Part shown: in pieces, positions 1 through 64,000 of the stretch | How positions within the stretch are numbered: the stretch's first letter is position 1 | Layout of the letters: each line of letters begins with the position of its first letter | NCBI GenBank assembly: GCA_963971405.1 | Contig: OZ020488.1 | Span: forward strand, 32,693,089-32,757,088 | Origin: Psococerastis gibbosa | Lineage: Eukaryota > Arthropoda > Insecta > Psocodea > Psocidae | Length of the DNA: 64,000 nt | Direction of reading: 5' to 3' | The notes under the pieces: model-generated | What the model was told of the DNA's origin: nothing | The model's input: only the letters and a program-made list of their open reading frames with translations | Database searches by the model: none | Translations under genes and position numbers: made by a program

Positions 1-67
1 TCTTGAATGTCTGCTACCACGTCACTGTTTTTGGAAATAGCCCTAGCCGGTCAATGGAATGGGCACC
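1..67. mobile_element. MITE end, GGCG-N3-TTCCAC group, cut by window start
   Basis: The sequence TGTCTGCTACCACGTCAC and the terminus TGGAATGGGCACC followed by TAA are the reverse complement of the left end of the nest at 34539. The other end lies left of the window. Confidence 0.6.
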
Positions 68-121
68 TAACATCGAAGTGCGGACAACAGCTAAACTGTT
101 CACGCAACCTCAGAAAACTTA

Positions 122-266
122 AGCGGCCCCTACACGGTCAGTAATAATGATCGTGTAAGGTGGACAAAGTTGGAATGACAAAAAACAATGATGTGGATCC
201 GGATTTTCTGATCACAGCTCCATTATTACTGATAAAGACATTATTATTGACTGTGTAGGGGCCGTT
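122..266. mobile_element. 145-bp MITE with TTA target duplication
   Basis: Ends read AGCGGCCCCTACACGGTCA and, in reverse complement, AACGGCCCCTACACAGTCA, continuing as a matching TAATAATG. TTA flanks both sides (119-121 and 267-269). No coding capacity. The 3-bp TTA duplication suggests mobilisation by a PIF/Harbinger-type transposase, but no source element is present. Confidence 0.75.
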
Positions 267-1029
267 TTACGACTTATGTTTGCTTACCAGTCAGTAGCCT
301 CCTGCCTGACGCACAAGTAAACAAGGTTAAGCCTAACACTTCAGGGTCAGCCACGACAAGCCGATAACTACGCAAGTTAATAGTACAAACATAGGTTGGT
401 AAATTTCATCTATTGGGAAAGCCAAGTACAATGAGAAAGAAAATTAGTTTTGAAGTAGTGTGGTCACCATAGTGAAGTAAAGTCGATTGCTGCATATTCC
501 AAGAACGTAGCTTTAATGTTGTAAGACACCAATGCACCGTGCTGCACTTTATGCATCATGCTAGCATATCATACGACTTATATTCAACACTCAAACATTC
601 TGTAACTACATCTACGCTACTTACACACTGAAGCATACAACTAAAACATAACGTATTACGCTTTCGAATCGGTATTGGCTTTAAACCTAATACATTTACA
701 ATGAAAAGTAATCATGCGATAACTTTTTACTAGATTTTTGGTATGTCCTATCGTAAAAATGTATGCTATATATACTGTATGTACGCTAATAGGCTAAGTT
801 CCAACTAGTAAAATTTAAAAAAAAATGCATGCTTACTGCTACTAAATTAAATACTGTATGTATAACTTTATGACAACTTTGAAGTAAGTCAACTGGGGAA
901 CAGAAGGATATTGTATGGTTGCTCATTACAGCATAATGCAGTTAATTGTCGAAAATTACTATCGCATATTTTGGTGACGATACAATTATTTGACGAAAGA
1001 AATTTCTTTAATATATATATTTTTTTTAA
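267..1029. other. intergenic, nothing recognised
   Basis: AT-rich sequence without splice-compatible open frames, recognised repeats or RNA genes. Confidence 0.5.
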
Positions 1030-1519
1030 TAAGGGGTGTTTCAGGCGAACAGCGAAAACCGTGATGGGCGTATTTCCTGTTCAATTTGGAGCAAAAATAA
1101 CCCATATTTTGGAATACTGAAAATGGATCGAGCCAGAGGCGGATTAAGGGTAAACGCGGCCTGCTCAGGAACAAGTCGACCATATGTAAATCTATGCATT
1201 GAATAATGTTGAATACATTTTTCCGCGAGGATATATCAATATACATTTTCATAAAATTTCGTTTTAAGGCCAACTATGGTTCTTAACTAAAAAATTGTTC
1301 AGAAACCAGAAAGTTTGCTTGCAAAATCAATTGATTTTTTTCAGTGTTTTAGTAATATATTCTAGTATTTCTTGTTATTTATCTCTTCTAAAAAAAGGTC
1401 CTACTTTACGTTTTATGCAAAAAAAAAAAAAATAAGCCTATACATATTATATATTATTGTTCCAAATCGAACGGGAAATATGCCCTAAAAGTTTGTCGTC
1501 GTTCGTCTGAAATACCCTG
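1030..1519. mobile_element. non-autonomous transposon with about 67-bp inverted repeats
   Basis: The left end (GGGGTGTTTCAGGCGAAC) and the reverse complement of the right end (AGGGTATTTCAGACGAAC) stay similar for about 67 bp, including TTTCCTGTTCAATTTGG against TTTCCCGTTCGATTTGG. The right end is CCCTG followed by TA, which suggests a TA target, though the left border is degraded. The interior is AT-rich and non-coding. Confidence 0.65.
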
Positions 1520-2132
1520 TATATGGGGAAAGCATACTAAAATTATAGTGGGGACAGCAATATTCAGAAGGGTTTGGACTTGTCAGCATGTAACCGCTAT
1601 ACGGTCCAATAAAGTTATCCAATCTTCGCAGTTTGGTGAGGTACTGAACTCATGGGACTCACTTGAGAATATTAGAATCAAACTCTCCCCAGTTCACTGC
1701 AGCAATCAATACAAAACGGGTGCAATGTAAGGTGTAAACTGAAATTACCAGTGACAGTGTGCGGAAATGAGGGAGCAGCTAGAGAACCCCCAAACGGTGA
1801 GCGGGGGTCCATTTCTGAGCCATCCACTGTGCCTTCTGCAACAACGCACAATCCTTAACTTATCGTGGGCGTGGAAGTAATTGCTGTGTCATGCACGATT
1901 ATGTAAGTGCTTCCAATGGGTAGTCGTCACATACTTTCTATAAAGTTGGAGAAACAATCTGTTTTCATAAATGTTCCTATGCATGCAACAATTGCTAACT
2001 TCCTTCAGAGATTTTTTTTAGAAACTAAAAGGGGAAACCCCTAATAGGTGTAGAAAATAAAATTCCAAACGAAACAATGATAGCAGAGCAATCATTGAGA
2101 CAGTAGTAGAAATAAGTATTTCTCTGCATTTT

Positions 2133-2180
2133 GACCGTCACAAAGCTTTCCTAATACTGACGTATAAATAGGAAAGCAAT
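2133..2180 (-). repeat. short fragment of the 15.4/27 kb repeat
   Basis: In reverse complement the fragment reads GCTTTCCTATTTATACGTC and then AGGAAAGCTTTGTGACGGTC, the terminal part of the repeat seen in full near 15361 and 27590. It directly abuts the next MITE. Confidence 0.55.
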
Positions 2181-2181
2181 T

Positions 2182-2403
2182 GGGCTGCTATTCCACCGAC
2201 GTCGTTTTTCATTTTGCATGTTGCATGTGGTAGCAGACATCATTAATAAGTCTCTACCATACTATAACTTAATTTATAATAGATAAGTTAAAAAAAGTAT
2301 CAACATTATAGTCTCCTTAAAATATGGCAGAGACTTATTAATGATGTCTGCTACCACGTCATGCACATGCACAGTGAAAAACGACGCCGGTGGAATAGCC
2401 GCC
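2182..2403. mobile_element. palindromic MITE, GGCG-N3-TTCCAC group, subfamily A
   Basis: Ends are GGGCTGCTATTCCACCG and CGGTGGAATAGCCGCC. The inside is a palindrome around TGATGTCTGCTACCACGTC, AAGTTATAATATGGTAGAG and AAGGAGACTAT blocks, the same core as copies at 4275, 50265 and 62642. Confidence 0.8.
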
Positions 2404-4274
2404 TTACATTAATTAACTTTTGAATAAAACTTCATGCTGTATATTGTATATTTGACGTCTACCCATTGTTCTACGTGATAATCCTGGGCAAACTAACCTC
2501 AGAAATTGATTAGGGGCAAACGCAATAACTAGTTATAACAATAATATACAATATATCGTATATTGATACCAACAACAGATACAATTACAATAATTTATGA
2601 CAATGGATATACGGCAAGGCACTAGCCCGTGTGCGGTTTAGCGTTGGTTTAATTAATGTTCATTTTCTGATTTATTTTTCTAAAAATTAAATTAATATTA
2701 TTTATGAAATGAGTATATAGTTGCTATAGTAACGCGACAATGAATTATACCATGACTCCAGTCTCAGAGGAAGAACTTAATATCGGCAAAACTAGGGCAT
2801 GGCAGGGCAATCAAACATATCTATGCTGCATATGAAATTCGGAAACTTGATACTATGCATCATCAGTTTACTCATGATTTCGATAAGATGGTTTGCTCAT
2901 TTCATTGCTGTGAGGATCACTGTAGTGGACTATACTGACCCTCTTGTAGGACAACCCACATTTAAATTCAGGGGTTATACTTCTGGGAACGCAAGTCAAT
3001 GGGGAAACAATATGAAGTATTTTTTTTTTTTTTTAATCAAGAATGACTCCATTAAGGTGGCTATCACGCAAGATACAGTATATTAGACTTGCTGTACCTA
3101 TTCGTCGAACATCTGCTCTACAAGCGTAGGATAAGTAATTATTCTGGGATATTCCGGGGGCAGTCGTAAATAAAACCAACTTACCACTAATTACGATAAA
3201 ATTAAACACTAGGGATAAAAAATAAAGTATCTGACTCAACATCAACTATTGCCGTTCATTGTTAATGTGCTAAAGAAAATATTATTTTACACATTTTTGG
3301 GGCCAGCATGATAAAACAATATTGAAAGTAGTCTCCTTTATTTTTAAACGAGCGGGTTAGTTTAAACACAGACTTATTTTTAATTTTGGGTTATTTTGTC
3401 CCTTTAAATCGGTGCTAGCTACGCCTGTAATAAGTCAAAATATATGACACATTAACATAATCCATCATTTGATGCGACACCTATGACCCATTGATAAAAG
3501 TGTATAAATGGATACGTTTATTAATAGCTCCATATCATTGTGCAACTTAATTTTACAACAATATACCTAGTTGAACCATTAACAATTGTTTGAAGAAATA
3601 TAGTAATTAGAACCGAAAGAAACGTTAAAAAATCAAGTTGGAGAATGACCCCAGAAGAGCTTTAAAGTTTCAACGATCGAAGTAAATTAAAAACCAACAT
3701 AGGAAATGTCAGAATGTCTCCCGCCCAATCTTCCCCAGATCTAAAATAATGTAGGTTGCAACTCAAATACAGAACATTTTACTCATCAAATTTAGAAAAT
3801 ATGTTAGAAGTATGAATATTTTATAATACAGATTGGAGAAGCCTTGAAATAAAGCGAAGTGCATACAGTGGAGTGGTCCATTAAAGTAGGTCAACGGCCG
3901 AGTTACCTCGATATGACACAAGCAATGGTGTCAAAGTTCTGCACCGCACATTATAATGTTTTTCATAGTTAGAAAACATTTTACAGCTGAAGCCCGTGTT
4001 CACATAGTGTTTCTCGCAACACAACAATTAAACTGAATAAAATGACGATGGTTTGTCCCGACTAACTGTACATTCCAGTTCACTTTGCGGCCAGCCCGTC
4101 CGTACCGCACGTGTACCTTCAATGACACCGTTCGTCAATTACAACTCTCATCTCCGCAATCTTTTTAGTACCCTTGTGAGAAACTGGGCAAGTTGTCATC
4201 AAGAGCTATAATGACAATTTAAGTATTTTCGCGGAAAAATTTACTAACACAATAAAATTAAAATAGCTTCAGCC
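2404..4274. other. intergenic, nothing recognised
   Basis: No host exon, RNA gene or repeat family could be supported here. Open frames are short and AT-biased. Confidence 0.45.
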
Positions 4275-4476
4275 GGCGATTCCACCGGCGCTTTTACTTC
4301 ATTTGTGATGAGAGATTTTTGTTTGTTTTATTTTAAGGAGACTATAATGTAGATACTTTACTTATCTATTATAAATTAAGTTATAATATGGTAGCAGACA
4401 TCATTAATAAGTCTCTAACATATAATAACATAATTCATAATAGATAAGTTAAGTATCTACATAATAGTCTCCTTAA
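4275..4476. mobile_element. MITE, subfamily A, right end lost
   Basis: Left end CCGGCGATTCCACCGGCG leads into the subfamily A core (AAGGAGACTATAATGTAGAT, TGGTAGCAGACATC). The right terminal repeat is missing; the sequence passes directly into the repeat at 4487. Confidence 0.65.
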
Positions 4477-4486
4477 GAGTGTACAG

Positions 4487-4740
4487 CCCGTAGGAAAGTG
4501 GCAACCCCCAATTTTATACTTTTTATTTTTTATTTAATTAACTAAGCAAGTTATTAAAGATTTGCCTCATCAAAGTTGTAGAAGACTAGTCCATGTATCA
4601 TATAATAAGGTATTTTTAGTTTTCGAAATTGTAGTTTTTTTATCAAATGTATTATACGTGAATTGTTTATAAAATATTTGCATGTTTATGAAAAAACTAC
4701 AATTTCGAAAATTAAACCAATCATTAAATCCACGATTTAA
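4487..4740. repeat. fold-back repeat, TAGGAAATTGGCAGC family
   Basis: Begins CCGTAGGAAAGTGGCAACC and contains GTAGAAGACTAGTCCATG, ATCATATAATAAGGTATT and an inverted CAATTTCGAAAATTAAACC. Related copies lie at 7307 and 56925, where the same blocks appear in the same order. Confidence 0.55.
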
Positions 4741-6368
4741 GAACAAATCGTACCCCGACTATCCGTCATGTTGCACTAAGTCAAATTTCAAAGGTAAATT
4801 CATCGGGGTGCCATTAACGAGATGACATGAAGTAAGAAAGAAATGTTACTCGACATTTTCTTTATGAATGTGACCGTCGCTATCTCACTTCACCATATAT
4901 ATGTATAAATGCTGTATTTTAAATTGCAGAGGAACATTTTGTTATTTTATTACATCTCAGTGATGGTTCGACAATCAATATCCTATGTCCAGTAAATTGG
5001 ACTTCTTAAAAGAAGGATAGTGGGATATATATATATATTTGCTTTTAAGGTTTCTATGGTTTTTAAATGCAACGTCAATGCCCGTAGTTCAATGAATTAA
5101 GCATTAAGTTTAAGCTAAAAACTACCTTCGAGATCTGCCTCCTTTACAAATTGGCAGGAACTGATCTCACTGGCGTCGCGTCGCTTGCGAGCTACCGTAC
5201 TGGGTAAGTGATTTTTAATATTGAAGAAAATATGTATACTACAGCGCAATTTATAACAGGAATAACAGTCTAAACTTCTAATTACTTTAAATTATTCTAC
5301 AGACAAATTCAGAGCTCCAACCATACTGCCGACATAATCTCTTACACACTTTTTTCGAGGGGATGCCAATGCTTTAGGATAGGGTATTTGGCAAGCAATC
5401 GGCGTGAGTCATTATATTCCATAAATACAGCGAAGTCGGACAGATGTACAGTTGCGGTCCCTCAATATCTACAACGGATACTTAACATTTAACATAGCCT
5501 GCACGGCCTACCCTTAGATACAGCAATGAGCCTTGGCGTAGAAGAAGTTACATACACGTTACATACATCCTGTACCAAATGAAACAATGTAAATCATCCT
5601 TATTTATACTGTAGACTAATCGGCTGTATTGGGGAACTTATTTGTCTAGGATGGGGCGTGTTGTTGGGCATGTGCTAGTAGAACAGAGGTAGAGTTTATA
5701 ATATGAAGAGATCCCTAGCTAACAACATGTATATATGGTTATGATCAAAGATTATTTGACCTATAAAATGAAAGCTTTCGATTAAAATAGGGCAGTGAAA
5801 AGTTACATAAATCAAAACAAAGGCAGCCATTTCACCTTATCTAGTGTTACCTTTTACTTTGTGATGTTGACAATAACACAATACACCCGCAGAAAAATTA
5901 CATGGTCTGATTGCGAGCTTCCACAACACTTGATCACTCTTTCCTCAAAATTGCAATGAAAATTATGCAAAGATATAGATCACTTTCAACGCTAGGCACC
6001 ACTTTTCACGCACACACAAATGACAAAAGTTCTGCAGACTGCTCTACAACTGCAAGCTGACAACACGCGAAAGTAAAATGTAGATGTTGAAAATGTGGAA
6101 AGTTTAAAAACTTTACTTTATTTAAACTAAATAAAAAAAATTAGTGAATAAACCTAATAATTATAAAATTAATATATATGTAAAATAGCGATATATTGGT
6201 TATATCAGAAAAAAATGGCATATATTATATATCTGGGTTATATCCGATGACGCAGCTCTGTGTCACAATTGTTATTTGATTGTTTTATTTGTTTACAAAT
6301 TTAAAATTTGAATTGAGGCAGAGGCACTGAGCTGAGCATGCTTGCAAACTTTAACCATTTTTAAGGGA
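4741..6368. other. intergenic region upstream of RRP12
   Basis: No gene recognised. The last few hundred bases must hold the RRP12 promoter and 5' leader, but no clear core promoter element can be named. Confidence 0.45.
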
Positions 6369-9300
6369 ATGGGAAAATTAAAGCCTAGACTTAAAGGTAA
6401 AGGGAAGCGCTGGGCTAAGGGGCAGAGCTCAAGCTCTAACCCCACAACTACAAAGTACCGAGATGCTGCAAAGCAGAGATTTTTTTCACCAAACTTAGGT
6501 AAGTTTTGCTCCATGTGATTGGTGGCTACTAGATTAAATTTAGTTTAGAGGATAGCGTGGCATATTGAATGTTTAATAATAACCAAAGAAGTTGTCAATT
6601 TATTTTGGTTTGGGACAGTAAATACCGTGCAAATTTAGATTGCATGATAGACATTAGATATGCAGGTGAGGTTGTTCATTCAGCCGCCCTGTGCATTGAA
6701 ACACAATGTGAATATGACCCGGGTGCCTGCCAAGTTACTCAAAGTTTATTGATGTACTATAAGTAAATTTAATGAAAGAATGATAAACTCTTGAGTAAAT
6801 CGTAACAATAAATAAAAACCTATTTCCAGGTACGACGAGTGCATTAACAATCGGAGCAATAAAAACTCACGAAGCATTTACAAAACATGAAAAACCAGTC
6901 AAACCCGTTCCCAGTGATGTTGATAGTGAAGATGAAGGTAGTTCCATATGGAGTGATGTGTCTTCTTCGTCTTCCCAATTTTCAGGAAAAACATTTGCAT
7001 CAGTTTACAGTGACTGCTCGAATGCTTCCTTTTCAAAGTGAGTTTTGATTTTGTATAATAATTTCTATAATTAATGTATCCGAATGTTCTCTGCAATAGT
7101 CTTGCTAAGTAACTTAACACTTTAATATTGAGTTACGACACGTCTCCGCTGGTATGATGTGTAGACTCGCACAAGTCCAAGCATGCTACCACCATGCCAC
7201 AGAAGCCGAGTGCGCTTTCTATTCCAGTGAATGTTCTTGAATTCTTGATTATTATGCTTGTTATTAATAAGAATAAAGAGGAATTTAAATCATACTGCAT
7301 AGACATTGGAGAGCTGTTCCCGTAGGAAATTGGCAGCTCGAAATTTAATACTTTCTATTTTTATCTAATTAACTAAGCAAGCAATTAAAATATTGGTTTA
7401 TAAGTTTTAGAAAACTTCTTTATGCATCATATAATAGGGTATTGTTAATATTTGGTTATGTAGTTTTTTTATTTATCTATTTGGAGGACATCAGGTTCGT
7501 GCACAGCGGGAACTTGTTCAGTTGTTGTTGAGCGGTCGCCGAAGCATACACAGTACATGTATATACTGTATGTTCTATATGAACCTAACGTATAGTACAA
7601 ATTGGCGCAGTCGGTATATTTTATAGTCATTAGCTTACGTAAAGCCGACTTTCTCCCGAAAGGAGGTTGGTTCTAGTTTTGATTTTTGCTTTCCTATTTA
7701 TTCAATTGCTTGATTTCTACGGATTTACACGTTGGAACCCGAAATTGTGTTTTTTACAAAATGTCTCTATGCCGGTCTATATACGTAACTCGATTTAGGG
7801 CCAAATTACTCGATAGAATTTGATGAAATTCGGCATGTAGGTTATCTATTTCGGTACCTATTATAATTTATAAATAGGGAACCATGTTCGGGTTCACTCG
7901 TACCGGCTCTCTTGGAATGCACCATACCATATGGTAAACAAGGCGAACACTGTGGACATATTTATCAATAGTATGCATGTATGAACATTCAACATTGGAA
8001 GGTGGGTTTGCGCAGTGTTTACTTATGGCTAGTGTTTTCAAATTTTGGTCCGAAGGACGACACAAAAGTATAAGTTATACCGCATTTGGTTCTGTGAGAA
8101 ACATAAGAAAATGAATGTGTTAATGGCTTTAAGATGCACCTAATTAGTATTTTGACGGTCGGCCTCGTCAACTGTTGATTAAACATTCTTACATCAATGG
8201 ATTTCTCTTATAAGGGTAAGACCTGCATTAATATATGTCATTTAATATGTTTTTTAAGGTTCATTCAAAACTTCCAGCCTAAGTCCGCCCTTCATACGGA
8301 AATGCTGGCTGTTCTATCTGCAGTTGCTGAAGTCATCAGAGCTAATGGAGGAACTGAGACTTCCACTGAGTATTTTGGAGCTCTGGTAAATCCTGTTTTG
8401 AAATTTTAGATAAGATAAGTTGTATCTTTTTCAGTAAAACAGTTATAAAAGAGGTTGGAGTGTGTGTGTGTGTGTAATGACGATGAAAAAATTACGTCTT
8501 ACTAACCTGTTCTGTTGAATGGTCAGTACTAGGAATCGGTAACCAACGTCATTTGGCTATAATCCCATTTGAGCTTACAGTTTTTTAATACTGAAAGCTC
8601 AGCTGCTCTGTATATTCGCGTATGTACGATAAGTTGTAATAAATATATTTTGCAGATGACTGCTTTGGATGCCAGTGACTCTGAAAATTCCGTCGCCGCG
8701 ATTCTCTCATTGCTCAGTATGGGAGTGAAAAGCTTGCCCCAAGAAGTTCTCAGGTTGAAATTTTCGGATGCCTCAAAATCAGTTTTGGATGTTATGGGGA
8801 AATATTCTGATGATGAGAATTTTGTAATATTCCGCACTGTAAGTACTTCTATTTGCAATTAAAAATTAATTACAATGCTTAGGCGGGGTTTCCACTTACG
8901 TCAATGGTCAATGGTAAATATGGTTTTGACGTGGTAGCAGACATTTTTAGTATGTCTTTAATGTCTGCTAAATGTACATTTCATATTTCTCATTGATCAG
9001 TGACGTATGTGGAAACCCCGCCTAATGCAATGTTATTAACTGTTAAATGTAACAGCAAAGGCTTTCACGGTTGGAGTCGAATGAAGAACCAGTAGAATCC
9101 GGGCTGATGGGCCGTGGGCGAAATGAAAGTGAACTTCCAAGCGTTTCGTCCACATCTGCGGTCTACGCAATTCCACTGAAGATGTCGACCGCAGATGTTG
9201 ACGAAACGTTGGAAGTTCGCTTTCATTTCGACCACGGCCCACCAGCCCGGATTTTACTGGTTCTTCATTAACTGTTAAATGTTCTTCGTTACAACTGAAA

Positions 9301-12300
9301 ACAGAACTTGGCGGGATTCGAACCCATGATCTATGCCTATCCGGGGCGTCGTCTTATCCGCTGGACAACAATCCCTGACGATGCCTCGAATAGGCGTAGA
9401 TCGTGGGTTCTAATCCCGCCAAGTCCAGGTTTTTCTAAATCCTCTAATTTCGGTTAAATAACGAGGAGGTTACCTCTTCAACCAAAGTTAATTTAATGTC
9501 AGTGTTATATACCATATAGTACTGCAATATATTCTTTTTCACAGGCGATTGGTTTGTTGTCTGTGATGCTGAGAGCGCAAGATTCGACTGTCTGGTCATA
9601 CTCATCATCATTGCATATTTTTCAGTCCGTATTGGTATTCACAGTGCATTCAAAGCCCAAGGTAACCTGGATCCTCATTATTCAAATTTTTAATATGTTA
9701 AAATTGATAAATTGCAGGCTACATTTGACAAATGATAGGCAGAGAAGAAAAAAATGAATTTATTTTGCTATTGCGCATAGTTATAAACTGTCAAATAAGT
9801 TTTAAAAGTTTAAAAAACAATAAATGCCGTACATGATTCCTATTGATTTGAGTGACATGGAGAAGGAAAAGAAAAAGTCTGTTAATATTTCTTTGACCAT
9901 GCTTTTTACAATATTTATGGATATATTGTGTGTGAGCGTAAACTATCCGCTTAGCTACAAAGCTCCAACTTTTTGTTTTATATCTCACCTTCAGCGTTGT
10001 TTTGGGGAATATTTTACCAATTGGCCATTTTTCGATTCCGTTGTCGCCTCATTTTCAGTGATGCTTGATAAAGTTTTATAATTATTATTATCTGATTAAA
10101 TACACCACTGTGGTTTGATTTTCTGAATTTCTAGAGTCAGTTCTGATAATAACATTGACTATTGTATGTATTGAATAATTTTTTTCGTTTTCGCTAGGTG
10201 AGGAAAGCTGCACAGTATGCTGTGTGCGCTATCCTTAAAGGATCTACGCTGATCTCTGAGGAAACTGTTCACCCTGCCGCAGGACCTACCGCCAAGTTTT
10301 GTGTCAATCAAATTCAGGACGACACAGGCATCTCTACTGGAACAACCACGCTCCATATTCTTATGCTCCTGAAGGAAGTTCTCTCAACATTCCCGAAAAG
10401 CCACATTAAGGTATTTATTAATTTGTTAATTGTTATTGAACGACTGCATTATCACCATCATCTACTGTACCATATTGGGCATTATATTAATTCAAAACAG
10501 ATTTTAGTCCATTTCATGCTTATCACTATTAGGCTTTATCATTGGTTTTGCTGAACTTAGCAGGCGCCATTCTGCGCAGTCTTAGTGGGTAGATGAAATC
10601 TCCCTAACATTGAATATACGTTTGAATATTTTGCAGACTACCTGTGAAGCTATCCTCAAACTCCTGACGTTAGGAAAGGTGATGCTGACGAAATGTTGCT
10701 TCCAAGCCCTGCACGGACTGTTCATTTCTGCGCCCCCAGCTACGCGGCTGACTCCAACGTTGAATGCACAGCTTATTAATGCACTCTATGACTACCAACC
10801 TGCTATAACGGACTGGGAGTCTGCCATGGCCTGGTTGTCTGTGATGCAAGAAGCCTACTGTAATTTAGTTCGGTAAGTCGCTTATTAAGTGCTCATGGCG
10901 CTTCGTCGTTGAAGGAAAGATTGTAAAGTAAAACATCGAAGCAATCTCCTTCAGATTCCAGATAATGGGGAAGTAGAAAGGGGTATGATAATGTACTTAT
11001 AATTCAATCTGATTATTGGATCAATCTTTATCCCATGCCTATTCTTTGCAACTGAACAAAGTGCTACTGTAAAGTTCCGTTGGCGATGGCTCTTCGTCGT
11101 CTAAACAGTCACTAACGTTTGGCCCCTGAAGGTTTGCTTCACGATCCCTCTGATACATCAACGAATGCACTTTGTTGGTAGGAGTCGCTACACTCACACA
11201 TTGGACGCAACTGCTGATTTGAAATAATTGGGTAATTGTAAATTCTGTAGAACATGTTGAAATGAATGCTTACATTGAAAACCTCTGAAATTTTGACATT
11301 GGAATAGGTTCATGTCTTTATTTCTAGGTAGCCTACCTCTTGCAATGTATTCGATGTGTCTGCATTCACAATTATAAACAAAATGTTATGATACTTGCAG
11401 CATTGACGCAGGGCTTTGTGCCGAAAACTTATTAAAACTCTTTAATACGGTTTCACAAATTTGGCTAACGGACAATCCTAAACTGGTTGTACATGCGACG
11501 CTTACCCTGCGAGCAATCATTTTCGACTGCCTTCCAAACTGTTCAGAATATTGGAACTACTCAGAAATCTCGCGGAACATATTCTCGGTCGTTGAGGGAG
11601 GACTGAAATATCAGTACCATAACGCTTGGCCGCAAGTCTTGAACCTTCTTGCTGCACTTTTTGAGGTAAGTTCAACTTTAATTAGCTTACAGCTAGCAGT
11701 TGTTTTACAATAGCTCCACTATACCACCTAATATGTTATTCCACTAAGGCTGCTGGGCGGTTTGGTGCCGAAAATGAGGTCTTGCGTGCACTAAACTGCA
11801 CAATACATGGGGGAACCGTATCAGCGCTTTCCGTAGAACCCCAGGAATACGTCAAGCATGTCCTATTTTCTTCCTTTGAAAACTGGGAGTTTAAAATCAT
11901 TTTCGTCTAATTCATATCTGAAAGAAAAGAATGAAAGAAAATTGTATTTATTTTCTATGGGAGCGAATTCTGGACCATTCGCCCCACTCTTACAATCAAC
12001 CCATAACTCTGAGAGCGTTCCCATTATATTTTCAAGTTTCAAAAAACTTTGAGAATGATGTGGATTAGTCGTTAAGAAAACAATTAGAAAGTCAATTATT
12101 TATTTTTTTGTAAATAATTAATAGCATTTACAATAAATTGTTTCATGTATTTGTAGGTACTTGGCACACAATGCGAGGCATTCAATGGCAACTGTTTAAA
12201 GTCACTGGCAGACCTTCGAGACTCATATAATTTTGCCCACTCCGCAGAGCTAGAGTTTACTGTGGGCAGAGCCATCCGCACATTAGGACCTGAATCTGTG

Positions 12301-15300
12301 CTCCGTCGAATTCCGCTCAACATTACTGGGCGTGAAACAAGCTACGAGTTCAAACGGGCCTGGCTGCTTCCAGTTCTCAAGGAAAATGTGCAGACTGCAA
12401 CTCTCGAATATTACGCTCGGTACTTTCTGCCAATTGCAAGTATATGCAGGTAATTAGCGTTCAATTTGTTATAACAGGTGACTGAGTGACGAAGTACCAT
12501 TGTATATATTTGGATGTAATGTTCTTGTGTTTTTTGGGACATCAAACTCATGGCTTCAGAATATGTTTGATGGTTTCTTCAGGAGACAACTGGAAAAGAA
12601 AAGCCGGACAGGTCTCATCATCAGCATCATCAATAATCAGCTCCAGTGGCCCGGGTGTGATTTGTGAGCCTCTTCGCTTCTGATCAGTCGACACTTCCTC
12701 TGGTACCAGTCCCACTCTTCTGAGATCGTCCTGAATTTCGTTTCTGAATCTTACTTGGTCTTCCTCTTCATCGTGTTTCCTGTATTTCTTGTTCAAGCAC
12801 CTGCTGTTATTCATTCGTGGCGTGGTCGATCCGGCTCTGGCTGGTCGGGGACTCTGATTTTTGTATTGTATTCGTTTTACGGGTTGGAACCATTGCAATC
12901 TCCTTTTCTTCTATCTTCTCCACAATTGTTTCTTCCATCCCGAAGTCTCTCCTTTCCCTTCTGGTCCCCTGTTGGGCTGTTCTGATGATTTTCATCTCTG
13001 CAGTTGGTATTTTACTGTCCTGTCTTGTATTTGTTATAGGTGTAAAAAATATGATTGATCACAGTTGGGCAATTAGACTTGTAGAAAGAACAAATAGTGA
13101 AGGTGTCCAATGGAAAGAGTTCCTAAACTAGCCAATCAGTGCTGGTGACGGCCACATATTATTTATCAAAATTTAGAGGATCAGCAGCCTGATCGAGGCG
13201 ATTATAATACCGGTATTTATTTAATCCCCTGGTATTAAAAATGCAAACAAGATAATTTTATAATGGAAAATGCTATTCAAAATTTGTTTGCTTACAGTTA
13301 TAATCCTAGGGTATTTATTTAACCCCGGTATTATAATCGTCTCGATCAGGCTGGAAGTGGAGGTCTCCGGAAGAGCCTTTAATCGGACATTTACAATAAT
13401 ATACTGTGCTTTTTTCTGAACGCTTGGTGTTATAAAGTTCTAAATACAAATTACTTTAAATAAAGTTTTTTTTGTATCTTTGCAATTTCAGAAAGCGATC
13501 CGAAGAATTAGAGAAGGCAAAAGATAATGTTGGAAAACATAGCTACGAGTTGTTATGTAGCCAAATTTGGGCTCTCCTTCCCAGCTTCTGCAATAACCCC
13601 AGTGATGTTGCTTTGAACTTTCGGTCTCTAGCTCCTACATTGGGCACAGTCATGCGCGACCACAAGGGTCTAAGGCTGCCTGTTCTTTCAGCCCTTCGGA
13701 AACTCATCACTAAAAGCCAAGGTAATATAAAATGTCCCGTATCTACTGCAGTGGGCAGGGTATCTCCTGCTGATGAGGAAGTTGACCCTTGATATTGGCC
13801 ACCCCTGGATCACACAGAAATAGGTCGGTTTATATATTTTTTTATTGAATGTATGTAATATTTATGTTCTAATGATTTGGTTTCGTCAATTTGTATAAAC
13901 TATTTCATACACCATATTATGAGGGGTTTTGAGTTTTTGTTGTTATTTTTTCCATGAACTTCATAATTCGGTAGATGTATGTTAGTTTCACGGAAAACCC
14001 ACTGCACTGTACCATTTATAAAATAGTCTTACAATTGACGAGACCAAATCTTAATAACTCTTAAGTATTAAATTACTATGCAAAAAAATATGGAGGTGTT
14101 CAAAGAGCGATTTTTTCAATATATGTGTATATACATACATGTATTGTATATATAATATATGTGGAACGAAAATTTCATTAATTTAATGTTGTTTACAAAG
14201 TTTTGGAAAGATTTACTCTTAATGCTACGGCAGTAGATTTTTTTTTTTGCATCATGTTAGACAGCCATTTCCAACTGCATCAACCTACCTACTTACCACT
14301 TCTGACCGATACCCTCCAGGAATTGGACCACCTCCGTTTACACCTCTCTGTCCAAGTCCTGGAGCACATCCATATATGTGTAAGGCGGCAACTTCCCTTG
14401 GTCCTCCTTGGGCATCAGATTCTATTATTGTACATTATTATTATTATTATTATTAAAGGTAACCTACAATTCTTACCTGGGCAGTTTGTAATCAGAAAAG
14501 ACTATTCACAAAGAATTGTTTCAGGTACTGTAAGCAGGATTCACATAGTATTTTCATTAATTACCAGTTGTGATTGTTTGTCGTTGCAGAAGCAAATAAC
14601 GAAGAAAATATTAAAGTTTTGGGTGGCTTTGCAAAAAATTACTTGCCTCTGTTATTTAACATCTATACTACCAAAGCCGTGGGAAGTGATGAGGAAGGAC
14701 AGCGACTCGCGGCCTATGACACCATCAAAGTCTACTTCTCAGTGACCAAAGCTCAGCTTTGCCACGAGCTGTTTGACAAGGCAGTTGGCATGCTGGAGGG
14801 GGCGGAAGCATTTATGAAAGAGGCAGTGCTGGATCTAGTAAAAGCTCTTTTACCGTATTTGGATATGGAGCGTATTGAAAAAGTTTACAACACTTGCCTG
14901 AGCAATTTAAAATCGGCAAAGAACATTCACGAAGAGAAGAAATCTTACAGGTAGGATTAAATTCGAGTCAATAGGCCAAACGAGTCTCACAACTCACCAA
15001 ATTATCCCTAACTGAACGACATGGATCATCCATTAGAAAATTTGGTAAGCCAATTACACAGATAATCAACACAGTCTACCTTTAAAAATGGGTATGTTAA
15101 TATGTAAATGGATGGTAATTTCGATTCTATCCATATTCATTGCTTTCCTATTTATACGTTGTACAAGGAAAGCTTTGTGAAATGATCGATTTCAAGTGAA
15201 TTAACACGTTTTGAGGTACAAGGAACCCAAAAAAGTGTTTTTTACGAAATGTCTGTCGTCCGTCTGTTTGATCGTCGATTTGTGGGCAAACTACTCAGTG

Positions 15301-18300
15301 GATTTTGATTAAATTTTCCTTTTAAATTCACATAATATGCTTTCCCCTTGATAATTGCTTTCCAATTTATACGTAGTATAAGGAAAGCTTTGTGACGGTC
15401 CAAATTTTCGATTCCGAGATTTCAACGGAATTACACGTATGAGGTACCAGGAACCCAAAAAAGTGGTTTTTACGAAAAGTCTGTCTGTGTGTCGCTCTGT
15501 CTGTCTGTTCATCGATTTCCGGCCGAACTACTCGGTCGATTATGATAAAATTCGGCATGTAGGTTTACAAAAATCATACCTCGGGATCATTTTTATTTTA
15601 TTTTGGGCTAACTCAATTTGGGGGGGGGGGGGTTTATTCTCAAAAAATTCCAAAAAAACGTCTAAAAAAATTATTTCTGAAAAACGGCTCCAACGATTTC
15701 TTTTAAATTCACATATATAGTAGTCGTTATTAATGTTGACAAAATGCGGGGGGTCGTCGCTTGCCCCTTGATAGTTTGCTTCTGGGGGTAAGAAAATAAT
15801 AATAACTAAATTTGAATGAAAAATGACTAAAAAATAATTTTTCTATGGAAACCTTTCTATCGATGATTTCTACCATCAGGCATGTTTTAGGTGTTAAATT
15901 GAGTAACGAAACCGGACAGGTTACTTCCCAAAAAATTATTTGGTTTTGTGCAAAAAATGTTTTTTTTTTAAATGATAGAAAATTCACGATCAAATGCATT
16001 GTGTGCCCTGCCATTATTGCTGTGTGGTAATGTGTTGGTCTGAACCATCTAGAATTTACCTCACCTCCAGTGACGTTAGTTGGACAACCCATCCAACCAA
16101 TCAGTTTTCATATAAAATGACAAAAAACTATTTTTCTGCAGAAGCTTTCCATCGATGCTTTCTTACTTCAGTGGCCGATTATGGCGATTGGTATTAACTT
16201 ACTCCTGGGGTTAAAACTGTAAAAAAAACAATTTTTAATAGCACTTTCCATTGTAAAATTATCTTGTTTACATTTTTAATACCAGGGTATTATATTAACT
16301 TCGGTATTAAAATCGCCATGACCGGGACGCAGGTATGTTTTAGGTGTTAATTAGGGTAACAAAACCGAACAGGTTGCTTTCCCAAACAAAGATTTGGTTT
16401 TGTAAAAAAAAAAAAAAAAAAAAAAAAATCGAGAAATTATGGATAATTCATGCACCAATACCTATCGTAAGCATACCCTGCCACTATTACTGTGCTGTAT
16501 TGCATTATATTGGTCTGCCCATTCTTGACTATGCAATTGTCCCATTGATCAATTCGGGATAGGGAAACTCGAAATTTAAACCTAAACCTCAATTTGACCC
16601 TAGGACAATAATTGACCAAGGAACTGTTACATTGATTGATTAATAGAAAAGCAGGTATGGGTTCACTCGTACCTGTAAACATGGGACCGCGTCTCACCGT
16701 TAAACTACAATTCACGACGTTGGATCTGCTAGTTTGTAAAATTGCCCCTGGTAGACGCTCATAATCATGGGAAGATTTGATACCCAATTAATACTTGCTT
16801 GGGATACCTAGTATTTTTTGAATAGATTTTCCAGTGAATTTTTAACTTGTGACGTAATTTTCTGACCAACTTTCTGGTGTTCCAATTATTTTAGACTGTT
16901 GGAAGACTTATGCAGTTCTGAAGCGAAGCTTTGTCGTGAATTCTTAACAGAAAAAGTTCCGAAAATTCAGAAAATATTATTAAAGTCGTTGAAGAACAAG
17001 CAAGTTACAAATGCAGGAGCGAGGCTTCGTTGTTTACGTCATCTTGTACGGTTGCTGCCTAAAAACCAATATCATATTATCAAAACTATCGTTCCGGAGG
17101 CTATTCTGCGTTGTAAAGATCAGAATGCGAAAACGCGAGCTTGTGCTTTTGATCTTCTTACTGATATGTTGAACGTCTCGAAGGTAACATCAGTTGTAAT
17201 TACTATTATTGCTATTATGCTAGGGTCAGAACTATATGAAAGTGTTTTATATTAATACTATTTCACTGATTGACTATGGCTGATTTTTCGTTACTAAATC
17301 TATATAGGCTAGAGTTACCATATGCACCATTGATTGCACCAAGACTACTTTTGATGTAGTCCGACACACTTCATGTTCAATGGATTTAAGGACTAGGCTA
17401 AATTACATTAAAAAAGTATGCATGTACGTACTATCTATAATTACAGTAGATACGTGCAAATACTACTGTTAGTTACTAATGACTAATTTTAACTCTATAC
17501 CTGCAGTAATACAATTATAGCCGAGGAGTGAATGCATGTGGAAATGTTTATATATTACAATTTCCATTTACAAAAGAAGACATTGAGGTGTATTTGTTGG
17601 TCGTGAGAACAATAAGGCAATAGGACATGTATAGTAGTGGACAGTGGTGCGGACTTTCATCCGAAAGGTTGTTGTTTTCAGAGGGCATGTGAAGCAGGTT
17701 GTCCCGGGGCTTCCTCCACTAAGTTGGCTTAGCAATGGAACAAAATTAATTATTTATTTATCTCTAATATTTTTTTGCCATTTAAAACAATGTATGAGGA
17801 ATTTGAAAGTTCTAATTTTGTCTCTGTATTCCATTTCAGGAGTGGTCCGAGAAGCCAGATGACGTTTTAATTCAAGATTATTTTACAATGTTAATGGGAG
17901 GATTGTCAGGGTCACCAACATTGATATCAGCAACATTGCTGGGTCTAGCAAAACTTACCTTTGTTCTGAGGGACGAGTTACCTTTAGACGTCTTACAAAC
18001 GGTCCTTGTACAGATTTCTGTTCTGTTGGAAAGACCCCAACGAGAAATTACAGCTGCTTGCTTGAGTTTTATTAAAACTTATATTTCTTCGTATAGAAGA
18101 GATGCTATTCTACCACATGTCCCTGTTATTGTAAGTTTGATTGATACTGCTAATTAATACTGGTAAATGATGCTAGTTTTTTTTTTTAAATTGTGAATAA
18201 TTTAGATTGTCCAGCAGCCTACCTTCCTTACTATACCTTCATTTGTTCACTTTCGTTAGGCAGTCACGTCTATACCTTTAAAACATTCCAATTAGATTCT

Positions 18301-21008
18301 ACGGAGGCCATAAGATGAAATGTTCATAATATCACGATAATCTTAATATTGATCATTGACTCTTCCAAGGCATGAATATCTGATATGAAACTGTTGATTT
18401 ACCAAAATTCTAATAATGCGGGTTTAATTCCGTTCCAGGTTCAAAGCATCGTATCGATGAAAGAGGATTGTAAGAGACATTCACGTACTCAAATTCGAGA
18501 CATTTTAGATAGATTACTGCGGAAATATGATTATGATACTATTAAAGTTCTTATACCCGAAGAAGATTCAATAATGCAGAAGAGGTTAAAGAATTTGAGG
18601 AAGATTAATTCTAGAAAGAAAAAGCTAAAGGAGGCTGCGATGGAAGAAAATGAGGATTACGAAACGCAGTTTTCCGTTAAAAACAAGCCTAAAAGGTTAC
18701 CATTTTATTTTAACGATTATTTGTCAAAAATTCTTTAAAATAGCGAACCTTGTACAATAAACAGTACGAGGTGGCGGATTGAAGTGATTTTTACAAAATA
18801 GTTCATAAAGAAACCAACCAGTACCAAACTTTGAACTTTAAAAGTGCAGGATCAGTATTTCCGTACAAAGACAAACATTGTGCAATGAGGTTCTATAGGG
18901 ACAGTTTTGGTCACTAGGTTCGCAGACGACAAACCGATATCCATATTATTCAAAATGGCCGCCATTTGCATGTGAAAACTAAGCTCTTAGCATCTAATTA
19001 ATTCTTTAAATATTGTTTATAATATGTTTACTATGCCTGGACCTTATTTCGCTGCATATAATTTAATATATATATTCTCCATGATTTATAGAAAAATATC
19101 ACTTCAAAATAATACATAAATAAATAATTTAAAAATATTATTGTGGCTTATGGAAAAATCAACGCTTTGATATCTTAGCAACTGGCGCTGCCATCTACAA
19201 AATGACGTCACAAATGAACCTCATACCTACTAGATGTTAATACTTACTACTGCAGGCTGATCATGGTGATTATAATACCGGTATTTATTAAATCCCCTGG
19301 TATAAAAAATGTAAACAAAATAATTTTATAATGGAAAGTTCTATTCAAAATTTGTTTGTTTACATTTTTAATACCAGGGGATTAAATAAATACCGGTATT
19401 ATAATCGCCATGATCAGGCTGCTACTGGTCGCTTAGACCGTCCCTAAATATTCTAAATATTACCTATGTTATCAGCTGCCACGGTTCACTTCACCGCAAC
19501 TCATTAGACATTTTCGATTCATTAAAATTGAAATTAAGCACCATGTAGTGATGCACAGTCGTGCCTTTTTTTTACCCAAGGTTGCTTCTGGATTAGGGAA
19601 CAAATAATGCACATCCCTTATATTGAAGCTGCTACTCTCTGTGGCCTATCTACTGCAGCTCTAATTAGAACTCCATTCTAAGAACTTTTTTGTTGCTTCA
19701 GCATTGAAGAAATATTGGCGTCCAGTGACGAATCTGAGGAGGAAATTGAAGAGGCTGAGCCTCAGAAAGGAAGGAAAATGGGCGCACAAATGTACATTCG
19801 GGAAGATGAGGATGACATAGTAGATTTAATATCACCCGCAGCGGCTAGTAAACTTTCTGGTAACTTTCCAATATAGTCAGACAATATATTATGTACCTAA
19901 ATTAGTACACTTTACATATTATGTATACTGTAAATGTATGCTGTGAAGCTGGAGCTTCCTCATAAATCATCCAAGACCAGAAATTATTAAAACAATTAAT
20001 GATTAATAGCTCTTGCAATCTCTTGTCAATAGTCATTTCAAGCTCTGACTGCATGTAAGGTTTATTTCGTTGTGAAATTGTCTAAGCATTTGTACGCTCT
20101 AAATTGATGTATTCGTTTTTAGCAAGGAAACCAACAGTACACACAGTGGTGCCGGAGAAAAAGAGAGAATTGGGCTACAAGATGACATCAGATGGCCGAC
20201 TGATTATAACTCAAGAGAAGGGAGATGGGCCTGTGGGGAAAGTAAGAAAAGACTCCATCGATCTTAACGACTCAGACGATGATATAGATGATGCAGCGAC
20301 AGAATTAAGTAAAGTAGAAATTGGAAAGAAACGCAAGTTGGCAGCGTCTTCGCAGTCCCTTGCTTCTGGTGCCTCATCTAGGTATCAGGGTGAGTGTTCA
20401 TATTTCGATATCTATCGTACAATTAGTGAAAACAAACAATTGGCCTACATGACTCATATTACCCAGAACCTCACATGGCCAGATAATTTTTTATTATTAG
20501 ATGTACGTATGTTAGAAAAAATTTCAGCTATTCCCATTTACCATATTATGAAATTCTTACGTAGGTGAGTAGAATGGCAAAATGAACATGCGACAGGCCG
20601 TTCATCAGATAGGTCTGCTTAACAAAGTGAAATTGGTATCGATTGCAATTCCATTTTTCCCCCTATTGACACCACACTCTAAACGTTACTTGTACGTAGC
20701 AAATTATAGATTACGGTGAATTTCTAGCTGGTGGCAGTGGAATTCATCGACCCATTCCGTCAAAGCTTGGGCAGAAGAAGCGAAAGGTTGACGATGATGG
20801 AGGAGTGAAAACCGGCAAAGAATATAGAGCGAAGAAAGCCAGGGGAGACGTCAAGGTCAAGGGCAAGCCAGACCCTTACGCTTACATCCCCCTTTCTCGG
20901 AAAATGCTGAGCAAAAGGAAAAAGGCCAAAATGAGCACTAAGTTCAGAAATGTAATAAATGGGGCTGTAAAAGGCGCTAGGACTGGCTCCAAAAGAAGAA
21001 AGAAATAG
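6369..21008 (+). CDS. RRP12: RRP12-like ribosome maturation factor (17 exons, complete)
   Basis: RRP12 is a nuclear HEAT-repeat protein needed for late pre-ribosomal RNA processing and export of ribosomal subunits. Exons: 6369-6498, 6830-7037, 8259-8385, 8656-8838, 9545-9661, 10198-10410, 10637-10872, 11401-11665, 12157-12449, 13492-13721, 14590-14950, 16895-17183, 17840-18130, 18439-18695, 19702-19859, 20123-20389, 20728-21008. All phases join without a break and give 1301 aa; human RRP12 is 1297 aa. The start was chosen because MGKLKPRLKGKGKRWAKGQ, then SSNP and RFF, matches the family's N-terminus. Middle exons hold conserved blocks such as RKAAQYAVCAILKGS, NAQLINALYDY and the helical HEAT/NUC173 region. 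The tail has the acidic SIEEILASSDESEEE stretch, AGGSGIHRP, and a lysine-rich end (DPYAYIPL, SRKMLSKRKK, GSKRRKK) that looks like a nuclear localisation region. Donor 18696 is GTTACC, weaker than the rest. Introns hold many repeats. Assignment is from remembered family sequence. Confidence 0.95.
7307..7490. repeat. fold-back repeat, TAGGAAATTGGCAGC family, partial
   Basis: CCCGTAGGAAATTGGCAGC starts the copy, followed by TTAATTAACTAAGCAAG-like and ATCATATAATAGGGTATT blocks shared with 4487 and 56925. It lies in RRP12 intron 2. Confidence 0.55.
7590..7860 (+). repeat. partial copy of the 15.4/27 kb repeat
   Basis: AAATGTCTCTATGCCGGTC, then GGGCCAAATTACTCGATAG and ATGAAATTCGGCATGTAGG match the conserved centre of the longer repeats at 15361 and 26725. 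It lies in RRP12 intron 2. Confidence 0.5.
8882..9022. mobile_element. 141-bp palindromic MITE, GGCG-N3-TTCCAC group
   Basis: Ends GGCGGGGTTTCCAC and GTGGAAACCCCGCC are exact complements. The core has GACGTGGTAGCAGACAT and its inverted partner ATGTCTGCT. It is flanked by TTA on the left and TAA on the right. It lies in RRP12 intron 4. Confidence 0.85.
9081..9268. repeat. 188-bp near-perfect palindrome
   Basis: ATGAAGAACCAGTAGAATCC on the left pairs with GGATTTTACTGGTTCTTCAT on the right, and the complementarity runs to the centre at GACCGCAGATG. A diverged half copy (CGCAGATGTTGACGAATCG) lies near 38380. Probably a fold-back MITE. Confidence 0.7.
9303..9535. mobile_element. tRNA-derived SINE family 1, two copies head to head
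   Basis: A minus-strand head with the B box GGTTCGAATCCCGCC (9306-9377) abuts a plus-strand partial head and full tail (9380-9535). The tail blocks TAACGAGGAGGTTACCTC and TTCAACCAAAGTTAATTT match the copies at 57849 and 58178. It lies in RRP12 intron 4, just before exon 5. Confidence 0.7.
12580..13130 (-). mobile_element. LINE remnant, 3' part of reverse transcriptase ORF
   Basis: On the minus strand two overlapping frames encode VKIIRTAQQGTRRERRDF-like and LQWFQPVKRIQYKNQS-like segments, then VRFRNEIQDDLRRVGL. This is the order seen in the C-terminal tail of RTE- or CR1-like LINE proteins (EKRLQWFGHVKRM, then GRPR and a D-L-R motif). At least one frameshift separates the frames. It lies antisense in RRP12 intron 9. 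Confidence 0.6.
13185..13352. mobile_element. 168-bp palindromic MITE, CAGCCTGATC family
   Basis: Ends CAGCCTGATCGAGGCGATTA and its complement TAATCGTCTCGATCAGGCTG, with CCGGTATTTATTTAA inside. Same family as 16169, 19253 and 27326. It lies in RRP12 intron 9. Confidence 0.8.
14433..14456 (+). repeat. ATT microsatellite
   Basis: A run of about eight ATT units in RRP12 intron 10. Confidence 0.8.
15140..15360 (+). repeat. partial copy of the 15.4/27 kb repeat
   Basis: GCTTTCCTATTTATACG, GAGGTACAAGGAACCCAAAA and ACGAAATGTCTGTCGTCC repeat the beginning of the longer unit that follows directly at 15361, so two copies lie in tandem, the first one cut short. Confidence 0.6.
15361..16168 (+). repeat. 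long dispersed repeat, class unknown
   Basis: Starts TTTCCAATTTATACGTAGT and ends near CACCTCCAGTGACGTTAG and a partial second unit. It contains GGTACCAGGAACCCAAAAAA, a CTGTCTGT microsatellite, GAAATTCGGCATGTAGG-like sequence, an 11-13 base G run and AACGAAACCGGACAGGTTAC. A reverse-oriented copy lies at 26725-27590. No coding capacity, so it is a non-autonomous element of unresolved class. Confidence 0.6.
16169..16332. mobile_element. diverged MITE, CAGCCTGATC family
   Basis: TATGGCGATTGGTATTAAC on the left and GGTATTAAAATCGCCATGA on the right form the ends; the interior ACTTTCCATTGTAAAATTAT matches the copy at 27326. It interrupts a partial unit of the repeat at 15361. Confidence 0.6.
17634..17760 (+). 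mobile_element. tRNA-derived SINE family 2, decayed copy
   Basis: GACAGTGGTGCGGACTTTCA, ATCCGAAAGGTTGTTG, GAGGGCATGTGAAGCAGG and TTGGCTTAGCAATGGAAC line up with copies at 37868 and 46621. It lies in RRP12 intron 12. Confidence 0.65.
18886..19223. mobile_element. 338-bp repeat with TGAGGTTC ends
   Basis: The ends TGAGGTTC and GAACCTCA are inverted. Inside are GGGACAGTTTTGGTCACTAG, CAAAATGGCCGCCATTTGC and CAACTGGCGCTGCCATC. A second copy in reverse orientation (62565-63167) carries a MITE insertion. It lies in RRP12 intron 14. Confidence 0.65.
19253..19421. mobile_element. 169-bp palindromic MITE, CAGCCTGATC family
   Basis: Ends CAGGCTGATCATGGTGATTA and TAATCGCCATGATCAGGCTG; CTACTG stands directly on both sides (19247-19252 and 19422-19427). 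It lies in RRP12 intron 14, 30 bp after the previous repeat. Confidence 0.8.
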
Positions 21009-21286
21009 ATAACTCAACTTTTTAATCTTATCAATTATTTAATTCACATTGATTATAACACCGAAAGCATCTCATGGTCAAATTACAATTAATTTACTAC
21101 CTGAACTCAGGACTTATTTATTCAATCCAGAGTGTCTCCTGACCGTGGGCCACCGTCTTGAGGCAAGATGTCGAGTATAATTTTCCTTTAAGGCCAAGCT
21201 TTCCAAATTATTGTTATAAAAAGAGCGGACAAGTCATTTTTACGAAATTGATTAAGGTTTCGTTCCATAACCGCGAAAATTATTGA

Positions 21287-21292
21287 AATAAA
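21287..21292 (+). promoter_or_regulatory. possible polyadenylation signal of RRP12
   Basis: An AATAAA hexamer lies about 280 bases after the RRP12 stop and before the hAT-like MITE. It is the first such hexamer downstream, but transcript ends cannot be read from sequence alone. Confidence 0.3.
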
Positions 21293-21927
21293 CTTACAGA
21301 AACTGCATAAAAGATTTACAAAATTTGATATGATATATTGTAAAATAGCAAATGAGTCGGCTGATTAAGATTTTTTATGAGACTAAAATTTGGAAAGCTC
21401 TCTGAAGCATTCTGGATGGATTCTTTTTTTTATAACCACCCAGATGTCATCATGCCAACATATATCGTCAAGTGTAGAGCCGTATTTTAACTTAACGAAA
21501 AGGAAGCCACTCACAATGAGTAAACAGTACATAAATAATACGCTAGTAACCTTGAATCTATCGTATTATATTTCAAAATCTACAAAAATGAATTTTTACC
21601 CAAATGCGCCGCCAATGAATGGAGGCTATGGAAAAGATACATGATAAAGCATAATACATTCCCTTAGGAACACCGACGTAAACAGGGTCAGTACATTGTA
21701 AATAGGTTCAGGAAGGTACGAAAAACTACTAACACCTATGAAAATGCACTCTTCTAGCCTAAATTGAAATAAATCTTACCTACTGTCAAACATAAGACGG
21801 CAGCAGGCAAAATTTATTTCAATATAGTTCACTATAAAAAGGATTTGTTAATCTTAATAAACTGAGAAATACAGGTGCACTATTAGCAAAAGATTTAAAT
21901 TGTAGAAAATTAATCAACCGAACTTAT

Positions 21928-22441
21928 CATTGGCGTAAATCCCCAAAATTTCTGGGGGGGGGGGGATCGATAATTGGGCCCAAATTAGTGAGGTTTTACA
22001 AATATTCCATCCTGAGAAAGGGGGGCCCGGGGGTCTCCCCGGGAAAAAAAATGATGAATAGGCCCAAATGAGGGAGATTTTACGCATTTTGCAAGCAGTA
22101 CAGTTGCGATTTTACAGACGAATAAACCTACCACTAAGGGGGGCCCGGGGGTCTCCCCCAAAGAATTTTTTTGAAAAAAAAAAAATAGGTCTGAAATATT
22201 GGGGTTTGAAGCATTTTGAGTAATATCTTTTTTGTGAAAGTACTTGGTCAATATGTTAATTTTTTTTTCCATGTAAAATAAGCATACTAAGAATGAATTT
22301 CCCTCTCATTATTGTGGATACTATGCCTTTAGCCTCCATAACGTCTTTGTCACCAGAAATCCTGGGGGTGGGGGGGGGGGCTACGGGTGGACCTGGGGGG
22401 CTAAGCCCCCCCCCCCCCAGGACCCCCTATTTACGCCAATG
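21928..22441. mobile_element. hAT-like MITE, G/C-homopolymer rich, 8-bp target duplication
   Basis: The 514-bp element starts CATTGGCGTAAAT and ends with its exact reverse complement, giving a 13-bp inverted repeat. It is flanked on both sides by GAACTTAT (21920-21927 and 22442-22449), a perfect 8-bp target site duplication typical of hAT transposition. The inside holds two near-copies of a GGGGGGCCCGGGGGTCTCCCC block and long G and C runs, and no coding capacity. It sits between the convergent 3' ends of RRP12 and the Pep-like gene. The perfect duplication suggests a fairly recent insertion. Confidence 0.85.
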
Positions 22442-22533
22442 GAACTTATCAGTATCAATAATCAGTATTTGAAGAGTACAATACTCAAATCAATATTTGT
22501 TATAATACTTAAACTGTCAATAAATTCTAAATG

Positions 22534-22539
22534 TTTATT
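22534..22539 (-). promoter_or_regulatory. possible polyadenylation signal of the Pep-like gene
   Basis: AATAAA on the minus strand, 10 to 16 bases after the stop codon of the Pep-like gene. Being this close to the stop it may or may not be the one used. Confidence 0.35.
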
Positions 22540-22549
22540 ACTGATGAAA

Positions 22550-25500
22550 CTAAGTAGAAGCTTCAACAACTGCCTCAACAGCATCAACCTCGCCATTCTT
22601 TTCTTCCTTTTCCGGCTCATCAGATGCGGCAACATCTCCGTTCTCCTTTTTCTCGTTAGTTTTGAAACGGTCGAATCTCCCTCCTGCACATAAAGAAAAC
22701 CATTTATTTCCAAAAAAAATTTTGACGGTAGTGGAATTAACATTTTAGGCATTTAGATGGGTGAAGTAATAAATATGTTCTCATTAGTTCTACAAAACCT
22801 GTGGTAATTGCGAAGTATGTGATTTGCTCAATTTTGTTTTACACTTATTAATTAAATTCGAACATGACTGACAGTACTCACCCTCTTCTTCGTCCTCATC
22901 ATCATTGGGTTGCGATTCATCGAGGAGTTTTCCGAGACCCCACAACTCGTCCCCTTCCAAAGCTTCTTCAGAAGGCTCCTCCTTCACTTCCAATTTTACT
23001 TCCTACAAAAAAATGAACAAAAGTTGCACGATAAGGAGCGGAGAAGCCGGCGACCGTTAAAATCTAAAGGATTAGTTGCAGAAACATCCATGATGACTGA
23101 CGACAGTTCTCCGGTTGTATGGTAGGTACCCGTACACAACTAAGAGTAAATTACGAACTATGGCACCAGAGGCACTTTTAAAGAAATATTATTTATTTAA
23201 GCGCAGGCACCCATAGGGCATACGCGCTTTTCGGTGTGAATGTTGTTTGGAAAACTGTTATCGGCAACTCAATATTATCATATTGTAATAAGAAATATAT
23301 ATTTAATTATACAGGGTATCGCGGTTGGTTACCCCAGGACCGTCTTTAACAGTTAGCCCTTGCAAGTGTTTACGATGTATTGTGTTACGGTGTATTAGGG
23401 TATAGTTACTGCTATGTTGGCAACTGAGTGGAGGATGGGAGGGTGTGCTGAAAAAGGATGATAGCGTTGGAAACAGCTATTTGGAAATCTGTATTGGGAA
23501 AATACATATAAAGTTTATTTATAACCGAGGCACAGACGCCTATTTAACTTTATAGTGGAATTAGAGAATGAAAGACATGAAAAAATGAACGGAAGCGAAA
23601 TACCAACCAGTCTCCTCACAGCCGGGGTAGTGTGCTGACCACTGACGAAATTGGTGCAGTGGTCAGCAAGCCACACTGTCAAGGAGGAAACTCGGGTTGG
23701 AATAGTTTCCGCCCATTTTTCCATATATCTTTCTGTCTCTAAGGCCCCTCATAATTTTAAAAGTTAAAACCTACAGTTTTTTCTGCTTACGTTTAGGTAG
23801 GTCAAAAAGCACTAGCATTGGTATTACTACACTTTTTGGCATTATGTGCCACTACTTACCGTCTTATTTTCTTCTTGGTCGTCCTCTTGCATTTTCTCAA
23901 GCAATGCCTCATTGCCGTAGTGAAGGTAGCAGCGAAGATGGTCCTTGGTGCGGCAATGCTTCTTGATTGCTTGATCCGTGTCCTTGACGCGCGGTAAGTA
24001 AACACGGCAAACCTCGCAGTATTTTACTTTGACTGTTCGAATGAATTCTGCACCCAAAGTCAGATCTTCTTCCTTTACTTCTGGCTCCTCGTCCGGCTTT
24101 TTATCTTCATCTGGGTCATCCTCCTTATCGTCCCCTTCTATAACATATATCATTTTCACTTACTTACAATTTACCATATCCCTAAGCATCGATAAATTTA
24201 ATTTTTCTCTAATGTTTTCTTTTTGCAATCCAAAGAATAATTATTTCTATGCGTTTGATAAATACAACGATAATAGAATAGATTTCTGGTAATCATAAGC
24301 TAAATAATATATAATAAATTAAATAGAGCGGAGAAATAGGTGACATACAAAAATTCAAAATAGACAATACAAAAATGTGAATATAAACAAATTAACTTTT
24401 CCCACCTTATCAAAATCATACAATAATTGAAAACGAAACAAAGAGATGTGTTCTACTATATACTGCGCAAAACACAAAAAATTATGAAGCTCCGTTTTTG
24501 CCGTACACAACCGTGCTTATTCAAGAAATTCTTAGTCAAGCATTTTAGAAATACTTAACTATTTGTGCATGCAGTCGTAAGACAATCTTTCCATTTGGCT
24601 AAAATATCATGAAACTTCAAATGAATAGTTTACGTGTGAAATTTGTAGTGTAAAGGCTAAGGAGAAATAAACCCTCCTTTTGAACATAAGCCAATAGTCA
24701 TGATTACAAGGATTTTAGGCAAGAAGATAAGTGAATTCTTAAGTCCACTACATGGTCCATGAAAAAATTCTCCCTCTAACACAAATCTGACCTTGAAACC
24801 TATCATGTAAATAGCTGGCCTAAAGCCAGGGTAAATGAAGACATTATTTTGATATATCAAAATGTCTCATGAAACAATAAAAAATATACTTATGAGAAAA
24901 TGAAATTTTTCGGAATGTACGAATAGCAATGTCTATTGGGTAGCATAAATGCGCACCGCAAATTTGATCATAGAATAAAGATTTACTAAATATTTGACAG
25001 TTCCGTCAGACTTCTGATGGTTATTTTTGGGGCTGGTGACGAGGGATGAATGCAAATTGGTTAACACAAATTTCTTAAGAATAACTCACCGTCACCACCC
25101 TCCACTGAGTCTAGAATCATGAACTTGTCCAAGACTCCAGTGCCAATTCTCTTTTCACGCTGTTCTTCTGCGTGTTGGCGGCGAAGATGATCCAATGAGC
25201 AGATATGGGATTCGTATGTCATGGCGCTGTGGAATGGGATGCGACAAATCCGGCAGAACGGCATCAAGAATTTCTTCAGTTTCTACGATAAGAAAATCAG
25301 AATACCTTATAATTTCAAATAATAAAAAATGTAACCGACCCAGTCCGGGCCTGGGTGCTGTGTGTGTCTATATCACATCGTCTAGTTTTGTTATTATTGA
25401 AGTGAAAACTTCTCTAGCGACGTTGTACGCTTTTTTGGGATGGGTAACAAAATATGTTAAACTCGCATCAGAACACGTGACCTGAACGAAAATTCGTAAG

Positions 25501-28500
25501 ACGGAGGGAGAGTAGACTGCCTGCTGTTTGTTTTAAAAGCGGCGCGAAAGAGCGTGTGTGTGTGTTTGTACTACAGCTTGCTAAGCGCATCCACGGATGG
25601 TGACTGCTGATGGCTCGACCGTCTGTATACTTGTACAATTCTAGTATATATATATATATCTTTTTAACATTACAATAAGCCCATGTGCGATTCAGGTTTT
25701 TAATGTAATATAAATTGTCATGTTTGTGCACGATAGCACAATAAATGAATATTGTATTTTACCACATAAACGATAGTACCTTTATACTGATGTATAAAGC
25801 AATTCGTCCGAAATTATTCCCGAGCCATTCCAAAATATTGAAAAATGCACAACGTTAATGTTCAAGTTTTCACTTCTGCCGGTACTCCCGGAGTGCAACT
25901 CGTTGTTTTTTTTATAAATACATACCTTGTGCATTTCTGTAGCTCTATGCGTCTCTTTGTCTTGCATGCAGTTCAACTTGCATATGAGACAGAAGAAGCT
26001 GCGAGTGGTCAAACTGGTCAGATCCTCAGCATCAATGACCTTCTGCTTCTCACGCTGTTCGATTCGCATATCAGCCAACGTGGCCTTCAGCTCATCGCTC
26101 TTCTGCTTTATGGCCTTGACGTGCATGGGGGAGTAAAGATGGGCGATATACTCCTTGAAGGTTATACAACGCAACGAGCAATGCGGGCAAACCAACTTCA
26201 AAAACGGCTTCCCATAGAAAGTCGTACGCTCTGCATCAGCTTTCACGGACTGTAATTAAATGGAAAATGTCGAGCGATATTATTTATCCACACACTATCT
26301 GGCTAAAACACCATTAAACGATTTTGTATTGAAGATAAATTTTAATTGCTTAATTTAATAAGAATATGTTAAATATTAATCATTAATATCATTTATTTGA
26401 CTGATCACAGATAACATTGTTGGAAAGGCAACACTCCTGAATATGGTCCCCTTTGCGACGTGATATTGGAACTTATTGAAGCAAGATAGGAACACTTCCT
26501 CAAATAATATCAAGCCATCAACCCTGCTCAGGGCCTCGCACCGTACATTCGGTAAAACAACACCGACTGAGACGTTTGTGAATTTTAATTTATTTTACTT
26601 CCCCGGAGGACGTAGGTCGCCGTCAAGTGAACCGGTCCGAGTTTACTCGAACATTCTTTCCAATTTATCAAGTAGTAGCAAGAGAAAATGAGTAATTTCG
26701 TGGGGGGGGGGGGGGGGGTGGTCCAACTTACGTCACTGAAGGTGAGGTAAATTCTAGATAGGTCAGACCAACAAATTACCACACAGCAATAATGGCAGGG
26801 CACGCAATGCATTTGACCGTGAATTTTCTACCATTCTTTCAAAAACATTTTTTTTTGCACAAAACCAAATAGTTTTTGGGAAAGCAACCTGTCCGGTTTC
26901 GTTACTCAATTTAACACCTAAAACAAGCCTGAAGGTAGAAATCATCGATGGAAAGGTTTCACAGAAAAATTATTTTTTAGTTATTTTTCATTAAAATTTA
27001 GTTATTTTTATTTTTTTACCCCCAGAAGCAAACTATCAAGGGGCAAGCGACCCCCGCATTTTGTCAACATTAATAACGACTACAATATATGTGAATTTAA
27101 AGAAAATCGTTGGACCCGTTTTGGAGAAATAATTTTTTTTGACGATTTTTGAAAATAAACCCCCCCAAATTGAGTTAGCCCAAAATAAAAAAAAATGGAC
27201 CTGAGGTATGATTTTTGTGAACCTACATGCTAAATTTCATCAAAATCGACCGAGTAGTTTGCCCGGAAATCGACGCACAGACAGACAGACAGACATTTCG
27301 TAAAAACCACTTTTTTGGGTTCCTGCAGTCTGATCGAGGCGATTATAGTACCGGGGTTAAATAAATACCTTAGGATTATAAATGTAAACAAACAAATTTT
27401 GAAGAGCACTTTCCATTATAAAATTATCTTGTTTACATTTTTAATACCAGGGGGTTAAATAAATACCGGTATTATAATCGCCTCGATCAGGCTGCTGGTA
27501 CCTCAAAACGTGTAAATCCGTTGAAATCTCGGAATCGAAAATTTCGACCATCACAAAGCTTTCCTTATCCTACGCATAAATTGGAAAGCAAAAATTGTTC
27601 AACGGGTTGGGACTTCTGGACGGGGTTGCTCTCCCCAGTGTGTTGTTGGGACCTGTTGCCAGGAGCAAACATTTGTGAAATTTCATGCAAGAAGATATTA
27701 TTTGCAAATGAGCTGAATTCAACCACAGAGAGCAATAATCTCTGGTATGAGCATTAATTAATACTTACACTGTCCTTATCGCTTGTTTCTCCCGTTTCTT
27801 TCTCAATATCAGCAGCAGGAGCACCATCTTCAATCTAAAACATAAAATGTGTTAGATACTAAAGAATAAATATTCTGGAACCGGTTTATTTAGCTCCAAA
27901 AACTGTTCATTGAATTATATGTACAGATGAGTCTTAAAGGTCACATGCAATGAAATGGAACGAGTTGCAAGTGACGACGGCATTGGAATAATTCTTGGAA
28001 TATTTGCAATGGTCGGCATAGTGCGGCTCCAGAGTCACATGCAGCTCATTCCCTTTTTGGCATCTTAAGTGCGGTTCTGGTCCAAATATACAGGGAATAC
28101 GCAATAATATTTTCACTTTTATAAAAAAAAAAACTTGGTAAGAAAAAAAATTACACCTTATTTTCATAAAAAAAATTCCTCTATAAATCGAGAATTTTTG
28201 TTCAACTTAAAAAATAGATAGGTAGGTATTACAACACAAGTGGTCTGCTTTGAATGACCTGGAGAAGGAAGACAAGATCATTTTCAACGCCTGAAATAGT
28301 ATTCTTAACTCTAACGATCTGCTGAAAAAGCTCGCGTTTGCTGTTCTTTCCCTTTTCGGTTCTATATAATGATATATACCTGTATGCGAACAATCTTTTT
28401 CAAGCATGAACATTATTAAGAGTAAACTGAGAAGTCGCCTTATAGATGAAACTAATCATGCCTAAAATTAAAATTAACAACCTGACTTACTCAAACTTTC

Positions 28501-31500
28501 CAAGGAGATTCAAGCCCATTGTTCCCATTAATATACATTTATTAAGTATGAGCTTTAGTTTTATTTAGAGTAATAAAAGTTTACTAAACAAGCAGATTTG
28601 GCTCCCCAATTGTTTTTAAAATTATTGTTGAAATGTTCATGTGGGTCTTTGGTTAAAAAGTTGGCCGACCACTGGGCTAGAGTGTAATAATATACTTGTT
28701 CTGCCACATCATTTATTTGGCAAACGAGCAGGGGTAAAAAACAGAATAGGAGGATGTATTATTTATAACACTACTACCAAAGTTAACTTATTACCCGGGT
28801 TAAAAATGTACAGGTAAACTTGATTTTTTTTCAAAGCAAAGTTCAATTATAAAACAGATTTGTTTACACCAGTGCTACGGTTCCAGAAAGTTTTAATCTA
28901 AAACTTATGCAAGCGATAGAAAAATCACTTTCTCTGATAATCTCTGCTCTAACGCGCGGATGAAACGATTTGAAAATGATTAACGAGAGTGAATATAATT
29001 TCCTGACCCAAAAATGATAATATACCAATAAGATAATGAAATTGAAATGAATATAATTTGCCTACAAATTACAATATGTAGTAAAAAATAATCAAAATAT
29101 AAGAGTCTGAGATACTCACCCTTTTTAACAGCGTGAGGGTGAGTCAGTAAAGTATACTTATTAAAAGTTAGGTTAATGTAAAACGTTCGGCAATGATAGC
29201 AACTTTTTGAGTATAGCCAGTAATATAAAGAACTCGGGATACGCGCTATAACTATAACACAATAACTAAGTTTTTCATGCTCTTACCACTATGTAATAAA
29301 AACAAACATTTCTCCCGCTGACCTGCGCAAATAATGGAAAGCAAAAAAACAACAGTACATACCTCACTCACATTCTTATCCTTCTCTTCATCTTTTGCCG
29401 CCTTTTCAGCGGTTTCTGCTTTTTGCCTGTAACACACAACTTGTTAGAAATCACGTTAAAAAAAAATAACAATAAAATGTAATAGTGGCAATAACACTCG
29501 CTTTCCATTCCGTTCCTGCCAATGCACTGGAAATATTTTCTTGCATGTTTCATTGCGTCAGTGTGTTATCGCTAATTCTTCAGTGCTATTTCTCTCTTTT
29601 TTTGAAGAATCTTTCATTATCCAAAGAAACTCAACCAAATTCATGTTTTGAGCACGTCTTTACTAAATACTAATGGTGCCAATGATGAAGTGTTTCCAAT
29701 TACGTCTGTTGAGGTCATTTTACGAGTTTTGAAGGACCATATAAAATGAAGGCAAACATTTCGTGCTTGCTTCACGCTGCAGAGGATTTCAGTTGGATAA
29801 CGCTTTGGAAACAGTACACGAACAATATTCTGCCTGTCTGATACTTGTTCTCTTGAACCATTACAAATTTTGAGGGCCACCATTCATTTTAGGATAAATA
29901 ACTTGATCATCTCAATCAATACTACCGATTGCCATTATATTGCTAGAATGCTTGCCTATATTGCCTCTTGTGCAGACGTGAACGGTCTAAGTGATGACCA
30001 TCAGTATTCCTACTGAAGCGCATCATCTTGACATTATTATAAGCCCAATTAATTGCTTTGGCATTTCAGAGCCAACTTGCAATAATAATTCATTTCATGT
30101 ATGCCAATGCTAGTGACATTAGCAAATTTTATCCTTTACAATCCATTATTAATACTTTCTGCATTCTCATCATAACTCAACAATCCTGCATTGCCACCCA
30201 TGCTTTCCTTGGAGTGAATAAAATCAACAAACACCTGTTCTGAAGCAATTTCGCTCGGCGAATAGCTAAGATTTCTGACGTAGACGCAGCGACTGGCACT
30301 CTGGGCCTGGCAGTGCCACGGAAACGAGACCCAAACGTGTCCCGGCCTCTTCTCGACACAATGCCTCTTGCAGGCAGCCTTCCCCTTACTGAGCGCACGC
30401 GCAGTGGTTCTTTCACTCGGTAGTCGTTTTTAGGAGACCTGTACTCGGTAGGTCTGGGTTTCTTGAAAGGTCTAGTGTCTTCGTAACTCCGAGTCTCAGA
30501 ATGCCCTCCAGAATACCTTCCAGGGCTCCGGTAGCTGTCATCATCACGTCGTGAGTATAGAGCCTGTGCGGCAATCAAATTATTACCATGTCAGTAAGCT
30601 TCTGCAAAATGATCTAAATTCGCAGTAAATTGACAACATTAATTAATCAGGCGGCAGAGATAAATAGGGACAGAAGGTTAGCCTTTCTAAATGGAGGGTT
30701 CTTCTAAGATGTTAAGGTGAATATCCAATTAAGATCCAATTTTTATCGCAGTAGGGTTTTTTAGTTTGATAGTGAATACAATTTATCATCGCCATCGAAT
30801 ATTAAGCTTCAGCTACAGGGTTCGGAAAAAATGGTTTCATAATAGTTTTCAAACTTGTATGCAGTTTAACGTCAAACGTTCATACCAGGTGTCGATTTAC
30901 GAAACAAAGTAAAATCCTCACACCGTCAGAATACGCTTACATTCGGCGAGCAACAACAGGAGCTGCTGACACATTTATGTAGTACATTACGCTGTTATTT
31001 TGTCTTCAATGAAAAACATTTTTTGCCATTCTTCTAGGCCTTACGGAAAAGTCTCCCATAATTTGATAAGTCATGCCAGACTAACCTTATAACATTAATA
31101 GCATGCCCATCTTTTGAAGGCTAACAGCATGTCAAGTGAATGTAGTGAAGTAAATATGCTTAGCCCAAAGTGTCTGTGATTGCGAATCCTAAGGCTAATT
31201 GAAACATGTCGTTTGAATCTGCATTACTGCCTCAATCAACGTCAAGATTTATTCTAATTAGATACACGAAAGCTTTTTGCATGCTTTTTTTAATGCCCAA
31301 AAATTTAGATGGGCAGTATTTGCCATGTGTGCAAAACGACTTTTCTTTGTTTAAGAATAACAATTTCACAAGAATGGATGATAATTCCTTCTCTTCCATT
31401 TGGGCTTTATTTCCCCCTTTGCGCACAATAGTGGTATCATTTGCAAAACACTTCCCAAAACTCATTGTGGTTCATTGTAACTTTTTTTTCTTTTCAATTG

Positions 31501-34500
31501 TACAATTCTGCCGAAATATATCATTTAAAAATTTACTGAGGGAAGATTTCTTTTTTAGTTTAAAGTTTTACCGCAGCAATGTTGGTCCATCGAAGAAAAG
31601 TAGTCAATTAATTATTACAACTGTAAATAAATACAATCTCTCATGAAAGTTTTCATGAAATTTAATTAATTAATTTAATAACACCTTGGTGGGTCATGGA
31701 CAAAGATTGATTGATTGATTCCAAGAAGAAAACACAGTGAACACTCACTAACAAATTTTTATAGGTTTTCCAACAAAAAACGCAGCTGCATACAATAAAT
31801 ACACTATAAAACTTTACCGATTGCATTTAAATGGATTTTCATATTTTATGGCACTACAAACGAGATAAAGAATTAGGTAGGACCTTTAGTTGTTTTATTC
31901 CTACATAGCCTATCACTAGGCCGATTTCAGTAATTCCAATTTGACAACATTTATATGAGGCTCTTTTTTTTAAAAATAGGTACCTGGGACGAAGAATACG
32001 AGTCACTCCTTACTCTTTTTCGAGAAATTTCATCAGTGTCGCGAGTAGAATAACTGGATTCAGTCCGCCTGTGGTAGGACATGTCGCCGCCACCACTGTA
32101 TTCACGAGAAGCGGAGCCGTACTTGCTTGCCTCTGCAAAATCAAAGCACTGTGCTTAGCTCCTATAAATAATAATCATTTTCTAGAATTCATTATGTAAG
32201 ACACTGCTTTTGAAATTAATTACGTCTCCGTTTTTGTCTTGACAGTAAATGTGGTAAAGGTCTAGTTAAGCTACCCCTAATAAAATTACAAAATTTGGTT
32301 ATGAATAATTCATCTAGCTTAAGAGAAACTCATTTCTGAATTAATACAGGTCAGCGAAGCTCAATTATTAACTTGCAGCCCACTTAATGCCCAATTTTTG
32401 CATTGGCACTGGCAGGCATAGACACTAATTGCTTATGACAAATTTTATGGAAGGAACATGTCAGAGGCGTGTAAATAAAACAATCATTGCTTAAAACTAG
32501 ATATTAAGACATGTGGTCTTCATGTTGCCCATATCTGTTGGAGTGTTGGTTATTGCAATCGACAGCTTATCAAGGATGCCAAGTCAAAGCATTTCCAAAA
32601 ATGCGGGACACCCTGTATCCTAAATTGTCTAGAAATACTTCTTCTACTTTATGACATTTCATTTATGGCTCTATGATCAATGTTTTGTAAATTGTAGGCA
32701 CTAAGTGACTAAGAGAAAGTATAACAGCTGTTTAGGGTTTAACTTAAGTTTATAGCCCTGAATACACACTCTAATGTTCATTCTTTAGATTAGACCATAT
32801 AATACTATAATATATATATATAGATATATATAATGAGTTCCTCAGGGAAGTGTCCTTGGCCCTACATTATTTATCATTTATATAAACGATTACGTCAAAT
32901 GCATGAGCATGGTCCCTGGTCGACCGTCTGTAGGCCTTTTTGCTGACGAAAACTATTTCGTGTTAAGTGCCACATCAGCAACAGAAATAGAGGCTATCTC
33001 TAATGGGGCGCTTAGGGTGCAAGTGACTGGCTAGCTGCCAACAAACTGATTCTAAATATGGGTAAAACCAATTTTGTTGTATTCAAAACACTCCATAAGC
33101 ACATAGATATAGATCCGCAGTTGCAAATGGGTGCCGGGTGGTAGTGTGGACTTGGTGGTCCGGCTAGGGGACAAAGTAGGACTGCTGGGACTCTGGGAGT
33201 TACTATGGATCCGGCTCTCAACTGGAAACCTCATGATAACAACCTTTGCGCAAAGCTCACCTCTTGCGCTTTCCTCTTGTGGAGCCCATCCTTCCTGGTC
33301 AGTACTGATGTTATGAAATTGGTCCTTTATGGCCTCTTCGAGTCGCACCTAAGATATGGAGTAATCTGCTGGGGCAACTCAGTTGACGCCGCCAGGGCAT
33401 TTCTCATACAAAAAAGGGTCACTAGGACCATGGCTGGTGTTAGGGACCAGACTGTTTCCTGCAGACCGCTGTTTCGGAGAATCATGTAGGCTTACCCTTA
33501 CCCTTAAATCTCCCGAAGTCACTTTTTAACGTTTTACCATCCAGAATAAGGGATATTGAGGACAATAAGTTGTTCTACGTGCTTAAAAAAGAACTGTTAA
33601 GCATTTGTCCGTATTCTGTCAGTGAGTTCTTTGAAGTCTATAGGAGTTAGAAATAGCATTCCCCACCCTCTAATACTCCACATCCCTAACACATACTAAC
33701 ACTATGACGACCTCGACTTCTATAGCAATAGTGGCGAACACATTGTTATAAGAGGTGAGCGGAATTAAATTAACTTAACATTGACCTAACTGCCAGTTAT
33801 CTAACGTTAGGATTTTATTTTATTTTCTAAATTTTGACGATGCCTAAAATTAAGACGACATGCTTAGCCGGTCGGCTTAGTTAAGACTGGTGGAAATACT
33901 GAAATACGGTCTAATGTTCATTCCATGCAATATTTATTGGATCAAAAAAATAATTGGAATGTTTATGTTGACGTATGCGATTTAAATCTGAATTTAGGCA
34001 TTGCACTTTTCGATTTTTCTTAGACCCATAATTATTATTGTTGCAATAGTTGAGCGTGTAGGTGTAATATGGGGGATTGACTGTATTACTATTATTATAA
34101 TTGTAAATGACTCCAAATACTGTACAATATATTATTATAATTGTCTGTTAAGGGCAAACCGGAGTCGCCTATATTCCATTTTCTGTTCAAACTTCAATTT
34201 CTCAAGAAATATGGAACGCAGAACAATGAAAAAATGCTGAATGGAAAGAATAATTTTTTCTCCTAATTTTGATGTATAGTATGTGGCCTTAACTAACCCC
34301 AATTCGCCACAGTTTATGAACTCCTTCAGCTTGAACTCCTGAGTGACCGTTATTTTTTGCGAATCAAGTTCACTAACTATAGCCGATCGGTATTGATGAT
34401 TGCAACATACTATGCATCAAAATTAGGAGACAAAATTCTTCTTGCCATTCAGCATTTCTTCATTGTTTTGCGTTCCATATTTCATGAGAAATTAAAGTTT

Positions 34501-36754
34501 GCACAGAAATGGAATATCGCGACTCCGGTTTGCCCTTAGGTGCCCATTCCATTGACCGGCTAGGGCTATTTCCAAAAACGGTGACGTGGTAGCAGACATT
34601 CAATGAAAGAATGCCATAGTTAAAATTGATCAATGATCATAAAGTAAAATCACAAACAAACTAAAATTAAAAAATGGCGTCATGGGATATGTTAAGTACA
34701 AACATTTTAATAGATTTCTATAAAAAGAAAAATTCTAATTTCCGTCAATGTCATTTGCATTCTGCAATGCGAGGTCGATGGAAACCCCGCCTAAGTCTTG
34801 AATGTCTGCTACCACGTCACTGTTTGTTTGGTTTTCTTTGTATAGGTGCCCATTCCACATACGTACAACGTCAATGAAAATTATGAAATTGAAGGTGGTA
34901 GCAGAATTTTTAGTATGTCTTTAATGTCTGCTACCACCTTCAATTTCATAATTTTCATTGACGTTGTACGTATGTGGAATGGGCGCCATAGAAATCTATT
35001 AAAATGTTTGTACTTCAACATATCCCATGACGCCATTTTTTTAATTTTAGTTTGTTTTATTGTGATTTCACTCTATGATCATTGATCTATTTTAACTATG
35101 GTATGGCGCCCATTGGTGCCCATTCCACATACGGGGGGTATTCCATATACGTACAACGTCAACGAAAAATTGAAAAATGACGTTTTAGCAGACATTAAAG
35201 ACATACTAAAAATTCTGCTACCACGTCAATTTACGTCATTTTGACGTCATTTTTCAATTTTTCGTTGACGTTGTACGTATGTGGAATGGGCACCTACGTA
35301 CAACGTCAACGAAAAATTGAAAAATGACGTCAAAATGACGTAAATTGACGTGGTAGCAGAATTTTTAGTATGTCTTTAATGTCTGCTAAAACGTCATTTT
35401 TCAATTTTTCGTTGACGATTGACGTATATGGAATACCCCCCATTCCACATACGTACAACGTCAATGAAAATTATGAAATTGAAGGACATTTCAATTTCTC
35501 ATTGATGGGGGCCATTCCATATGTTTTTCAAAAATTGACAATTTTCAATTGAAACGTATGCGCCAAATTTTTGAAATTTGCTTCTTGAAATTGTATTTGT
35601 TTTCTTCGTCGCCTTATTATTTAATCCTTATTATAATTTTTATACAGAAATGCTTTCTTTTTAGAGAAATCAATTAAAATAGTTGTACTTGTCATATCAC
35701 ATGACGCCATTTTTTAATTTTAGATTGTTTGTGATTTTTCTCTATTATCAATTGATCATTGATCAATTTTAACAATGGCATAGAGTAAAATTGAAATGCC
35801 CAAATTGAAGTGTCCATTCCACGTACAACGTCAATGAAAATTATGAAATTGAAGGGCATTTCAATTTTACTCTATGTTATTGTTAAAATTGATCAATGAT
35901 CAATTGATAATAGAGTAAAATCACAAACAATGAAACAAACAATCTAAAATTAAAAAATGGCGTCATGTGATATGACAAGTACAACTATTTTAATTGATTT
36001 CTCTAAAAAGAAAGCATTTCTGTATAAAAATTATAATAAGGATTAAATAATAAGGCGACGAAGAAAACAAATACAATTTCAAGAAACAAATTTCAAAAAT
36101 TTGGCGTATACGCTTCAATTGAAAATTGTCAATTTTTGAAAAACATATGGAATGGCCCCCATCAATGAGAAATTGAAATGTCCTTCAATTTCATAATTTT
36201 CATTGACGTTGTACGTATGTGGAATGGGCGCCTTATGGAGTAAAACAAATATTTCCGTCAATGTCATTTGCATTCTGCAATGCAAGGTCGGTGGAAACCC
36301 CGCCTAAGTCTTGAATGTCTGTTACCACGTCACCGTATTTGTGGAATAAGCGCCTTAAATAATGAACACCACAAACTTGAAACTATGTGGTTAGTAGCCG
36401 GAAGGTAAATAAATCAAGGCCTAACTATGATCAATAATAGAATGTAGTCAATGTACTTTAGTTTTGCATTTATATTATGTAACCTACCCAGCTTAATTAA
36501 TACAATTTCAAAAATCTCTTACCGGAACTGTATTTGGGAGAACTCTCATATTTGGGAGAAGGGTAGTAGCTCGAAGTTGATGAAGAAGTGCCGCGACCTC
36601 CTCTTGGATAGTAGCCGCCACGACTTGAGCCTCGCGATCCCCTACTACCTCTATAGGGAGTATACGAGTCGCTGGAGCCTCTGTAGGAATTGCCTCCGCG
36701 ATAAGATGATCGCGGTCTTGAAGTAGATGGATAATAATCCATTTTATTCGTCAC
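22550..36754 (-). CDS. Pep: Pep-like zinc-finger protein (protein on ecdysone puffs type, 10 exons)
   Basis: Exons in transcript order: 36754-36523, 32132-31984, 30563-30235, 29426-29363, 27834-27769, 26249-25926, 25282-25090, 24137-23860, 23002-22882, 22683-22550; all phases join and give 629 aa. Residues 1-77 are Tyr/Ser/Arg/Gly rich with RGG and RGS repeats, an RNA-binding type of region. Four matrin-like zinc fingers follow: CPHC near 301, CLIC near 367, CRIC near 398 and CEVC near 493, each with two histidines. The C-terminus is acidic, with DELWGLGKLLDES and GGRFDRF. This layout fits Drosophila Pep, an hnRNP-associated nuclear protein found on active ecdysone puffs (716 aa there). The fly name rests on remembered architecture; ZNF326-type proteins are an alternative. 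A second ATG at codon 5 is equally usable. Intron 1 spans 4.4 kb and holds the nested MITE stack. Confidence 0.75.
26702..27590 (-). repeat. long dispersed repeat, reverse copy interrupted by a MITE
   Basis: This is the reverse complement of the unit at 15361: AACCTGTCCGGTTTCGTTAC, the G run at 26702, ACCACTTTTTTGGGTTCCTG and AATTTCGACCATCACAAAGC. The MITE at 27326-27494 splits it. It lies in introns 5 and 6 territory of the Pep-like gene (between exons 27769 and 26249). Confidence 0.6.
27326..27494. mobile_element. 169-bp MITE, CAGCCTGATC family, inserted in another repeat
   Basis: Ends CAGTCTGATCGAGGCGATTA and TAATCGCCTCGATCAGGCTG. The host repeat reads GGGTTCCTG before and CTGGTACCTC after; the uninterrupted host at 15449 reads (in reverse complement) GGGTTCCTGGTACCTC, so CTG was duplicated. 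Confidence 0.85.
28234..28674 (+). mobile_element. hAT transposase remnant with right terminal repeat
   Basis: In one plus-strand frame the sequence gives LNDLEKEDKIIF, SNDLLKKLAFAVLSLFGS and then CEQSFSSMNIIKSKLRSRL, matching the C-terminal dimerisation end of SCAND3/ZBED-type hAT transposases (CEQ.FS.M...KS..R..L). Stops interrupt the frame. Downstream, GGCCGACCACTG at 28663-28674 fits a hAT terminal repeat (CAGTGGTCGGC). The 5' end is missing. It lies in intron 4 of the Pep-like gene. Confidence 0.65.
32832..33650 (+). mobile_element. LINE fragment: reverse transcriptase C-terminal half
   Basis: The plus strand reads VPQGSVLGPTLFIIYINDYV and then GLFADEN, the non-LTR reverse transcriptase core (QGSxLGP, FADD), continuing through LILNMGKTNFVVF, WKPHDNN, HLRYGVICWGNS and finally SVSEFFEVYRS with a stop. 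The second D of FADD is E here and several stops and frame changes break the frame, so it is dead. It sits in intron 1 of the Pep-like gene. Confidence 0.8.
34150..34538. mobile_element. MITE with about 120-bp inverted repeats
   Basis: GGGCAAACCGGAGTCGC at the left and GCGACTCCGGTTTGCCC at the right bound arms that share TTCCATATTTC/GAAATATGGAA, AACAATGAA and GCTGAATGG in mirror order. It directly abuts the nested MITE stack at 34539. Confidence 0.75.
34845..34987. mobile_element. 143-bp palindromic MITE with ATA target duplication
   Basis: Ends GGTGCCCATTCCACATACGT and ACGTATGTGGAATGGGCGCC; ATA on both sides. The outer MITE without this insertion is preserved at 61407-61410, where TTTTATAGAAATC is continuous. 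Confidence 0.9.
35133..35441. repeat. 309-bp palindrome made of two inverted MITE copies
   Basis: GGGGGGTATTCCATATACGT at the left pairs with ACGTATATGGAATACCCCCC-like sequence at the right (a small ATTGACGT variation), meeting at about 35290. Each half is itself a MITE with the TAGCAGACATTAAAGACATA core. Confidence 0.8.
35438..36228. repeat. giant palindrome, arms about 365-375 bp, 52-bp loop
   Basis: The left arm 35438-35801 and right arm 35854-36228 are near-perfect inverted copies, from CCCATTCCACATACGTAC to AGTAAAATTGAAATGCCC and back. The loop 35802-35853 itself repeats ACGTACAACGTCAATGAAAA. Such a structure can extrude as a cruciform and is hard to assemble. Confidence 0.85.
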
Positions 36755-37867
36755 TAGTGATGAGAGAAATCAATAATTAATATACTCAGATAGCCAAAAT
36801 ACGACAAAATGGCCGATGGGTGATGGGTTAGTTAATAGTTAGTAACTACGTGGTAAACATGACGTCATAGCTCATAAGCTACTTTAAAACAAACAAGCAT
36901 TTAAACTTCAATTTGGTCTATTTTTTATTATTTCTTATCCATAATTATTTTTTTTAGACTCTTTATATTTATAGTTGTCCGCATATGTGGGGTAAAAAAC
37001 GACATCATATTAATCAATGCGTTGAAGAAGAGTTTCAAAGAAGAACGTAGTATGTGGCGACGTGGAAGATTTTGGCGCAATATTTAAATTGTTCCCAGTT
37101 TGTCAGTGAAGATATCATTTTCACTAAAATTATAAATGTGCAGCGCTCTTATCAGTTACCATCAGTCAGTAACAGTGTGCAGATGGCAAGTAATAATTTT
37201 TTTGATATTAAATAAAACATGGTTGGAGGTGTCATCACTGAAAGTGAAAGCATGTAAAACTGAGTCAGGCAGTAGGATAGGCTAAACTCGAAATATGTAT
37301 TCTGTAGGGATGTACGGATAGTCACAATTTAAATATTGGTGCCTAACTTGTTACTGGCGACTCGTGCACCACCTATGTAAAACTAACATCTACTTTCAAG
37401 TTTCAAGTCCACACAAATCTGTCTCTGCATATCTGCAACCGTTACCAGTAATTTATAATATTCTATATAAGTTTTGATTAAAATACCAAGTCTTTCTATG
37501 TTCCACATTTAAAACTGCTACTTCACCACTGCTCTACTTCCAACATCTTACTCAAGAAGGGAATCTTCTATACCGAGCTCGGAAAGGGTTGAAAACCATC
37601 ACGTAAGAAAACAACCATCAGTAAGTAAAAACCAACCCTAACTATACTAATTAAACATCTAACGCATGTACAGGGTGTGCTACTTGTATATGAATATCCA
37701 AAATATATATTATCGAAAAATTATTACTGTTTCTAGGACTCATTGTGAATTAAAATAATTTAATAAATGATAGTGACTTTTACAAAGTTAATAAAGTGAC
37801 TGATGTTTATATTCTTTCGAGGGTCATGGATCCCAGGGATTCTCTATATATTTTTATGCTATAAGGT
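36755..37867. other. upstream region of the Pep-like gene
   Basis: No gene recognised. It should hold the promoter and 5' leader of the Pep-like gene; no core element stands out. Confidence 0.45.
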
Positions 37868-38072
37868 TGGGATATGTAGAGTAGTGGTACGGACTCTGAC
37901 TTTCACCCGAAAGGTTGTTGGTTCGAGTCCTACACTTCCTACATTTTTTGGCCATGCTTCGGAGGGCATGTAAAGCAGGCGGTCCCGGGCTTTCCTAGTT
38001 GAGTGTAAGAGAGGGCTTTATAGCCCTAACTCCGCCAGGTTGGCTTAGTAATAGAACAAAAAAAGTCCTTAT
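37868..38072 (+). mobile_element. tRNA-derived SINE family 2
   Basis: The head has an A box (TAGAGTAGTGGTACGG) and B box (GGTTCGAGTCC). The body runs through GGGCATGTAAAGCAGGCGG, TCCCGGGCTTTCCTAG, GAGAGGGCTTTATAGCCC and TTGGCTTAGTAATAGAAC to an A-rich tail. The best preserved of three copies. Confidence 0.8.
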
Positions 38073-38747
38073 TATTAACATCTTATGATAGGTCTATAGT
38101 AGATGAAAATAGAATATTCATAAGGGAAATTGGAAAATATCAGTTTCATTCAGTACCGTACCTAAATATATAACTTTTCTATAATTTTAGGGTATAGGCT
38201 ACATCAACAACCGAGTTCTTAAAGCTTGGTCTCCTGGTACTAATTAATTATGTCCAGAGCTTTGGGGCAAACTAGATAATTGTTCACTTGTATGTCAGAA
38301 GCTGCTGAGCCTCCGAGACACAATCATAGAAGTTTGCGCAGTTCTATTGAAAATTGATTTCTATTGAAGATTTCGAACGCAGATGTTGACGAATCGTTTG
38401 GAAGTACGCTTTCAGAACGAATACGACCTATCATCCCAGAATCTACTGCGTCATCAAAAAGATTATTTATAAAAAATCGGGAAGACAGATTTGACAGATT
38501 TTTGAACTTATCAAAATACGCGTTATTTTTAAAGATGACGTCACGATTGCATAAATGTCAGTCAACTCCCCTTTCTCCGAGGTGAGTCTGCCCTTAGGGT
38601 GCCTCAAGTTAACAAACAGACTCACTCCCCCCGCCAGGTTGACAGGGTTGCTTAAAGCAGAAATGCTGAAAGCAGGCGTTAGAAACAACAACAACAACGG
38701 TTGCATAAATTCTACAAGATTACCGCCTTCCGCTGAAGCTAGGCTAA

Positions 38748-39134
38748 GGCGGCTATTCCACTGGTCGATTTTGCTTCAAATTTGATTTGAGATTTTTGTT
38801 TTAATTTATGACATTTTCCATTTTAATTTCCTCATGTTAATATTGATCAATTATCACAGAGTAAAATCACGCGTTGCCAACAATAACAAACTAAAATTAA
38901 ACAATGGCGTCGTCTAGAGATGATGAATAATTTAAATTAATTTCTTGACAACGAACGAATTATTTCGTAGTTTAAATCATAAAATTTCTTGTAGATTATA
39001 TAATTAAAAGAAATTTGAAAAAAAAGATCAATAATGTTGAAAACAAGTGGAAAGGGGTGTAAAAAAAATGCAACATTGTTGATTTTCGGTCAATGACAAA
39101 ATTTGAAGGAAAATCGACCTGTGGAATAGCCGCC
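38748..39134. mobile_element. 387-bp MITE, GGCG-N3-TTCCAC group
   Basis: Ends GGCGGCTATTCCACTGGTCG and CGACCTGTGGAATAGCCGCC extend to about 30 bp of inverted match. TAA stands on the left and TGA on the right. The interior has CTAAAATTAAACAATGGCGT, as in other long members. Confidence 0.8.
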
Positions 39135-39423
39135 TGAGCAATTATTGTCAAATTTATGCAAGTACGACGTCATCTAAAAATGGCGCGTATTTTGACGGCT
39201 TAGAAAATAGGTTTCTTTTTGTTGATGTGTTGTTGTAAATAAACTATAAACCTTTTGACATTTTTGAATGTTTCCTCTATTTTCATGTAAAATCGTTAAA
39301 GCCAATAAACTGGAACACTTTCAAAAGTTAGAATTATATGAAAAAGAAAAAAGGGTTTTCTTAAAAAACAGAAATGTACGAATGCTTGGCAGGCCTTTTT
39401 TTTAATAGAAAGCTTAAAGTATA

Positions 39424-40967
39424 CAGTGTTGCTCATAATAATAGGGATACAGTGAATTTTCCAATCTCCAAAAATCTCCAAAATGGCAAGAGTTTTGGCC
39501 TTGATTGTTAGCAGTAACTAACATGGCAAGAAGTTTGATATGTTGTGTAAATTTCATTCCAATTGCCCAAGAGCGTGAGAATCTAATGAAGATTTTCAAA
39601 AATACGTCGGTCATAATAATAGGGACATTACCTTTACTTCTATAATAAAATGCAGATAAATTAACAAATTACAATTTAATCATCAATACTTGGTAGATTG
39701 CCTCTTGTTATGAAGAACAGCATTGCATCTTGAGTTCATTGAAGTGACCAAATTCTGGGCAAGAGACACAGGGATGTTGTACCACGCTTTTTGAACTTCT
39801 TGCCAAAGGTGGTCTTTGTTCTTGATTGTATCTTTAGCAATACTCTTCTTAAGTTCATTCCATATGTTTTCTATCGGATTCAAGTCCGGTGATTGTGCTG
39901 GCCACACCATAACAGATATTTTTTTCCCCGCGAACCAGTTCTTCACCAATTTCGATGAATGTTTTGGGTCATTATCTTGTTGGAATTGCCACAGCAGTGG
40001 CATGTTTTCTTCTGCATAAGAAAGCATTTCATTTTCTAATATGTTCCGATAGATTTTCTTAGTCATAATGTCCCTGATGAGGTGAATAGAACCAACTCCG
40101 TTGAACGAGAAACAACCCCATACCATTATGTTTCCTCCACCGAACTTAACAGTCTTCCTGGTGTACTTAGGATTGAATGCGGCGTTAGTTGGCCTTCTCA
40201 CGAACTGCTGGCCATCAGACCCAAAGAGATTTATCTTGGTTTCATCGCTCCATAGGACGATCCTCCAATTGACCCGATGGCGGTGTGTTTGAGCAAACCT
40301 CAAGCGATCCTTAATGTTCTTTTTGGACAACAATGGCACCTTCCTGGGAATCCTGGATGGCAGTCCAGCTTCAAATAGACGTCGTCGAATTGTACCGGGG
40401 CTGATTGACGCACCAACACGTTCCTTTAGCGTTCTTGAGGACGCGAATGGGTCGCGCTTGGATTCGCGGAGAAGGAAACGGTCAAAATTTTCGGGTGTCT
40501 TCCTAGGCCGACCTCTTTTTTCGACTGCAGTTTGTTCCTTTAACGCGTTGGCCGCCATTGTTTTTGATCGATCGACTAAATCAGCATTTTTCTGATGCTG
40601 AACCCTTTCTTCCGCAAGCCGCAGATAATTCTTCTTTCATCATCAAAGCAATGTTTCATACGGCCCATTTTCTCAAAATATCTTGAGATATTAAGTGGCA
40701 AGAGGCCTTGGGCAGATTTTTAAATTTTCTTTGTTTTTGGCCTAAATAAAAACAAAAACTAGACTCGCGTCCTTATTATTAAGACCAGCGAAAATTTTAA
40801 AAAAATTCTTGAACGCTTTAAGTTCTTGATAATTTTTAACCAAACTCACACAAAATATTCAGATAACCAAGCCGTCAACTACTGCTGACTATAATTGTGG
40901 TATCTCATTGGGTTTAAAAAAAAAAATTGAAAAATTCGAAGTGTCCCTATTATTATGAGCAACACTG
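39424..40967 (-). mobile_element. Tc1-like transposon, complete ends, TA duplication
   Basis: The 1544-bp element starts CAGTGTTGCTCATAATAATA and ends with the exact complement, flanked by TA (39422-39423, 40968-40969). Internal repeats of the same motif (GGTCATAATAATAGGGAC near 39606 and a diverged mate near 40770) give the IR/DR pattern of Tc1 elements. It carries the transposase described separately. Confidence 0.92.
39683..40663 (-). CDS. Tc1-like transposase, DD34E, one N-terminal frameshift
   Basis: The transposase cuts and pastes the element by its terminal repeats at TA sites. The uninterrupted frame 40558-39683 gives 291 aa with KRGRPRKTP (hinge), WSDETKINLFG (first Asp), QQDNDPKHSS (second Asp) and SPDLNPIENIWNELKK (catalytic Glu). 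Upstream the same frame reads ADLVDRSKT back to about 40580, while the natural start, MGRMKHCFDDERRIICG at about 40663, lies in another frame. The change falls in an A run near 40590. So the catalytic domain is whole but the DNA-binding part is broken by a single frameshift. Confidence 0.9.
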
Positions 40968-40977
40968 TATATACTGC

Positions 40978-42255
40978 ACTGTTCGCCCAGAAAAGTTTGC
41001 AAATGCACATGAAAATATCCCTTAATGCTTTACCAAGTCGGGGGCAAGTCCCGCCTCTCCATGTAAATTCCCTATGCTGCATTTTCAAATCAGATAGAAG
41101 TACTTTGCAAGTGTTTGTATACACTAAACTTACGGGGGTTCCATTCCAAATTTAATGCATTAAGGTCACAAGTGGACATTGCTTATTTTTTTTAGCTAAA
41201 ATTGTCGATCTGTTGCACTTTTTACAAATTCACGACTCCAATGTCAAAATTAAAATTAAAATTTTCTGAATGTTAGATAATTGTCTTCAACTACTGTAGC
41301 AACGTTAGTGGAACGGTTTTAGGATCATCATAAGGAATCATCAAGGAACCCCATAATTATGTATATTCATCCTAGGATGATTGCTGACTGTTAAGGACAC
41401 CCTGCGACAAGAAATATTAGAGCTTGATGGTCGTTACCAAATGCCCAAGGAGAGCCTCCGCGTATTTATCACTAGGCGTCTTCATTTCAGGTAAAATAAA
41501 AAACACAACCAGTCGGTTGAGCAGACTATTATAAATACACGCATCAGAAGTGCAGCGGAAACAAAGAAGTCACAATTTAAATGCTGTGCAGATTTAAGAT
41601 GTTTGACAAAATACAACGTCTTGGTCGAGTCGCCACGCACGCTTTCTTGGCGTTATAGGTATTTACAAGGAATCCGAAACGCAGGGTCTGAAGGAAATCG
41701 CATTGTATACCTTGACGAGACCCTTATTGGTGTGATACACAGAAACTCTATTCTGTGGCCTGAACGCTCTTAAGTTAACTTTCTACTTTCAAGTTGATCC
41801 ATTTTATAACACAGTATGGTAAGATGAAAATTTTATAAATTTCTCAAATTCAAGAAACGCACTAATAATATATATAACAATAAATATTGCTTTGATTTTG
41901 TTCTATGATGATCCTAAAACCGTTCCACTAACGTTGCTACAGTAGTTGAAGACAATTAACTAACATTCAGAAAATTTTTATTTTAATTTTGACACTGGAG
42001 TCGTGAATTCGTAAAAAGTGCAACAGATCGACAATTTTAGCTAAAAAAATAAGCAATGTCCACTTATGACCTTCATACATTAAATTTGGAATGCAACCCC
42101 CGTAAGTTTTGTGTATACAAACATGCAAAGTACTTCTATCTGATTTGAAAATGCAGCATAGGGAATTGACATGGAGAGGCGGGACTCGCCCCCGACTTGG
42201 TAAAGCATTAAGGGATATTTTCATGTGCATTTGCAAACTTTTCTGGGCGAACAGT
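40978..42255 (+). mobile_element. transposon with about 355-bp inverted repeats and decayed transposase
   Basis: The ends ACTGTTCGCCCAGAAAAG and CTTTTCTGGGCGAACAGT open arms (40978-41332 and 41903-42255) that stay similar throughout, including ACGTTAGTGGAACGGTTTTA. Between them, plus-strand pieces read LRQEILELDGRYQMPKESL and WRYRYLQGIRNAG then RIVYLDETLIGVIH. The WR.RYL..I and YLDET order fits an IS630/Tc1/mariner-superfamily DDE transposase common in invertebrates. Frames are interrupted, so it is inactive. It abuts the Tc1 element and the RanGAP 3' end. Confidence 0.75.
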
Positions 42256-42350
42256 AAGTAAGTTACTACGAGATTTCACAATAAATATTTAACACAAACG
42301 TGGCCGACAATTTGTATGTTCATAAACGCCGTTCAATCTTCACATTGTCA

Positions 42351-45300
42351 TTATGAAACGCTTATCTCTTCAATATTTTGTTTCTTCTTATATTTTCGTT
42401 CAAGGCAACAAGTTAGAATGTGTTGGGTGAAGTTAGGTACGATTTTTTCAATAATTGCAGTTTGCAGTACGTTAATGCATCGGTCTACATTCCAACTGAT
42501 CTTAATTTTGTTGTCTTCATCCTGTAACAATGACATCGATATATTTTGTCTACTTCATAATTTGTGACACGCTCACAAGAAATATTTATATCGTGGAGCT
42601 ACTATTGTGGTCTCATGGGATGAAAGAAATATTCTTCTGAATTATAATAGATCAGGGTTATGGAACGCGCTGGAATTGACGGAGAATATTAGAAATGACT
42701 GTACATTCCACGTCTACTACAACTGAGGTCAGTCGGTGTTAGTGACACCCACAAGCTATAATTCCAAATAATTACAGGGTTGCAACTCTAAAAAAATTGT
42801 TACCCCTGAAGCTTCAGTCCAAAACCCCTAAAAAAATTCTCCTATCTCATCAATCAAGGCTTCAAGCATGGATGGTCAAAGCACATTTTAATTCACATTG
42901 AACACTTAGGATCCAACTGAGGAAGTATTTTAATCATGTGAATTACAGCTGAGAACAGTGGTCGGCGATGGAGGCAGCGATTTTTTTTTCTGACAAGACT
43001 GCCTTACATATTTGAGACACATATGAACATGTCTTTACTGATCTTTTCCAGGCTGTAGCTCTTTTATGCTTTTCAGTTTTAGCATGACTAATCAAATCTT
43101 CATTTACCAAATTTTTCGTTAACTCCTCTCTCTTAGTAGGAAATGTCCGTACACAAAATGTACCTAATAAACCCAAAATAAATTAAACTCCTAATCCACT
43201 TTTTATACATTACATTAACTGATATGTTACATTACATATAACTATAAAGAAAAGTAGACACTGAACGTTGATTAGTGGGTTACAATTTACTATACAAACT
43301 GAACTGGGAGTTTAATAATATTTAAAAATTCTAAATACCAACTTGAGTTTCATGAAGAAAACTACGCTTAGATGTATATTTATACCTTTATGAGGCCCAG
43401 GTAAACGAAAAGAACGTTGTTAGCGTCTGATGCCTTGTCTTGTTGCTTCGCCCAAGTAAATAAGGATTCATACAAGGCAACAGCCAAAGTACGACTCAGT
43501 TTCTTTACTGATTCATCACTGTTCATGCTCATGTCTGATATTTTCATGATAAGTTCAACAAATCCTTCCAAATCCAATTCAGTAGGCAATGGCTGCAATA
43601 CAATACTTTAATTAATCAATAGTAAAGGCTCACGTTTTGACACATACAATTAAAAACCAGCTTTGAAACATCGATGACTAGTTTACGTTTGGACAAAATG
43701 AAGGAGGCATCGGACTATTTAGCCGGTGTGGTACTAGGTTAGTTCCTTACATGTTAAAAAATTAACAACCTCCTCTATCATATCAAGCTTTTAAAATAAT
43801 CTTCCACTTCCCTCCGTTCATAGTTAAAATACCAACAGTATTATACTATTGTTATTGTACAATACACCATGAAATATGAATGAGATATAGGCAATCTGTT
43901 GCAGACGACACCTGAACAACCTCGTAGACCAGTGTATTCTGAATAACAGTCATATGCCGAACCACACAACCTCACACTAGAGTTCTATATAGGGGAGATG
44001 GGATATTCGATGATTTCAAATTTTCGAATGTTTTGAAGTCCCAAGCATTTAAATTATTATAAAAAGTCGTTCGGTTATGGGTGCGCTCGCATGCCATCTG
44101 TTAATGACTTTGTTAAGCTACTTGTTAGATAAGCATAGCCGTTTGGAGTAGGCAGTAGTGGGTTCGAAAATAAAAAATTTAAACACGAATTAACTTAATT
44201 AAACGCTTACCTTAAAGTGGCTTTGAATCCCAACAGCCCCAATGTTGCTCAATTTCGACAAAGTATCAGCAGATTGATTAGCCAAGAATCTGCCAACAGG
44301 TGATGGGTCAACGATTATTGATTCAGCTGCGCTAATGTTGTTAACACGAAGGGCAGTTTGTTGCGATGTGGTTGAACCGGCGCCACCTTCCTCTTCAGAT
44401 TCTTCCCCTGAACTTGCATCCTCATCACTGTCTTCATCCTCAGAACCACTAAGTTCCCGATCGTCATCACTGTAACAGCAGGGCCCTCGTTTTACTTTTG
44501 GGGTACTTCTGTATGCGCTTAGGCAACATATTAACTGTATAGAGTATTACTACTGCCACTTTATTCCTCAAGACCTATCGCGTCATTATGTTTTGGGCAA
44601 CATGATGAACGCTGGAGAGTTAAGCGCTTGTAAACCACTTGAAGCGGTTTAAGCTTCCAAAATAGTGACAATTTAAAATGAAACCGGAAAAATTATAATG
44701 AGTAATGAGATATACAGGGCGATTAACACCACCCGTCCATAACCTATGTCATATATTTAGGTTATTATGAGCAAGTTTGAGAAGGGGTGAAAGATTTGAT
44801 GACTAACACGGGGATGAACTTTTGTTTACTTTAATTTTTTTTCGGGAGGCCGGAGAAGGGGTTTGTTGGGGGGTCAAAGATGGTATCTCGGAATTTTCAA
44901 ATGCATACCTATGTCATGTGACACATCAAATGAAGGGTCTTTTTAAGACCTTTAATTTGGTATGCCCTTTATGAAATTTAAAAATAAGATACAGGTACAA
45001 TCAGCACAAACGTCTGTATTAAGACTTTGCCTTTTCATTGGATATTCTTAATTAAAATATGACTATTGCTGTAAAGTTTTCGTGAACCTGACATAGGCAC
45101 GTGTGCCAAGAATCATTGGAGTTTTCAACATTATAACAATATGACATGATCAAATGAAACCACTTGAAATTGTCTCTCATTTGTTCGTCTGCGCCATAAG
45201 GTTCGGAATTGGTTTGTTCAAACGCCTCTGTTTTTTCCAAAAGTAATTATTCGCGAAGCCCACGGTGCTGAATCATTATTATTATGTCAAATAGACATAA

Positions 45301-48291
45301 GAGAGACAATTTTTGGGTCAGCATTGAGCTAATGAAAGCTGAGTTATTGATTAATTGCTATGTGGTTGAGACATGCCAGGGATGCACATCTTGACATTTG
45401 AAAATGCCGAGAAACCATCTACGAGTCTAAATCAATTTCCTGCACCCGACAAATAAATTAATCAAACCAAAGATAAACCAAAAACCCTCACCAAACCGAA
45501 ATATAGGGTTTGGACGGGTGGTGTGAAATTGTGAATCACCCTGTACTATATATCCATTACTTATACTATGGAATATTGCATTACAAACCTCGGGCAATCC
45601 AACGTGTCTCCCTTGCCTGAGCTGTTCAATTCCATCTTTATAGCTGTTCTTCCTTCAGGACCGAACTCATTGTCGCTCAAACAAAGAGTTTTCAGTCGCT
45701 TTTTATTCTTCAATGCTCGAGCCAATGCCACTCCTCCGACGGACCGGATCTCATTTCCGTTCAGATGCACTTCCTAAAATAAAGCAAAATGTCCAACTCA
45801 TATAAACGGCTGGATTTTTAATGTCTTTCATTTAATATAACTGTATTGACACTACTAGTAACAAGCCATAATAATTATTAACATAACAGGAATGTTTCTT
45901 ATTATTTTTACAGAACTTGACGTTTACCTTTTCAATTATTACTTTGGGCTTTATTTACCAGTTTAAATTTACTTACTTCAAGCTCTTGGTGATTTTCTGT
46001 TAAAGCTTCCGCAATAAGAACAGCGCCTTTGTTTCCTAGCAGGCAATCGCCTAAGTTGAGTACTTTAAGTTTTTGCAAGTGTGGAAGAGCTGTGGCTATA
46101 CATTCAGCACCTTTTGCCGTCAATGTGTTGTCATTTAAATTGAGCGCTTTTAAGTTACTGTTTGCAATTAAAGCTTCACTGATTTTTGAAATGCCCTTGT
46201 GGTAAATACCATTTTGCGGCATTTGAATTTCTTCCAGTGAGCGAAGAGTCTAAAAAATTGAAAAAAGTATTAGTCACTAGTTATTTGAAGGGAACAATAC
46301 TACTATTAAGTGCATACTACAGAAAGACACTTTGACACAAAAACTATTTTTATAATATAATAAATAATATTTGTATCGAATCATTTGGCTCAATCGAAAA
46401 TATAAAATAAGTTTCAGTATAAACCCTACTATTATACTGGTGTTCCAGACTGCCCGGACACATCATCTATCTATTATTATTATGAGAAATTTTGAAATGC
46501 GGTAAAAAGTTCGGTATATTAAGTCGGACTCAAACTGTCCTTCATATATTATATTATAATTATATACATATTATGTATCATATATATCTACACTGCAGTA
46601 TGTTAGGTGTTTTATTTATCAGGACATGTAGCGTAGTGGTACGGACTCTGACTTTCACCCGAAAGGTTGTTGGTTCGAGTTCCATACTGGCTAAATTTTC
46701 TGGCCATGCATCAGAGGGCATGTAAAGCAGGCGGTCCCGGGCCTTCCTAGCCTAGTTGAGTGTAAGAGAGGGCTTTATAGCCCTAACTCCGCTAGGTTGG
46801 CTTAGTAATAGAAACAATAAAAAGTCCTTATTTCTGTATTTTTATTTAAAATGATTACCTCGAACACCATGGATAATGCAGTAGCACCATCATTCTCCAA
46901 ACGATTTCGTCCGGCGATGAAAACTTTCAGAGAAAAAGGCTGGCCGGTCTCCGAACTGTTTTTATGGCAGTTTAGTAAGGCTTTTGCCAACATTTTTCCG
47001 CCTGTTATTCCCATTCCATTATTGTTTAATCGAAGTTCTTGCAGTTGATAGCAGACAGGACTACTAAGAAACTCTGCCAGAGCTTCAATGCCAATAGGGC
47101 CAAATGCATTGTCACTGAGATCGAGTTCTTTAAGTTTGGCACCGGCCGTCTTCAAACCCTCCCCCAGAAACGTCTGGCAACGAAAATAAAATATTACGAA
47201 AACATGCTATTTCTTCGCATGACATGGCAGGGTTATGTATGAGAAACTATTTTTGAAGTATGTGTCAACACAATCTAGAGAGAATCTGTAGAGTTCTATG
47301 ATGAACACGCGAACGCTTGAATTGTAAATCATGGAACAATATAAGTTTCTGAATGTACGTTTCATTCCACTTGCCAAACAGAAAATAGGTTTGTTTAAAA
47401 ACACATGGGGTTTCCTTGAATTATAAAGGAACTGGGGAATTTAATAATATACTTGTTTGGGACAAAATTCATTTTTTAAGAATATTTTTAAGGAAATAAA
47501 TAAATTTCTAATTAACATGCTTACCAATGCTTTTGGTATCTCCGTCTTCATTCTCCCTGTAAACAAATCTTTCCAACGGGCTATCTTCAACTCGCTTTTG
47601 CTTTTAAGAGCTTCTGCAATTTCTCGTGCGGCATCAACTCCTAATGTATTTCCTTCTAAATCGAGATAAGTCATATTTCTACAAGAGTTGATTGCTTCAA
47701 CAACGTCTTTGCCTATTAAAAAAAATTAAATGAATTCTCCCAAATGTAGTTGTTGGCTGCATAATATTTATAGCCCACAGCCCAGTGGCCCACTGGCAGT
47801 ACCTGGAATTGTAGGTATTCCAGAGGATAAGATTTAAGTTTAAGGGCTCTTTTTTGTGCTTAAGTTGGGCCAATTCCACGGGAGATAGCCGCTAATTTAT
47901 TAGTTCCTTAAGTTTAAAGCATGGCATTCATAATTTTTGGCTATCGATAACCAAATTTTGTTGTTGATCATGGTAGCAGCAGCTGCTAATTTTTTGACCG
48001 CAGCATCATCAACTTCTCATCTTCACTTTTTTTGATCTTCGTCAGGGCAACTTTAAATTTCGCAACCTCATATCGGTTATGTTCTTTAGTTCGTAACTCA
48101 GTTGATTTAGGCTTATTTTAAATATATATCTATTATTCGCACAAAAAATGAATGAACCAACAACAGAACTTACAATCATTTGCATTGTTAAGCTTTAATC
48201 CCTTGCCTTTAAAGCTAACTCCGCTTCCTTCTTCTGCGACCGCTGCTTTAGATAACTTGCTAGTCAACTCGTCTAAATTTACTTCAGACAT
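42351..48291 (-). CDS. RanGAP: Ran GTPase-activating protein (RanGAP), 8 exons, complete
   Basis: RanGAP stimulates GTP hydrolysis by Ran in the cytoplasm and keeps the nuclear transport gradient. Exons in transcript order: 48291-48174, 47712-47525, 47173-46859, 46249-45977, 45773-45589, 44469-44211, 43592-43386, 42521-42351; 571 aa against 587 in human. The N-terminus has [11 protein letters not shown]. Leucine-rich repeats run from about residue 55 to 355, with [22 protein letters not shown] and [14 protein letters not shown]. The DLFTGR motif at 88-93 carries the arginine conserved in active RanGAPs. Residues 361-385 are acidic, followed by the C-terminal helical domain found in animal RanGAP1. 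The last exon ([11 protein letters not shown], then LER at its end) was placed by matching human EDKVKAI and phase 0; a different open frame at 43176-42943 was rejected as an exon. Donor 45588 is GTTTGT. Head to head with SETD3. Confidence 0.94.
42943..43180 (-). mobile_element. possible hAT-related fragment in RanGAP intron 7
   Basis: A minus-strand frame encodes [19 protein letters not shown], which resembles the second half of a BED-type zinc finger, and the plus strand at 42957 begins CAGTGGTCGGCGATGG, like a hAT terminal repeat. Both hints are weak; it might also be ordinary intron sequence. Confidence 0.3.
44715..45543. mobile_element. 829-bp transposon with TA target duplication
   Basis: CAGGGCGATTAACACCACCC at the left and, in reverse complement, CAGGGTGATTCACAATTTC then ACACCACCCGTCCA at the right. 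TA stands on both sides. No recognisable transposase; a short frame (about 62 aa) has no family likeness. It lies in RanGAP intron 5. Confidence 0.75.
46621..46830 (+). mobile_element. tRNA-derived SINE family 2
   Basis: TAGCGTAGTGGTACGGACTC and GGTTCGAGTTCC are the A and B box regions; the body repeats TAAAGCAGGCGGTCCCGGG and AGAGGGCTTTATAGCCC. The tail is AATAGAAACAATAAAAAG. It lies in RanGAP intron 3, ending 30 bp before exon 3. Confidence 0.8.
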
Positions 48292-48731
48292 ATTTAAATT
48301 TTGAAGTTAATAATGAGCTCAGATGAGAAATTAAATTGTTCAAAATTTTAAAATGTAACCGTATAACCGTAACTGTGGTTAGTGAAAATTCTGTTTATAT
48401 TTTTTCGGGATCATCTGGCATCTATCTTCTGACACGAGGAACATATAAACCAATCAGATATGGTTTGATATGACCATGTGATCTCTAGATTGTAGCTGAT
48501 TTGTTAGTTGAGGAAGGCGTTTAAAACAACACTTGGCGGGAAATGTATGGCTTCTAAAGTGGCAGAAGAAATATTGGTATGCTTCTGCTTTACTTACGCT
48601 GTTACGCTTGTTCGGCTTGTTTACTTGACAATCTTGAATCTATCATTGCCTTTTATAGTTTTACCTATTTTTGTATTTTTTATAGCTCCATTATTATTAT
48701 TATTTATTTACAATTATCTTTTTTTATAAAC
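48292..48731. promoter_or_regulatory. shared divergent promoter region of RanGAP and SETD3
   Basis: The RanGAP start codon (48291, minus) and the likely SETD3 start codon (48732, plus) are 440 bp apart and point away from each other, so both promoters and both 5' leaders must fit in this space. No TATA box stands out. Short upstream ATGs on the plus strand occur at 48508, 48547 and 48579. Their role is unknown. Confidence 0.5.
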
Positions 48732-51700
48732 ATGGGAAAACGAAACCGCAAGAAAACGCCCCACGCATTAAATGATGCAAAACCTGTATTGATTAATGCG
48801 CCTGAGCTCAGCCGCTGTGTCGGACAGCTTGGGTTTTTGACAAGCAAGAGCTTTTTCGTCGAGAGGAATGTTGCATCTGTCTTTACTGAAGTTGAAAAGA
48901 TTGTTGGCAAGATTTTTATTCTTCAGACATCTTTATGTAAGTAAAATATAGATTTTGACTGTTAACATTATTTTAAACTTTGTATTAATAGTCGAAATTC
49001 CAGTTCTATTAATTTATTTTTCCTCGGCATATTTCAGGCACTCCAGTGGGAAATTTAAAATTAAAGCTTAGATCTGAGTCTCTTCAAGAATTAACCAATT
49101 GGCTGATAGGAAATAATGGCAATGTGGACAATATTTCAATTTTTGAGTACTCCGCCCTTGGGTATGGATTACAAGCGCAAGTGGATGCGCCTAACGATAG
49201 TCTTGTCTGTTCTATACCCAGACAGGTTAGTTTTTATATGTATTTGTGGAATTTTTAGGCTAAATATGACACAATTTAGAAAGTATTTTCTGATAAAATT
49301 ATTTAATATTTCATGTTGGTTCCATTACCTACTCTGAATTAGGCATTTTGTGTGATTTAACGTAATCTTAATTGTAGTCAGCCTAATTGTTATTGGTAAA
49401 GATCTAGTTAAGCTACCCCGCGTTATAAAAATCGGATGAAAATGCATTTAAAATGGAAGGCAAACGTCCCACAGGCAAGTTCATTTATATTTTCAGCATG
49501 AATTGATTAAATTGGCATGCCTCTAACATGTTCGTTCAAAAATAAATTTCATGAGCAATATAGTAGTAGTAGTAGTAGTGTTTGGAGAAATAGCAAGAAT
49601 GCTAATAAAAAACAACCACTTTCACTATTAAGTCATCCACTTATCGAGTAAACCACTTCGCACATCCTCTTGTAAATATTTTTTAAATTTCAACAAGGAT
49701 GAAGCCAATTTGATATCCCTTCGAAGAGAATTATATTTGGATTGACCGTCTTGGAATATGCTCTTCCTTAAAAATTCCGACGTCTGCAGCACCAACACAC
49801 CGTCGCCAACATTTCTAGTGGAATAAGTGTGAATTTCACCAAATGCAGTTATTCTTGAGCGTAGGTACTCGGGTAGTAACCCGTTCATAATTTTTAAAAT
49901 GAAAACCATCGTATCAATAAAAACTTGTTCACGTACGGTAAACATTGCAAGTTCTCGAAGCATCCAATATACTTATTATACACTTTTTAATAGTAATTCC
50001 GAAATATGCTATAAAACCTATTTATTGTCATAAAATATTTAAAGAAAAAAAAAAGAGTTTTGAGTATGAAACTTTGCCAAATTGACAAGAACTAATTAGA
50101 AATTAAATAAAAATGACGGTTTAACCTAGATATACCTTGTGGGGAACGCTGGGAATTTATGAATCGGACATTTCCTATAGTAAAGAATATCGGTGTTTGA
50201 CTACATGAAACGAACAATAACGTTATAGGGAGTATATCAGAATCCGCCATTAGAGTTTTATTAAGGCGGCTATTCCACCGACTAATTTGCTTCACTAACC
50301 GTGGTAGCAGACATCATTAATAAGCCTCTACCATATTATAACTTAATTTATAATAGATACGTTAAGTATCTACATAATAGTCTCCTTAAAACAAAAAATC
50401 TCAAAACTCAAGTGAATTAGTGAAGCAAATTGGCCGGTGGAATAGCCGCCTTAGGATGTAGTGATCAGCAACATGTTCGCCAGCCGTGTTTTTGCCGGCT
50501 GGTGAAGGCAAGGCAGCCATTACGATTGGTTGGTAAACTTTTCCTATTGTGCTCCAACACTTCGGCGTCTCGCTTGATAGCACTGTCCTTTAACTACTGG
50601 ACTACGCCGGTTCGCCATACTACTGTGCTATTTTATAATTTCAGAAAGTGATTTCAGTTATTGCTTTCTAGTTGAATGGTGTAGACTGTGTATGGCATAT
50701 TACGAGCTCGATATTTGATTGTAATTAAAACGTGAGGTGTCCATGTCACATTTATTTTTAGGTGATGATGACTTTAGAAAATGCTGAAACATCTGAACTG
50801 GGTGCACTTATATCATCTGATTTAATGCTGAAGCAAATGAGCAATGTAGCATTGGCTCTCTTTGTTCTACTAGAACTAGGAAAGGGGTCTGAAAGCTCAT
50901 GGGCTCCATACCTCTCGTCTCTGCCTAGAACTTATGACACAATTTTGTATTTCGACCGCAATGAATTTTTGTCGCTGAAAGGATCACCAGTTTACGGTAG
51001 GTATCTTGCTTTAAAAAAAAATTCAGCAGTATCCTAAATCCTGCTCATAACTACCAAACAACTTCTGGTTTGCCATTTTTCATCTTATTGATAGTGTTTT
51101 TGGCTGATTTGGGCTTGGCATTTTTCTGCATTAAGCATCGTGGTTTTTAGATGGTTCCTGATTTCTTGGTTTTCTGCGATGCTAAAACCAAGGGGAAAAT
51201 TGAAGTTGCCGTATGCTTTTGGTAGGTTAAAAAATGGTTAATTATGGTATTATAAAAAATGTAATGCATGTATGTAATCAAAAATAGGTTCGTTGATAGA
51301 GTAGCCTCCGGGGCTAAAGCTCGCCTAGACGTTTTTCATTTCATTCCATATTATCCTACCGACATTTTAAATTATCCAAAATAGTTAGTGACCCTAAGCA
51401 AGGAAGTCAAATTCCGTATGTAGCGTAAAGTGGGACTCTAAATTTGCGCAAATAATTATATAAAATTCCGAGTATTTTAATCTTAGCGTGCTGACAGTCC
51501 TTGCGAAGTTGAAGCAGTGCTGCATCGCTTCCCTTTTAACCTATATAATTTTTTTCCTCCTTCGCTGTCAAGTTTGTACACAGAAATACTTGAATAATAA
51601 TTACCCGCTTAGCCCTTAGGCTTTAGAGGCACCTTCTTCATTGTTATGTATAACGTGGGTGCCCGCGACACAATAACTGTAACGTTGTAATATTATTACT

Positions 51701-51931
51701 TAACGTATTTGTATACGGGCTTAGGTCACAAATCTCCAAAATATATTATTTCAATGAATACACTATACATTATTTCTGGGCACTGAAATATTTAAATTTA
51801 TTTTTAGAGGCAGCAATGGCGCAGTATATTAACATTTCCCGACAGTATTCGTACTTCTACGATGTTTTTCAAAAGTCTAAAGAACCATCACTCATGAAGC
51901 TTCATGAGACATTTACGTATGACGCTTACAG
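48732..51931 (+). CDS. SETD3: SETD3-like actin-histidine N-methyltransferase, 5' part only
   Basis: SETD3 methylates a conserved histidine of actin. Coding exons found: 48732-48936, 49038-49225, 50762-50996 and 51808-51931, joining in phase to 250 aa and ending in phase 2 at TYDAYR. The start MGKRNRKK was chosen because human SETD3 begins MGKKSRVK; the frame is open further upstream but that extension has no family likeness. Recognisable blocks are the N-terminal SET strand ALGYGLQA (residues 108-115), then IPRQVMMTLENA, SSWAPYLSSLP, DTILYFDRNE and ISRQYSYFYDVFQ, all in the order of the human protein. The rest of the SET domain and the RuBisCO LSMT-like C-terminal domain are not seen up to 64000. 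Intron 2 holds a LINE tail and a MITE. Either the remaining exons lie beyond the window with the minus-strand membrane gene nested in an intron, or the gene is broken here. Confidence 0.9.
49560..49580 (+). repeat. TAG microsatellite
   Basis: About six TAG units in SETD3 intron 2. Confidence 0.8.
49628..49980 (-). mobile_element. LINE 3' tail, 5'-truncated
   Basis: The minus strand encodes LRELAMFTVREQVFI, FILKIMNGLLPEYL, then HTYSTRN, SEFLRKSIFQDGQSKYNSL and LLKFKKYLQEDV with a stop. This is the C-terminal tail typical of jockey/CR1-like reverse transcriptase proteins. The frame is open for 111 codons, so it is younger than the other LINE pieces, but the catalytic part is missing. Confidence 0.75.
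50265..50450. mobile_element. 186-bp palindromic MITE, subfamily A
   Basis: Ends GGCGGCTATTCCACCG and CGGTGGAATAGCCGCC, flanked by TAA and TTA. The core GTGGTAGCAGACATCATTAA and AAGGAGACTAT matches copies at 2182 and 62642. It lies in SETD3 intron 2. Confidence 0.85.
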
Positions 51932-52659
51932 GTGAGTTCTTTTTAAATTAGTCAATTCTTATTGAGCCTGTATAATTTGACCGCTTATCACTTGTCGGAC
52001 GAAAACTGTTGAATTTTATAGCCTATGATGTTTTTAGTCGGTCGTTACTTATTTGAACCCTCGAAGACAATTACTAATGAAATCGGTATTTTAAATTTGC
52101 CGTGATAAGTATGGGGTTTCTCGTCTATTTAAAAAGGGGGGGGGGAAGACTTAAACTGCAACTATTATAACAGTTAATGTACAGTCAAAACCGCCATTGC
52201 TTGACTGTCTCTAACTGAGTTTGGAAGTACAAACGAATGGATTTGTGTTAAATTCTTCATGTCTATCAATTATATTGTATGCAGTATCTTACTATATTTT
52301 ATTTATTTATTTTAATAAGCGCGGGAGTTGCCCATTTTACATCAGTATACAATACAATGCGTATAGCCTATAGGTGACAAATCAAAAATCGCAAGCAACG
52401 TACGTATTGATATAATATCGTATATTTTAACAATGATGTACTGCAGGGGCATGCAAGGTAAAAGCACAAAATAAAATTACATAAAAAATTAATAAATTTA
52501 CACCAAATGCATTTTACCGTAAATTATTAGGTATTTGAAAGAGAATGAGTAAAATAACTTCAATTTTGATATTTCAGCCTATGCTGCAGTTCATAGCCTG
52601 TTAATTTTTCACTTTTACACTTGGCTATGTCTCCAATGTATTTTTTGTACAGTTGAAAG

Positions 52660-53079
52660 CTTAGACCCTATAATACTCTAGACACGGCATTTTAGATGCA
52701 CAGCATGAAAATGTTGGGGACCAACATTATGCTTATCTTTCGCCAGCAGATGACTTCACAGCCCAGATTTTTTATGTTGGCATGGCAACATAAGGAACAG
52801 AAATAAAGTATTATATGGTCTAAGGGCTATTTGAACCTCATGGTTCTGTAGTGTTTTAATTTCAAGTTTTCTGACTATTCCACATTTTTCATTAATTATT
52901 GTTGTTTCTTGCGCGGCTTGTAATTGCTCTCAGTGATTCCAAGATTTATTTGTTCACAAGTAACCTAGCAACAGAGACTTTGTTGCTAGGTAACCTGGTC
53001 ACCCGAGCGCTTTTGCCAGTGTGTGACGTCATTTTATTTAACATGGCGTGTCTAGAGTTTGAGTATTATATGGTCTAAG
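52660..53079. mobile_element. 420-bp element with CTTAGACC ends
   Basis: CTTAGACCCTATAATACTCT and, reversed, CTTAGACCATATAATACTCA begin the two ends and the match continues with CTAGACACGCCAT-like sequence. A further GTATTATATGGTCTAAGG lies inside at 52815. It lies between the last SETD3 exon found and the 3' end of the membrane-protein gene. Confidence 0.65.
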
Positions 53080-53224
53080 GTTAAAAGTATTAACATAAAC
53101 ATAAATAATAACGTGTATTTACAAACTATTATTGCACTTCAATTTCGTAGATCTTATAACTAAAATAAATAAATTGGTTCTCCAGTCTTACTTATGTGCT
53201 ACGCGACACGATAGGATACTCTCG

Positions 53225-56200
53225 TTAATTGAAATGATCACAACTGTCAAAATGTCTGCTGCTCCCATTAAATCCGCCCCTCTTGAAATTCACACTGGTC
53301 TGTATTATGTTTCTGTCAGGATCGATCTTCTTAAAGCTGCATCTCTCGTTTTCCCTCATGAGCGAATTGAGTCTCCTCGTGTCATCTCTATAAACACTGC
53401 TGCGACGTGTGTCTTCCTGTAAAGTGTCGCGAGACATTATGCTATCTCGCCTCGCATCATTCATTGTTAGCGTGTTTCGCCGCGGCAATTCCCCACCGAT
53501 GAAACTGTCTCTAAGGTGTTGTTCCTCTTTTGTCAGGGTGTTCCGCCGTGGAATATCAGCAAAGCTATCTCGTTGAATTTCGTCTCGAACCAATGTGTTT
53601 CTGCGGCTTCTATTGTCATCGCGAGTCAGTGTATTTCGCCTGCTGCGGTTTTCTCTTTCCTGCATTTTCTCTTCTTTCTCTTGTCTATTTTTAAGTGTGC
53701 TGTTCCGACTCTGAAAGGTATGCTTCAAAGTGTTCCACAGGTAGCTGCTTGTGTTGCTTGAACTTGATATACTTGACTCTGTGTCTTCAAATTCAATGCT
53801 CTTCTTGTAGAGAGCGGTTCTTTTAAAACTTATGGGACTTAATGTACCTGTTGCTTTGATCATTTTGGGGCCGTCACTGAGAGAATCATTGAGAATTGAT
53901 GATCGTGCACGTAGGCGGAATTGCCGTTGTTTCCACCCACAAGCCGCGAAAATAGCTACGAAAACAACGAGGGCAATACCCATTACTACGCCACTGGCAA
54001 TAATGGCAGACTTGACTGCGGGGGGTATAAATGTTTTTTCCTCGCCGTGAATTTCCTTCACCACCTCTACTTGCTCTTTTAGTATCTCGTTTATATTGTG
54101 TTTCAGCTTCAAATTAGAGTCCGGGCCCTTTCCGATGGATTCTAGGATCATCGGTTCGCCCTTGTTACTTTCATTCTCTCCCTTACTCTCTTCTGCTGTT
54201 GGTTGATTTCCTGCCAAATTTTTATTCAAATCATACGTGGGGTAACCATATGGATTACTACTATAGATACTCTTATCATCAACGTTCCAAATGGGCATAG
54301 GATGTTTGGGCTTACCACTTATAATAGAACTAGGTGATAAATTTAACTGAAGCCTAGGACTTGTTTTCTTTTCTGCGTTTGTTCTTGCCTCAAAAGATTT
54401 TGATTCTCTCTTTTCGTCGCTGTCGTATGGGATTTTTATAGCTCTTATGACACTTTCATCTACAAACAGTTCATCAAAACTGTTAGATTCGTGGTGTGGT
54501 CTGTGAGAGGATTCTGGTTTTGTCATTGTGATCTTTTCACCTGCACCTGGTTTAAATGTAGGGAACTCATCAAAAACGGTAAGTGGTGTGGTGGATGTTG
54601 TGTGCTTGACCGGCGTTGGATGAAAATTATCAGATAGCTCACTAATTTGACTTCCTTTTCCGCTGATTAAGGTGTCTGTTTTGTTTTCAAAAAGGAATGT
54701 GACGTTTGGCTGCTTAGAGCTTCTTGCCCTCTTTTCTAGCAGCTCCTCCACCGTCATATTTCTTTCTTTCAAAATCTCTTCTAAACGTTCCGCATTGCTG
54801 CCCATTTTCAAGAGTTCTATTATTTCATCACTATTTTCCATAGGTTGATCATATTTGGTTGTTGTGCTACCTTCTGCTGGCATTCTTGTAGTGTGATTTT
54901 CTGCCCCTGTTGTTTGAGGGAGTTTTGTCGTCGTTGTCATTACAGTTGTCGTCAGAGGCACTGTTGTCGTTGTAATAGGCTCTTCTGTTGTTTCCATTTC
55001 CTTTGCATATGTAATTGCATTCTTACTTTCGTCTTGATTCAGTCTTTTGAACAAGTTATACCTTTCCCTTGAATTGAACCTTGAATTGTCCTTTGGTTTC
55101 TCAGTTGTAGTTGTCATGTTTTTCTTACTGGGCAATATCACGGAAATTTCTGGATTATTTACACTCATAAACGGAATTCTCACCTTATACTTTGGCTCAA
55201 GGGTTGTTTTGCTTTCTTCCATTAATGTCATCGCCTCTGTATTGGTAGTTGCTTCTGTAGAGCCGTCTGTAACGGGTTTCCGTCTATCAATGCGAAGTTT
55301 CGACCTATAATCTCCAAATCGCTTTGGAGGGACCACTCTTTGTTCAGCGATAGTTACATTTTTTGAACCAATTGGCGTTGTTAGCCTATACACAATAGTT
55401 TTTTGTGTACTTTTGACAGGTTCCTCACTAGTCGCTGGCACTTCATCTAATTTTTCGTCGTTAACTTCCTGAACGATGCTTTTTGTTGTTACTGGCTCAG
55501 GGTCTTCCACCTTCTCGCGGTTCAAATTAGGCAAATAGGGTTTGTAGTTTCCTCTGAACACAGGAGGTTTCGTTCTAGGATTTTTTGGTGTAAACCCGTT
55601 ATATGTTGGCCTTTCACTAGTTATCTCAATAATGTCAAGCTTCTTGGGTAAATCTTTTGGATGCTCATCTTCAGTAACATTTTTTGTAACGTTGGCGGTG
55701 TTTAGAATTGGTTTACTAAAAGGCCTACTCTTCGAACTAATCTTCGGAATGTGTGGTCTTGATTTTAGGTACTTAGTTTTATCAGAATGGGTCTCCTGTT
55801 CAGTGGAAGATTCTTTTTCAGAGTTGACTTTCTTCCCTCCTAATGCTGATAATGCACCTGGATTTCCTTTCAGGAAATCAGCAAGTGACAAATTTTGTGT
55901 TTGCAGAAGTTCACTTAAGCTGAGTTGTCCATTTTGTTGCTTCAGTAATGTTTTCAACTTGTCTGTTGGCTGCTGTGGAATTTCAGTAGTAGGGCTGCTG
56001 GGTGTAATAAGGTCAGAGTTATGAAGATCAAGACTTTCCTCGTAAGCGTGCTGCTTGGTTGGATGTATTGGTTTTTCTACGATATTAAAATTAGCCGTTT
56101 TGTCTGGAAATTGGATGTATGCCACTTCTTCCGAAACTTTTTCGTTTATATCCTCCTTAAATTCTTTTTGCGGCTCCCGCTGCCTTTTGAAACCTGGTGG

Positions 56201-58606
56201 TATCCTTCTAAGGGGCCGCTGTTCTGGACCTGATGTGTCCATCTTTTGGTTCTGAACTGCATAAGCTTTCAATGGCGCTCTATGATGTGACTTCTGTTTT
56301 TCGTAAAAATTAACACCGTGCTCAGAGTTACCTGTAAATATGTTAACCTCTAAATCTTCAGTGGTTCGATGGCTAGGTGGTAAAATAATTTCTTCGCTGC
56401 TTACTTCGGGTTGGGGTGTTGTGGTTTTCTTCCTTCGCCGTTTCATGACGCGCTTGCGTGGTCTTTCAACTGGCAATGGTTCCGCACTTTCAGAGATCGT
56501 CAATTGAAACTCGGTGGGGCGTTCTAATGGCTTTCTTGCTTCAGGTATGGGAATCTTTCTTTTTAAAGGCTGATCGTTTGTGACTCGGTTTCCCTCTTGT
56601 GATAAAAATCGCTTATTTGAAAGTGTGTCTGAATATTCTCGTACTGGCTTTAAGTCGGGTTCAAGTTCTCCTTGCTGATAGTATTGCGGTCCTCGTGGGG
56701 TGGCTGCTACAATCTTCCTCATGTCAAAATCGTCATTTTGAACCTGAAAGAAACAACTTCTATAAAAGCTGATTTAACTAGAAGGGCTATTATTTATTTC
56801 AGAAAAACTTGATGATGATAAGAAATAAGTCGACTGAAAGTGAATCCGATAACTGGATATTTTCCCTAATTGAAGTCGAATTTAGCCATCTGTAACCGTT
56901 TTAACCTCTAAGGGTGGTAGTAGGAAATTGGCAGCCCCGAATTAAATACTTCTCCTTTTTTATTTAAATAACTTTTTCATTGGACATTAGCCGGGGCCCC
57001 TGCCGCCAAGTTGCTAATCAAGTTATAAAAATATTGGTTCATATAAGTTGTAGAAAACTTATTTATGCATCATATAATAGGGTATTATTAATTTTTGGTT
57101 TCGTAGTTTTTTCACGGCATCTATTGTACGCGAAATTTTAGCCCTCAATCATTTTTATAGAAAAATTAAGGTACCAAAAATTAAAAATAACTTATATGAT
57201 GCATGAAGTAGTCTTCTACAACTTTAATGAGCCAAATCTTTGATATCTAGCTTTGTTAATTGAATAAAAAATAAGAAGCTTGTAAAAGCAACGGATTTTG
57301 GGGTACCTATTTCTTATGGGACTGGACGTATAGTCTTAAAAGGAAATGGACCCCCGAATTGTTCGTTGTTTTGCACAAAAACAAATTTCTCATGGCATTT
57401 CAATTGTAGAATTATAAATGAGTTAACGGCCCCATAATGTCATTCAAAGCGTAGAGGAATATATTTTCTTAGTTTATGTCACCTTATATATCGCTGTAGG
57501 ATCGATATTTCATGAAAAATTTGACTTCCCCCAGAAATGGAAAATGGCGGCTCCAATGGCCCTTAAAAGTGTTTAAATAAAAGTAAGTTAAAAATCAATT
57601 TGGTTTTAATGCTGAATAACACCTTGGCAAGGCAAGGTGGCGCTTACCAGATTAGGTTAGTTTTACAATGACTGATGGCTAACTTGACTGTCGGTAGCCA
57701 GGTACGACTAAGCTTATCTCTGGGGGTCACAATTACTCGCGGAACATTTACAAGGACAAGGCGTGAACCGCCCTTATTGGTGGTAATTCCAATAATGTTG
57801 CTACTTCCGGCGTGGAACTCTTGTCTATTTGCGTGGAGTCTTCAACTCTACATAGCTGTATATTGTAGTATTATATGGTATATATAACACTGACATTAAA
57901 TTAACTTTGGTTGAAGAGGTAACATCCTCGTTATAACCGAAATTAGAGGACATGGAAAAACTGGGCTTGGCGGGATTCGAACCAACGATCTACGCCAAAC
58001 CGGGGCGTCGTCTTAACCGCTGGACCACAAGCCCCGACAAGTTCAGTAAATGCCAAATCCTCTACTTATGCTCTAATTGACATGATTCGTGTTGCTAGAC
58101 AGGTTAGCTCAACTACACAACTATCTAACCGAACAGGTCTGTGAGCTTACTTAATTGCATAAAGGCAATGCTTTATTCAATATATTGTAGTATTATATGG
58201 TATATACATATAACACTGAAATTAACTTTGGTTGAAGAGGTAACCTCCTCGTTATAACCGAAATTAGAGGATATGGAAAAAACTGGGCTTGGCGGGATTC
58301 GAACCCACGATCTACGCCTAACCGGGGCGTCGTCTTAACCGCTGGACCACAAGCCCCGCCAATTTTTCTACATAGCTGACTTACCTGAAATTCTACTGAA
58401 TAAGGATCCTGAAGATGGATTTGGTCCCTCCTTTTAGAATTCTGTTGTTGCTCTGCCTCTGCTGCTAGTCCGAATGGCTGCATTAGAAAGTTCTCGAGAC
58501 CGAAGGATTGCCCTCTGATATCTGCTATTCGTCTATTAGCCTCCTGCGCCTTGCCTTGCAATACTAGAGGAATGAGGGCGATTGATAACATGAGTGTTTG
58601 GCCCAT
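53225..58606 (-). CDS. large single-pass membrane protein, family not recognised
   Basis: Two coding exons, 58606-58385 and 56743-53225, join in phase 0 to give 1246 aa. Start MGQTLMLSIALIPLVLQG looks like a signal peptide with likely cleavage near residue 21; a splice acceptor lies just before the ATG, so a 5' leader exon is probable. The ectodomain is low in hydrophobic residues, rich in Pro, Lys, Glu and Thr, with a basic run near 167-180, a Thr-rich mucin-like stretch (TTTTVPLTTT) and NxS/T sites. Near 339-377 a leucine pattern reads LSLSELLQTQNLSLADFLKG, and a related pattern (MTVEELLEKR) occurs later. One membrane helix spans about 988-1010 (DNA 53936-54004). The 236-residue tail repeats RRNTL four times and adds RRDSI and RRSSV, which fit basophilic kinase sites. 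I infer a type I surface protein; the function is unknown. Confidence 0.85.
56925..57330. repeat. fold-back repeat, TAGGAAATTGGCAGC family, longest copy
   Basis: GTAGGAAATTGGCAGCCCCG at the left, with inverted blocks TTGTAGAAAACTTATTTATG and CATGAAGTAGTCTTCTACAA, and CATATAATAGGGTATT between. It lies in the intron of the membrane-protein gene. Confidence 0.6.
57849..58035 (-). mobile_element. tRNA-derived SINE family 1
   Basis: On the minus strand the copy starts GGGGCTTGTGGTCCAGCGGT (A box region), reaches GGTTCGAATCCCGCC (B box) and ends in a tail with TAACGAGGATGTTACCTC and ACCATATAATACTACAATAT. A cloverleaf-like head with an unrelated tail marks a SINE, not a tRNA gene. Confidence 0.85.
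58178..58357 (-). mobile_element. tRNA-derived SINE family 1, best copy
   Basis: Same structure as 57849, with intact A box (TGGTCCAGCGGTT) and B box (GGTTCGAATCC) and the acceptor stem pairing GGGGCTT with AAGCCCA-like sequence. It lies 27 bp inside the splice donor of the first coding exon of the membrane-protein gene. Confidence 0.85.
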
Positions 58607-58972
58607 CTGTAATAGAACGAAGATAATGAGCATAATGTAAATATGTTTGTTGCAAAACTAGTTTCAATTAGTTGCCTGCATGTTCCATACAGTAACTGTA
58701 AGATTTTGTATTCTACATTACCATCATAATTTTGCAGTATTGAATATGTTACATGGGCTTTGTATGTAAGGGACAATTTAGAGTGGATAATAATAGTATT
58801 CGTTTGTTAGTGGTGGAATCTAGAACTTCCCGCTCATTTTCTAATTATTTCCCAATAGGGTTACAGATGTTCCATTATAATTTCAAAACAGTACAATCAT
58901 ATTCATGTGTTGTCGATTGATTTGTTTTCGCTTCATGGGTATAGGAAGCTAATTAAGGACAATTGCTGTGAC

Positions 58973-59136
58973 CAAGGCCGTAGCCAGAAATTAAATTTTG
59001 TTCGGGGGGAGGGGTCCATCTGACGTCAACGGAGGTGAGGTAACCTCAATATATTTAAAATTCCATTCTATCTAGTGTGCGCTGCAAATATTTCGGGGGT
59101 TAGGACCCCCTGGATTCCCCTCTGGCTACGGCCTTG
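58973..59136. mobile_element. 164-bp hAT-like MITE with 8-bp target duplication
   Basis: CAAGGCCGTAGCCAGA and TCTGGCTACGGCCTTG are exact inverted ends. The flanks GCTGTGAC (58965-58972) and ACTGTGAC (59137-59144) agree in 7 of 8 bases. This terminal sequence type is well known for hAT MITEs in many animals. Confidence 0.88.
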
Positions 59137-59144
59137 ACTGTGAC

Positions 59145-61266
59145 CTCTTGTGACTAAAATTATTCTCATTGTGTTCAATAGGTGCCTTACTTACTACTCG
59201 TGGACTGACCCGATAAAGATCCCTTCAAAGGCCTCGGCAAAAGTTGCGCTTCGAGCTGACGTTATAATATTACGGGTTCTACCGAACTTATTCCGATAAT
59301 TCACGGTTGTATCCCCCCCCCCCCCAAATGTTGTAAAGGCATTAAACTACTCTAATAAGCAGCTTGTTCCCTAGTTAGTAATCTTAACATGGTGTGAGTG
59401 ATTAGCAGAGCATTAACATGTTCCCATACTGTCGTGTGCACGGGGAAGAGCGTGCGAATAGACTGCTAATGCCACGTGTGGTGGGGCGCTGTGATGTGGT
59501 GCAATGCCTATTGAGGACGTCCTAACACTGTACTTTCTTCATTTTCATTTTCTTGCCGCTAATGAATGTCGGTAGATTATGTCTTGGTTATAACAGAGGG
59601 GCACCTTCACAATACCACATAGCTTTATATGCCCCAATGGAGTGTTGCAATCATGGGTGCAGTCGTTACAATTTCGTAAAGCGGGACTACATAAGATCGT
59701 TGCTTTAGGATTGATATGTGACCATTATTGTAAATTGTGATTTTAAAATCAGTATCTATAACTAGTGAGTCCCTACACATCTATTCCTTATTGGTAGAAT
59801 TAGTATGAAGAATTGGATCGAAATTTTACCATTATGTAGTGCATTTGATCTAGTCCTATTTTGAATTTCAAATAATTTTAGTGTTTTCTCTCTTAAGGCC
59901 CAATCGGGCCTAATAAATTCTATGAATCGTTTTTTGTATAAACTATTCTGAATTCTCGATTATTATTCAACTACAGTAACAGCAGAGCTGCAATTATTAT
60001 ATATTGATAAGTTTCTGGTACAGGTCTGGTCCCAATAGTCGGGGATTACTGGAGAACACGCAAAATACAATTGAAATAAAGTCGGTGAGCGACTTTGCGG
60101 TTGAATTTGCTTGGCAGTGAGATGGTTGGAATATTAATAATGATTTCCCATTGAATTTATTCAGTTTAACCGCATGGGAGCAGCCCTGCCTTGTCCCATC
60201 ATACTCTATCTCGCAATTTTCCCACATTTTCTTTTCATCCTCTTGCAGTCTATTGTTTTGCAGTTGGTTGCCCTTGTTTCTTGAGTGCCCGAATTACCAT
60301 TATCAAGCATTTAGGCATAATTATGACTAAGCCTACTAGAGTGAGAATGCCACTTGTTGTTATAATAAGGTTGTTTCCATTTGTAATACTCTGTAGTTTT
60401 ACCAAGGACCAAGGACGATTAATGTAGCGATTCTGTACCTATGGCATAGGAGTGACTATATATTTTTATAATGTATATATTTATAAGTTTTACGGACATT
60501 GTTGATTGCTATTTTCTAATCAAACCAGGTTGTAGCCTAGTTTTTTGTACGTGCAGTATGTACCTACTTAAAATTCTCCCAGTCCTATATAAACCAAGGT
60601 TTCCTCTCCCTAGTCACATTTGCATCTTCTCCTCGAGTCGAGCAAGTCTCAAATCGCAGATAAGGTGTAACTGTGCTAGTGGGTTTCCCTCTGTAGATGC
60701 AGTTCTTGCCGAAAGCGCTCAGGGTTTTATACTAACACAAGTGGGTTTCTTAGACAAAGTTAATTTCTTAACGATTATTTGGGTTTTACTAATTCGGGTT
60801 GTTATAACAAGTTTTTCTAAAACTCTAAGTTTTTGTTATTTTTTGTTTAATAAAATTCTTCAAAGGCACTGAGAAGAAAATCCCTTTCGGCTCTGGCCGA
60901 TCAGGAGTAGGGAGATTCCGCAGACCCTGCCTTTCCTCTACGCTACCTATGCTATTAATGTAATAAAAAAATACTTTTATATTTTCCCGACCTCAACATC
61001 AACACACAAAACACTCTTGTGTTCCAAACAATGACGACTATGAACTTTTACTTACTAAATTATTTTTACTTTGACTGGACATCATCTTGAAATCTTTGAT
61101 TTGTCGTAAAAAGTGGTTGTCGCCATTATCGTAGATAATAATACGGGCTGGGCTATCAGTCAAATTTTAATTCATTCCTCTGCGACCAATATTAACTGAG
61201 ATGTGAATTATATTAAGGTTTCAATCGGCCGCCATCTTGTAACTAAGTAGTGGATCTAGCTGATTA
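59145..61266. other. intergenic, nothing recognised
   Basis: No host exon was found, including any missing SETD3 exon. The upstream leader exon and promoter of the membrane-protein gene may lie at its left side. Confidence 0.45.
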
Positions 61267-61590
61267 GGCGGGGTTTCCACCGACCTCTCATTGCAGAATG
61301 CAAAGACATTGACGTGGCAGCAGACATTCAAGACTTAGGCGTGCATTCCACCGACCTCACATTGCAGAATGCAAATGACATTGACGGAAATTTGAATTTT
61401 TCTTTTTATAGAAATCTATTAAAATGTTTGTACTTAACATATCCCATGACGCCATTTTTTAATTTTAGTTTGTTTGTTTGTTATTTTACTCTATGATCAT
61501 TGATCAATTTTAACTATGGCATAGAGTGAAACAAAAATTTCCGTCAGTGTCATTTGCATTCTGCAATGAGAGGTCGGTGGAAACCCCGCC
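61267..61590. mobile_element. 324-bp MITE, GGCG-N3-TTCCAC group, uninterrupted
   Basis: Ends GGCGGGGTTTCCACCGACC and GGTCGGTGGAAACCCCGCC, flanked by TTA and TCA. Inside are GACATTGACGTGGCAGCAGA and the minus-strand ATGGCGTCATGGGATATG block. It is the uninterrupted counterpart of the outer element at 34539-36354. Confidence 0.85.
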
Positions 61591-62182
61591 TCAGCGAACT
61601 CGATCAAGACATGTGTGTGCCCAATCTTTGTGCCAAACTTGAAGTTTTCAAGTGCTTAAAACTAGACACCCCAATTTCTTGGCGATTCTAAGACGTAAAT
61701 AATTTACGTATAATATATATACAATAATGCATACAATATTTGTCTTAATGGCAAGTGTCAAAAAGCACTTGTCAAGAAAGTGCCTTGCCTTGCAAGAATT
61801 TCACAGCTCATGACTTTGGTGGTGTCCAAAAAAGGGAAGGGTTAGTTTCTTGTATCAAGCAAAAAGCCATCCACCAAGACAACGGGTTTTTACCTCATTT
61901 CTCTGAGAGTGTATAATTTTAAAGTTGTGACCTTAATGATGGATACATTTTTGCGATTTTGAATGCTACAGTCTAAATGTAAGATTTATAAACCTAATTA
62001 TGCAAAAACTGAAGCTTTGTTTACGAATTGTATGAATATCAATATATTTTATATTCAGTCGACCCCGAGTAATGCATGAGATCTTATGAAAGTTGTGACT
62101 GGGTCTACCTGGATTTCGTTCTCAAAACAGGACTGCCTTACTAACCGTAGTTTAAATTGTGAGGCAATGGATCATTTTCATA

Positions 62183-62377
62183 GGCGCGGTTTTCACCGAC
62201 CGGCTAGGGCTAAATACAAATACGGTGACGTGGTAACAGACATTCAAGACTTAGACGGGGGCTTCCACCGACTTCGCATTGCAGAATGCAAATGACACTG
62301 ACCGCCTAAGTCTTGAATGTCTGCTACCACGTCACCGTATTTGTATTTAGCCCTAGCCGGTCGGTGGAAACCCCGCC
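62183..62377. mobile_element. 195-bp palindromic MITE with ATA target duplication
   Basis: Ends GGCGCGGTTTTCACCGACC and GGTCGGTGGAAACCCCGCC, with ATA at 62180-62182 and 62378-62380. The core is GGTGACGTGGTAACAGACAT against ATGTCTGCTACCACGTCACC. Confidence 0.88.
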
Positions 62378-62564
62378 ATAGAGTACGTGCCTCTTTGGAC
62401 CCCCAATGGACTGGAAGGAGATTAAACGCACCGGAAGAAGAGAATACAGGAGAATTGGAATGTCCGGCCCAACAATAGGGCCGCCGACTGTTTTTTTTTT
62501 ACTAGTGGACGGAAATATTGTTGTGCCGGCTGTTTCTCATCGTCATCCTCTCTCCAGCAGAAGA

Positions 62565-63167
62565 ATGATGTTCATTTGTGAGGTCATTTTGTAGATGGCA
62601 GCACCAGTTGCTAAGATATCAAACCGTTGATTTTTCCATAAGGCGGGTATTCCACCGGCGAATTTACTTGAAAAATTGGCTTTGTCATTGACGTTTGTTT
62701 TGTTTTAAGGAGACTATTACGTAGATACTTAACTTATCTATTATAAATTAAGTTATAATATGGTGGAGACTTATTAATGATGTCTGCTACCGTATCATAA
62801 CTTTATTTATAATAGATGAGTTAAGTATCTACATAATAGTCTCCTTAAAACAAAACAAACGTCAATTTTTCAAGTAAATTCGCCGGTGGAATGGCCGCCT
62901 AAGCCTCAATAATATTTTAAAATTATTTTATTTATGTATTATTTTTAAGTGATATTTTTCTATAAATCATGGGAAATATATATATTCAATTATATGCAGC
63001 GCAATAAGGTCCAGACATAGTAAAAATATTATAAAAAATATTAAAATAATTAATTAGATGCTAAGAACATAGTTTTCACATGCAAACGGCGGCCATTTTG
63101 AATAATATGGATATCTTATTGTCGTCAGCGAACCCAGTGACCAAAACTGTCCCTACAGAACCTTATT
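62565..63167. mobile_element. reverse copy of the 18886 repeat, split by a MITE
   Basis: TTTTGTAGATGGCAGCACCA, GGCGGCCATTTTGAATAATA and CCAGTGACCAAAACTGTCCC match the reverse complement of 18886-19223. The two halves are separated by the MITE at 62642-62899. Confidence 0.8.
62642..62899. mobile_element. 258-bp MITE, subfamily A, with TAA target duplication
   Basis: Ends GGCGGGTATTCCACCGG and CCGGTGGAATGGCCGCC, with TAA on both sides (62639-62641, 62900-62902). The empty site survives at about 19147 as CATAAGCC on the minus strand. Confidence 0.92.
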
Positions 63168-63776
63168 ATCTTGGTTTTCGTCTCGTCTCATAATTGTCAC
63201 CATTAGGTATACAATTTTGGCCAACGTTTTATTGTATTATAATGTACATGCTATGTTTGATCTCTAGACTCCAGATTCTAGAGCAGGGGTTCTCAAGAAA
63301 ATAAATCTAGAAATATTACTCGAGCCGTGGCTCCCTGCTAATTTCAACCCCCCCCCCCCCTAAATCTTTGGAAAGTCATCGCACGCGGCTAGCTCAAAGT
63401 CGATAGGTATTAAATATAGTAAAAACGTTGGATGGTTTTAGTGAAACTTATAATTTAAGAAAAGAAAGGAATGTCTGCAGCAGAGGGATAGAGGATGTAG
63501 GGGTCAGTGGAGCTGAAGAGGGCGAGCCAGGATCGAGGGGAGTGGAAGCATCGATGCCACATGCTGCTGCCAACCGGCTGTAACTTTAAGATGAAGAAGA
63601 CTGATACAGATTGGTCACAGTTACGGAACGCATTCCACCGAACACCCACACTATCTGTCATTAGTACAAATCAAGTTCCATAACTGTGGCTAATCGATTT
63701 TAGTGGAGGCCTCATAGTATCTAAAACAAAGAGGAACAATTAATTCTTCTATTTACCAAGTTTTCAATGATAGATC

Positions 63777-64000
63777 CACGAGTTTGTACTCCCTGGCCAG
63801 ACTGTCAATGCTAAATTTTATAAGGAAGTGCTTCAAAGGCCGAATCACCCGCGTCCGAAAAGACATTCGAGCGTCTTATAAACTGCATCAAGACAATGTG
63901 CCGTCTCACACAGCCTTTGTTGTCACCTACTTGACTCGGATTGGTGTCGAAACGATTCCCCAGCCACCCTACAGTCCAGACTTAGCCCCAGCGGACTTCT
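63777..64000 (+). mobile_element. mariner transposase fragment, cut by window end
   Basis: The plus strand reads HEFVLPGQTVNAKFYKEVLQ, then after a stop and frame change KLHQDNVPSHTAFVV and PPYSPDLAPADF at the edge. QDN and YSPDLAPADF are the second Asp and third catalytic blocks of mariner transposases. The piece is broken by at least one frameshift; the rest lies beyond the window. Confidence 0.85.

What the first reader, a model, noticed from the sequence alone, without database searches (positions are those of the whole stretch)
34539..36354. Russian-doll stack of MITEs with readable insertion order
One 1.8-kb block in intron 1 of the Pep-like gene is built by repeated insertion of one MITE group into itself. 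The outer ends are TTA-flanked; a 143-bp member (34845-34987) sits inside at ATA; a further block of about 1.1 kb (from about 35103 to 36232) interrupts the same outer element at ACTATGG. The uninterrupted outer element at 61267-61590 shows both empty sites (TTTTATAGAAATC and ACTATGGCATAGAG). Self-nesting at this density suggests strong target preference for the group's own sequence.
Basis: seen in the sequence. Interest (0 to 1): 0.75.

Follow-up and report, generated by a model that had tools for sequence, protein, structure and literature searches.

The report
Mobile elements nested inside their kin
A 1.8-kb stretch of a large genome is a one-off stack of seven copies of short, related jumping elements, several of which landed inside one another; this is a known habit of such elements, here counted across one genome and found to favour a few exact spots at the elements' own ends.

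Summary
The stack is real, and as a whole it was found once in the 409-Mb genome. It is more complex than read. The "outer element" is two truncated elements with different ends (R, F) meeting head to head. A 143-bp member lies in F with ATA on both sides. The "1.1-kb block" is four copies: C and D (428-bp family) head to head with the centre lost, B (162-bp family) in C's end at ATT, and A (162-bp family) in B's end at TAC. All are dispersed Tourist/Harbinger-like MITEs with mostly TTA/TAA duplications. Genome-wide, 72 junctions join two members across one TTA/TAA, against 2,414 member ends followed by TTA/TAA; the TAC in the shared terminal repeat is interrupted 12 times against 2,428 intact. 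Both exceed a rough chance estimate. For the 162-bp family the shared site is hit about 9 times more often than TTA/TAA sites within 120 bp; the 428-bp sample does not show this. Nested MITEs are long known: a new member of a known kind. A by-product is more novel: 33 of 87 solo copies have unequal duplications, and one nested host equals an intact relative except for one base of the duplication, as if the element carried its donor's triplet.

The parts
34536..34538 (.). TTA left flank (outer duplication)
34539..34825 (-). R: truncated member of a ~380-bp family (end GGTGCCCATTCCATTGACCGG), lacking ~56 bp inside and the last ~37 bp
34826..34844 (+). F, first piece: core sequence up to and including ATA; F's left arm is missing (the junction with R has no duplication; boundary good to a few bases)
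34845..34987 (.). E143 element in F with ATA on both sides (34842-34844 / 34988-34990); 143/143 identical to L171
34988..35104 (+). F, second piece (core), ending ACTATGGTAT
35105..35114 (-). C, first piece: end of an E428 copy (GGCGCCCATT), reverse orientation
35115..35132 (-). B, first piece: E162 copy, reverse, in C with probable duplication ATT (35112-35114 / 35442-35444)
35133..35294 (+). A: E162 copy, 162/162 identical to the commonest E162 sequence, in B with TAC on both sides (35130-35132 / 35295-35297)
35298..35441 (-). B, second piece
35445..35801 (-). C, second piece: E428 copy lacking its last ~49 bp, with 3 substitutions and a 12-bp deletion of its own
35810..36232 (+). D: E428 copy, head to head with C, left tip altered, 3 other substitutions
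36233..36354 (+). F, last piece: right arm and a different terminal shell (..GTGGAATAAGCGCC)
36355..36357 (.). TTA right flank (outer duplication)
61267..61590 (+). related element with the uninterrupted core and both empty sites; has dispersed relatives

Best explanation
The block is a one-off pile-up of MITEs of one Tourist/Harbinger-like group, built by successive cut-and-paste insertions. Most likely order: R and F landed side by side at one TTA and lost their shared centre (inferred). C and D landed head to head inside F at TAT and also lost their centre (inferred). E143 landed in F at ATA (shown by its duplication). B landed in C's terminal repeat at ATT (duplication readable; a run of C leaves one base of doubt). 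A landed in B's terminal repeat at TAC (shown by its duplication). It works because the group's own ends offer targets: member ends are mostly followed by TTA/TAA, with the favoured C before TTA supplied by ..CC|TTA, and the shared terminal repeat holds a TAC that is hit repeatedly. Regional clustering adds to this.
For: Whole composite once among 40 scored candidates; no other place matches more than 533 of the 1,901 query bases in one piece. Parts are dispersed families: E428 (33 top-scoring copies at 99.07-100% to a 428-bp reference), E162 (373 exact left ends), E143 (7 of 8 fetched places parsed as 143-bp copies with TTA/TAA flanks), R (39 other scored places share 34611-34825, and at least 20 of them also the terminal shell). 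Inner layers are closest to their families: A 0/162, E143 0/143, B two single-base indels that recur in L180 and partly in L013, C and D three substitutions each with none shared, R about 7 differences from L168. Self-targeting: 72 distinct junctions sharing TTA/TAA (86 strand matches) against 2,414 TTA/TAA-flanked ends; 0.8-1.9 expected if 8,000-20,000 insertions fell evenly on such sites. TAC site: 12 interrupted against 2,428 intact; 0.08-0.19 expected if 6% of those insertions used TAC/GTA (insertion numbers and 6% assumed). Local control, E162: 8 of 107 TTA/TAA flanks abut a member, against 13 of 1,498 other such sites within 120 bp (odds ratio 9.2, p 3e-5). C before TTA in 25 of 44 solo sites (p 2e-8 against 18.5%).
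Against: The R/F and C/D junctions have no duplication; their side-by-side origin and centre loss are inferred. The block's right flank is TTAT where TAT is expected. F's divergence was not measured against its own family. In the E428 sample 1 of 66 ends abuts a member. Sites near E162 copies are also above the genome-wide estimate, so clustering contributes, and copies in one nest are not independent. Group sequence covers 1.4% of the window outside the block and 3.9% of E428 flanks; a random background could not be fetched. Both junctions were read in 4 of the 12 TAC-site cases, and one, L163, is fragmentary. The numerator and denominator patterns differ in stringency.
Confidence: 0.82

Rival explanations
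1. The large palindromes (35133-35441 and 35439-36228) arose by inverted duplication in place (hairpin or template switching), not by separate insertions.
For: Near-perfect arms (294 nt at 99%, 151 nt at 97%); the C/D and R/F junctions lack duplications.
Against: A is a complete element with TAC on both sides inside B. C and D carry different private changes and share none. A equals the commonest E162 sequence while B carries a variant seen in L180. R and F have different ends.
Confidence: 0.1
2. The density reflects regional clustering only (open chromatin, relaxed selection, or short-range hopping), with no preference for own sequence.
For: 13 of 1,498 other TTA/TAA sites within 120 bp of E162 copies are occupied, above the rough genome-wide estimate; E428 flanks beyond 300 bp are 3.9% group sequence; the E428 sample shows 1 of 66 abutting ends.
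Against: For E162, occupancy at the exact shared TTA/TAA is about 9 times that of neighbouring sites; the same TAC of the terminal repeat is hit 12 times, at 11 places on 7 contigs, by four kinds of element end.
Confidence: 0.12
3. The stack is an assembly artefact.
For: Long palindromes are hard to assemble; no reads were available.
Against: Inner junctions carry 3-bp duplications of the group's usual size, and the same kinds of junction recur at many other places.
Confidence: 0.04

Closest known systems
Nested Tourist-like MITEs and MITE multimers of maize and rice (Jiang and Wessler 2001; not held; seen only as cited, '11% of MITEs exist in multimers', in a passage of PMC10664404)
   Same: Short non-coding elements of the TTA/TAA-duplicating kind inserted in and beside each other (the details of that paper are recalled).
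   Different: Another genome and other families; here a TAC site inside the terminal repeat and a side-by-side mode sharing one TTA/TAA are counted genome-wide.
mPing / PIF-Harbinger transposition (passages of PMC2836001; passages and section 8 of PMC4561436)
   Same: TTA/TAA targets, preference extending beyond the triplet, staggered cleavage of the duplication proposed.
   Different: 33 of 87 solo copies here have unequal duplications; for mPing with TCA flanks 45 of 46 insertions were at TTA/TAA and one at TCA.
Nested and mosaic PIF/Harbinger elements of Medicago (passages of PMC2213677)
   Same: Members of the superfamily rearranged by nested insertions.
   Different: The nested insertions in the passages seen are mainly other transposons in large elements; here short members interrupt members of the same group.
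MULE arrays in guayule and rice (passages of PMC5907723)
   Same: Multi-element arrays formed by target preference.
   Different: Those arrays target microsatellites and are not nested; here elements interrupt each other.

Membership tests
Tourist-like MITE (PIF/Harbinger superfamily) | 3-bp target site duplication, mostly TTA/TAA | tested here: met
   54 of 87 solo copies have equal triplets, 44 of these TTA or TAA; but 33 of 87 are unequal
Tourist-like MITE (PIF/Harbinger superfamily) | Terminal inverted repeats beginning with GG | tested here: met
   GGTGCCCATTCC../..GGAATGGGCGCC in E428 and E143, GGGGGGTATTCC../..GGAATGGGCACC in E162; that GG ends are typical of the superfamily is recalled
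Tourist-like MITE (PIF/Harbinger superfamily) | Short, high-copy, homogeneous elements | tested here: met
   143, 162 and 428 bp; 373 exact E162 left ends; 2,428 exact terminal repeats
Tourist-like MITE (PIF/Harbinger superfamily) | Target preference extending beyond the triplet | tested here: met
   C before TTA in 25 of 44
Tourist-like MITE (PIF/Harbinger superfamily) | Autonomous partner with the same terminal repeats | tested here: inconclusive
   150 scored DDE_Tnp_4 matches, many with the same score and open frame; of 3 fetched at about 4 kb each, none showed a matching pair of ends, though L180 holds an E162-like copy nearby; two longer members (2.0 and 1.3 kb) have no ORF above 123 aa (not searched in a library)
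Tourist-like MITE (PIF/Harbinger superfamily) | Precise excision by ORF1 plus transposase | not testable with these tools
   needs an excision assay
Composite that moves as one unit | The same composite at several places | tested here: not met
   whole block once among 40 scored candidates. Older, smaller shell-and-core composites do recur: 14 of the 40 scored E395-type places show the full reverse arm (query 1/2-127), and R

The most novel reading that the evidence does not exclude
The group's transposase integrates elements that still carry the donor's 3-nt flank, so one copy of the duplication is often replaced by the donor's triplet. 33 of 87 solo insertions have unequal duplications, 32 of the 33 with TTA/TAA on at least one side. 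Nested copies reveal the pre-insertion base: in L122 the host equals an intact 142-bp relative over its whole length except that the right copy of TAC reads TAA; L115 shows the same TAC/TAA pattern with the insert in the other orientation, in a less intact host. If so, each insertion keeps a 3-bp memory of where it came from, and self-nested copies are a natural assay for the chemistry.
Probability: 0.35. Interest if true: 0.6.

Novelty: new member of a known kind. Interest (0 to 1): 0.4.

Why it matters
Self-nesting shows that MITE ends can be targets for their own kin. That would spare host genes, seed long palindromes that then lose their centres, and give rise to new composite families (the E395 and R families look like old shell-and-core insertions that multiplied; inference). 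Because the host sequence of a nested copy is known, such copies also test how the duplicated triplet is made; here they suggest a donor-derived triplet in some insertions.

Tried and rejected
First thought that the two large palindromes were in-place inverted duplications; dropped after A was found complete with TAC on both sides in B and C and D proved to have different changes.

First thought, from hit lengths, that L011 and L013 shared the block's B/C junction; reading them showed E428 and E162 side by side sharing TTA/TAA, a different junction.

Core ATA site as a hotspot: the block and L012 (an end-trimmed E428 copy) both hit it, but 0 of the 5 other exact ATTTCTAT junctions lay in the core. 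Not shown.

Autonomous partner: two long members (L177, L178) were E428 copies with other sequence inside and no ORF above 104 and 123 aa. Three transposase neighbourhoods had no matching pair of ends.

2-bp TA duplication with extra bases, instead of unequal 3-bp duplications: TTA and TAA on the two sides are not independent (26, 7, 8, 18; Fisher p 4e-4), 10 of 54 equal triplets are neither TTA nor TAA, and L122 does not fit.

Samples: the E162 copies are the first 80 by position of 373 (C1 and part of C2) and were picked by an exact 28-base left end. The E428 copies are the best-scoring ones, so their identity is biased upward. One search used 87 copies: 50 of 80 E162 (17 without a readable right end, and 13 more of 18 listed by hand as in or beside the group, were dropped), 30 of 35 E428 (L011, L012, L032, L037, L058 dropped), 7 of 8 E143 (L169 not parsed). 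One search used 143 readable ends of 160, of which 107 had TTA/TAA.

Full report
What is there. The window lies in a 409-Mb assembly of 68 contigs. The block 34539-36354 is flanked by TTA on both sides. As a whole it matches once among the 40 scored candidates; no other place matches more than 533 of the 1,901 query bases in one piece.

Parts. Searching pieces and reading dispersed copies gave four kinds of element. E428: 428 bp, GGTGCCCATTCC to GGAATGGGCGCC; 33 top-scoring copies are 99.07-100% identical to the reference. E162: 162 bp, GGGGGGTATTCC to GGAATGGGCACC, 373 exact left ends. E143: 143 bp, with arms like those of E428 (47 of 47 nt; copies). Older elements of about 320-395 bp share a core and differ in their end shells. 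Among these is R (L167, L168), which reads as a shell, TTA, an inner element with its own GG..CC ends, TTA or TAA, and the shell again. I read that as an old nest that has itself multiplied: 39 other scored places share 34611-34825, and at least 20 of them the terminal shell too.

Anatomy of the block. R (34539-34825, reverse) has lost about 56 bp inside and about its last 37 bp and runs straight into F, whose left arm is missing. R and F have different terminal shells, so the outer ends are not a pair. E143 (34845-34987) sits in F with ATA on both sides. At ACTATGGTAT in F begins C (E428, reverse). Ten bases in, C is interrupted by B (E162, reverse) with ATT on both sides, and B is interrupted after its 18th base by A (E162, forward) with TAC on both sides. 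C resumes at 35445, lacks its last 49 bp, and meets D (E428, forward), which ends at 36232. Then comes TTAT and the rest of F.

Order. A equals the commonest E162 sequence (0/162), E143 equals L171 (0/143), and B differs from E162 by two single-base indels; the same variant is visible in an E162-like copy in L180 and in part in L013. C has three substitutions and a 12-bp deletion; D has three other substitutions and an altered tip; none is shared. R differs from L168 at about 7 positions besides its gaps. F was not measured against its own family. This fits outer-before-inner insertion. The R/F and C/D junctions carry no duplication. I infer side-by-side landing followed by loss of the palindrome centre, because intact side-by-side pairs are found at 72 junctions (below); no allele shows it.

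Is it self-preference? Two exact contexts were counted over the genome. Members joined across one TTA/TAA: 86 strand matches, 72 distinct junctions, against 2,414 ends followed by TTA/TAA (that pattern asks six more bases). If 8,000 to 20,000 insertions fell evenly on all TTA/TAA sites, 0.8 to 1.9 would be expected (insertion numbers assumed, base composition approximate; the first look saw 7,596 candidates). The TAC in the shared terminal repeat: 12 interrupted against 2,428 intact, by four kinds of end; 0.08 to 0.19 expected if 6% of the same insertions used TAC or GTA, 1.3 to 3.2 if all did. Both junctions were read in 4 of the 12; one, L163, is fragmentary. At L158 one element was hit at this site in both of its terminal repeats.

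Controls. As a control for regional clustering, 8 of 107 TTA/TAA flanks of the first 80 of 373 E162 copies abut a member, against 13 of 1,498 other TTA/TAA sites within 120 bp (odds ratio 9.2, p 3e-5). Some of the 13 are ends of the same nests, which makes this conservative; copies in one nest are not independent, which works the other way. By similarity to a 7-sequence library, 12 of the 80 lie in or against the group. Against this, the E428 sample shows 1 of 66 abutting ends, and group sequence makes up 1.4% of the window outside the block and 3.9% of E428 flanks, so clustering is part of the story. The core ATA site is not shown to be a hotspot. Solo insertions favour C before TTA (25 of 44), which a member's own end (..CC|TTA) supplies; that bias is modest and cannot by itself give the whole enrichment (inference).

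Unequal duplications. In 87 solo copies, 54 have equal triplets (26 TTA, 18 TAA, 10 others) and 33 unequal, 32 of them with TTA or TAA on at least one side. The copies are nearly identical to their families, so later mutation is unlikely. In six nested insertions at the terminal-repeat TAC with both junctions readable, four are TAC/TAC (the block, two in L158, one in L164) and two TAC/TAA (L122, L115, L115 in a less intact host). The L122 host is otherwise identical to an intact 142-bp relative, which argues against recombination between distant copies there. Staggered cutting of the duplication has been proposed for mPing (passages of PMC4561436) and could leave a donor triplet on the element. 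But mPing with TCA flanks gave 45 of 46 insertions at TTA/TAA and one at TCA (section 8), which speaks against common carry-over in mPing. I found no report of it for the superfamily (listings only); the library holds open-licence papers only.

What it is. By duplication, ends, size, copy number and target bias, the elements are Tourist-like MITEs of the PIF/Harbinger kind. The genome gave 150 scored DDE_Tnp_4 matches, many with the same score and open frame, but no autonomous copy with these ends was found in the few places read. Nested MITEs and MITE multimers are known from rice and maize (Jiang and Wessler 2001, not held; cited with 11% of rice MITEs in multimers in a passage of PMC10664404). 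The stack is therefore a deep but ordinary example; the unequal duplications are the part a specialist would follow up.

Noticed in passing
sample of E162, E428, E143 copies (L014-L066, L077-L156, L170-L176): 33 of 87 solo copies have unequal 3-bp flanks, 32 of them with TTA/TAA on at least one side; suggests donor triplet carry-over.
   Followed up: partly
L158 (C1:35966500-35967100): One short element hit at the same TAC in both of its terminal repeats, by E162 in one and by a 143-bp insert in the other, each with TAC on both sides.
   Followed up: partly
L167, L168, L002, L004, L008: The R and E395 families look like old shell-and-core insertions (TTA/TAA between the shell and inner GG..CC ends) that now recur as units.
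   Followed up: partly
window 1-67, 8890-9019, 38836-38961, 62183-62377: Further pieces similar to the group elsewhere in the window.
   Followed up: no
window 39683-40636, minus strand: 317-aa stop-to-stop ORF of a Tc1/mariner-type transposase (HTH_Tnp_Tc3_2 and DDE_3).
   Followed up: no
G000; L179-L181: Many DDE_Tnp_4 matches with the same score (127.2 bits) and a 384-aa open frame on many contigs, which suggests recent Harbinger activity; the 3 neighbourhoods read show no pair of this group's ends.
   Followed up: partly
L032 (C1:13169471-13172910): Several partly overlapping E428 matches close together, one copy apparently inserted within E428 sequence (flank TAATAGAGTA).
   Followed up: no
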